In this document: one piece after another, positions 1-39,515 of the stretch
How positions within the stretch are numbered: position 1 is the stretch's first letter
Layout of the letters: each line of letters starts with the position of its first letter
Virus record (IMG/VR): IMGVR_UViG_3300022074_000125
Coordinates: 1 to 39,515 of that record
Origin: a virus
Reading direction: 5' to 3' (one strand)
Length of the DNA stretch: 39,515 nt
Made by a program: the position numbers and the translations under genes
Notes under the pieces: model-generated
The model's input: only the letters and a program-made list of their open reading frames with translations
What the model was told of the DNA's origin: nothing
Database searches by the model: none

Positions 1-216
1 AAAATTATATGTGACCATTTGAACGTTGGTTACGATATCATTCAAACAACTGATGATAGAATTTTCAATGATACAATATATCCGTATAACCCAACAGATA
101 TTTTTAATGATTTAGGATGGTCATATACAATCAATCCTTCCGTGTCAATACCTCGAACAATCGACTGGTACAAAGAGAACATTCGATATTTTGAAAAATT
201 CTTTGATATACTATGA
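1..216 (+). CDS. NAD-dependent nucleotide-sugar epimerase/dehydratase, C-terminal fragment
   Basis: The frame is open from the left edge of the window, so this is the 3' end of a longer gene; the TTG at 19 is not a real start. The roughly 71 visible residues end in a pattern typical of the C-terminus of extended short-chain dehydrogenases acting on NDP-sugars: DDRIFNDTIYPYN, then DLGW, then RTIDWYKEN. In that family the Arg of the first motif contacts the sugar nucleotide, and the Trp-Tyr helix closes the domain. The product would convert an NDP-hexose, supplying sugar donors to the glycosyltransferases encoded further along the window. The stop overlaps the next start in an ATGA junction, so the two genes are translationally coupled. 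The family call rests on the tail only; the Rossmann fold and YxxxK catalytic motif lie outside the window. Confidence 0.6.
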   Translation, partial: KIICDHLNVGYDIIQTTDDRIFNDTIYPYNPTDIFNDLGWSYTINPSVSIPRTIDWYKENIRYFEKFFDIL

Positions 217-761
217 GTGAGTATGAAAAATTGAATGGAGGCATGCGATTTGCACCAGACCCACAATGGATAAAAAATAGTTTCAATCATCACTGGATGG
301 GATTATGTCATCTAATATCTTGCTTAAATATTCAACACGGCAAGATGATAGAGATAGGTTCTTATGCAGGAGAAAGCACAGCGATGTTTGCTTCTAGTGG
401 TAAATTTATAAGTATAGATACGATAGACCCTTATTATTGGTCTGGTAGTCATGAAGTAGAGATGGAATATAAAGTTAATACTAGACACTGGGATTATATA
501 AAACAACACAAATATTACAGTCAAGACATACATGGCAAATTTAATAATGATAAGTATGATTTTGTATACATTGATGGAGACCACAGCGGTGAGAATGTAG
601 CTAGAGACATAGCACAATACTTTCCGAAAGTCAAAAAAGGTGGCTATATAGGTGGACACGATTATTCAAAGAATCACTGGCCAGATGTTGTAGACGCAGT
701 AAACAAGGTGTTTCCAGTCGTTGATACATTTGCAGACACAAGTTGGTTATGCCAAAAATAG
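213..761 (+). CDS. class I SAM-dependent methyltransferase
   Basis: This 182-residue protein fits a compact Rossmann-fold methyltransferase of the Methyltransf_24 kind. Motif I (MIEIGSYAGES, residues 45-55) would bind S-adenosylmethionine. It is followed by the acidic strand end FISIDTIDP and by YDFVYIDGDHS (about 117-125), where the D-G-D-H signature is typical of this family and can bind a metal. The glycine-rich KKGGYIGGHDY (about 141-151) resembles the post-motif strand. In sugar and glycan clusters such enzymes often O-methylate sugars, and the preceding NDP-sugar epimerase supports that role, but the substrate is not visible. The start at 213 is set by the ATGA overlap with the upstream gene. 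The stop codon TAG at 759-761 lies inside the conserved upstream part of the promoter that follows. Confidence 0.72.
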   Translation: MSEYEKLNGGMRFAPDPQWIKNSFNHHWMGLCHLISCLNIQHGKMIEIGSYAGESTAMFASSGKFISIDTIDPYYWSGSHEVEMEYKVNTRHWDYIKQHKYYSQDIHGKFNNDKYDFVYIDGDHSGENVARDIAQYFPKVKKGGYIGGHDYSKNHWPDVVDAVNKVFPVVDTFADTSWLCQK

Positions 762-793
762 TTCTTGACAAATCCTTAAAATTTTGATATAAT
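754..793 (+). promoter_or_regulatory. sigma-70 consensus promoter P1, upstream of primase
   Basis: A perfect -35 TTGACA (765-770), a 17-bp spacer and a perfect -10 TATAAT (788-793) are present, with an extended -10 TG at 785-786. The 17-bp block AAAAATAGTTCTTGACA (754-770) is identical to blocks at 9772-9788 and, on the other strand, at 34015-33999. Transcription should begin near 799-801, only a few bases before the primase ATG at 804. Confidence 0.9.
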
Positions 794-803
794 ATATTTA
801 ATT

Positions 804-1643
804 ATGATAGCAGAAGACTTATTAAGAGAGAAGAAAATTGATTATCGCATAAGCGGACAGGATGCCGTAGTGTCCTGCCTTAACCCAGAGCATGATGACA
901 GTAATCCGTCTATGCGTATAGATAGGGTAACTGGCGTGTTCAATTGTTTCTCATGCGGTTACAAAGGTAATCTGTTTACATACTTTGGTGCACCTGCTTC
1001 TCCACTAGAAGTTCGTATGCACCGTATTAAAGAATCAATCAACAAAGTCAGGTCAGCAACTGTCGGTATCCAACTCCCAAAGGATAGACTATCGTGGAAA
1101 GGTGGTGGAATCAGAAATATATCTGAGGAGACTCTAGCTAAATGGGATGCGTTCACATGGAACGTTCCTAAGTTTGAGAATCGAATCATCTTTCCGATAC
1201 GAGATATCACAGGCAAGACGGTGGCTTTAATAGGAAGGAGCTTAGATGACTTCAGTCCTAACAAATATTACATTTACCCTAATGGAGTAGAAATGCCTTT
1301 CTGCCCAGCTAAGGTAAAACCAATGCAAAACAGAGTTATCCTTGTAGAAGGAATCTTTGATGCACTTAACCTATGGGATAAAGGGCTCAAGAATACTGTA
1401 TGTTGTTTTGGTACACAGCAAGTAAACTGGGTTAAGCTTAGTTTATTAAAACTCCAAGGGATAACTGGTATAGATATCATGTTTGATGGAGATGAAGCAG
1501 GAAGGCAAGCTGGTGAGAAAGCCAAAGACCTTGCAGAAAAACTAGAGATGTCTGCAAGAGTAGTAAAACTAAGAGATAACATAGACCCTGGCAACTTAAC
1601 AAGACCAGAGATAGAAAGATTAAAGGAAAAATTATATGGCTAA
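804..1643 (+). CDS. DNA primase (CHC2 zinc finger and Toprim)
   Basis: This 279-residue protein is a stand-alone DnaG-type primase that would synthesise RNA primers for phage replication. An N-terminal zinc-binding domain has C25, H30, C48 and C51 (CLNPEH ... FNCFSC). A Toprim fold follows, with the catalytic Glu in VEGIFDAL (E182) and the metal-binding DxD in MFDGDEAGR (D228, D230). No helicase domain is fused, so a separate replicative helicase is expected elsewhere in the genome. The ATG at 804 is the only start that keeps the zinc ligands, yet it lies just 10 bases after the -10 box. The mRNA is therefore nearly leaderless and has no room for a Shine-Dalgarno site. The 3' end overlaps polA by 8 nt. 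Confidence 0.88.
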   Translation: MIAEDLLREKKIDYRISGQDAVVSCLNPEHDDSNPSMRIDRVTGVFNCFSCGYKGNLFTYFGAPASPLEVRMHRIKESINKVRSATVGIQLPKDRLSWKGGGIRNISEETLAKWDAFTWNVPKFENRIIFPIRDITGKTVALIGRSLDDFSPNKYYIYPNGVEMPFCPAKVKPMQNRVILVEGIFDALNLWDKGLKNTVCCFGTQQVNWVKLSLLKLQGITGIDIMFDGDEAGRQAGEKAKDLAEKLEMSARVVKLRDNIDPGNLTRPEIERLKEKLYG

Positions 1644-3894
1644 AGTAGCACTAATAGAAACAACAATGTCCAGCACGAACTGGGATAAGTACTTTGAGTT
1701 TGAATATGATAGGTTTGCCCTGTGTTCAGATAGTTCAAAGAAGAAAATTTTGAAAAGAGATGTTGATATCGAAATCGATATCGATGCGTACGAATGGCTT
1801 ATTGTTGTAGGTTCAGAGCCTTTCAAAATGTTTACAAAAAAGACATCAATAACTGAGTACAATGGAAAAGTTGTTGATTCTAAGTTTTTAGCAATAATCA
1901 ATCCTGCAATGATAAAGTTCCGACCAGAAGCAAAGAAGTCGTTCGAGGAAGCTGTCGAGAGTATTACGGGTTATGTAAGCGGAGAACTACAACAAATGAC
2001 CATACCAAAAGACAGATGTTATGGCATACAAGACACAGAAGAATTAAACGCTTGGTTAAAGAAAGCACTAGATGCACCAGGCGATTTTATTGCACTTGAC
2101 TCAGAGACTTCAGCACTATATTGTCGTGATGGCTATATGCTAGGATTCTCTATGTCATATGAACCTGAGCATGGTATCTATGGAGACTGTGATTGCATGG
2201 ATGAAGAATCAGAAAGACTCATGCAAGAAATATTCAACAAGAAAAGAGTCGTCTTTCATAATGCAAAGTTTGATTTACAATGGTTTGAGTATCATTTCAA
2301 CTTCGAGTTTCCACATTTTGAAGACACTATGCTTATGCACTATATGTTTGATGAAAGACCAGGTACACATGGCTTGAAGACACTAGCAATCAAACATACT
2401 CCATACGGAGATTATGAAGCAGAACTCTCAAACTGGATTGCAGACTTCAAGAAAAGAACAGGTATACTCAAAGATTCATTTGATTATAGTATGGTTCCTT
2501 TTGATGTTATGCAGAACTATGCTGGTATGGATGCGATAGTAACATATCTATTATTTGAAAAGTTTGAGAAAGCATTGAAAACAAATGACAAACTGTATGG
2601 AGTCTACAAAAGAATCTTAGTAGAGGGTTGTAGATTTCTAAAACAAATAGAAGGCAATGGTGTCCCATTCGATAAGACTCGTCTAGAGTTTGGACAGAAG
2701 CGTATGGGCGAAGACATTGACGCAGCAGTAAAAGCTCTGAATGAGTTTCCTGAAGTAAAAAGATTTATTGCAGACAATCAAGGATTCAACCCAAACAGTA
2801 CATTACAACTTAGAACTTTATTATTTGACTATTGTGGACTTAAATCTGATAAGAAAACCGCAACGGGTGCACTCAGTACAGATGCTGAAGTACTTGGTAA
2901 TCTTGCAGAAGAACATGGAGTACCAAAACATATTCTAGAAGTTAGACAGAAAGTTAAAATCAAGAATACATATCTTGATAAGATTATACCTAACTTAGAT
3001 AGAGATGGTAGACTTCGTACAGGTTTCAATCTTCACGGTACAACCAGTGGTAGATTGAGTAGTAGTGGTAAACTGAATATGCAACAGCTTCCAAGAGACA
3101 ATCCAACAGTTAAAGGTTGTATCAAAGCAAAAGCTGGAAACAAAATAGTTGCAATGGACTTAACAACAGCAGAAGTATACTGTGCAGCTGTACTTGCAAA
3201 TGATGTTGGACTTATGAATGTATTCAAGTCTGGCGGTAATTTTCATAGTACGATTGCGAAACAAGTATTCAGACTGCCAGGGGATGTTGACGACATAGCA
3301 ACAAACTTTGGTGCGCAAAGACAACAAGCAAAAGCTGTTACCTTTGGCATCATGTACGGAGCAGGACCGAAAAAGATTAGTGAACAAGTAACAAAGGATA
3401 GTGGAGAGTATTTCAGTATGCAAGATGCAGCGAATACTATTAAAGATTATTTCGAGGCGTTCCCTAAACTTCGTGAATGGCTAGACAACCAAAAGAAATT
3501 TATTCAAGCGAATGGATTTGTTTACAGTAGGTTTGGCAGAAAGAGAAGATTACCTGATGTCCATTCACAGGACAAAGGAATCGCCTCACATGAAGTGCGT
3601 AGTGGAATCAACTTTCTAGTACAATCTGTTGCATCTGATATCAACCTTATGGGCGGTATAGATATGCAAAGATATATCGAAAAGACTGGTATGAAGTCTA
3701 AGATATTTGCACTTGTTCACGATTCCGTACTAGCAGAAGTACCTGAAGATGAAATAGAACACTACTCAGAAAAACTACAAGAGTTCATACAAAAAGATAG
3801 AGGACTATCAATACCAGGCGCACCAGTCGGATGTGACTTTGATGTTGCTGATGACTACTCACTAGGCAAGTTTGAAAAGTTATATGGCATTTAG
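1636..3894 (+). CDS. polA: DNA polymerase family A with 3'-5' exonuclease
   Basis: This 752-residue replicative polymerase has a DnaQ-like proofreading domain: Exo I LDSET (D155, E157), Exo II NAKFD (N209, D213) and Exo III YAGMD (Y295, D299). The polymerase domain follows: motif A MDLTTAE (D508, E513), motif B RQQAKAVTFGIMYG (R562, K566, F570, Y574) and motif C VHDS (H695, D696). Motif C carries Ser where most family members have Glu. F570 corresponds to E. coli Pol I F762; Phe or Tyr there has been associated with virulent phages and Leu with temperate ones. The N-terminal 130 residues are not a 5' nuclease. Residues about 53-110 (VVGSEPFKMF, YNGKV, INPAMIKFRPEAK) recall a degenerate uracil-DNA-glycosylase-like fold. 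The 5'-3' exonuclease is a separate gene at 15177-15977. Confidence 0.95.
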   Translation: MAKVALIETTMSSTNWDKYFEFEYDRFALCSDSSKKKILKRDVDIEIDIDAYEWLIVVGSEPFKMFTKKTSITEYNGKVVDSKFLAIINPAMIKFRPEAKKSFEEAVESITGYVSGELQQMTIPKDRCYGIQDTEELNAWLKKALDAPGDFIALDSETSALYCRDGYMLGFSMSYEPEHGIYGDCDCMDEESERLMQEIFNKKRVVFHNAKFDLQWFEYHFNFEFPHFEDTMLMHYMFDERPGTHGLKTLAIKHTPYGDYEAELSNWIADFKKRTGILKDSFDYSMVPFDVMQNYAGMDAIVTYLLFEKFEKALKTNDKLYGVYKRILVEGCRFLKQIEGNGVPFDKTRLEFGQKRMGEDIDAAVKALNEFPEVKRFIADNQGFNPNSTLQLRTLLFDYCGLKSDKKTATGALSTDAEVLGNLAEEHGVPKHILEVRQKVKIKNTYLDKIIPNLDRDGRLRTGFNLHGTTSGRLSSSGKLNMQQLPRDNPTVKGCIKAKAGNKIVAMDLTTAEVYCAAVLANDVGLMNVFKSGGNFHSTIAKQVFRLPGDVDDIATNFGAQRQQAKAVTFGIMYGAGPKKISEQVTKDSGEYFSMQDAANTIKDYFEAFPKLREWLDNQKKFIQANGFVYSRFGRKRRLPDVHSQDKGIASHEVRSGINFLVQSVASDINLMGGIDMQRYIEKTGMKSKIFALVHDSVLAEVPEDEIEHYSEKLQEFIQKDRGLSIPGAPVGCDFDVADDYSLGKFEKLYGI
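1765..1785. repeat. nested palindromes in the 5' part of polA
   Basis: ATCGATATCGAT (1774-1785) is a perfect 12-bp palindrome. It overlaps an inverted repeat GATATCG / CGATATC (1765-1771, 1776-1782) with a 4-nt loop. It encodes Asp-Ile repeats (DIEIDID), so protein repetition may explain it. Confidence 0.5.
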
Positions 3895-4360
3895 TGAAAT
3901 AAATTGGTACTGCGATACAGACTATATGTTAGATGTATGGGAAAAATGTGGTCGTAAACCAACTACTTTAAAAGACCCAAATATAAGTGAGTTTGTGAAG
4001 CCATTGTTAACAGTATTTGACGCTGCTGTAAAAGAAAAAAAGTACCAAATAGGTGTACTACAAAGAATAAATAGTAAAGAAGAATATGTTGGAAAGAATT
4101 GGAAGTCAGCATATATTTGGGGTTTTGACCCTTTTTATGTAAAAATAAATGGAGACAAAGTACACGCAGCAATCTGTGATGTAACTGAGCCATTAAGTAT
4201 AGAAGGCGCGCACTTAGCAGTATACACTAGTTTAGACTATAATGCATTAGCATTAGGTTATAATAAATATTGGGGGCAAAACTCTGCTAGAAGAAAAGTA
4301 GTAACTACAAAAGAAATATTTGGAGCTCATGTACGTACAGACGACCTTAACATTATGTAA
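3884..4360 (+). CDS. hypothetical protein
   Basis: This 158-residue protein has no family I recognise. It is rich in Tyr and Trp (EINWYCDTDYMLDVWEKCG near the N-terminus; YIWGFDPFYVKING in the middle), soluble, and without signal peptide or membrane segment. It ends in a basic segment, NSARRKVVTTKE, that could contact nucleic acid. The ATG at 3884 is preferred over the TTG at 3872 because it gives a short 11-nt overlap with polA, in line with the neighbours. Its position straight after polA and overlap with the next unknown gene suggest co-expression with the replication genes. No function is assigned. Confidence 0.7.
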   Translation: MAFSEINWYCDTDYMLDVWEKCGRKPTTLKDPNISEFVKPLLTVFDAAVKEKKYQIGVLQRINSKEEYVGKNWKSAYIWGFDPFYVKINGDKVHAAICDVTEPLSIEGAHLAVYTSLDYNALALGYNKYWGQNSARRKVVTTKEIFGAHVRTDDLNIM

Positions 4361-4817
4361 CTTTCCGCTATATGTTCTAACACAAGAACCTGAAGTAATA
4401 GACGGATTAGTATGGATAAATGATGAGGTAGTAGATGATAGAAATATGTTAGGCGAAACTTTAGGTAAGAGAAGATTACAAACTCCTATGAAAAGTCTGT
4501 ATTCTTTACATAGACAAATAGATGAGCCTAGAAATGTATATAAACATAGAGGTAAACATTTTATAGATAGTAGCGGTACTTATTATTACAAAGAACTAAA
4601 ACCTATTGGAGCTATAAAATACCATAAGATTACTACAATAAAAGAAAAACATGGCATAAAAACTATTAGATGCCGAGACTTAGCAATAACACTAAAGACA
4701 AGAACTCCACCACCAGTAAATGCAAAATGGTGTGGAGTTTTATACGTAAAGAATATGCCCTGGACATTATGGGAATATAGTGAAACTAAAAAGAAAAACA
4801 GGAAAAAGAACGTATGA
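4329..4817 (+). CDS. hypothetical protein
   Basis: This protein of about 162 residues is not recognised. It is basic at the C-terminus (ETKKKNRKKNV) and contains a beta-rich middle with GTYYYKELKPIGAIKYHKI and a Pro-rich RTPPPVNAKWCGVLYV. The start is uncertain. The ATG at 4329 overlaps the upstream gene by 32 nt and has a GGAG only 3 nt ahead; a TTG at 4320 would add three residues. Its stop overlaps the next gene's start in an ATGA junction, so it belongs to the same transcription unit. The reading frame stays open through a long overlap-free stretch with codon use like its neighbours, which supports it being coding. Confidence 0.68.
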   Translation: MYVQTTLTLCNFPLYVLTQEPEVIDGLVWINDEVVDDRNMLGETLGKRRLQTPMKSLYSLHRQIDEPRNVYKHRGKHFIDSSGTYYYKELKPIGAIKYHKITTIKEKHGIKTIRCRDLAITLKTRTPPPVNAKWCGVLYVKNMPWTLWEYSETKKKNRKKNV

Positions 4818-5425
4818 TACATCTAAATGTACATAACTTTATTAATAATTATGAAGTAGAAAGACTAGAGCATGTTATTCATTTGGATGAAGACCAAGTG
4901 TTAGGAATACCAAATGATAATATTCATAGACACTACCCTGCATTAACTAGTCAATATCATGTATATAATTGGTTGCAGAATCCTGCAGTTGCTTCTTTAA
5001 ATTTGCCTGACAGGTTTTTTGATATGAAAGTATTACAACCTTTTGATGAATTATATATTCAGTGTTGGTGTAACATTGTAAGAAAAGGGGAAAAATTAAG
5101 TAAACATGTACACGCAGGAATCAAAGGACATAATAAATTCTTTGGAGCAAACTTGTTTATCACTGGTAATACAAAACCAGGCACTTGGTACGAAGGAATA
5201 GGCACAGTAGAAAATACACCAGGAACACTAACTTTTTTTGATTGTAAGTTTCCTCATGCTGTTCCTGTTAATAAGGGGGACATTCCTAGAGTTAGTATGG
5301 CATTTGATATTTGGTATGAAAAACCACTAGGATATGAAGAGCCTCGTTGGCTTACATTTAAAAGAGAAGAATTAATAACTGACCCCATGGGTCGATGCTG
5401 GCCAGATTGGCCTCCAGGAGAATAA
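4814..5425 (+). CDS. 2-oxoglutarate/Fe(II)-dependent oxygenase-like protein
   Basis: This 203-residue protein has the layout of the phage-common 2OG-FeII_Oxy_5-type oxygenases. A candidate iron-binding H-x-H (H98, H100 in SKHVHAG) is followed by a hydrophobic strand FGANLFITGN. A turn PGTLTFFDCKFPHAVPV then supplies the distal metal His (H148), and R159 in IPRVSMAFDIW would bind the 2-oxoglutarate carboxylate. Such enzymes hydroxylate proteins or small molecules using O2 and 2-oxoglutarate, and they are frequent in marine phages, where their substrates are mostly unknown. The ATGA overlap at 4814 fixes the start. The C-terminus is Trp- and Pro-rich (RCWPDWPPGE). The family assignment is by motif pattern only. 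Confidence 0.66.
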   Translation: MIHLNVHNFINNYEVERLEHVIHLDEDQVLGIPNDNIHRHYPALTSQYHVYNWLQNPAVASLNLPDRFFDMKVLQPFDELYIQCWCNIVRKGEKLSKHVHAGIKGHNKFFGANLFITGNTKPGTWYEGIGTVENTPGTLTFFDCKFPHAVPVNKGDIPRVSMAFDIWYEKPLGYEEPRWLTFKREELITDPMGRCWPDWPPGE

Positions 5426-5426
5426 T

Positions 5427-5726
5427 ATGGTAGATATAGAAAATTTAAAAAAAGCATTAGAACGTAGTATTGTACTTATAGAATTTGAATCGTTAAAAAG
5501 CGGTAAAACATACAGTAGAGAGTATACTCTATCTCAAGATTATTTACCATTACCTAACCATATATCACGACAGTCTGGAGATAGATTGATATGTTTTGAT
5601 ATAGATTTTCAGAAATGGGAAGATATACTCCTTACAACTATAATTAAGTGGACAGTAGTAGATTATATTCCAAATAACCCCTACGGAGCTGCGCTTTGGA
5701 CAGACAAGAACATGGATAAAAATTAA
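5427..5726 (+). CDS. small SH3-like beta-barrel protein (DUF2693-like)
   Basis: This 99-residue protein has an N-terminal helix (NLKKALERSIVLIEFE) followed by alternating strands: SGKTYSREYTL, then RLICFDIDFQKWEDILLTTI. The order (V/I)xFxxxxxGxxxxxxxTL, proline-containing loop, then DxxxxxWxxxxxxxI resembles the SH3-like beta-barrel proteins of cyanophages and other marine phages (DUF2693). These are linked to nucleic-acid or protein contacts but have no established role. It starts one base after the preceding stop and ends in a TAATG junction with asparagine synthase, so it is part of the same operon. The family call is tentative. Confidence 0.55.
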   Translation: MVDIENLKKALERSIVLIEFESLKSGKTYSREYTLSQDYLPLPNHISRQSGDRLICFDIDFQKWEDILLTTIIKWTVVDYIPNNPYGAALWTDKNMDKN

Positions 5727-7240
5727 TGTGTGGATTTGTAATATCTAATAAGAAAGGTATAGTTCGAGAAGCACTATTACGACAGCGACACAGAGGCCCA
5801 GACGGGGTTTCTATGTGGTCTGGTGGCGGTATTGAAATGGGGCATGTACTATTAGATATAAATGGTAGTAATACAATTCAACCGTATACTACAAAGAAAG
5901 GAAACATTCTAGTATTTAATGGAGAAATGTATAACTGTCCTATAGAAAACGATACAGAGTGGTTAGGAGAAGGCATGGACAGATATGGATTACGCTTTCT
6001 AGAATACAATAATTGGCACGGCTCTGTTGCTTACTTTGATAGAAAAAAGAACGAACTACTTGTCACAAGAGACCACTTTGGTGCTAAGCCGTTATTTTAT
6101 CAAATGTTATCAGCAACAGACTGGATGTTTAGTACAAGTTTAAGAAGCATGGTACATAAGAAAATTGATGAAAAACATAAAAATTCTTTTGTATTTAATC
6201 CTATATGGGCAGGTACAGATTGTCCTTATCAAAACACTTGGAAAGTAGCTCCTGGTCAAACCTATAAGTTTGATTTAAATAAACCAGGAGACCGAGTACA
6301 TAAAAACTTATGGGACTACTGGAGAATACAATCTAGAAGATTCAAGAAAGAACAAGTTAGAGAAAAACTAATAGCAAGTATACAATCTATTGCTAAAAAT
6401 AATCAGAAAACAGGAATCTTTTTAAGTGGAGGATTGGATAGTACATTTGCTCTATCAGTAGCAAAAGATATGGACTTAGATTTAACAGCATATATACTAG
6501 CTTATGACGAAAAGAAAGGGGCAGTACAAGACCATGATACTTTTAGAAATGAATCCAAAATGGCAATAAAGACTTGCGAAGAGTGGGGCGTACCTTATAA
6601 AGTAGCAACACTATATGAAAAAGATGTGGAGCATTATGGAAAAATGTGGATGAATTATACACACTTTCCATGGACAGATAGACTAAGACAAGCACCTAGA
6701 TATCTACTAGCAAAAACAGCTTCAGAAGACGGGTGTAAAGTTATACTCACAGGAGACAGTGCGGATGAATTGTTTACAGGGTATTATCATCACGAAAAAA
6801 GGTGGGAAGAAGGCTATGATGATGAGACTGTAAAAAGAGCAGAAAAGTACAGATGGACTCCCCATAAAATATGGCATGATGAAGACCATTGGAACAATGG
6901 CTTATTCTATGATTTATTAGTAACCTCAGAGAATAATATACTAGCAGCTGACCAAACTTGTGGTATGTTTGGTATGGAGTCAAGACCTGTATTTTTACAA
7001 CAAGATTTTGTAAGATGGATATTTGAACAAGATGGAGCAATTAAGTTTAAAACACACCCAAGCTATCCTAAAGGAACATACAAGTATATTTTAAGAGAAC
7101 TACTAGGAGATATGCTTCCAGAGCATGTACGAAACAGAAAACAAAAAACAGGATGGTCAAGTCCTTGGAACAACAACGTAGCAGAACTACAAGAAGAATG
7201 GAGAGAACAAGATTGGGAAACACTGAAAAGTTATCAATAG
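5726..7240 (+). CDS. asnB: glutamine-hydrolysing asparagine synthase
   Basis: This 504-residue protein is a class II glutamine amidotransferase fused to an asparagine synthetase domain. Cys2, exposed after Met removal, would release ammonia from glutamine. RHRGPDG (21-27), FNGEMYN (64-70) and the RDHFGAKPLFY segment (115-125) complete the glutaminase site. The synthetase domain has the ATP-pyrophosphatase loop FLSGGLDS (232-239) and the later GDSADELFTGYYHH motif. Family members make asparagine or transfer amide nitrogen to sugars or peptides; in phages they are metabolic or surface-modification genes of unproven role. The length is a little below E. coli AsnB (554). The ATG shares a base with the previous TAA. 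The C-terminus is overlapped by the next gene's start. Confidence 0.9.
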   Translation: MCGFVISNKKGIVREALLRQRHRGPDGVSMWSGGGIEMGHVLLDINGSNTIQPYTTKKGNILVFNGEMYNCPIENDTEWLGEGMDRYGLRFLEYNNWHGSVAYFDRKKNELLVTRDHFGAKPLFYQMLSATDWMFSTSLRSMVHKKIDEKHKNSFVFNPIWAGTDCPYQNTWKVAPGQTYKFDLNKPGDRVHKNLWDYWRIQSRRFKKEQVREKLIASIQSIAKNNQKTGIFLSGGLDSTFALSVAKDMDLDLTAYILAYDEKKGAVQDHDTFRNESKMAIKTCEEWGVPYKVATLYEKDVEHYGKMWMNYTHFPWTDRLRQAPRYLLAKTASEDGCKVILTGDSADELFTGYYHHEKRWEEGYDDETVKRAEKYRWTPHKIWHDEDHWNNGLFYDLLVTSENNILAADQTCGMFGMESRPVFLQQDFVRWIFEQDGAIKFKTHPSYPKGTYKYILRELLGDMLPEHVRNRKQKTGWSSPWNNNVAELQEEWREQDWETLKSYQ

Positions 7241-7629
7241 GATTTACCTGTGGAGCATTTGATTTACTTCATGCAGGACATATAGTAATGCTCAAAGAAG
7301 CAAAGCAAAACTGTGATTATCTAATAGTAGGTTTACAAACAGACCCAAGCATTGATAGGCAAGAAAAGAATACACCTGTTCAATCTGTATTTGAAAGATA
7401 TGTACAACTACGAGCAGTAAAGTATATAGACGAGATTATTCCATATGACACAGAACAAAGCCTACTAGACTTACTAGAGGCTACAGAAATACATCTTCGA
7501 TTTGTCGGAGAGGATTATGTCGATAGACATTTTACAGGCAAAGGACTGCATGAGATTTTTTACACAAGTAGACAGCACTCTTTTTCTAGTACGAATTTGA
7601 GAAATAAGATACATGAAAGCAGTTCTTAG
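7198..7629 (+). CDS. cytidylyltransferase-like nucleotidyltransferase (GCT/HldE type)
   Basis: The core is a small Rossmann-like nucleotidyltransferase. It has GAFDLLHAGHI with the catalytic HxGH (H25, H28 from this start), the RYVQLRAVKYIDEIIPYD segment typical of glycerol-3-phosphate cytidylyltransferase and the HldE C-terminal domain, and HSFSSTNLRNKI, equivalent to the ISTTxIxxRI signature. It would join a nucleoside triphosphate to a phosphorylated polyol, sugar or phosphonate, giving an activated donor such as CDP-glycerol or ADP-heptose. The start is ambiguous. ATG 7198 gives 143 residues. TTG 7213, with GGAG at 7200-7203, is also plausible. The longest frame, from 7153, would overlap asparagine synthase by 88 nt. 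Together with the epimerase and glycosyltransferases it suggests glycan building. Confidence 0.75.
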   Translation: MERTRLGNTEKLSIGFTCGAFDLLHAGHIVMLKEAKQNCDYLIVGLQTDPSIDRQEKNTPVQSVFERYVQLRAVKYIDEIIPYDTEQSLLDLLEATEIHLRFVGEDYVDRHFTGKGLHEIFYTSRQHSFSSTNLRNKIHESSS

Positions 7630-8893
7630 TAACAGAATATATTTAGAAGTAAATAAAGAAACACACAATTCTATCGAGAAGGAACTTACTTATACAATTC
7701 CTGCTCGTATGCCCCAAGACCCTCCTTTAGTATTTAAAACAATTAGATACATAAAAGATGGTTTAATCTCCATACCTATTGGAAGAGTGGATTTGATACC
7801 ACATGATTACGAAATAATCGATAAGCGTGTTACCTCGCCAATAGAACATGCAGACTTTAAGTTTGATTTACGACCTTCTCAAAAGGCGGTTCATGACGAG
7901 ATAGATGACAATGCTATAGTAAACGCATGGGTAAGTTGGGGCAAGACATTTACAGGTTTAGCTATCGCAGCGAAGCTTGGTCAGAAAACATTAGTTGTTA
8001 CCCACACAACTAACTTAAGAAATCAGTGGGAAAAAGAGGTAGAAAAATGCTTTGGAATTAAACCAGGCAGAATAGGTAGTGGAGACTTTAAGACTAATGC
8101 TCCTATCGTTATTGGGAATATTCAGAGTTTATACCGAAAAATGACTGACATTAAAAAGATGTTCGGGACAGTTATTTTAGATGAAATGCATCACGTCAGC
8201 AGTCCAACTTTTACACGAATTGTAGATGAAATGCCTGCTCGTTATAAAATAGGTCTCACAGGAACACTAGAACGAAAAGATGGACGTCATGTGGTGTTTA
8301 GAGATTACTTTGGAAACAATGTATTCAAACCACCTAAAGAAAACTATTTAATACCAAAGATTCATATTGTAAAGTCAGATGTAATATTTCTTGATGGAGC
8401 GTATACTCCATGGGCAGAACGTATAAATCATCTAGCGTACAATGAAGAATATGTACATAGCGTAGCTCTGATTGCATCAAAGTATGCAGCACTAGGGCAC
8501 AAAGTATTAGTAGTATCAGATAGAGTTGCATTTCTAAAAGCCTGTGCAAGATTGTGCGGGGATAGTGCAGTATCAATCACTGGAGATATGGACTTTGAAG
8601 AAAGAGAAAATACTATGCAACTAATAAAAGAAGATAAAAATATTTTATTTGGAACACAGTCAATCTTTTCTGAAGGCATATCTTTGAATGACCTGAGTTG
8701 CCTAGTACTAGGTACTCCTGTCAATAATGACCCCCTTCTTACACAGTTAATTGGTAGGGTTATAAGAGATAAAGAAGGAAAACAACAACCAGTAGTGGTT
8801 GATATACATTTAAAAGGAAAAACAGCAGCTCGACAAGCAAATGCTAGAATGGGCTACTATATAAAACAAGATTACGAGGTAAAAATATTATGA
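7613..8893 (+). CDS. SF2 DNA/RNA helicase (UvsW/XPB-like)
   Basis: This 426-residue superfamily 2 helicase has two RecA-like domains. LRPSQ (86-90) is the nucleotide-proximal Q-like motif and SWGKT (108-112) is motif I. LVVTHTTNLRNQW holds motif Ia. DEMH (190-193) is motif II, LTGT (215-218) motif III, and QLIGRVIRD (378-386) motif VI with its arginine finger. T4 UvsW of this kind resolves R-loops and branched DNA and helps switch from origin- to recombination-dependent replication, which suits the gp46/47 pair downstream. Motif I is unusual in reading VSWGKT rather than GxGKT, so the first P-loop glycine is replaced by Ser. The ATG at 7613 gives a 17-nt overlap with the upstream gene. Confidence 0.85.
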   Translation: MKAVLSNRIYLEVNKETHNSIEKELTYTIPARMPQDPPLVFKTIRYIKDGLISIPIGRVDLIPHDYEIIDKRVTSPIEHADFKFDLRPSQKAVHDEIDDNAIVNAWVSWGKTFTGLAIAAKLGQKTLVVTHTTNLRNQWEKEVEKCFGIKPGRIGSGDFKTNAPIVIGNIQSLYRKMTDIKKMFGTVILDEMHHVSSPTFTRIVDEMPARYKIGLTGTLERKDGRHVVFRDYFGNNVFKPPKENYLIPKIHIVKSDVIFLDGAYTPWAERINHLAYNEEYVHSVALIASKYAALGHKVLVVSDRVAFLKACARLCGDSAVSITGDMDFEERENTMQLIKEDKNILFGTQSIFSEGISLNDLSCLVLGTPVNNDPLLTQLIGRVIRDKEGKQQPVVVDIHLKGKTAARQANARMGYYIKQDYEVKIL

Positions 8894-9786
8894 GTGTAGA
8901 AGTACAACTTAACTTAGAAAAAATGAGGCAAATGAAGATATTTCTTGCAACTCCAATGTATGGTGGTATGTGCCATGGTATGTACACAAAGTCTTTAATG
9001 GACACAACAAATGTAGCAATGCAGTATGGAATACATATTCAGATTTATTATTTGTTTAATGAATCTTTAATTACTAGAGCAAGAAACTATTGTGTAGCAA
9101 ACTTTTTAAAATCAGATGCTACCCATTTACTTTTTATAGATAGCGATATACATTGGAGCGCAATGGACTTGATGTATATGTTACATATTGTATCAGAAAA
9201 GCCAGAACTATATAGAATTATGTGTGCATTATATCCTAAGAAAACTATTGCTTGGGAGAAAGTATTGAAAGCAGCACAATCAGGAGACTATGACGATAAA
9301 CCATGGGAACTAGAAAAATTAGGAGGGGATATGGTATTTAATCCTTTACCTGATGAGTACCCTGATGGAAGAGCACCCATCAATGAACCAGTAAAAATTA
9401 AAGAAGGTGCTACTGGATTTATGTTAATAGAAAGAGGTGTTTTTGAAGAGTATGCAACAGCTCACCCTGAATTACTATATACTCCTGACCATTTAAGAGA
9501 AGGAGAGTTTGCTTTAAATGAGAAGATTCATGCTTTCTTTGATTGTATCATAAATGAACAAAACAGGTATCTATCAGAAGACTACATGTTCTCCGAATAT
9601 TGTAGAAATCTAGGCATGGATATATGGGCATTACCTATGATAGAACTAATGCATTGTGGTAGTTATATATTTCAAGGTAGCATAGCAAGAATGGCGCAAG
9701 CTGATGTTCATGCTACAGTTGACGAGGAAACTATAAAAAAGATGCAAAAGGCTAAAGCTGAAAAAGCTCAGAAAAATAGTTCTTGA
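8890..9786 (+). CDS. GT-A fold glycosyltransferase
   Basis: This 298-residue protein opens with a strand and a Gly/His loop (IFLATPMYGGMCHG), then a helix ending NESLITRARNYCVANFL, and then ATHLLFIDSDIHW. There the D84-S-D86 is the DxD that holds the metal and nucleotide-sugar phosphates in GT-A enzymes. This layout is common in marine phage glycosyltransferases related to GT2 and Anp1. A later conserved-looking segment, RYLSEDYMFSEYCRNLG, may contain the acceptor base (E/D), and IELMHCGSYIF follows. No membrane helix is seen, so it is probably cytosolic. The start is in an ATGA overlap with the helicase. The stop TGA at 9784-9786 lies within the -35 box of promoter P2. Confidence 0.8.
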   Translation: MSVEVQLNLEKMRQMKIFLATPMYGGMCHGMYTKSLMDTTNVAMQYGIHIQIYYLFNESLITRARNYCVANFLKSDATHLLFIDSDIHWSAMDLMYMLHIVSEKPELYRIMCALYPKKTIAWEKVLKAAQSGDYDDKPWELEKLGGDMVFNPLPDEYPDGRAPINEPVKIKEGATGFMLIERGVFEEYATAHPELLYTPDHLREGEFALNEKIHAFFDCIINEQNRYLSEDYMFSEYCRNLGMDIWALPMIELMHCGSYIFQGSIARMAQADVHATVDEETIKKMQKAKAEKAQKNSS

Positions 9787-9811
9787 CACGCGCTCAAAAA
9801 TTTGTTATAAT
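9772..9811 (+). promoter_or_regulatory. sigma-70 consensus promoter P2
   Basis: The block AAAAATAGTTCTTGACA (9772-9788) includes a perfect -35 (9783-9788). A 17-bp spacer and a perfect TATAAT (9806-9811) follow, with an extended -10 TG at 9803-9804. It overlaps the last codons of the upstream glycosyltransferase and would start transcription near 9818, ahead of the ssDNA-binding/peroxiredoxin/gp47-gp46 group. Confidence 0.9.
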
Positions 9812-9838
9812 ATGTTACTATTTAATTGGAATAAGATA

Positions 9839-10204
9839 ATGAGAGTAAGCAACGGAAATGTTGATGATATGATTCAGATACTTAGAATCATTACTTACAA
9901 GATTCAACCAAAAAATTATTACGATAAAACATTTAAGTTTTATAAGCATAAATTCGGAGGCTCTAGCTTCATCCTAAACCCAAAGGATTTGCTAGAACGA
10001 GGAAGGGCATTGAGTGATAGAGAGGTTGTGGAGTATGCAGGTGTCGCATCATTCCGCAACTATTACGACTATGTCCGAACAAAAGACACCACACTAGACC
10101 TCTTTGACTGTGAAGTTAGTGAGGAAATTATAAATAATAACAGACTGCTTGAAATAAAAGATGGAAGGGTACACTTTTGTTTTGAGGAGACATTAGGAGA
10201 ATAA
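9839..10204 (+). CDS. hypothetical protein
   Basis: This protein of about 121 residues is not recognised. It begins MRVSNGNVDDMIQILRIITYKIQPKNYYDKTFKFYKHKFGG and is a mixed alpha/beta, soluble protein with an acidic end (FCFEETLGE). The ATG at 9839, with GGA at 9828-9830, is chosen. A longer version from ATG 9812 would start immediately after the -10 box and upstream of the predicted transcription start near 9818, so it could not be translated from P2. As the first gene behind P2, separated from the probable ssDNA-binding protein by one base, it is likely expressed with the recombination genes. Function unknown. Confidence 0.72.
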   Translation: MRVSNGNVDDMIQILRIITYKIQPKNYYDKTFKFYKHKFGGSSFILNPKDLLERGRALSDREVVEYAGVASFRNYYDYVRTKDTTLDLFDCEVSEEIINNNRLLEIKDGRVHFCFEETLGE

Positions 10205-10205
10205 A

Positions 10206-10838
10206 ATGGCAATTGGATTCAACCAAACCAAGGGCTCAGCCCAAAAAGAAAAAATCGAAACTTATAACTACGCTGGTAAAGAAGACCACCATGTAAGATT
10301 AGTTGGTGACTTACTACCAAGGTACGTTTACTGGATTAAAGGTGAAAACGGAAAAAACATTCCTATGGAGTGTCTATCATTTGATAGAGAGAATGAAACC
10401 TTTAACAACAAAGAACATGACCATGTTCGCGACTTTTACCCAGACTTAAAATGTGGATGGTCTTATGCCGTTCAGTGCGTAGACTACGCTGATAAATCTG
10501 TAAAAGTTCTTAATCTAAAAAGAAAGTTGTTCGACCAAGTTATAGTAGCTATGGAAGAGTTGGGTGACCCAACAGACCCAGTTACTGGTTATGACATTCA
10601 TTTCAAAAGAAAGAAAACTGGTCCGCAGGTATTTAATGTTGAGTACCAATTACAAGTTCTAAAGTGTAAACCAAGAGAACTTGAAGATTGGGAAAAAGAC
10701 TTAGTTGCAAATCTAAAGTCTATGGATGACGTTTTACCAAGACCAACAGCTGACGCTCAACTAGAGCTATTAAGAAGAGTTAATGACCAAGGTGGAGAGA
10801 CACCTAGCGAAGTATCAGAGGAGTTTGATGTATCATGA
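10206..10838 (+). CDS. probable single-stranded DNA-binding protein
   Basis: This 210-residue protein has features of the gp32/SSB-like proteins of marine phages. There is a basic N-terminal tract (MAIGFNQTKGSAQKEK) and a beta-rich core with many aromatic and basic residues (HVRLVGDLLPRYVYWIKGENGK; CGWSYAVQCVDYADKSVKVLNLKRKLF). A FKRKKTGPQVFNVEYQLQVLKCK segment follows, and the tail is acidic (GGETPSEVSEEFDVS), as used by phage SSBs to dock partners. Such proteins coat displaced strands and organise polymerase, helicase and recombination enzymes. The location just before gp47/gp46 supports the call. I see no T4-style zinc-binding cluster, so homology needs a profile search. A clear GGAGA lies before the ATG at 10206. 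Confidence 0.58.
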   Translation: MAIGFNQTKGSAQKEKIETYNYAGKEDHHVRLVGDLLPRYVYWIKGENGKNIPMECLSFDRENETFNNKEHDHVRDFYPDLKCGWSYAVQCVDYADKSVKVLNLKRKLFDQVIVAMEELGDPTDPVTGYDIHFKRKKTGPQVFNVEYQLQVLKCKPRELEDWEKDLVANLKSMDDVLPRPTADAQLELLRRVNDQGGETPSEVSEEFDVS

Positions 10839-11359
10839 TGATTGGAGTAGGAGAAAAGTTTCCTGCATTTAAATTGCAGGGTGTCAACAAAGACAACGAG
10901 TTTGTAGAAGTTTCAGTTACTGAACACTACGACCCGTTAAAGCACGATTATACAGTAATCTACTTTTATCCGAAAGATTTTACTTTTATCTGTCCTACAG
11001 AAATTGCAGGAATGGATGTATTAGTAGATGAAGCAAACGTAATCGGTATTAGTGGTGATAATGAGTTCTGTAAGTTAGCTTGGAAAAAAGATAACGAACT
11101 GATTGGAAACATTAACCACTCATTAGCAGCAGACTGTGGTTTAAGACTTGCAGAAGAACTAGGAATAGTTGATGAAGAAGCAGGTGTTTGCTACAGAGCA
11201 ACCTACATTATTGATAGAAATGATGTAGTACAACATGTAAGTGTTAACGCACTTGACACAGGCAGAAATGCTAACGAAGTTCTTAGAACTTTACAGGGCA
11301 TCAAAGCTGGTGGATTAACAGGGTGTGAATGGGCACCTGGGGATGACTTTGTAGTATGA
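10835..11359 (+). CDS. 2-Cys peroxiredoxin (AhpC/Prx1-like)
   Basis: This 174-residue protein is a thioredoxin-fold peroxidase that reduces H2O2 and alkyl hydroperoxides. The active-site block FYPKDFTFICPTEI (44-57) contains the peroxidatic C53 with its conserved T50 and P46, and R121 (YRATYIID) completes the pocket. C164 in TGCEWAPGDDF matches the C-terminal resolving cysteine of typical 2-Cys enzymes. This makes a disulfide cycle likely, with recycling by a host thioredoxin or possibly by the phage glutaredoxin at 14479. Peroxiredoxin genes are uncommon in phages, and here it is embedded between ssDNA-binding and recombination genes. It starts in an ATGA overlap; a second in-frame ATG follows immediately. 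It is somewhat short compared with AhpC (187 in E. coli). Confidence 0.9.
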   Translation: MMIGVGEKFPAFKLQGVNKDNEFVEVSVTEHYDPLKHDYTVIYFYPKDFTFICPTEIAGMDVLVDEANVIGISGDNEFCKLAWKKDNELIGNINHSLAADCGLRLAEELGIVDEEAGVCYRATYIIDRNDVVQHVSVNALDTGRNANEVLRTLQGIKAGGLTGCEWAPGDDFVV

Positions 11360-12330
11360 TTTTATTTACAGCAGATTGGCATATTAAATTAGGACAAAAG
11401 AACGTACCAGTAGCGTGGGCTTGCTCTCGTTATCAAATGTTCTTTGAACAAGTGCAGGAAGCTGTAGATAATCATGAAGTTAATCTTCACATCATAGGTG
11501 GGGACTTGTTTGACCGAGTCCCTTCTATGGATGAGCTTACTTTGTATTTTGATTTTGTAAAAAGAACAAAAGTAAGAACAATTATCTATGATGGCAACCA
11601 TGAAGCCACTAGAAAAAATAAAACTTTCTTTGATAATTTAAAGAGAGTAACAAATGAATTAAATCCTTTAGTAGAAGTTATAACAGAAACTTACTATGAG
11701 GATGATTGGGCAATATTACCTTATGCAGACTTGCATAAAAAGAAAAGTATAGAAATGATAGATGCAGACTATTTATTTACTCATGTAAGAGGCGAGATAC
11801 CTCCTCATGTTATGCCCGAAGTAGAACTAGACAGATTTGATAGGTATAAATTGGTTTTTGCAGGAGACTTACATGCTCACGAGAATACTCAACGAAACAT
11901 TGTATATCCTGGCAGTCCAATGACAACATCATTTCATAGAAATATTGTAAAAACTGGGTACTTAATAATAGATACTAATGCTCATCACTTTGATGAAGAT
12001 TGGTCTTGGACATGGCATGAATTTGATTTGCCACAACTAATTAGAAAGACTATCGAAGACCCAGCGGATATGGAACAAACTGACTTTCACCATACTATTT
12101 ATGAAGTCACAGGAGATGTACAAGATTTAGCAAAAGTTAAAAACACAGACCTTCTTGACAAAAAAGTAGTACGTAGAGAAGTTGATGCTAGATTAGATTT
12201 GAGCGGAGATTTAACTATGTCAGACGAGCTTATAAAATATTTACAAGAGATATTATCGCTTGATGATGAAAAAGTTAGACAAATTATAGGAGTGTTTAAT
12301 GATTATTCTTCAGAAGCTGAAGTGGGATAA
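11356..12330 (+). CDS. recombination endonuclease subunit gp47/SbcD-like
   Basis: This 324-residue calcineurin-like phosphoesterase has the metal-binding series of Mre11/SbcD/T4 gp47: TADWH (D7, H9), GGDLFDR, DGNHE, FTHVRG and AGDLHAHEN. With the ATPase subunit encoded next it would process double-strand breaks and ends, generating 3' tails for recombination-dependent replication and degrading host DNA. The length suits the phage gp47 form, which lacks the long C-terminal region of SbcD. The last 80 residues (after about 245) would make the capping and ATPase-binding helices. It starts in an ATGA overlap with the peroxiredoxin and overlaps gp46 by 32 nt, so equimolar translation is likely. 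Confidence 0.9.
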   Translation: MILFTADWHIKLGQKNVPVAWACSRYQMFFEQVQEAVDNHEVNLHIIGGDLFDRVPSMDELTLYFDFVKRTKVRTIIYDGNHEATRKNKTFFDNLKRVTNELNPLVEVITETYYEDDWAILPYADLHKKKSIEMIDADYLFTHVRGEIPPHVMPEVELDRFDRYKLVFAGDLHAHENTQRNIVYPGSPMTTSFHRNIVKTGYLIIDTNAHHFDEDWSWTWHEFDLPQLIRKTIEDPADMEQTDFHHTIYEVTGDVQDLAKVKNTDLLDKKVVRREVDARLDLSGDLTMSDELIKYLQEILSLDDEKVRQIIGVFNDYSSEAEVG

Positions 12331-14113
12331 TTGCTTCTCGTACGGAGAAGGTAATGAGTTGGATTTATCAGATGCAACTCTTACACAGTTAGTCGGAACA
12401 AACGGCGTGGGTAAATCCTCTATACCCCTTATATTAGAGGAAGTCTTGTTTAACAAAAACAGTAAAAATGTTAAGAAGGCAGATATAGCGAACAGATATG
12501 TTAACAAAGGATATGATATTAGTCTTGAGTTTAGTGTCGATGCTGATTTATATAATATTGCTGTCAGTAGGCGTACAAATCTCAAATGCAAATTAACTAA
12601 AAATGGAGAGGATATATCTTCTCATACTGCGTCTAATACCTATAAAACACTAGGAGATATTTTAGGTATAGACTTTAAAACATTTAGTCAATTAGTGTAT
12701 CAGAATACTAATGCATCATTACAATTTTTAACAGCAACAGATACAAACCGTAAAAAGTTCTTAATTGACCTATTGAAACTAGACGATTATGTTTCATACT
12801 TTGAAGTTTTTAAAGAAGCTGTACGTAGCGTATCTAGTATGGTAACAACAGAGGAAGCCAAAATTGCAACTATTCAAAAATGGTTGACAGACAATATTCT
12901 CGAAGATAGTTCCATACTCGAAAAGAAAATTTTACCAAAAATAAATGAAAAAGACGAGGAATCTTTGCGTTCTTTACAAGTAGAATTTGAAAATATCTCC
13001 GAAAAGAACAAACAAATAAATCTAAATGAAAATCTGAAATATCAGTTAAAATCAATAGACTTACACGAAGCTAAAAGATTATTAGCAGAGCACCCAGAAC
13101 TTATTGATACTTCTACGTATCTTACAGGAATAGGGTCTTGGAAGTCTGAACAGATGCATGAGCAGAAAATGTTAGATAAGTACCAAACCCTAGCGGGTAT
13201 GGAAAATGCTACCTGTCCTACTTGCGATGGAGAAATTGACCAAAAGTTCGTAAGTAATATGATAGAGGAGCATGAGGAAAGAGTAGAGCAGTGTGCAAAA
13301 TTTGCAGATAAAGATAGAGAAAGATTGCAAAATATAGAGGAAAGTAATGAGATACATAGGAAAGCAAAAAAAGATGTCGAGACTTGGGAAACTCTCTACA
13401 GGGACATTGACAGGGAACTCCCAAATAAAGTCCTCAATGCAGAAAAACTCCAAGAGCAAATTGCGGAACTTCGTAGAAAGATTACCACTGCTAGGGAGAC
13501 TCTTCAAGAGGTAATAGATGAGAATGAAAAGATTGAAAGACATAACACAAGAATTGGAATTATTCTTGAACAAACGGAACAGTTTGAGAGCGACCTTAGT
13601 CACAGCGAGTCTAAACTTAAGAGTTCAGAAACAAAACTGGCGGTACTTGAAACACTTAAAAAAGCGTTCTCAACCAATGGACTATTAGCGTATAAAATAG
13701 AAAGTTTAGTAAAAGAGTTAGAAATTCTCACAAACGAATATCTAGCAGAGTTTAGTGATGGTAGATTTGCCATCAATTTTGTAGTGGAGAATGATAAATT
13801 AAATGTGGAAGTCTCAGATAATGGCAATATTATTGACATCCTTGCTCTTTCTAGCGGCGAGTTAGCTAGAGTAAATATTGCAACACTAGTATCAATAAGG
13901 AAGTTAATGACTTCAATTAGTAGAAGTCAAATCAATGTTCTTTTCCTTGACGAAGTAAACCAAGCGTTAGACGAAGTCGGAAAAGAAAAAGTAGTAGAAG
14001 TGTTATTAAAAGAAGAAACCTTAAATACTTACATGGTATCACACGGTTGGACACATCCTCTACTAGAGAAAATAGAAATAACAAAAGAGGATAACATCAG
14101 TTATCTTGAATAG
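12299..14113 (+). CDS. recombination ATPase subunit gp46/SbcC-like (zinc hook)
   Basis: This 604-residue Rad50/SbcC-family ATPase has Walker A GTNGVGKSS (33-41) and a conserved Q-loop QLVYQ (131-135). A long coiled coil follows, interrupted by the zinc hook CPTC (C306, C309), then a second coiled coil. The C-terminal ABC lobe has the signature LSSGELAR (517-524), Walker B VLFLDE (547-552) and the H-loop VSHGW. The protein should dimerise through the hook and gate the gp47 nuclease with ATP. The coiled-coil arms are short compared with bacterial SbcC (about 1000 residues), as in T4 gp46. GGAG 7 nt before the ATG at 12299 supports this start despite the 32-nt overlap with gp47. Promoter P3 follows just after the stop. 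Confidence 0.93.
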   Translation: MIILQKLKWDNCFSYGEGNELDLSDATLTQLVGTNGVGKSSIPLILEEVLFNKNSKNVKKADIANRYVNKGYDISLEFSVDADLYNIAVSRRTNLKCKLTKNGEDISSHTASNTYKTLGDILGIDFKTFSQLVYQNTNASLQFLTATDTNRKKFLIDLLKLDDYVSYFEVFKEAVRSVSSMVTTEEAKIATIQKWLTDNILEDSSILEKKILPKINEKDEESLRSLQVEFENISEKNKQINLNENLKYQLKSIDLHEAKRLLAEHPELIDTSTYLTGIGSWKSEQMHEQKMLDKYQTLAGMENATCPTCDGEIDQKFVSNMIEEHEERVEQCAKFADKDRERLQNIEESNEIHRKAKKDVETWETLYRDIDRELPNKVLNAEKLQEQIAELRRKITTARETLQEVIDENEKIERHNTRIGIILEQTEQFESDLSHSESKLKSSETKLAVLETLKKAFSTNGLLAYKIESLVKELEILTNEYLAEFSDGRFAINFVVENDKLNVEVSDNGNIIDILALSSGELARVNIATLVSIRKLMTSISRSQINVLFLDEVNQALDEVGKEKVVEVLLKEETLNTYMVSHGWTHPLLEKIEITKEDNISYLE

Positions 14114-14120
14114 CACCACG

Positions 14121-14159
14121 AAAGTATCTCTTGACAAGAAACTTAAAATGTGGTATAAT
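14121..14159 (+). promoter_or_regulatory. sigma-70 consensus promoter P3
   Basis: TTGACA (14131-14136), a 17-bp spacer and TATAAT (14154-14159) with extended -10 TG (14151-14152) are present. The upstream sequence AAAGTATCTCTTGACA is a diverged version of the 17-bp block in P1, P2 and P4. The expected transcript starts near 14166 and gives a short leader with GGAGA before the ATG at 14180. It serves the glutaredoxin-nuclease-exonuclease-NrdAB group. Confidence 0.9.
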
Positions 14160-14179
14160 ATATATCTTATGGAGACAAT

Positions 14180-14482
14180 ATGAAAAAAGCAATAGTATGG
14201 ATTGTAGATAGCTGGAGAAATGTTATGGATGTAAGATTTAATCCCTTACGACATATACCAGACCCTAGTCTACAGTTGTATTTTACTTTAGTACTTTTTA
14301 CTATGTGGAGTGTTTACTTTGGCCTTGTAGCAAGTTATTGGTTAGGTTGGGCAAACTATGATATAGTAGCAAGTATTATAATACATTTAGCAGTGCTAAT
14401 ACCTATAGGATTCACTAATGCAGTATTTATAGATGCAGAACGTGATGGAAGCAAATGGTTAAAAGAATGGAGAAACAAATGA
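14180..14482 (+). CDS. small two-helix membrane protein
   Basis: This 100-residue protein is not recognised by family. Two hydrophobic segments, about 33-55 (LYFTLVLFTMWSVYFGLVAS) and about 61-83 (ending AVLIPIGFTNAVFI), are connected by a short GWANY turn. The flanks are basic: R13, R19 and R24 before the first helix, and a Lys/Arg/Trp-rich tail after the second. Both ends would therefore face the cytoplasm and the loop the periplasm. Candidate roles include superinfection exclusion or membrane attachment of phage complexes, but nothing in the sequence decides. It is not an obvious holin, since a lysis cassette is absent around it. It is the first gene behind P3 and ends in an ATGA junction with glutaredoxin. 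Confidence 0.72.
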   Translation: MKKAIVWIVDSWRNVMDVRFNPLRHIPDPSLQLYFTLVLFTMWSVYFGLVASYWLGWANYDIVASIIIHLAVLIPIGFTNAVFIDAERDGSKWLKEWRNK

Positions 14483-14706
14483 AAGTAGAAATTTATAGTA
14501 TACCTAATTGTACTTACTGTAAAAAAGCTAAGTTCTTGGCTGACCACGTTGACCAAGTAACTGAGGTGCAGTATAAAATGATTGGCAAAGATTTTTCTGC
14601 GTCTGATGTTAGAGAACTATTTCCTGGCGCTAGGACATTCCCACAAATACTTGTAGACGATAAGCACATTGGCGGCTACATAGAACTGGAGAAGTTAATT
14701 GGTTAA
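14479..14706 (+). CDS. glutaredoxin
   Basis: This 75-residue protein is a minimal glutaredoxin with CTYC active site (C11, C14 in PNCTYCKKAK). The cis-proline motif is TFP (53-55) and the glutathione-binding GGYIEL is at 65-70. Phage glutaredoxins supply electrons to ribonucleotide reductase; the class I NrdA encoded about 1.3 kb downstream ends in a redox CLSC tail, so a direct reductant role is likely. It could also recycle the peroxiredoxin. The ATG at 14479 is selected because it forms an ATGA overlap with the membrane protein gene and has GGAG at 14469-14472. Earlier ATGs at 14455 and 14467 would overlap more deeply. The C-terminus overlaps the nuclease start by 8 nt. Confidence 0.9.
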   Translation: MKVEIYSIPNCTYCKKAKFLADHVDQVTEVQYKMIGKDFSASDVRELFPGARTFPQILVDDKHIGGYIELEKLIG

Positions 14707-15187
14707 TGGTAGGCAGAAAGGTAATAACGCAGAATTAAAAGTAGCAGAAATGTTACACAGACATACAGGAGAAGCTTTTGTACAAACCCCAGGCTCAGGC
14801 AGTGGTAAGATAAAAGGCGACTTAATGGTAGCACACAAAGAAAACTTGTTTGCTATAGAAGTAAAGTTCTATAGAGATATGTCTTTTAACCACAAAATGT
14901 TTACACAAAAAAGTAATAAATTTGTAAACTGGTGGAGTAAGATAGTGAAACAAGCTGAGCAAATGAAACAAGAACCTATATTGTTCTTCAAAGAAAACCA
15001 CTCACAATGGTATGTGGCAACGACAAGAAAGCCACTTTACAAAAAACATATGTACTTTAATTGGTTAGGTTGCTATGTAACTTTAGCTGATAAATTTTTA
15101 GAAACACAAAACATGGAATTTACAAATGGCGATACAATTTATGAACCATGGAAAGCCGACCCCGAATGGGAACTTATTGATTGTTGA
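14699..15187 (+). CDS. PD-(D/E)XK nuclease / Holliday-junction-resolvase-like protein
   Basis: This 162-residue protein opens with RQKGNNAELKVAEML (E12 in the first helix). PGSGSGKIKGDLM (D41) and FAIEVKFY (E54, K56) follow. E ... GD ... ExK is the catalytic arrangement of PD-(D/E)XK nucleases such as archaeal Hjc and many phage resolvases, which cut branched DNA. The second half is aromatic-rich (WWSKIVKQAEQM; PILFFKENHSQWYVATTRK) and includes the strand and helix expected after the core. The start is a TTG at 14699: it is the only start upstream of the first motif near the glutaredoxin stop, and GGAG lies 7 nt ahead (14688-14691). It is followed by the 5' exonuclease, consistent with DNA processing. 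Branched-DNA specificity is inferred. Confidence 0.65.
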   Translation: MVNGRQKGNNAELKVAEMLHRHTGEAFVQTPGSGSGKIKGDLMVAHKENLFAIEVKFYRDMSFNHKMFTQKSNKFVNWWSKIVKQAEQMKQEPILFFKENHSQWYVATTRKPLYKKHMYFNWLGCYVTLADKFLETQNMEFTNGDTIYEPWKADPEWELIDC

Positions 15188-15977
15188 TGGACTCAATCTA
15201 GCTTTTCGATGGAAACACCAAGGTAATACTGACTTCGAGCATGATTATGTAAGAACTGTTCAGTCTTTGGCAAAGTCCTATAACTGTGGAGAGATAGTCG
15301 TTTTAGGCGATGGCGGTAGTAACTATCGTAAAGAAATCTATCCAGAGTATAAAGCAAATCGTAAAGAACGATATGCAGAACAAACAGAAAAAGAAGCAAA
15401 AGAATTTGAAATGTTCTTAGCAGAATTTTCAACTACTCTAAGTACGTTAAAGCGTAAGGGATATCTTACGCTTAAATATGCTGGAGTAGAAGCTGATGAT
15501 ATTGCAGCTCTTATTTGTCAAAACAGAGAAGAGTTAGGTCTCGATGAGATTTGGATGATATCTTCAGATAGAGACTGGGATTTACTAGTCGATGGTAACA
15601 TAAGTAGATTTTCTACAGTTACTAGAAAAGAAACAACACTCCTAAACTGGGACGAGCATTATGACTTTGACCCCGAGTACTTTTTAACATATAAGTGCTT
15701 AACTGGAGATAAAGGAGATAACGTTCCTGGTGTTGATGGAATCGGGCCTAAAAGAGCCACACAGATTATACAACAGTATGGAGATATCTTTGATATTATG
15801 GCGAGTTTGCCAATGGAAGGAAAGTACAAATTTATTCAGAACTTAAATGAGTTCGGAGAAGAAGGACTAGAGATTGGTATTAAACTCATGGATTTAACTT
15901 ATGACGTAGACGGTGCTGTCTTAGGTCATGGCAAAGAAATTATAGGATTGGTAGAAGATTATGTCAGTAAAAATTGA
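15177..15977 (+). CDS. 5'-3' exonuclease / flap endonuclease
   Basis: This protein of about 267 residues belongs to the PolA 5'-nuclease/T4 RNase H family, which removes RNA primers and flaps. It has IVDGLNLAFR (metal ligand D4), YPEYKANR (55-62), EADD (105-108) and SSDRDWD (129-135). The helix-hairpin-helix GDKGDNVPGVDGIGPKRA (177-194) binds downstream duplex DNA. It complements the DNA polymerase at 1636-3894, which lacks this domain. The start is uncertain. TTG 15177 gives a 12-nt overlap with the nuclease gene and begins exactly at the first beta strand. ATG 15141 or 15126 would add 12-17 residues read through the upstream gene. A 9-bp-arm inverted repeat lies inside the gene at 15450-15473. 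It overlaps nrdA by 17 nt. Confidence 0.9.
   Translation: MIVDGLNLAFRWKHQGNTDFEHDYVRTVQSLAKSYNCGEIVVLGDGGSNYRKEIYPEYKANRKERYAEQTEKEAKEFEMFLAEFSTTLSTLKRKGYLTLKYAGVEADDIAALICQNREELGLDEIWMISSDRDWDLLVDGNISRFSTVTRKETTLLNWDEHYDFDPEYFLTYKCLTGDKGDNVPGVDGIGPKRATQIIQQYGDIFDIMASLPMEGKYKFIQNLNEFGEEGLEIGIKLMDLTYDVDGAVLGHGKEIIGLVEDYVSKN
15450..15473. repeat. inverted repeat (9-bp arms, 6-nt loop) inside the exonuclease gene
   Basis: AAGCGTAAG (15450-15458) pairs perfectly with CTTACGCTT (15465-15473) across the loop GGATAT. Outward pairing resumes after one mismatch. No U-tract follows, so it is not a standard intrinsic terminator. Confidence 0.6.
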
Positions 15978-17733
15978 TTTTAGTAAAGACAAACTTTTAG
16001 ATGCTTTTGCACACGCAACTCTAAAAGATAGATATATGGTAGGTGATGAAACTTCACCTCAAGAAGCTTTTGCCCGTGCTGCAATGGCTTTTGCAGATGA
16101 TGACGACCATGCACAAAGGTTATATGATTATGTAAGTAAACTATGGTTTATGTTTGCTACGCCTGTGTTATCAAATGGAGGTACTCGGAGAGGGCTTCCT
16201 ATTAGTTGTTTTTTGAACTATGTAGACGATAGTAGAGAAGGAATAACAGACCATTTTACAGAAAATGCGTTCTTAAGTTCTTTCGGTGGTGGTATCGGTG
16301 GTCACTGGTCTGATGTCAGAGCAATGGGAAGTAAAACTTCTAAAGGTTCTGAATCGACTGGTGTGATACCATTCATGAAGGTCGTAGATGCAGAGATGCT
16401 TGCTTTCTCACAGGGGGTTACAAGAAGAGGAAGTTATGCAGCGTATCTACATATTAGTCACCCAGAAATAGAGGAGTTCTTAGATGGAAGAAAACCCACT
16501 GGTGGAGACGTTAATCGCAAGTTTACTAATTTGCATCATGGTATCGTTATTCCTGATTCTTTCATGGAGCTAATCCATAGAGCAAGTAAAGAAGAAGGAT
16601 TTGATGACTCTTGGAAATTAATTGACCCACACTCAAAAGAAGTGAAAAAAGTAGTATCTGCTAGAGCCTTATGGGTAAAGATACTACAAAACAGAATAGA
16701 AACAGGAGAGCCATATGTAATGTACGAAGATGCAGTACAAAATGGATTACCTGATTTCCAAAAAAGGAAGGGATTACAAGTACATCACTCTAATCTATGT
16801 AGTGAGATTACTCTTGCTACTAACGATGAAAGAACAGCAGTATGTTGTCTTTCTAGTGTAAATTTAGAGTACTATGATGAATGGAAAGACCATCCTTCTT
16901 TTATCCCTGATTTGGTCAGGATGCTAGATAATGTATTAACATACTTTATTGAAAATGCACCTAGCCCATTAGATAAGGCTAAGTTCAGTGCTTTTAGGGA
17001 GAGGAGTATTGGACTTGGTGCTATGGGATTTCATGCGTACCTGCAAAAAAATAGTATTCCATTTGAGAGTGCTATGGCAGGTGGCACTAATTTAGAAATG
17101 TTTGCGTTTATAAAAAGACACGCAGACACTGAAACTAGAAAACTAGCGGCAGAAAGAGGCGCTTGTCCTGATGATGATTCTTGCACAGTAAGAAATGCTC
17201 ATCTATTAGCGATTGCTCCTAATGCTAGTTCTAGTATTATTTGTGGAAACACAAGTCCAAGTATTGAGCCGTATAGAGCCAATGCTTATACACAAAAAAC
17301 AAAAACAGGAAGTAACTTAGTAAAAAATAAATTCTTAGATGCAATTATCAAAGAAAAAGTTGCTCCTGAACTGTATGATGAAGTATGGTCTAGTATAGTT
17401 GCAAACAAAGGAAGTGTGCAACATTTAGATATATTAGATGATTGGGAGAAAGACGTATTCAAAACAGCAGTAGAAATCAATCAGGCATGGATAGTAGAAC
17501 ACGCTTCAGTAAGACAAGAATTTATTTGTCAATCACAGAGTGTAAATCTATTCTTCCCGCCTGATGTAAATAAAGGGGATTTGCATAATGTTCATATGTT
17601 GGCATGGGCAAAGAACTTAAAAACATTATATTACCTAAGAAGTGAAGCTATCGGCAGAGCTGATAATGTATCTTCTCAGGCTAAAAGAGAGATAATCTTT
17701 GAACAATCAGATTGTCTAAGTTGCGAGGGATAA
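15961..17733 (+). CDS. nrdA: class I ribonucleotide reductase alpha subunit
   Basis: This 590-residue catalytic subunit reduces ribonucleotides for phage DNA synthesis. The active-site cysteines are C83 (PISCFL) and C295 (AVCCLSS). The thiyl-radical loop N278-L-C280-S-E282 lies between them, and the radical-transfer tyrosines Y557-Y558 are in TLYYLRS. The C-terminal pair C585/C588 (CLSC) would be re-reduced by glutaredoxin or thioredoxin. The protein begins directly near the ten-stranded barrel: there is no N-terminal ATP-cone, so dATP inhibition at the overall activity site is not expected, consistent with continuous dNTP supply during infection. The start gives a 17-nt overlap with the exonuclease gene, and nrdB follows without a gap. 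Confidence 0.95.
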   Translation: MSVKIDFSKDKLLDAFAHATLKDRYMVGDETSPQEAFARAAMAFADDDDHAQRLYDYVSKLWFMFATPVLSNGGTRRGLPISCFLNYVDDSREGITDHFTENAFLSSFGGGIGGHWSDVRAMGSKTSKGSESTGVIPFMKVVDAEMLAFSQGVTRRGSYAAYLHISHPEIEEFLDGRKPTGGDVNRKFTNLHHGIVIPDSFMELIHRASKEEGFDDSWKLIDPHSKEVKKVVSARALWVKILQNRIETGEPYVMYEDAVQNGLPDFQKRKGLQVHHSNLCSEITLATNDERTAVCCLSSVNLEYYDEWKDHPSFIPDLVRMLDNVLTYFIENAPSPLDKAKFSAFRERSIGLGAMGFHAYLQKNSIPFESAMAGGTNLEMFAFIKRHADTETRKLAAERGACPDDDSCTVRNAHLLAIAPNASSSIICGNTSPSIEPYRANAYTQKTKTGSNLVKNKFLDAIIKEKVAPELYDEVWSSIVANKGSVQHLDILDDWEKDVFKTAVEINQAWIVEHASVRQEFICQSQSVNLFFPPDVNKGDLHNVHMLAWAKNLKTLYYLRSEAIGRADNVSSQAKREIIFEQSDCLSCEG

Positions 17734-18696
17734 ATGAGCAAACTATTAGAAGAGAGAGATTATTATAAACCTTTCGATTATCCTTGGGCATTTGAGTTCT
17801 ATAAAAAACAACAGCAAATGCATTGGCTACCTGAAGAGGTGCCACTCCAAGATGATATTAAGGATTATACACATAAATTATCAGAAGGTGAAAGAAAACT
17901 TATAGATAACATATTTAAGTTTTTTACACAAGCTGATGTAGATGTATGTTGTGGATATGCGAAGCATTATCTACCAACATTTAAACAACCAGAAATAAGA
18001 ATGATGTTAGTAAGTTATGCTGCTATGGAAGCAGTACATCAAGAAGCATATTCTTTATTACTGGAGACACTAGGAAAATCAGATGAGCAGTATACAGAGT
18101 TCTTTGAGATACAAGCTATGGCGGAGAAGCATGAGTACTTAACTGATTTTAATATGTCTAACCCACATGAGATTGCAAAAACAATGGCAGTCTATAGTGG
18201 TTTTACAGAAGGAGTACAACTATTTAGTAGTTTTGCTATACTTCTAAACTATCCAAGACATAATCTTATGAAAGGTATGGGGCAGATAGTAACATGGTCT
18301 ATAAGAGACGAGTCACTTCATGTTGAAGGACTATCAAAACTCTTTAGGACTTTTATTGCAGAAAATCCAGATATATGGACAGATAAACTAAAGTATGAGA
18401 TATACTGTGCGGCAGAACGCGTTGTTGAATTAGAAGATAAGTTTATTGATGTTTGTTTTGAAAAAGCAGACATACCTGACTTAACAGCGAAAGAAGTAAA
18501 AGAATACATAAGATACATCGCCGATAGACGATTACTTGGTCTTGGTATGAAAGCAATATTCCATAGCACAGTTAACCCACTTCCATGGATTGATATGCAA
18601 GTTAATGCAGTTGAGCATACCAACTTTTTTGAAAACCGTGCTACTGAGTATGCTAAGGCTAGTACACAAGGAAATTGGCAGGATATATTTAAGTAA
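17734..18696 (+). CDS. nrdB: class I ribonucleotide reductase beta subunit
   Basis: This 320-residue ferritin-like radical subunit has metal ligands D68 (FTQADVD), E99 and H102 (MEAVH), E160 (GFTEGVQLF), and E193 with H196 (RDESLH). Y106 stands seven residues after E99, the position of the radical Tyr122 in E. coli NrdB, so a tyrosyl-radical enzyme is expected rather than a Tyr-less class Ic form. The C-terminal tail (ASTQGNWQDIF) would dock on NrdA. It starts directly after the nrdA stop (TAA then ATG) and shares one base with the next gene. Together with NrdA and glutaredoxin it is a complete dNTP-synthesis set. Confidence 0.95.
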   Translation: MSKLLEERDYYKPFDYPWAFEFYKKQQQMHWLPEEVPLQDDIKDYTHKLSEGERKLIDNIFKFFTQADVDVCCGYAKHYLPTFKQPEIRMMLVSYAAMEAVHQEAYSLLLETLGKSDEQYTEFFEIQAMAEKHEYLTDFNMSNPHEIAKTMAVYSGFTEGVQLFSSFAILLNYPRHNLMKGMGQIVTWSIRDESLHVEGLSKLFRTFIAENPDIWTDKLKYEIYCAAERVVELEDKFIDVCFEKADIPDLTAKEVKEYIRYIADRRLLGLGMKAIFHSTVNPLPWIDMQVNAVEHTNFFENRATEYAKASTQGNWQDIFK

Positions 18697-18908
18697 TGAA
18701 TAATTTACCAGAGTCTATAGACATTGATGGCGTAACGTATTATACTGATGAAATGGCAGAAAATCAACAACTTATTCTATTAGCTATAAGTCAATGTGAT
18801 ATAGAGCTAGATAGAGCAAAACACATGATGGCTATTTGTCAAACAGCGAGACAAGCATATATAAATGATTTAGGTTCACAACTTAAAGATGATGCAAAAG
18901 AATCTTAG
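18696..18908 (+). CDS. small conserved phage protein (DUF6447-like)
   Basis: This 70-residue acidic protein has a short beta start, IDIDGVTYYTDEM, followed by a single long helix, QQLILLAISQCDIELDRAKHMMAICQTARQAYINDLGSQL. The order IDGxxY ... L ... DxExxxxxxxxAIxQTARxAY resembles the small proteins grouped as DUF6447 in marine phages, but no function is known for them. The helix has heptad-like hydrophobic spacing and could dimerise. It starts in a TAATG junction with nrdB and overlaps the next gene by 17 nt. Linkage to RNR may mean a regulatory or merely operonic relation. Confidence 0.6.
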   Translation: MNNLPESIDIDGVTYYTDEMAENQQLILLAISQCDIELDRAKHMMAICQTARQAYINDLGSQLKDDAKES

Positions 18909-20214
18909 ATTTTATATATTAGTAACTCATACGTTACACAAAGTTAAAAGACACTTTTCTTACACAGGTATATTGCCTAAGGAAGCTATAGTAGTTATTA
19001 ATACTACTAATGATGTTTTCTATAAGCAATGTAGTAATTGGTGTGATTCCAAAGGTATACCATGGATTCGTACAGAATCTGATGGTACACCAGCAACTGG
19101 AAAGAATAGTGTCTTAGACTTATTTTTAAATAGTAAAGATGACTATATGGTAGCAATAGACGGAGACGACTATTTAACTAAATATGGCTATGCTTATTAT
19201 AAAAATATTGTAAAACAAAACAATCCCCCTGATAGTTTATGTCTATATAAACAACAATCCCAACTAATCACTATTTTTGGTCAAAGAATATGGATTAATC
19301 TTATGGGACTTCCCACAGATTTAGATACTGAAATGCACGTACGTAGAAGCCATTTAATGGGCGAAGTATACGCACACCATTTAAAAGACTACTATGAAAA
19401 TAAGTATGGAGACCTAGAGCTGTATGTAAAAGATTGTTTGAAACATACAAAAGAAAATTTATATTATGTATATAAATACTATGAAAGATATAATATATAC
19501 GAGAATGAATTTGCAGAATCTCATTGTAGACCTGTATTATTTTCTAAAGCAGCAGCAAAAGAATGTCACTTTCCTAGTAATGTACCTGTGGGAGAAGATA
19601 CATTAGTATACTTACAACTTAAAAATGCACATTTTCAAGGAAGAATACAAACTCAACTAGTAGATGAACTAAACGAAGGAATTACTTATCTCTATGACTG
19701 TATAAAATCAGATGGTGATGAGTTAGGAGCTATGTTAGGAATTACTCTTAATCAGACAGATTATACTTGGGTACGTTTAATAAATATAAAGCTAAAAGAA
19801 ATGGAACAAAAAGGAGAGTTACACGCTGTTCCGCTACCTGTAAATAATTGTTTACCGAGTAAGTGGGAAAAAGATAACTTAATACCTGCAAAACCCCAGT
19901 TTCCTTTTGATTTTGATTTAGAAAAATGGGATGAACAGTGGAAAGATAAAGGAGTATTCCATGAGGCACCTAGTAAAGAAGCGATGGAAATAATAGAAAA
20001 TATAAGAATGTGTGAGAATTACTATTCTACAGAATCTGCTGTAGTTTTACAAAACATAGAACAACAAAAAGAAAATAAAAAAGAATTATTAAAAGCTTTA
20101 GGAATAAGTCCTAATGCTATGGTCAAGTTTCCCAAAGGTTATTTTAACAACTCTAGACCTTACTTTCACCACGCTACTCCTCACGAAGTAGCACAACATT
20201 ACCCAAAATCATGA
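18892..20214 (+). CDS. GT2-like glycosyltransferase
   Basis: This 440-residue protein has an N-terminal GT-A-like domain: FYILVTHTLHK, IVVINTTND, and DDYMVAIDGDDYLTKYG, where D90-G-D92-D93 is the GT2-type DxD/DGDD metal site. A possible acceptor-site acidic motif follows in VPVGEDTLVYLQL (GED), as in GT2 enzymes. The C-terminal 170 residues are not recognised and are rich in Lys, Glu and Trp (FDLEKWDEQWKDKGVF). It is soluble, without membrane helices. ATG 18892 and 18889 are adjacent alternatives. It is the first of three consecutive + strand genes of glycosyltransferase type that close the unit, implying a multi-step glycan. Confidence 0.72.
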   Translation: MQKNLRFYILVTHTLHKVKRHFSYTGILPKEAIVVINTTNDVFYKQCSNWCDSKGIPWIRTESDGTPATGKNSVLDLFLNSKDDYMVAIDGDDYLTKYGYAYYKNIVKQNNPPDSLCLYKQQSQLITIFGQRIWINLMGLPTDLDTEMHVRRSHLMGEVYAHHLKDYYENKYGDLELYVKDCLKHTKENLYYVYKYYERYNIYENEFAESHCRPVLFSKAAAKECHFPSNVPVGEDTLVYLQLKNAHFQGRIQTQLVDELNEGITYLYDCIKSDGDELGAMLGITLNQTDYTWVRLINIKLKEMEQKGELHAVPLPVNNCLPSKWEKDNLIPAKPQFPFDFDLEKWDEQWKDKGVFHEAPSKEAMEIIENIRMCENYYSTESAVVLQNIEQQKENKKELLKALGISPNAMVKFPKGYFNNSRPYFHHATPHEVAQHYPKS

Positions 20215-20840
20215 AAATATTTATAGGTTACGAATCTACATACCCCGAAATGTTTGAGGTATGCAAAAAAAGCATACTTCGTTACAATCCCAAACATGAA
20301 ATCATACCACTCAAAAAATCGGAAATATCGGAATATACTCGTCCATTTCAGAACGAGAGTACGGAATTTGCCTTTACCCGTTTTCTAGTACCACAGCTCT
20401 GTGACTATGAAGGGGAAGCTTTATTCTGTGATGGAGATTTCTTATGGCTCTGTGACCCTGAAGAAGTTATGGACTATTTTTCCGATGAACATACAGTTCA
20501 TGTCGTAAAACATCCTAGTTTCCTCGTCAAACCTAAGAAAATGAAAAACAAGAAAAACCATGCTTATCCTAGAAAATACTGGTCAAGTCTCATGCTTTTT
20601 AATAATCCTAAATGTAAAGAACTTACTTATGATTATGTAAACCAAGCCCCAGCGGGTGCATTGCATGAGTTGAGATGGGCAGAAAGCGTAGGGGAACTTC
20701 CCGCGCAGTACAATGCCATGGTAAATTATTACAAATTTAAGAAACCAAAAGCCCTGCACTACACAGACGGTGGGCCTTGGTTAAATATAAACGAGTGTTC
20801 GGAGTACACAGCATCATGGATGAAACTTTACAAAAGTTAA
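20211..20840 (+). CDS. GT8-like glycosyltransferase
   Basis: This 209-residue protein starts MKIFIGYEST and has FAFTRFLVPQLCDYEGEALFCDGDF with D74-G-D76. This matches the arrangement in small GT8-like phage transferases, where R/FLxP precedes the strand leading into the DxD. A second half has the strand SLMLFNNP, an AQYNAM loop, and HYTDGGPW near the C-terminus, a position where GT8 enzymes keep a metal-binding His followed by G and P/W. The donor sugar cannot be told. The start is an ATGA overlap with the previous transferase, and the end overlaps the sialyltransferase-like gene by 25 nt. Confidence 0.68.
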   Translation: MKIFIGYESTYPEMFEVCKKSILRYNPKHEIIPLKKSEISEYTRPFQNESTEFAFTRFLVPQLCDYEGEALFCDGDFLWLCDPEEVMDYFSDEHTVHVVKHPSFLVKPKKMKNKKNHAYPRKYWSSLMLFNNPKCKELTYDYVNQAPAGALHELRWAESVGELPAQYNAMVNYYKFKKPKALHYTDGGPWLNINECSEYTASWMKLYKS

Positions 20841-21466
20841 CAGAAGATAAAAATATTATACTTGTCGGAAATTCAGTAGAGATGCTGGAGTATGAGTATG
20901 GGGAGTATATAGAAAACTTTGATACAATTGTACGATTTGGAAATGGTATACCTGATGAACATACTGAAAGTCTTGGTATTCGTACTGATATATGGATTAC
21001 AGGGTGGCTTCGTGCAGTAAAGGTAAAATATTTTCCAACTGCGTATAAATTATTCAATCGTTGCAGAATACACCTCGATATACAACCAAAAGACCTAACT
21101 CCACCTTTTGAGCATGAAACTATGTTTAATGATGATGAATTAAAAAAGATTTATAAAATGGTGGGAGCTGAAAACAATGTTAAAATGGGAAATAGGCCAA
21201 GTGCAGGTTTCTTAGGTATATTATTCTTTTTAACTAAAACCAATCCTAAGTCAATTACTCTAATTGGCTTTGACTTTTTCTCTAAGAAACTACCATTTAA
21301 AAGTGGTAACGATTACCCTTCTAGTTGGCATTTACCACACAACTCTCAAGAGTCTAGTCCTCATAATAATATGGAGAAACCTCTTGTACAGAAGTGGGCA
21401 AATGAAGGTAAATTAGAATGGAAAATTCTATCTGATTTGAACGAAGAGTTCTTAGATTTTACCTAG
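20816..21466 (+). CDS. sialyltransferase-like glycosyltransferase (GT29-type motifs)
   Basis: This 216-residue protein has IILVGNSVEML (14-24) and FDTIVRFGNG (35-44), which resemble the sialyl motif L start. PSAGFLGILFFL (128-139) followed by ITLIGFDFF (147-155) resembles motif S. SPHNNMEKP holds a His and Glu (H183, E187) near the motif VS position. GT29 enzymes transfer sialic acid or related nonulosonic acids from CMP donors; the nucleotidyltransferase at 7198 could make a CMP-type donor but looks more like a glycerol/heptose enzyme. No membrane anchor is present, unlike eukaryotic members. ATG 20816 is preferred; a longer frame from 20777 would overlap the upstream gene deeply. The last 15 nt overlap a convergent gene. 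GT42 or a generic GT-B is possible. Confidence 0.6.
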   Translation: MDETLQKLTEDKNIILVGNSVEMLEYEYGEYIENFDTIVRFGNGIPDEHTESLGIRTDIWITGWLRAVKVKYFPTAYKLFNRCRIHLDIQPKDLTPPFEHETMFNDDELKKIYKMVGAENNVKMGNRPSAGFLGILFFLTKTNPKSITLIGFDFFSKKLPFKSGNDYPSSWHLPHNSQESSPHNNMEKPLVQKWANEGKLEWKILSDLNEEFLDFT

Positions 21467-22432
21467 TTTATATCCGACTTCAATTAATTTTCTTGATACT
21501 TGTTTCTGTTTATTTGATTTAAATAATAAAAGTTCGTTGATTCTAGCATTTCTTAAATTTACAGGTATGTTTGGTATCTGTGCAGTCCACAAGTCCCAAG
21601 GTATTCCTAACTGTATTCCTGCTGGTAAGTATTGGTATTTCATCAACAACCATTTTGGTAGAACATGAACACTAAATGATTTTCTCATAATTACATTATG
21701 GTTAATAAAATCTTTTGTGTTTAATGCTTCGTAGGTAAGAAGTTTATCATTTTTGCCATTTACATATACAGGCATTTGTTTTCCTCTATAGCAGAATGGT
21801 GTAAAGAAAGACCTATTCCAACTACCCATAACTCTTCTATCTACATGGTGTGGGTAAAGTATTGGATTTATTCTTGCGTTCTGACCTCGTGCAAATAATC
21901 TTTTTTCATCAAAAGCAACCATTTTATCCCAATTCATAATAAAAAATTCAGTATCAATATTATCTAATACTGGAGTTTCTTTTCTACCTACTTCTTCTTC
22001 CTCAAACATATTGCTTTTAAAACCTAAGATATCATAATACTTTCCGTATGTAGGATGGTCTTTGTATACATTCATATGGGAGTAAGTACAAAATTTATTC
22101 TCAAAATATTTTTCATCAGGTATTTCATTTTTCCACCCGTTTTTTAAGAATATTCTAGCTCCACCTGCATACATAACTCTTTTATTTAAGCCACCTTTAT
22201 TCTTCCAATACTCTTTCAAGTATCTCATGGCTCTGGCTTGTTCTTCTCCTTTCCAAAAACTCTGGTATACTTTTACATTTTCTATATTAGCGAGTGCCCA
22301 TGATACTACATTTTTATCCCAGTCATCTTCGTGGATAAATAAATGCAAGCGAAAGTCCTCGTCCTTCTCAATTAGAGAGGCAAGTGTAAATAAACTAAAG
22401 TGTTTTATGTATGTATGTACTATCTCAATCAT
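21452..22432 (-). CDS. hypothetical protein, possible glycosyltransferase
   Basis: This 326-residue protein is not firmly recognised. The N-terminus (MIEIVHTYIKHFSLFTLASLIEKD, then LHLFIHEDDWD and NVKVYQSFW) alternates strand and helix like a Rossmann/GT domain. VMYAGGARIFLKNGW and TEFFIMNWDKMVAFDEKR follow, and the C-terminal part is Arg/Lys-rich. No DxD or clear nucleotide site is visible, so the transferase call rests on context: it lies just downstream of a gene with KPHP/SE motifs and opposite a glycosyltransferase cluster. It is the last gene of the - strand unit. Its stop overlaps the final 15 nt of the convergent sialyltransferase-like gene, and its start overlaps the preceding gene by 8 nt. 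Confidence 0.65.
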   Translation of the reverse strand: MIEIVHTYIKHFSLFTLASLIEKDEDFRLHLFIHEDDWDKNVVSWALANIENVKVYQSFWKGEEQARAMRYLKEYWKNKGGLNKRVMYAGGARIFLKNGWKNEIPDEKYFENKFCTYSHMNVYKDHPTYGKYYDILGFKSNMFEEEEVGRKETPVLDNIDTEFFIMNWDKMVAFDEKRLFARGQNARINPILYPHHVDRRVMGSWNRSFFTPFCYRGKQMPVYVNGKNDKLLTYEALNTKDFINHNVIMRKSFSVHVLPKWLLMKYQYLPAGIQLGIPWDLWTAQIPNIPVNLRNARINELLLFKSNKQKQVSRKLIEVGYKLGKI

Positions 22433-23330
22433 CTTCTTTTTTATATTCCCAAAAATTATTTATAAACCTTTCTAGTCTTTCCTCTGCATCTTCATCAAAA
22501 TCAAATATAATTCCTGAATTTTTTGCTGATAAAATCTTCTTTATCGTATTTGATGCTTTAGTTCCTGCTACGGCATGGTAAATGCTTTCGTATGTTAATA
22601 AATTTTTCTCTCTTTCTTTCTTAGAATGACTTATCATCCTAAGTTGTTTGTTTAATAATAATGCTACTATTCCCATTTCACTATTTGGCATTGTAGCAAC
22701 CTCTTTGCAGTTGTATAAAATTTCATGTCCACTTTGTTTTTTATTTAATACTTTATCTGCTCCAAAATCTTTTTTGAATTTAGCCATGTAAAGTGCATTA
22801 GTAATAGGATGAGGTTTTATAACATAACCCTCTTTTACAAAGTTTCTCATTCTACCCCAGTGTATAACTCTATCTTTACATATTAAATTACTACCTGGTG
22901 GAAAAATTACTTTATCGTAATGTTCTTGTGTTTTTGCTAAAATGTATTTATCTTCTATACAATTTAGTATTTTTTCTATTCTTTCTTCGTCAATCTCTAT
23001 GTCCGACTTAGCAATAGATATCATTAACTTATCGTTAATTTTTACAGAATTTGTTTTTACATAAATTCCTCTACCTAAAAAATCTGTGTATAACCACTTT
23101 CGTATTGTAAATAATTCATTTGTGTTAAACCATACGTCATATTCAAATCTAACACCTTCTTTCCAGTCTGGTATTAGTCTTTTTTTAAAATTCAATAATG
23201 CGTCTCTTTGATGGTCAGGTCTATAACAAGACCCTGATTTCATAAAGTGAGTAACCTTGTCTCCAAGACTCTCATTACTTGCCATAGGAACTAATTTATC
23301 TTTTTTAACTTTTACTGTTTTTAATTCCAT
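22425..23330 (-). CDS. GT-B/capsule-type glycosyltransferase-like protein
   Basis: This 301-residue protein's C-terminal half carries two features of the bacterial polysialyltransferase, KpsC/KpsS and TagF-like superfamily. One is GYVIKPHP (168-175), with the conserved His-Pro that contacts the donor phosphate. The other is MPNSEMGIVALLLNKQL (214-230), with the Ser-Glu pair followed by a helix and a lysine. Between them lies DFGADKVLNKKQSGHEILYNC. In the family these motifs bind CMP- or CDP-linked donors such as CMP-Kdo, CMP-sialic acid or CDP-glycerol. The N-terminal 130 residues are unassigned. A cytidylyl-donor enzyme would pair well with the nucleotidyltransferase at 7198. The start at 23330 lies within the end of the 54-residue coiled-coil gene (26-nt overlap). 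Confidence 0.55.
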   Translation of the reverse strand: MELKTVKVKKDKLVPMASNESLGDKVTHFMKSGSCYRPDHQRDALLNFKKRLIPDWKEGVRFEYDVWFNTNELFTIRKWLYTDFLGRGIYVKTNSVKINDKLMISIAKSDIEIDEERIEKILNCIEDKYILAKTQEHYDKVIFPPGSNLICKDRVIHWGRMRNFVKEGYVIKPHPITNALYMAKFKKDFGADKVLNKKQSGHEILYNCKEVATMPNSEMGIVALLLNKQLRMISHSKKEREKNLLTYESIYHAVAGTKASNTIKKILSAKNSGIIFDFDEDAEERLERFINNFWEYKKEDD

Positions 23331-23469
23331 CTTTTAACTCAAATAATTGTGTTTCTATATTTTTTAATCTATCTTCTTGTTCTACGATTGTGTCCATTAG
23401 TGCGACAACAATACTTTCTAATTTATCGTTAACATACTTGGGGGTTATATCTTTGTCCTTTAGTTTCAT
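23305..23469 (-). CDS. 54-residue coiled-coil protein
   Basis: A short frame begins MKLKDKDITPKYVND at an ATG that directly abuts the TAA of the Thr-rich gene (stop 23472-23470, start 23469). It continues as an amphipathic helix, KLESIVVALMDTIVEQEDRL, followed by KNIETQLFELKDGIKNSKS. Hydrophobic residues recur at 3-4 spacing, so a coiled coil is likely. It fills an otherwise unexplained gap of about 140 bp and overlaps the next gene by 26 nt, in keeping with the operon's tight packing. Small coiled-coil proteins after fibre genes can be trimerisation or assembly chaperones; that role is a guess. No strong Shine-Dalgarno site is visible, so translation would depend on coupling. Confidence 0.65.
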   Translation of the reverse strand: MKLKDKDITPKYVNDKLESIVVALMDTIVEQEDRLKNIETQLFELKDGIKNSKS

Positions 23470-26400
23470 TTAGTCTGTCCATGTTGAACCGTCCCAGTAA
23501 CTTGCACTAAAGTCGTTTATACTTGCAACTTCTGTGTCAAAGATTGTACCCGCCTGAGACGCTGTTATTCTTTCAAATACTGTGGTACTCGTATTAAATG
23601 TAGTTGTGGTAATATGGTCAGTTGTTCTAGTTGTTTCTGTTACATTACCTGTGGCAAATGTTGTGGTTGTTGTTTTGCCTGTTTCAAATTCTGTTGTTCT
23701 AGTTGTTTCAAAAGTAGTAGTCGTATCGTAAGCTGTATTCTTAGAAGTAGTAGTAGACCTATCTGTTTCAAATGTAGATACTGTACTTCTGCTTGATGCT
23801 GTATCTCTTGCAGTAAGTGTTGCTCTAGCTGTATTAAATGTACTTGTAGTTTCTCTGCTAGATTGTGTTGCTCTAGAGGTTATTGTTCCTTTAGTTGTGG
23901 CATATACTGTTGTTGTATCTCTACTTGTTAAAGTTCCTCTAGCTGTATTAAATGTTGTTGTCGTATCTCTAGATGTTCCTGTTACTCTTTGTGAACCTCT
24001 ACTTGTTAAGTATGCTGTTTCATACGCTGTACTTCTACTTGTATTAGTATTTCTAGTTGTTCCAAATGAGGTATTATCTACGTATGCTGTTGTTCTTGAA
24101 GTTTCTGTTCCTCTACTTGTATTAGTACTTCTACTTGTGTTTGTGGCTCTACTTGTTACAAATACTGTATTATCTACATACGCTGTTGTGTAATTTGTAT
24201 TTACTAAGAATACAGTAGTGAAGTTAGTGCTATCTACATATGCGGTTGTTCTACTTGTATTTGTACTTCTTGTAGTTGAGAATGATGTATTATCTACATA
24301 TGCTGTTGTTCTACTTGTGTCTGTAGTTTTAGAAGTATTCGTAGACTGTGTAGTTGTATAAGCTGTTTCGTTTGTGAAGCCTGTGTTGTCTACATAAGCT
24401 GTTGCAAATGAAGTGTTGTCTACATAAGCGGTTGTTCTAGAAGTGTTTGTATTTCTTGTTGTACCAAATGAGGTATTATCTACATATGCTGTTGAGAATG
24501 ATGTATTATCTACATATGCTGTTGTTCTAGAAGTGTTCGTACTTCTTGTAGTACCAAATGAAGTGTTATCTACATATGCTGTTGAGAATGATGTATTATC
24601 TACATATGCTGTTGTTCTACTTGTGTTCGTACTTCTTGTAGTACCAAATGAAGTGTTATCAACATAAGCTGTTGTAAATGTTGTGTTATAAGAAGTAGAA
24701 TTTGTAAACCCTGTATTTCTACTTGTGTTCGTTGCCTGTGTAGTTGTATAAGCAGTAGAGTTTGTAAATCCTGTATTTCTACTTGTGTTTGTAGCTTGTG
24801 TAGTTGTTCTACTTGTATTCGTGTTTCTAGAGGTATTCGTATTTCTGCTTGTGTTCGTTGCCTGTGTAGTATTATAAGCAGTATTTCTAGAGGTATTTGT
24901 ATTTCTGCTTGTGTTCGTTGCCTGTGTAGTATTATAAGCAGTAGAGTTTGTAAATGATGTATTTCTACTTGTATTTGTATTTCTAGAAGTATTTGTGTTA
25001 TAAGAAGTAGAATTTGTAAATGATGTATTTCTACTTGTATTAGTACTTTCAGTAGTATTGTAAGAAGTATTTCTAGTACCCCCACCAGTAGTTCTAGTTG
25101 TATTTACTGACCTAAATGCTGAACTTGCTGAAGTACCTGTTCTTCTTTGATAAGTTCCAGAGTACCCTGAGTTAAATCCACCGCCCCAACCGCTGTAATA
25201 ATTTCCTCCACCACTCCAGGATACTGTAGTAACTCTGTTATAGTAGAATGTTAAGTATGTAGTACTATTTCCAAATGCTGTTGACCTTGTTGTTGCTCTA
25301 GCAGTATTATTGTCGAAGTCTGTACTTCTACTTGTGTTAGTGTTTCTACTTGTACTATTTGTAAAGCCTGTGCTGTCTACATATGCAGTGCCTCTACTTG
25401 TATTTGTATTTCTGCTTGTTCCAAATGATGTATTATCTACATATGCAGTAGAGTTTGTAAATCCTGTGCCTCTACTTGTTCCGAATGAAGTGTTGTCTAC
25501 ATATGCTGTACTATTTGTAAATGAGGTAGAGTTTGTAAATGAAGTACTAAAAGATGTATTATCTACATATGCGGTGCTTCTACTTGTGTTAGTGTTTCTA
25601 CTTGTTCCAAATGATGTGTTGTCTACATATGCAGTGCCTCTACTTGTATTAGTATTTCTTGTTGTACCTCTTGTTGTGTCTCTTGATGTATTTGTTGCTT
25701 GTGTAGTTGTATAAGAAGTATTGTTACTAAATCCTGTACTTCTAGAAGTATTTGTTGCCTGTGTAGTAGTTCTAGAAGTGTTTGTGGCTTGTGTAGTATT
25801 GTAACTTGTGTTATTAGTAAATCCAGTGCTTCTTGATGTATTCGTAGACTGTGTAGTTGTTCTACTTGTATTTGTAGATTGTGTTGTTGTATATGCTGTT
25901 TCGTTTGTAAAACTTGTGCTTCTACTTGTGTTTGTAGATTGCGTAGTTGTTCTACTTGTATTTGTACTTCTGCTTGTGTTTGTATTTCTTGTTGTACCAA
26001 ATGACGTATTATCTACATATGCTGTTGTTGTTCCAAATACAGTAGTTCTGGAAGTATTTGTTGCTTGTGTAGTTGTATAAGAAGTATTGTTACTAAATCC
26101 TGTACTTCTACTTGTGTTAGTGTTTCTACTTGTAGTTACACTTGTATTAGAAGCTCTAGAAGTTGTTCTACTTGTATTTGTAGATTGTGTAGTATCATAA
26201 CTTGTATTATTCGTAAATCCTGTGTTATCTACATATGCGGTTGCAGTATTATATACAGTAGTTCTAGAAGTATTTGTTGCCTGTGTGGTTGTATACGCTG
26301 TTTGGTTTGTAAACCCTGTAGACCTAGACGTACCAATTACAGTATCAAAACTTGTAACATATGTTGTAGTTGTATTGTAGTTGGTAGTGGTGCTACGTGC

Positions 26401-26922
26401 GGTATTAAAGGTGGTAGTAGTTGTATACGTTGTAGTAGTATCTTTACTTGTTTCAAATGTTGTTGTAGTTGTATACGCTGTTGTAGTATTAAATACTGTT
26501 GTAGTACCTTGTGTAGTTGTAAAGGTAGTTGTAGTATTGAATGTTGTAGTAGTTGTAAATAGAGTTGTAGTTGTAGTGGTTGTATTATATGTTGTAGTCG
26601 TATTATGAGTAGTGCTTCTACTTGTATTCGTAGCTCTATCCGTATCAAATGTTGTTACTCTATCTGTGTTATATGTTGTTGTTGTGTCACGAGTTGTATC
26701 AAATCCAGTAGTCGTATTAAACGCTGTTACCTGTACACCTGATATGGTAGTTCTAGCTGTTGCTGTATTTCTTGAAGTTTCATGAACGACAGAAAATGGC
26801 CCTTCTAGAGCGCCACTATCGTTTACGTATACTTCATTAACCCTTCGTATTGTGCCATTATCGTTGATGGCGAGAAAGGATATCTGACGTAATGTACCAT
26901 TGTCATTAACATATATTGCCAT
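23470..26922 (-). CDS. giant Thr/Ser/Asn/Arg-rich repeat protein, probable tail adhesin
   Basis: This 1150-residue protein is nearly all low-complexity repeat. A 45-residue head holds three copies of a VNDxG(T/A)(L/I)-type unit (IYVNDNGTL, LAINDNGTI, VYVNDSGAL). The body follows a strict two-residue alternation: small residues (S, N, A, G, T) at one parity; Thr, Arg, aromatic or Gln at the other. Anchors (SR, TQ, AY, SF, GF) are spaced 4 then 6 residues, giving a 10-residue period, as in AYVDNTSFGT and TQATNTSRST. Near the middle is a Gly/Tyr/Trp-rich break (VSWSGGGNYYSGWGGG). The tail ends non-repetitive, DFSASYWDGSTWTD. The alternation predicts a beta fibre or solenoid. N-x-S/T tripeptides are very dense. 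Position among fibre genes suggests an adhesin. No named family is recognised. Confidence 0.85.
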   Translation of the reverse strand: MAIYVNDNGTLRQISFLAINDNGTIRRVNEVYVNDSGALEGPFSVVHETSRNTATARTTISGVQVTAFNTTTGFDTTRDTTTTYNTDRVTTFDTDRATNTSRSTTHNTTTTYNTTTTTTTLFTTTTTFNTTTTFTTTQGTTTVFNTTTAYTTTTTFETSKDTTTTYTTTTTFNTARSTTTNYNTTTTYVTSFDTVIGTSRSTGFTNQTAYTTTQATNTSRTTVYNTATAYVDNTGFTNNTSYDTTQSTNTSRTTSRASNTSVTTSRNTNTSRSTGFSNNTSYTTTQATNTSRTTVFGTTTAYVDNTSFGTTRNTNTSRSTNTSRTTTQSTNTSRSTSFTNETAYTTTQSTNTSRTTTQSTNTSRSTGFTNNTSYNTTQATNTSRTTTQATNTSRSTGFSNNTSYTTTQATNTSRDTTRGTTRNTNTSRGTAYVDNTSFGTSRNTNTSRSTAYVDNTSFSTSFTNSTSFTNSTAYVDNTSFGTSRGTGFTNSTAYVDNTSFGTSRNTNTSRGTAYVDSTGFTNSTSRNTNTSRSTDFDNNTARATTRSTAFGNSTTYLTFYYNRVTTVSWSGGGNYYSGWGGGFNSGYSGTYQRRTGTSASSAFRSVNTTRTTGGGTRNTSYNTTESTNTSRNTSFTNSTSYNTNTSRNTNTSRNTSFTNSTAYNTTQATNTSRNTNTSRNTAYNTTQATNTSRNTNTSRNTNTSRTTTQATNTSRNTGFTNSTAYTTTQATNTSRNTGFTNSTSYNTTFTTAYVDNTSFGTTRSTNTSRTTAYVDNTSFSTAYVDNTSFGTTRSTNTSRTTAYVDNTSFSTAYVDNTSFGTTRNTNTSRTTAYVDNTSFATAYVDNTGFTNETAYTTTQSTNTSKTTDTSRTTAYVDNTSFSTTRSTNTSRTTAYVDSTNFTTVFLVNTNYTTAYVDNTVFVTSRATNTSRSTNTSRGTETSRTTAYVDNTSFGTTRNTNTSRSTAYETAYLTSRGSQRVTGTSRDTTTTFNTARGTLTSRDTTTVYATTKGTITSRATQSSRETTSTFNTARATLTARDTASSRSTVSTFETDRSTTTSKNTAYDTTTTFETTRTTEFETGKTTTTTFATGNVTETTRTTDHITTTTFNTSTTVFERITASQAGTIFDTEVASINDFSASYWDGSTWTD
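24391..24660. repeat. three tandem 90-bp repeats in the Thr-rich gene
   Basis: Units 24391-24480, 24481-24570 and 24571-24660 align without indels. The second and third differ at only a few positions, where TCT AGA alternates with AGT AGA for the same Ser-Arg pair; the first is more diverged. Each encodes 30 residues, i.e. three 10-residue periods containing two AYVDNTSF segments and one TNTSR segment. The surrounding gene (about 23700-26700) carries many shorter imperfect copies. Confidence 0.9.
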
Positions 26923-26925
26923 TTT

Positions 26926-27147
26926 TTAACTCGAATAGACAAACCATACATGACCGTCACTCGTTCCTGAAGTATTTGTCGGCGCTGTAGTTGTAATTGT
27001 AAAAGGTAATCTATCTTTTCCAATAGTACCAGAGCCAATCTTTCCTGATGCAACTGTTCCTTGATAGTTTCTGCTAGAGTCTACTACCTGTGCACCGTCA
27101 ATCTTGATACCTGCGTCTTCGATGTTAAAATCTAATTTTTGTCCCAT
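26926..27147 (-). CDS. small virion-associated protein
   Basis: This 73-residue protein begins MGQKLDFNIEDAGIKIDGAQVVDSSRN and continues with a Gly/Ser-rich linker. It ends in a beta segment, PFTITTTAPTNTSGTSDGHVWFVYSS. The last part resembles the short 'TTAPTxxxxxxDGxxWFxY' closure seen at ends of marine phage fibre and structural proteins, which advertise a small beta-sandwich or docking segment; this comparison is by eye. It lies 3 nt before the Thr-rich gene and 1 nt after the long fibre gene, so all three are translated from one message. A role in linking the fibre to the repeat protein is plausible but not shown. Confidence 0.68.
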   Translation of the reverse strand: MGQKLDFNIEDAGIKIDGAQVVDSSRNYQGTVASGKIGSGTIGKDRLPFTITTTAPTNTSGTSDGHVWFVYSS

Positions 27148-27148
27148 T

Positions 27149-30100
27149 TTATACCTCTATTGTTGTTCTTATGAACTTGTATGCCATTGTGTCTCCACTT
27201 GCTGGCGTTACTCTTAATCTTACGTTACCCGCACTTACGTCTGCATCAAATGTTGCTTGTGCTCCATTGTCGAATATAGATGCGTACTGTGTTAAGTACA
27301 CATCTGACCCATCATGGAATAGGAAAATTTCTAATGCTTGATAATCTGAATCTGTTGTGTTTTTAATCTGTACTACATATTTAGCAGTTCTAAATACAGT
27401 AGTTGCAAAACTATCTAGTGTAAATGTCGTTGTTGCAGATGAACTTCCTGTACCTACGTCCATACCAGCTACTTCGTCTATATGAAGTTTTTGTGGTGGA
27501 GAACCATCTTGAATACCAAGGCTACCGCCTACGTTCTGTACTGTTCCAGTATCTCCTAAGAATAAGTTTCCTGTGAAACCTATTGTACCTGACATAAACT
27601 TGCCTGATAAAGCTGAACTTATTAATTGTGTAGAAGTTACAGAGTTATTTGCAATCTCACTTGAACCAACAGCGTTTGCTGCTATTTTACTGGCGTCTAT
27701 AGCATTGTCTTGAATCTTTGCAGTTGCTACTGAATTACCAGCTAATTGTGCTGTATTAATTAGAGCATCTTGTATAAAGTCAACACTATTAATTGCATTT
27801 GCAGCTAGTTGTGTTGCTGTGATAGAAGCGTTTGGTATTTTTGCAGAAGTAATAGCATTATCAGCTATCTCTACTGCTGTTATTGTACCATTTGGTATTT
27901 TAGCACCTGATACAGAGTTATCAGCTAATTTACCTACTGTTACTGCTCCTGTGCCTATTTGTTGTTCTGTTACTGCACCTGAAGCTATTTTGTTTACTGT
28001 TACGGAGTTAGAACCAAGTTTTGCTTCTGTTACAGAACCAGTTGATAAATGAGTAGCATCTATACTTCCTGTTACTAACTCTGCTGAATCTACTGAGTTA
28101 TCAGCAATATGTCTGGATAGTACAGCGTCTGTTGCAAGTTTGGTAGCATCTATTGAGTTGTCAGCCATATTGCCTGTAGCAATAGTGTTGGCTGCTATTT
28201 TTCCTGTTGTGACCGAGGCGTCTGCTAGATGCTCGTTATCTATACTTCCTGCAATATAATGTTCTGAATTTATAACATCATCTGCTATTTTTGTGCCGTC
28301 TACTATGTCTGCGGCTAAATGTATTCTGTCTATGCTTCCTGTGACAAGTTCTGAACTGTCTACAGAGTTGGCGGCTAGTTCACTTGAACCTACAGCTCCA
28401 GCTGTTATTTTTGCTGCAGTTACTGAATTTGCTGCTATTCTAGGTTCTGTTACAGCATTAGCTGCTATATGTATAGTATCTATGCTTCCTGAAACAAGTT
28501 CTGAACTATCTACTGAATTTGCGGCAAGTTCTGAAGCACCTACTGCTCCAGCTGCTATATGTGATGCATCGATAACATCTGTACCAATCTTGTTAGCATT
28601 TATTGCGTTATTTGCAATGTTTGGGCCTGTAACTGTTAATCCTGCTATTTTAGCTCCAGTAACTGCGTCATCTGCTAAATGTATAGTGTCTATACTACCT
28701 GTTACTAACTCTGCTGAATCTACTGAGTTTGCTGCTAGTTCACTTGCTGTTATGCTTCCTGCGACTATCTTATTTGCATTTACTGTGTTATCTGCAATCG
28801 CACTCGCTGTTCCTGTTAAGTTACCTGTAACATTTCCTTCTAAGTCTGCTACTAGAGTTCCTTTTGTTATTGTTAGGTCGCCTGTGGAAGCACCAGTAAA
28901 TGAACCAGTACCCATTTTAAATTTGTTTCCACTTTCATCAAATCCCATAAATGCATTATCATTGTCGCCTCTTTCCATAACGATACCCATATCATTTGAT
29001 GGAACTCCTGTTGTTCCTGTACCAAGTTCTAGTACATGGTCAGCGATTGTTGTAGTGGTTGAATTAACTGTTGTTGTTGTACCGTTTACTGTTAAGTTTC
29101 CTGAAAGTGTAACATTTCCTGTGAATGTTTGACCACCTAATGCATCTGATTTAAGTTCAGAAGCTGATACTGCATTTGCTGATATTTCACTGTTACCAAC
29201 TGAGTTTGCGGCTATCTTTGCTCCTGTTACAGCATTGCCTGCTATATGTATTGCATCAATAGAGCCAGAGATTAATTCTGCGCTGTCTACTGAATTGTCT
29301 GCTAGTTCGCTTGAACCAACAGCACCTGCATTGATGTGTTTTGCTAATATTTGGTCTGTTGCAATTTTTGCTGAAGTAACTTGGTTAGCTGCGATATGTA
29401 TTGTGTCAATACTACCAGTTGCTATTTCTGAACTATCTATTGAGTTTTCAGCTATATGTGTTACATCTATAACACCTGTACCTATCTTTGCAGCAGTGAT
29501 TGAGTTATTTCCTAAATGTATAGTATCTATACTACCTGTTACTAACTCTGCTGAATCTACTGAATTAGCTCCTAAGTGGTCTGCTGTTATTGTTGCTGTA
29601 GGTATATGTCTTGCAACGATTGAATTCTGTGCTATCTTAGTTCCGTCTACTGCGTTATCTGCAATATTGGCTAAGGCTATTGTATTGGCGGCTATTTTTG
29701 CGCCTGTTACTTGTAAGTTTCCTATATGTGCAGTATCTATACTACCATCTACAAGATGTTCTGAATCTATAGAGTCATCAGCGATTTTTGAGCCACTTAC
29801 TGCATCCGCTCCTATTTTTCCACTAGTTACTGCTCCTGTACCTATTTTTGCTTCTGTTACTTGTGAAGCTCCAATATGTATAGTATCAATGCTACCTGAT
29901 ACAAGTTCAGAACTATCAATAGAGTTTGCAGCTATTTGTGTAGAACCTACACTATTAATTCCTACATTGGAACTATTTACTATTGCTTTCCAACCCATGT
30001 TACCATGTGCTGAACATTGGTAATACAATATTTGAGGAGTAGTGTCTGTAACGGCAATTTCTGTGTATGCACCTGAACTTCCTGCTGTTCCGTTATTTGT

Positions 30101-31021
30101 AACTCCTGTAGTATAAGCCGTTGTTTTATTGGCTTCTAAATAAAATCTGAAAGGATGGTTAGCGTTTGACGAGTCATCTTGCTTAAATTTATAGGTATTC
30201 CCGGGTTGTAATACTAATACTGGAGACTCTTTGCCTTCGAACTTATATCCTAGAGTGCTACCATTTCCGTAGTCACCGTGTGCGGAAGTTTTTGTAATAA
30301 CCGTTACATCATATTCATAAGTTCCAAATTCTTGAATTGATTTTGCGTTCTTGTGTATTTCACTTGAAGTAACATTATCAGCAACTATTTTTGCTGTACT
30401 CACTGAATTTGTGCTTAGTTTTGCACCTGTTACTTGTAAAGCTCCAATATGTATAGTGTCAATACTACCTGTTACTAGTTCGCTAGAGTCTACTGAGTTT
30501 GCGCCAAGTTGTGTTGAAGTAATACTCCCATCAGCAATATGATGAGCAGTAACTGCATTTTGGGCAATCCTCGCTGTTGTTATTTGATTTTCAGCAATTT
30601 TAACTGTGGTTATAGCATTGTCAGCTACTTGTAATGTTTCGATTGCATTTGTGGCTATCTCTGAAGTATCTACTGAGTTTGCAGCTATTTCGTTGGAAGT
30701 GATAGCGTTAGCAGCTAGTTTGGCTGTTGTGACTTGTCCTGTTCCAATATGAATAGTATCAATAGAACCACTTACTAACTCACTTGAATCTACTGAGTTT
30801 GCAGCGATACCTGCATTTGTTACTGAATTATCTCCTACGCCTGTAACTGCTGTTGCTTGTAGCTGTGCAGCTCCAACAGAGTTTGTAGCAAGTTCTGAGG
30901 CGCTAATAGAATTAACTGCTATTTCAGAGGCACTAATAGCATTTGCAGCTATCTTTGATGCTACCACACTATTGTTTCCTATTGAATCTTGTTGTACTAA
31001 AAATTTACCGATTAGTGGCAT
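27149..31021 (-). CDS. 1290-residue tail fibre with 5/10-residue repeats
   Basis: Most of the protein is built from units such as IAANSVDSSE and LVSGSIDTIH, with a hydrophobic residue every fifth position and a dominant 10-residue period. Repeats of this type are widespread in phage fibres and bacterial surface proteins and probably form a beta-helical or trimeric rod. Two insertions interrupt it. A cupredoxin-like domain spans residues about 229-351. A segment with LSGNLTVNGTTTTVN and LELGTGTTGVPSNDMGIVMERG, common in marine phage fibres, falls near residues 630-730. The C-terminal 140 residues (FTGNLFLGDTGTV ... YQALEIFLFHDGSDVYLTQY ... TPASGDTMAYKFIRT) are a globular tip typical of such fibres. 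The rod would reach host surface receptors. Confidence 0.85.
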   Translation of the reverse strand: MPLIGKFLVQQDSIGNNSVVASKIAANAISASEIAVNSISASELATNSVGAAQLQATAVTGVGDNSVTNAGIAANSVDSSELVSGSIDTIHIGTGQVTTAKLAANAITSNEIAANSVDTSEIATNAIETLQVADNAITTVKIAENQITTARIAQNAVTAHHIADGSITSTQLGANSVDSSELVTGSIDTIHIGALQVTGAKLSTNSVSTAKIVADNVTSSEIHKNAKSIQEFGTYEYDVTVITKTSAHGDYGNGSTLGYKFEGKESPVLVLQPGNTYKFKQDDSSNANHPFRFYLEANKTTAYTTGVTNNGTAGSSGAYTEIAVTDTTPQILYYQCSAHGNMGWKAIVNSSNVGINSVGSTQIAANSIDSSELVSGSIDTIHIGASQVTEAKIGTGAVTSGKIGADAVSGSKIADDSIDSEHLVDGSIDTAHIGNLQVTGAKIAANTIALANIADNAVDGTKIAQNSIVARHIPTATITADHLGANSVDSAELVTGSIDTIHLGNNSITAAKIGTGVIDVTHIAENSIDSSEIATGSIDTIHIAANQVTSAKIATDQILAKHINAGAVGSSELADNSVDSAELISGSIDAIHIAGNAVTGAKIAANSVGNSEISANAVSASELKSDALGGQTFTGNVTLSGNLTVNGTTTTVNSTTTTIADHVLELGTGTTGVPSNDMGIVMERGDNDNAFMGFDESGNKFKMGTGSFTGASTGDLTITKGTLVADLEGNVTGNLTGTASAIADNTVNANKIVAGSITASELAANSVDSAELVTGSIDTIHLADDAVTGAKIAGLTVTGPNIANNAINANKIGTDVIDASHIAAGAVGASELAANSVDSSELVSGSIDTIHIAANAVTEPRIAANSVTAAKITAGAVGSSELAANSVDSSELVTGSIDRIHLAADIVDGTKIADDVINSEHYIAGSIDNEHLADASVTTGKIAANTIATGNMADNSIDATKLATDAVLSRHIADNSVDSAELVTGSIDATHLSTGSVTEAKLGSNSVTVNKIASGAVTEQQIGTGAVTVGKLADNSVSGAKIPNGTITAVEIADNAITSAKIPNASITATQLAANAINSVDFIQDALINTAQLAGNSVATAKIQDNAIDASKIAANAVGSSEIANNSVTSTQLISSALSGKFMSGTIGFTGNLFLGDTGTVQNVGGSLGIQDGSPPQKLHIDEVAGMDVGTGSSSATTTFTLDSFATTVFRTAKYVVQIKNTTDSDYQALEIFLFHDGSDVYLTQYASIFDNGAQATFDADVSAGNVRLRVTPASGDTMAYKFIRTTIEV
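29966..30337 (-). other. cupredoxin-like domain within the fibre gene
   Basis: Residues about 229-351 of the fibre read as a beta-sandwich: EYDVTVITKTSAHGDYG, LVLQPGNTYKFKQDD, NHPFRFYLE, and ILYYQCSAHGNMGW. H289 (NHP), C336, H339 and M342 (CxxHxxM) reproduce the His, Cys, His, Met ligand order of type 1 copper proteins, with a spacing slightly shorter than plastocyanin's CxxHxxxxM. Similar HPF/CSxHxxMG blocks are known in marine phage structural proteins. Metal binding is untested. Confidence 0.6.
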
Positions 31022-31022
31022 T

Positions 31023-31355
31023 TTATGTTTGCTCCAAATAAGATAGAACTACGTCTATCGAGCTTGCCGTGTTTGACTGTACTTTAATTGCATCACCAGC
31101 TTCTAATACTACTTTTGCATCTCCACCGATTGGTGCGAGTGTTGAGCCTGCTGGTATTTCTATTCCATGAACTATACTGATGTGATTAGTTGTACTTGCG
31201 TCATAAAATTGAGCAGTAGCATTTATATCTGCGCCACCAACATTACATAGGTATAAACCTATAATCGTTGTTGTTGTTGAACTAGGGCAGGTATATACTG
31301 TAGATAAACTTGTTCCTATATCATTCCCTGTTGCTGTTTTAAATGCTGATGCCAT
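31023..31355 (-). CDS. conserved marine-phage virion protein
   Basis: This 110-residue beta-sandwich-like protein begins MASAFKTATGNDIGTSLSTVYTCPSSTTTTIIG. It continues with IEIPAGSTLAPIGGDAKVVLEAGDAIKVQS and ends SIDVVLSYLEQT. The order IGTSxxTVYTxPxxxTxxxIG ... IPxGxxLxxxGGxxKxVLxxGDxxxVxS ... VxLSYLE is a recurrent small structural protein in marine phages, generally found beside tail fibre genes; its exact virion location is not established. It has no signal peptide or membrane segment. One base separates it from the long fibre gene downstream and four bases from the small gene upstream. Confidence 0.72.
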   Translation of the reverse strand: MASAFKTATGNDIGTSLSTVYTCPSSTTTTIIGLYLCNVGGADINATAQFYDASTTNHISIVHGIEIPAGSTLAPIGGDAKVVLEAGDAIKVQSNTASSIDVVLSYLEQT

Positions 31356-31359
31356 AATC

Positions 31360-31569
31360 TTATCCTAATGCTATCGAGAAAGCTACTAGGTCATCTGTTG
31401 TTAATGCTCCTGGTACATGACTAGCTAAAGTTACTATTGAGCCGTCTGCTTTCTTTGTATAAATCTTTTGGTCAGCCACATTCATAGCAAGTTCATGTGT
31501 TTGTAAATCGCTTGACTGTGGCACAGATAATGCTGTTTCTGACCTTTTTGGTTTAATAACGTGAGCCAT
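31360..31569 (-). CDS. small fibre-type protein with KRS/Mtd-N-like motif
   Basis: This 69-residue protein has VIKPKRSETALSVP, then SDLQTHELAMNVADQKIYTKKADGSIVTLA. The pattern (K)xKRSxxxxxxPxxxxLxxxELAxNxxDxKxYxKxxDGxxV is the N-terminal docking segment of many phage fibres and resembles the N-terminal domain of the Bordetella phage major tropism determinant (Mtd_N). Here it stands almost alone, with a short tail ending LVAFSIALG. It may be a minimal fibre-base protein. The next gene upstream starts with a related KRS segment, so the two are probably paralogous at their N-termini. Gaps of 2-4 nt on either side place it in the fibre operon. Confidence 0.7.
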   Translation of the reverse strand: MAHVIKPKRSETALSVPQSSDLQTHELAMNVADQKIYTKKADGSIVTLASHVPGALTTDDLVAFSIALG

Positions 31570-31571
31570 TC

Positions 31572-33215
31572 TTAGAAAGTACCTCCGTCTAATGTGTTAG
31601 TCCATGTTATTGTTCCGTTGTTTCCTACTTGTAATACTTGTCCTACAGAGTGTGTAGAGTCGTATGTTCCGATTGATAAAGAAGCAAAAGAGTTACCACC
31701 ATTTGCACCATATAATAGTGTACCTTCTGGTAGTGCGGCTACTCCTTTTAATCTTGCTGTATCTGAATTAAGTTCTATTGTAGTATTATCTACATTTAGA
31801 GCTAAAGTATTTCCTGATTTTGATAAACCATTTCCTGCTGTAACACTACCAGCTCCTGAGAACTGAGTCATTGTTATGGTATCAGTACCAATAGAAGCTG
31901 AGCCAGTTATGTTTGAAAGTACAAAACCTGCATCTGCATCACTACCTTCTTCAACAAATGTAAACATACCACCAGTAACTTCTGCTGCACTGTCTGCATC
32001 TGTTGTTCTTGTAAGAACGTATGGGTTTCCAACATCACCTACTGTTGTTACAGAGTAGATACCGTTTTGTTTTCCGTCTGTCTGTGCTTTTACAAGTACT
32101 CTGTCTCCAGATGTTAAGTTAGTGCTATCTATAGAAACCGCACCATTACCACTTGCTGTAAGTGTTGCACCGACGCCACTAGTACCATTATTATAAGTTG
32201 CATTTAAATTACTCTGTGAGCTAACTCTTACTGAATCTTTGATATCTAGTGCTTGTTTTACAGAATCAACATATGCTTTAGTTGTAGCATCAGTTGCTTG
32301 TGCTGGAGTACCAATATTAGTTATTTTGTTACCGCCCATATCAACTGTTTGTGAGCCTGCAACTGTTAGTCCACCATCAAAGTCAGCTGATTGTGTGAAT
32401 GTTGCTGTACCAGTAACTGTTACTGTATCTCCTGAATTATCTCCAAGAATAACATTACCGTCTGCTTTTAACTGTCCGTCTACCTCTAAGTTTGAAGAGA
32501 AAGTCGCATTATTAGTTACTGCTAATGTACCTGCGATTGCTGTATTACCTTCTCCGCTTGTTACTGTGAATTTGTTTGTGTTAATTGTTAAATTACCAGC
32601 AGCTGATATAGCTCCATTAGAAGATAAAGAATTAACTGTTGCAGAACTTGATACATCTAAAGTACCATTTAAATCTACGTTCTTGCCAAGTTCAATTTCT
32701 TCACTACCGTTTGTGGTAATTAATTTAATATAAGAAGTACCGCCTTCATTTATATCTAACGCTGCTGCATTATCATCTAAGATAGTGATTGAGTTAGATT
32801 GTGAGGCTAAAGATAAAGTACCTCCGTGAGTGACTGTTACTGTACCAGCTGCATTTAATCCTAATGCTCCTGCTGATGTAATTGTTATATTTCCGCTTGT
32901 TGTTGTTTTTAAAGTCAGTGCTGAAGCTGCGGTTGCTATAGTATTATTAGCCCCAGTAATTACTGTAGCACCAGTTTTTAACTGGTCTATTTTATTATCT
33001 GCGCCTGTAATAACTGCTGAACTTGCTGTAAGAGTACCAGCTGTGTGGTCTAACATTGCAACATACAAATCTCCACCGATTGTTGTTACTGCTGAACTAC
33101 TAGGGTGACCTATAAATAGCTTTTTCGAATTAGAAGAATATGCTAATTCACCAGCACCTAATGAGGTAGGAGCAGCGGTGGAACTACTTCTTTTGATTTT
33201 AATGGTTTGTGCCAT
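31572..33215 (-). CDS. tail fibre protein
   Basis: This 547-residue fibre starts with a KRS docking segment (TIKIKRSSSTAAP, GAGELAYSSNSKKLFIG). A Thr/Ser/Ala-rich beta region follows with repeated LxVxxNxTFxSxLxVxGxL-like strands, a usual fibre-shaft design. The middle has ATDATTKAYVDSVKQALDIKDSV, the conserved 'TKAYVD' collar that precedes globular domains in many phage fibres. A domain with TSGDRVLVKAQTDGKQNGIYSV follows, and the C-terminus ends VLQVGNNGTITWTNTLDGGTF. Together these indicate a receptor-facing or base-attached fibre. An AGGAAA Shine-Dalgarno site lies 5 nt before the ATG at 33215, with a small inverted repeat (33230-33245) just upstream. Confidence 0.85.
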   Translation of the reverse strand: MAQTIKIKRSSSTAAPTSLGAGELAYSSNSKKLFIGHPSSSAVTTIGGDLYVAMLDHTAGTLTASSAVITGADNKIDQLKTGATVITGANNTIATAASALTLKTTTSGNITITSAGALGLNAAGTVTVTHGGTLSLASQSNSITILDDNAAALDINEGGTSYIKLITTNGSEEIELGKNVDLNGTLDVSSSATVNSLSSNGAISAAGNLTINTNKFTVTSGEGNTAIAGTLAVTNNATFSSNLEVDGQLKADGNVILGDNSGDTVTVTGTATFTQSADFDGGLTVAGSQTVDMGGNKITNIGTPAQATDATTKAYVDSVKQALDIKDSVRVSSQSNLNATYNNGTSGVGATLTASGNGAVSIDSTNLTSGDRVLVKAQTDGKQNGIYSVTTVGDVGNPYVLTRTTDADSAAEVTGGMFTFVEEGSDADAGFVLSNITGSASIGTDTITMTQFSGAGSVTAGNGLSKSGNTLALNVDNTTIELNSDTARLKGVAALPEGTLLYGANGGNSFASLSIGTYDSTHSVGQVLQVGNNGTITWTNTLDGGTF

Positions 33216-33229
33216 GATTATTTCCTATC

Positions 33230-33245
33230 GAGCTATTAAAAGCTC
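33230..33245. repeat. short inverted repeat before the tail fibre gene
   Basis: GAGCTATTAAAAGCTC is symmetric apart from one A/T pair, with 5-bp arms around a TTAA centre. It overlaps the stop of the upstream gene and sits just before the Shine-Dalgarno site (33221-33226) of the fibre at 31572-33215. It may be fortuitous. Confidence 0.35.
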
Positions 33246-33616
33246 CCTGCGTCTACCGTGTCTGAGTCCGCTGAATTGTTACCTATCATTATAGGGACAA
33301 ATTCAAAGTTTCCACTCGATGTTTCACGGTAAATCTTTAACTGATTATCATCAGTATCATAAAATAAATCTCCCTCAGCCAAGTCTGTTGTACTTGATGT
33401 AGGAGCTGTTGTTGAGACAAAGAATTGATTTGCTAGAAAGTTAAGTGCGCCTTCTACAGTCGTTTCACTTGCTAGTGTACCTACAGGATTAGAGAGACTA
33501 ATTCCTGCGGCGTCGTCAGCTGTACCAGCAATTGCGTTAGATATTGTTAGAGTTGTACTTTGAGATGTAGCATTGATGCTTGTATTATTAGGAGTAATAG
33601 TTATCGTTGTTGCCAT
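33236..33616 (-). CDS. small structural protein
   Basis: This 126-residue protein starts with a beta-forming Thr/Asn-rich stretch (MATTITITPNNTSINATSQ). A helical VEGALNFLANQFF follows, then STTDLAEGDLFYDTDDNQLKIYRETSSGNFEFVPI, a 'GDLFYDxxxxxLKxY' motif common in fibre proteins where a single strand pair displays a label-like turn. It ends DSDTVDAGSF, similar to the DGGTF end of the next fibre. I infer a fibre-adaptor role; no family is named. Its ATG shares one base with the stop of the Ig-like protein upstream (TAATG), and 20 nt separate it from the tail fibre gene. Confidence 0.7.
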   Translation of the reverse strand: MATTITITPNNTSINATSQSTTLTISNAIAGTADDAAGISLSNPVGTLASETTVEGALNFLANQFFVSTTAPTSSTTDLAEGDLFYDTDDNQLKIYRETSSGNFEFVPIMIGNNSADSDTVDAGSF

Positions 33617-33954
33617 TATCTTGTTACATTTGGTGTAACTCTTGCTACACCCTCGATTAATCTAGTCATGCTTGAAGCTGATGAATTGAATAATTCTAAA
33701 TCATAGTAATACTTTCCTGCTGCAACGTTTGCTGTTAAAGTATAAGGCATCGCCATTTTTATAGTTCCATTGGCGGCGTCTGTAACTGTACAGGTAAATG
33801 TTGCTGATAAAGTATCTGAAGTAGGAGTAGGTCTTAATTGTGCAGTTGCGGTGTGATTTGATAAGTTTATTGATGTGCCATCTTGGGCAATACTCAGCGA
33901 CAAGGCAAAGTCTGCGCCCTGGTCGATAACTATATCATATTTTCCTGCTGCCAT
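33616..33954 (-). CDS. Ig-like phage structural protein
   Basis: This 112-residue protein begins MAAGKYDIVIDQGADFALSL, with DGTSINLSNHTATAQLRP in the middle. It ends AAGKYYYDLELFN followed by MTRLIEGVARVTPNVTR. The DQGxxFxLxL ... DGTxxxLxxxTAxxQxR ... GxYxYDLEL ... TRLxxGxxxVxPxVTR series is a recurrent marine phage protein of the BppU/tail-baseplate type, with an immunoglobulin-like fold predicted. It is the first gene behind promoter P4. AGGAG lies 8 nt before its ATG (33954), giving a leader of about 15 nt. It probably forms part of the baseplate or fibre attachment; the virion location is an inference. Confidence 0.75.
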   Translation of the reverse strand: MAAGKYDIVIDQGADFALSLSIAQDGTSINLSNHTATAQLRPTPTSDTLSATFTCTVTDAANGTIKMAMPYTLTANVAAGKYYYDLELFNSSASSMTRLIEGVARVTPNVTR

Positions 33955-33975
33955 ATTTGTACTCCTATATGCTAA

Positions 33976-34015
33976 ATTATATCAAAAACTTGAGGTGGTG
34001 TCAAGAACTATTTTT
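33976..34015 (-). promoter_or_regulatory. sigma-70 consensus promoter P4 for fibre genes
   Basis: On the - strand, AAAAATAGTTCTTGACA (34015-33999) includes a perfect -35. A 17-bp spacer and a perfect TATAAT (33981-33976) follow, with extended -10 TG at 33984-33983. The expected start is near 33969, with a leader of about 15 nt carrying AGGAG before the ATG at 33954. The 79-nt gap between genes here holds this promoter and little else. Confidence 0.9.
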
Positions 34016-34033
34016 GAGGGGTATATGCTTGAC

Positions 34034-34222
34034 CTACGAGTTCGGGAATTTGTCTTTGACAGCTTTCCTAGCTAGATAAAATTGTCCAGTTTTTGCCGTG
34101 TCACCAAACTTGCCAGAATCAATATCGTGGTATAATTTATCTAATTGTTCTATTGCGTCAGTATAATACTTTTGTCTTTTTTCGTTTGCAGTATCTGTTG
34201 TTGTAATTGTTATATCTGTCAT
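34034..34222 (-). CDS. small hypothetical protein
   Basis: This 62-residue protein begins MTDITITTTDTANEKRQKYYTDAIEQLDKLYHDIDSGKFG and ends AKTGQFYLARKAVKDKFPNS. It is mainly helical, with Lys/Asp-rich surfaces. The central 'LxxLxHDIxxGxF' and terminal 'FYxxRxxVKxxFP' strings look conserved as in other phage tail-operon small proteins, but I do not recognise a family. Its start is in an ATGA overlap with the gene upstream. The stop is followed by the P4 promoter, so the message from the right edge may continue through or be joined by P4 transcripts. Confidence 0.62.
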   Translation of the reverse strand: MTDITITTTDTANEKRQKYYTDAIEQLDKLYHDIDSGKFGDTAKTGQFYLARKAVKDKFPNS

Positions 34223-34638
34223 GATGCCCTCGCTGTTACTACTTCGAATCCATAATCAAAGTAGCCTACTTTTTTAAATATTATCTCAAATTGTCCTGGG
34301 TCGTTAAATGTTAAATTTAATGTCGTATCAGACATTGTTGTTTTTAAAACATCATCTATCCATACTTGAGTTCCTGTTGGTATTCCTGTAATAGATAATG
34401 GAGTTTCTAGTGCAGGAGAGTATGTACTAATTGTAGGATTAAAAGTTGATTTTAAAATAACTCCATCCTCATCATCATTTACATAGTATCTATTTGCATC
34501 TAGTACATCATCTTGTTCGACAGTTATATGACTAAGTCCTAACTCTGCTTGTTCTTGAATTATAGCAGAAGTAATTCCATTATCTACTGTCCAGTGAATA
34601 AATTTGTTTGAGTCGTAAAATACGTTCCATGTTTTCAT
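34219..34638 (-). CDS. structural protein with PEGA-like domain, hypothetical
   Basis: This 139-residue protein starts MKTWNVFYDSNKFIHWTVDNGITSAIIQEQAELGLSH, a segment resembling short tail-associated domains that read 'WxVFYDxxxxIxWxT'. The second half is beta-rich: PLSITGIPTGTQVWIDDVLKTTMSDTTLNLTFNDPGQFEIIFKKVGY. Its 'GTxVxIDGxxxxxxxxxxxFxxPGxYxIxxxxxGY' form recalls a PEGA or carboxypeptidase-regulatory-like module. It likely belongs to the tail or baseplate. ATGA overlaps bind it to both neighbours. No named family is certain. Confidence 0.65.
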   Translation of the reverse strand: MKTWNVFYDSNKFIHWTVDNGITSAIIQEQAELGLSHITVEQDDVLDANRYYVNDDEDGVILKSTFNPTISTYSPALETPLSITGIPTGTQVWIDDVLKTTMSDTTLNLTFNDPGQFEIIFKKVGYFDYGFEVVTARAS

Positions 34639-36173
34639 AAACTTTCTCCATCTTTAAAGTTTTCTTCGTGAAATATAATTAAAGCATAATAAATTTTTTC
34701 ATCATACCCTGTTGTTGTTTCAAAGAATCCGCCAAAATAATTATAATTTTTAGCGTATGTTTTATTAATTGCTTCTATTGAAATTGTGTTATTGTTACTT
34801 GCTGCGGTATTTGCAGCTACTTGATAATGTTTTCTAGTTACACTATTATTCGTATAAGCATTTATCATTTCGCTTTCCTCTTTCCAAGGAGTATAAGCAA
34901 CAATTGCATCTGGTGTGGTTTTAGAATTTTGTCCTGTTACTAGTGAGGGAACACTTGAACCATACCAAACGCCTCCTACTACATCAACTCCATAAGTTGT
35001 GCCTGATGTATTTCTAAAAGTAACTACAAATTTAAAATCGCTTCTCCCACCTGTGTTTGCACCGGGCGTAAAGGTTAATCCCATTTTTGCTCTAAAAGAT
35101 ACAATATCTCCTTGGGTTGACCCTTGTCGGCTAAACTCAAGGTTGTTGATTGTAGTTGTGTTATTATAACTTGCAGGAATAGTTTGTGGTGCATCTACCC
35201 TAACATAATAACCATTATCTTGAACGCCTACAGCCCCTGTGCTATTTGCATTTTGATTTTGTAAATCAAAACCTAATTTTATATCTACTTGAATCCAGTT
35301 GTCTTTCTCTACATTATAGTAGTTTTCTGAGCTTCCCCCATATATTCCAGGGTCTGTAAATTGTGCATATTGTCCGAAGCTATGTGAAGTAGTTACCTCT
35401 AGTACATAATCTCTTCCCGCGTATGCTTGTTTTACTCTTGGACGCATTGCCATACTTCTATGAGCAGGTGCTTGATATTGATTACCATAACTTCCTCTAG
35501 AAAATCTTAGGGCATATGCAGGAACTCTTGTAGATGTTAAAACATCATGATTCTTCCCCCAGTTATGAGTTATATTTACTCCAGTATGTCCTCTATTTCC
35601 ATTCCAATAACTAGTATTACTTGTTGTTAGTATTCCTTGATGTACTTCATATACTGAGAGTCCTCCGCCAATATGACCCCCTGAATCAAACGTAGTGCTT
35701 TCTAATCTTCCTTCATCTACTCCAATTACATTTGCTCCTGCATACGGACTTGCTGATGTACCACTTCCACTAGAAGTATTTATTCCAGATACAAAAGCTC
35801 CTCGTCCTCCCTCTGCTCCAATAACAATTGGAGTATTAGAATATGCTGTTTCTCCATAATCATTTAATCTTACTAAAGGTGCTTGTACTCCTCCTGGCGG
35901 CTGAGCACTTGAACCAAAGTAAGTTTGATAAGAACCTGTGCCTTGATATGTCCAATCATCTTCTACATATGTAGTGCCATCTGGCATTGTTAGTGTTAAA
36001 TTTGCAGAAGAATTAAAACTTACTGCATTTGCTAATCTTAGTACTGCCTTTACTATGTAGTAGCCACCTGAATGTATATAATCATATTCTACTTGTAATA
36101 CATTTACAGTAGTTGTTCCATCACTGATTGTGGTTGGTGTTGTTCTTTTTCCTATTACTGCTCTATTTGCCAT
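34635..36173 (-). CDS. tail structural protein, paralogue of downstream neighbour
   Basis: This 512-residue protein begins MANRAVIGKRTTPTTISDG. The RAVIGK block echoes KRVALGK at the start of the 411-residue protein encoded next on the upstream side, so they share an N-terminal docking segment. The body is rich in Gly, Ser, Tyr and Asn (SNTPIVIGAEGGRGAF; VSGINTSSGSGTSASPYAG; HIGGGLSVYEVHQG) and beta-forming throughout. It includes VRVDAPQTIPASYNN and FKFVVTFRNTSGTTYG, then a C-terminal KIYYALIIFHEENF. There is no signal peptide or catalytic motif. Position in the tail operon makes it a tail or baseplate component. An exact role is not visible. Confidence 0.7.
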   Translation of the reverse strand: MANRAVIGKRTTPTTISDGTTTVNVLQVEYDYIHSGGYYIVKAVLRLANAVSFNSSANLTLTMPDGTTYVEDDWTYQGTGSYQTYFGSSAQPPGGVQAPLVRLNDYGETAYSNTPIVIGAEGGRGAFVSGINTSSGSGTSASPYAGANVIGVDEGRLESTTFDSGGHIGGGLSVYEVHQGILTTSNTSYWNGNRGHTGVNITHNWGKNHDVLTSTRVPAYALRFSRGSYGNQYQAPAHRSMAMRPRVKQAYAGRDYVLEVTTSHSFGQYAQFTDPGIYGGSSENYYNVEKDNWIQVDIKLGFDLQNQNANSTGAVGVQDNGYYVRVDAPQTIPASYNNTTTINNLEFSRQGSTQGDIVSFRAKMGLTFTPGANTGGRSDFKFVVTFRNTSGTTYGVDVVGGVWYGSSVPSLVTGQNSKTTPDAIVAYTPWKEESEMINAYTNNSVTRKHYQVAANTAASNNNTISIEAINKTYAKNYNYFGGFFETTTGYDEKIYYALIIFHEENFKDGESL

Positions 36174-36175
36174 GA

Positions 36176-37411
36176 TTAAAAAATTGCCAATGAATGTACT
36201 CTTGGTTCTAAACTGAATTTTACCGTTGCCGCTGATTCTAGTGTAAAACTATAGCTTGTAAATAAATTATCTGATGAAGAACTATAAGTTACTGAAGAAG
36301 TAGGTGACGAAACTAATGGAGTTGGTGCTACTGTGTATGGATTATAAAAAGATACTGTTTGTGTTTGATTATTTCCTGTAGTAGTAAGTGTACTAGTTAT
36401 TGAAGGAATTGCAGCACTTGTTCCTATTACATCGGCATAGTTAGTAGCTAATTTTTGGTCATCTCCTCTATAGGCTATTCCTGCCACTCCATTATCTGTA
36501 CCTAGTATTAAATCATCTATCTCGCAAGAATCAACATCATATCCAGGTCTTGATACATAAAGTCCCCCAGCATTAGAAAAACCTGCTGTGCTATTTGTAA
36601 ACTTTCCTGATATTACTCTTTTCTTTCCTTTTGTAGGAGTATATGCATGTTGATAATTAGCTCCATCTGCATAATAAAGTTGATTCATATAGCCATAAGC
36701 ACAAGGTAATCTTAAAACTTTAAAAGATAAGTCTTCACATAAATTTAGTGATTGTCTTACTACATTTGAAGTTCCGACTTCTATCCAAGGGCCTTGTCCT
36801 GTATAGAAAGAAGCTGCTCGAATAGGTTGAATTGAATCTTCTCTTGAAGCTATTTGTTCTGCTATAGCATTATTTGCAAATGTACTTAAAGCTCCTACTT
36901 GTGAAAATACTTTTCTAAATCCTTGTTTCTTTTCGTCATGAGTAATTAAAGGAATGTAATTTAAAAAATCAGTTCCTCTTTTGAAGTTTACCTCAGTACT
37001 TGCACTAGATTGAAATCCTTGTGCATAAATAACACCTCTTCTATCGCTTCTACTATCAAAGAGTAAATCCTTTTGCCCTACTTGGTCTACATTTGCATTT
37101 TGTTTTGCAACTTTTAATCCATATTCATTATAGTCTGCATAAAAAGTGCCGTTGTTAGGTAAATACTGACTACTTATATTATGACTTAAAACTATATCCC
37201 AAGTGTCTCCAAATGCAGCTTGATTTTTATGAGTCACTCTTACATTTGTACCTGCAATATTATTAGTTCCATCTATACTAATGTAAGCTCCCACTCTTAT
37301 TGCTTCTGCATTTGAGACCTTATAATATCCTGTCGCACTCGAAGAAGCACGTCCATTTGCATCTACTGTATGTACTGTTGCTAGTTTACCTAGAGCTACT
37401 CTCTTTGTCAT
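36176..37411 (-). CDS. tail structural protein
   Basis: This 411-residue protein starts MTKRVALGKLATVHTVDANGRASSSATGYYKVSN and carries a VGAYISIDGTNNIAGTNVRV strand pair. A middle domain contains RSDRRGVIYAQGF and DFLNYIPLITHDEKKQGFRKVFSQVGALSTFAN. Two cysteine-bearing stretches follow (LNLCEDLSFKVLRLPCAYGYM; YDVDSCEIDDLILG). The C-terminus is beta-rich (QTVSFYNPYTVAPTPLVSSPTSSVTYSSSSDNLFT). The 'MTKRVALGKL' head is a repeating feature of marine phage tail proteins in this position. It shares one base with the tail-tip gene upstream (stop TAA and ATG overlap). The biochemical role is unassigned. Confidence 0.7.
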   Translation of the reverse strand: MTKRVALGKLATVHTVDANGRASSSATGYYKVSNAEAIRVGAYISIDGTNNIAGTNVRVTHKNQAAFGDTWDIVLSHNISSQYLPNNGTFYADYNEYGLKVAKQNANVDQVGQKDLLFDSRSDRRGVIYAQGFQSSASTEVNFKRGTDFLNYIPLITHDEKKQGFRKVFSQVGALSTFANNAIAEQIASREDSIQPIRAASFYTGQGPWIEVGTSNVVRQSLNLCEDLSFKVLRLPCAYGYMNQLYYADGANYQHAYTPTKGKKRVISGKFTNSTAGFSNAGGLYVSRPGYDVDSCEIDDLILGTDNGVAGIAYRGDDQKLATNYADVIGTSAAIPSITSTLTTTGNNQTQTVSFYNPYTVAPTPLVSSPTSSVTYSSSSDNLFTSYSFTLESAATVKFSLEPRVHSLAIF

Positions 37412-39515
37412 TAGTCTTCTATTAGTATCCTCTCGTTATCTCTATCTATTGTTATTTTACTTCCTACTGCTATTGTCTCTCCTGTGTCTACATCTCCTGA
37501 TGTATTAAATGGTGAGTTTGCTATACTTCCTACATTTACCTGTGCTGAACTACCTCCGCCTGATAGCACTCCATTTGCTGCAAGTGTTATACCATTATTT
37601 CTTATAGATTTTGAGGCATCAAGTGGGTCTACACCTTCTTTTACTCTACTAAATTTAGTTCTAGAGTCTGAGGACAATACATCATATGTTTGATTGCTTC
37701 CTCCTGTACCTATTTTATAAGTAAATACCCCATCTGTAGAGTTTGCTGGAACTGTAAATCTATGTGCTGTTTCTTGAGCTTTTGCATTAGTTTCAGCCGC
37801 GGTTGCTCTAGCTTGAATCTGTGTCGGTGTTTCTCCTCCTATACCGCCTATAGTTACTGAACCTGTACCTGCTCCTGATAACGAACCATTAGAGTTCATT
37901 GTAATTTTAGTATTATTCACTTTTATTGATGAAGTACCTATTCCTTGTAGTATACCACTCGAGTCTACAGTAACTCCTTCATTTCTTATGGATTTTGAGG
38001 CATCAAGTGGGTCTACACCTTCTTTTACTCTACTAAATTTAGTTCTAGAGTCTGAGGACAATACATCATATGTTTGGTTTCCTCCTCCTGTGCCTATTTT
38101 ATAAGTAAATACTCCATCTGTACTATTAGCAGGTACTGTAAATCTATGCGTAGACTCTTGCAGTTTAGCTGCTGTCTCTGCGTCATCTGCTTTTACCTGT
38201 GAGTCTGCTGTATTTTCTAATGTTTTAGTTGCATCGCCAGGTAATTTGTTATTTCTTAAGTTATCAAGTTTTGTTCTTTCTGTACTATTAAATACATTAA
38301 CAGTACTATTCGTACCATCTAAAGTTAGGGTAAATACTCCTTGTGTTGAATTATCTGCAAAAGTTGTTTTATTTGGTTTTTGTCCAGCATCAAAAACTTT
38401 ATTAGAGCCTACAATATCTGCCTCAAGAATACTATCATTTTGAATACTTATATTTGCATTACCAGGTGCTTTACCTAGTCTTAAGTTAGCAAGTTTTCCT
38501 CTTTCAGTAGAATCAAATACATCTACATCTTCAACATTCCCACCATTTATTTTAAATCTCCAACGTCCTTGTTCTGAATCATCTACTTTTTCAAATTTAT
38601 TTGCGTCTGAAGGTGGTTTTGTTCCTCCTATATCTCCATAGTTTTGAACATATCTTATTGGGTCATTCCATGTAATTGTTGAACTTCCTGCAGGTTTATT
38701 ACCAACAGAAACCCAAAGTATTCCACTGCCATTACTAAATGCAGTTACAATACTAGTATACCAACCTGAAGGCGGATTTGCTGTGCCTGCAGCTGGTGCG
38801 TCTGGTTCAGTACTACTAAATTTATAAATATTTATAATACTATTACCAGTATCTCCTGTAGCACCATCTCTGACTCTTAAAATTGTAAGCTCATCTTCAT
38901 CTACTATATATTGACCTCCAGGAGAAGACGAAGCAGAATATGCTTCTACTTTAAATACTTCAGCACCTAAACTTATAGCACCTGCACTTACATTTACTGT
39001 GTTATCTGTAGAAAGTGCTTGTATAGTACTAAAGTTCTCTCCACCGTCTGTAGATTTTAAGAATTTATATTCGTAACTTCCAAAAATTGTAAAAGGAGAA
39101 GGAGGTGTTGCTCTTAGTTCAATTGTAGAAGGGCTAGGATTTGCTCCTGTATTGTCGTATTTGAAAACCTGTTCTGATGCTACTAAATTAGTGCTTGCAA
39201 AAATGGTTGTTTTATCTATCGTGTATACTTTTTCAATAGTTATAGAACTAGCAGTTACCGTGCCTGTCATTGTAAAGTTTTCTATATCGGAAGACCAACT
39301 GCCTCCAGCTAATGAATAAACTCCTGTTGAGTTATTAATTGTAAGAGTTAAATTATTTTGTGTTTTTGTCGTTGAAGTTGCACCGACAGTTCCTCCACTA
39401 ATCCCATATACTACTCCAGAAGTAAGTTCTGAAGCTCCGCTATATATCTTAAATTCTCCACCTGTTCCTGTATAGTTTATAGTATTGTTATTAAAGTCAA
39501 AGAATGAACCTACTG
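37411..39515 (-). CDS. tail-tip-like protein with repeated modules (5' end beyond window)
   Basis: The frame is open through the right edge, so the ATG at 39270 is internal and about 700 C-terminal residues are present. The visible start (GSFFDFNNNTINYTG, then YSLAGGSWSSDIENFTM and VTASSITIEKVYTID) resembles the distal part of tail-tip or host-specificity proteins. A collagen-like VRDGATGDTG link and a domain SSTEPDAPAAGTANPPSGWYTS follow. The rest is four copies of a module of about 60 residues: a D/NSxxGxFxxxxxxxxxxxxVxxSxxRxKxxxxR core followed by PxxAxxxIxN. The last two copies are nearly identical. It ends TIAVGSKITIDRDNERILIED. It probably presents the fibres or contacts the host. Confidence 0.78.
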   Translation of the reverse strand, partial: VGSFFDFNNNTINYTGTGGEFKIYSGASELTSGVVYGISGGTVGATSTTKTQNNLTLTINNSTGVYSLAGGSWSSDIENFTMTGTVTASSITIEKVYTIDKTTIFASTNLVASEQVFKYDNTGANPSPSTIELRATPPSPFTIFGSYEYKFLKSTDGGENFSTIQALSTDNTVNVSAGAISLGAEVFKVEAYSASSSPGGQYIVDEDELTILRVRDGATGDTGNSIINIYKFSSTEPDAPAAGTANPPSGWYTSIVTAFSNGSGILWVSVGNKPAGSSTITWNDPIRYVQNYGDIGGTKPPSDANKFEKVDDSEQGRWRFKINGGNVEDVDVFDSTERGKLANLRLGKAPGNANISIQNDSILEADIVGSNKVFDAGQKPNKTTFADNSTQGVFTLTLDGTNSTVNVFNSTERTKLDNLRNNKLPGDATKTLENTADSQVKADDAETAAKLQESTHRFTVPANSTDGVFTYKIGTGGGNQTYDVLSSDSRTKFSRVKEGVDPLDASKSIRNEGVTVDSSGILQGIGTSSIKVNNTKITMNSNGSLSGAGTGSVTIGGIGGETPTQIQARATAAETNAKAQETAHRFTVPANSTDGVFTYKIGTGGSNQTYDVLSSDSRTKFSRVKEGVDPLDASKSIRNNGITLAANGVLSGGGSSAQVNVGSIANSPFNTSGDVDTGETIAVGSKITIDRDNERILIED
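37607..38076. repeat. pair of 86-bp exact direct repeats, 384 bp apart
   Basis: 37607-37692 and 37991-38076 are identical over 86 bp and lie inside a longer similar block (37597-37764 versus 37981-38148, no indels, offset 384 bp or 128 codons). They encode the two youngest tail-tip modules, including TKFSRVKEGVDPLDASKSIRN. Confidence 0.9.

Follow-up and report, generated by a model that had tools for sequence, protein, structure and literature searches.

The 1150-residue threonine-rich protein encoded by a single open frame on the minus strand (positions 23470..26922) of a 39,515-nucleotide stretch of viral DNA (IMG/VR record IMGVR_UViG_3300022074_000125, positions 1 to 39,515; hereafter the window) is very probably an out-and-back antiparallel beta fibre, that is, one long, zipped-up beta-hairpin whose tip falls midway along the sequence, probably trimeric. 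In this study, we provide evidence that the two halves of the protein mirror each other around an internal axis, with aromatic residues of one half set opposite Arg, Lys or Gln of the other, and that this arrangement is kept in complete relatives on many other contigs.

Five parts were recognized in the protein, all encoded on the minus strand. The N-terminal base domain (residues 1-50, MAIYVNDNGTLRQ.., 26773..26922) was delimited by alignment, has about 86% mean column identity in the aligned relatives and has no match among 50,697 phage records. It is followed by the outgoing arm (residues 51-555, 25258..26772), an alternating strand of Thr and anchor residues identified by residue parity and mirror pairing, and by a Gly/aromatic-rich tip (residues 556-620, WSGGGNYYSGWGGGFNSGYSGTY, 25063..25257) in which the mirror axis falls at residue 583.5. 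The returning arm (residues 621-1105, 23608..25062) mirrors the outgoing arm, with complementary anchor classes, and the C-terminal base domain (residues 1106-1150, ..ERITASQAGTIFDTEV..SYWDGSTW, 23473..23607) was again delimited by alignment. The tip differs among relatives and is frequently a short DPE-x-GT turn; in L091, L112, L139 and L150 a short turn of this kind lies exactly on the axis, and the window has a long Gly/aromatic tip. Thr accounts for 397 of the 1150 residues (35%), His for only 3, and the translation contains 92 N-x-S/T sequons and no HxH motif.

A two-residue alternation of small residues with Thr and anchor residues had been described in the initial annotation, and this alternation is real. 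Anchors were defined as R/Y/F/Q/K and divided into two classes, aromatic (F/Y/W) and R/K/Q; their parity is near absolute, with 92:1 in the N arm and 93:2 in the C arm, and small residues occupy the opposite parity (161:20 and 161:22 in the two arms). The 4+6 spacing code proposed at the same time stands for the gaps themselves, 181 of the 207 gaps between successive anchors in residues 51-1100 being 6 (98) or 4 (83) residues long, but the 10-residue period is only approximate, since runs of 6-6 and 4-4 are frequent; the parity is also reversed beyond an interruption at about residues 555-620, the site of the mirror axis. The irregular order of the two gaps is what carries the information, since the second half has the order of the first half reversed; this mirror symmetry, together with the pairing code, had been overlooked. 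A gap grammar was also found within the arms of 13 relatives, in which a gap of 4 mostly switches anchor class (677 vs 141) and a gap of 6 mostly keeps it (961 vs 308).

When residue i is set against residue 1167-i, 90-91 arm anchors stand opposite anchors, with about 19-20 expected, and the facing pairs are all complementary, aromatic against Arg/Lys/Gln (91 of 91 at wider limits, about 10 complementary pairs expected). The pair types seen are F-R, R-Y, Y-R, R-F, Q-F and F-Q, with a few involving K; one extra mirrored anchor match, near the tip, is same-class. A shift by 10 residues either way still places about 70 anchors opposite anchors, with about 20 complementary pairs against 48 same-class pairs at that slip, and a slip of 6 yields about 45 complementary pairs but leaves more than 100 anchors opposite a non-anchor, thus spacing and class together define a single register. 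The mirror peak reaches 4.75 times expectation versus a maximum of 2.95 times for parallel pairing, and permutation of the gap order within each arm gave no more than 53 mirrored anchors in 1000 trials versus 92 observed. A null based on rotation of the C arm was discounted, because rotation mostly only moves the axis and is hence unfair. At the level of sequence, mirror and complementarity far beyond chance are established, and both were repeated in relatives found later.

Relatives were collected from IMG/VR contigs by a whole-protein search followed by an N-terminal profile search, which gave many loci; the N-terminal profile search of bacterial and archaeal genomes found no relatives. All 55 distinct complete relatives, 742-1621 amino acids long, have their best axis 7.5-9.0 residues past mid-length (about L/2+8), and the stretches before and after the axis are almost perfectly correlated in length (r=0.99998), with a constant difference of 15.98 +/- 0.84 residues. 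A still longer protein, L124 (from 6001), exceeds 2050 residues, is cut by the locus end and would be the longest of the family. Complementary to same-class pairs number, for example, 129:0 in L054, 124:0 in L071 and 88:0 in L020, and in 25 non-redundant proteins 1658 pairs are complementary (219 expected), with 36 same-class. A later C-terminal profile search added 25 proteins, 24 of them full-length, and the mirror rule is obeyed by 24 of 24; the remaining protein starts at an internal Met.

The same result was obtained when anchor class played no part in the alignment. Class-blind gapped antiparallel alignment of the two arms in the 25 non-redundant proteins gave 1877 complementary and 86 same-class pairs, versus 987:791 for parallel alignment of the same arms and 986:614 for chimeras made of arms from different relatives. 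In the same loci, 328 other long ORFs gave z values of at most 6.0, versus a median of 20.8 for the fibre family. Family members with z below 8 are either cut short by the end of a contig or locus or start internally, with the exception of L187 (7.7). Ungapped scoring under-rated one group of relatives, in which gaps reveal a recurrent one-residue bulge and restore complementarity. In L013, L014, L018, L022 and L093, modules of TALAAV type in the outgoing arm lie opposite a one-residue gap, resembling a recurrent beta-bulge. In the clean group of relatives, R-Y, F-Q, F-K and F-R pairs are about 9 to 14 times commoner than expected and F-T more than 20 times rarer; a few diverged relatives (L097, L108, L110, L115 and L122) fit the simple F/Y/W versus R/K/Q classes less well, and W stands opposite G or Q in diverged relatives. 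Judging from these sequences, size seems to matter besides charge in the pairing preference.

The two arms also change together. Indels between relatives are often mirrored: L020 and L010 differ by 44 residues at -430/+431 and at -320/+321, by 2 residues at -258.5/+258.5 and by 24 residues at about +/-150, and 6 of the 7 N-arm indels between them are matched by one at the mirror position (null mean 0.73, p <= 0.0005). Mirrored indels are significant in many pairs of relatives, not in all, and several distant pairs have none beyond chance, possibly because gaps can be placed in repeats in more than one way. Class changes at aligned anchor pairs occurred on both sides in 248 cases and on one side in 5, counted over pairs of proteins as non-independent events. 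Substitution amounts to 3.3% on the anchor/Thr face and 14.0% on the other face, and this roughly fourfold slower change suggests from sequence comparison that the anchor/Thr face is probably buried, in agreement with the earlier proposal of a beta fibre with a Thr/aromatic/Arg face and a small-residue face. Near-identical fibres that differ by one-sided arm gaps of 20-40 residues were seen in L017 vs L018 and in L036 vs L020; in the latter pair the sole difference is the absence of 30 residues from one arm, which leaves a single unpaired stretch of 30 residues. Such one-sided gaps may represent either assembly collapse of repeats or uncompensated intermediates.

The proposed fold is drawn from features legible in the proteins and their loci, namely the mirror axis, the complementarity, the matched arms, many mirrored indels, the slow face and the conserved ends and neighbours. 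Conserved base domains at both chain ends would anchor the protein; the chain would leave the base as a beta strand of about 500 residues, turn at the variable mid-sequence tip and return antiparallel, bringing the C-terminus back to the base. The Thr/anchor face would be buried and the Asn/Ser/Ala/Gly/Asp face exposed. Each bulky anchor, placed irregularly at every 4 or 6 residues, would face an anchor of the other arm, with F/Y and some W against Arg/Lys/Gln and W frequently opposite Gly, and the resulting aromatic-Arg/Gln rungs, with one or two Thr positions between them, would zip the arms together. The irregular spacing and the two-letter class code allow one register, so the arms could zip without slipping by the near 10-residue period. 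Three chains would then putatively assemble into an antiparallel needle of six strands that resembles the tip of T4 gp37 but has Arg/Gln-aromatic rungs where gp37 has His-iron sites, and host binding would putatively fall to the exposed tip. With a rise of 0.33 nm per residue, the predicted arm length is about 165 nm in this protein and ranges roughly from 105 to 250 nm in the family. An AlphaFold2 model of a monomeric tip fragment (residues 440-727, 14 relatives) had a pLDDT of 36 and a pTM of 0.14 and supports neither the beta structure nor the pairing. On balance, we favour the view that the protein carries a true residue-pairing code, in which complementary chain halves keep to one register along arms of 300-750 residues and both insertions and class changes are mirrored, a logic that is comparable, by analogy, to base pairing in an RNA stem.

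By analogy, the fibre most likely works like the needle of T4 gp37, the closest known architecture. According to a published description (PMC6957217), residues 811-1026 of T4 gp37 likewise run out and back, with a D10 base domain made of both ends (811-881 and 1010-1026), a needle (882-1009) and a mid-sequence tip bearing receptor-binding residues, and opposite arms meet at mirror positions, such as G921 and F970 (sum 1891). The T4 needle measures about 150 x 25 Angstrom in another report (PMC3004832), and its length of about 15 nm fits arms of about 50 residues at 0.33 nm each, the rule applied above; it is about ten times shorter than the fibre here, whose topology may be an extreme of known fibre architecture. 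The axis seen at sequence level, the equal arms and the conserved ends are compatible with the T4 type, in which both ends lie in one base, the tip is in the middle and the arms are antiparallel. The core of T4 gp37 contains HxH-iron sites, whereas the fibre lacks HxH; a mirror scan of T4 gp37, used as positive control, found no facing-anchor code at its known axis; no sequence homology was found between fibre and gp37; and the collar domain PF07484 was not among the Pfam matches, no family being hit at E <= 0.001. Since gp37 lacks the code and the fibre lacks HxH-iron sites and the collar domain, we do not file the fibre as a member of the gp37 family. T5-type L-shaped tail fibres resemble the present case in the T5-like genome context and in a phrog_3304 gene in the cluster, but they have no sequence match to the fibre, which would presumably occupy the same place in the virion.

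It had been suggested that the protein is a beta-solenoid or an ice-binding-like fibre built of 10-residue coils, and the alternating faces, the Thr-rich face and the near 10-residue period are indeed what such a fold would have; as far as general knowledge of these systems goes, Thr-rich ice-binding beta-solenoids share with the fibre a regular Thr array along one face of an alternating strand. However, solenoid coils stack on their sequence neighbours, whereas the mirror axis, the complementarity, the equal arms and the mirrored indels are all long-range, and the irregular order of 4 and 6 gaps leaves no fixed coil. A solenoid gives no reason for mirror-image halves of about 500 residues, for complementary facing residues or for matched lengths, and ice binding finds no support because bulky R/Y/F/Q interrupt the Thr face every 4-6 residues and the face seems buried, thus we consider this explanation highly improbable. 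Still more remote is the idea that the mirror arose from biased mutation or DNA inverted repeats and means nothing for the structure, to which we give next to no credence. Seven weak inverted repeats of 14-28 nt do occur in the gene, but they are short and imperfect and most of them lie away from the axis, F/Y would not come to stand opposite R/Q through reverse-complement coding, the parallel, chimeric and unrelated-ORF controls fail to reproduce the pattern, and the pattern is kept across a twofold range of protein length.

Two further alternatives concern how the chains come together. The same mirror register might be formed between chains, as in an intertwined trimer or a swapped dimer, which would be a variant of the out-and-back fibre. 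We regard this arrangement as possible, if somewhat doubtful: the sequence data do not separate partners within a chain from partners between chains, nothing decisive speaks against it, and G921 of T4 gp37 contacts F970 of another subunit (PMC6957217). A dimer or higher face-to-face ribbon assembly, instead of a six-stranded trimeric needle, has also to be weighed, since a two-stranded ribbon with a buried face needs a partner and a ribbon dimer also buries that face. Against such an assembly, most phage tail fibres with a known structure are trimers. The T4 needle too is a trimer (PMC6957217), and we consider the ribbon assembly unlikely. Of these arrangements, the out-and-back fibre zipped along its own length remains our preferred reading.

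That the protein would belong to no described family had also been claimed, and the searches bear this out: no Pfam or PHROGs family was matched at E <= 0.001, and no match was found among PDB sequences, the 50,697 phage records or annotated tail fibres. A survey of open-access papers found no description of a threonine-rich, palindromic or cation-pi hairpin phage fibre.

Conserved neighbours accompany the fibre gene in most loci. Upstream lies a tail-fibre-like gene (phrog_892; 27149..31021, minus strand), whose protein contains repeated AANSVDSSELVSGSIDTIHIG-like units, and an upstream gene in the same cluster matches phrog_3304, 'L-shaped tail fiber protein assembly'. Downstream, the gene at 22425..23330 (minus strand) encodes a protein with a predicted GT-B fold, nearest to the Kdo transferases KpsC/WbbB: its AlphaFold2 model has a pLDDT of 85, aligns with 6mgc over 215 residues (VIA-align Z 9.4, rmsd 4.2) and matches WbbB in Foldseek at an E of 9.8e-5, and the KPHP and NSE-x-G motifs are invariant. 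The presence of this neighbour and the 92 sequons of the fibre make glycosylation of the fibre by the putative transferase plausible. A second conserved downstream gene (21452..22432, minus strand), with a relative in most fibre loci, has no Pfam or PDB match, and PDB sequence profile searches with both downstream genes gave nothing useful. The terminase of a relative is about 50% identical to those of T5-like phages and the DNA polymerase of the window about 44%, contigs are up to 105 kb long, and no tail sheath was detected; by these sequence comparisons the window belongs to a T5-like phage. The closest matches to its ribonucleotide reductase come from Pelagibacter phages, from which no host follows.

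Strand pairing in proteins is normally not readable from a single sequence. In the fibre it is legible along a stretch of a thousand residues, and the arms evolve in the manner of an RNA stem: insertions in one arm are paired with insertions in the other, and changes on one side are compensated on the opposite side. To our knowledge, no other protein has strand pairing legible from sequence over such a length, and we know of no protein family built on such a residue-pairing code; as far as we can tell, a pairing code that can be read from one sequence and evolves in mirrored fashion is new. The family offers a natural test bed for what sets the register in long beta fibres and a template for the design of addressable beta fibres of selectable length, and the mirror axis with complementary classes provides a simple sequence test for finding further fibres of this kind. 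It also raises the evolutionary question of how an insertion in one arm comes to be matched by another hundreds of residues away. In terms of marine virology, the protein represents a probable host-recognition fibre with a variable mid-sequence tip in a widespread, uncultured T5-like group.
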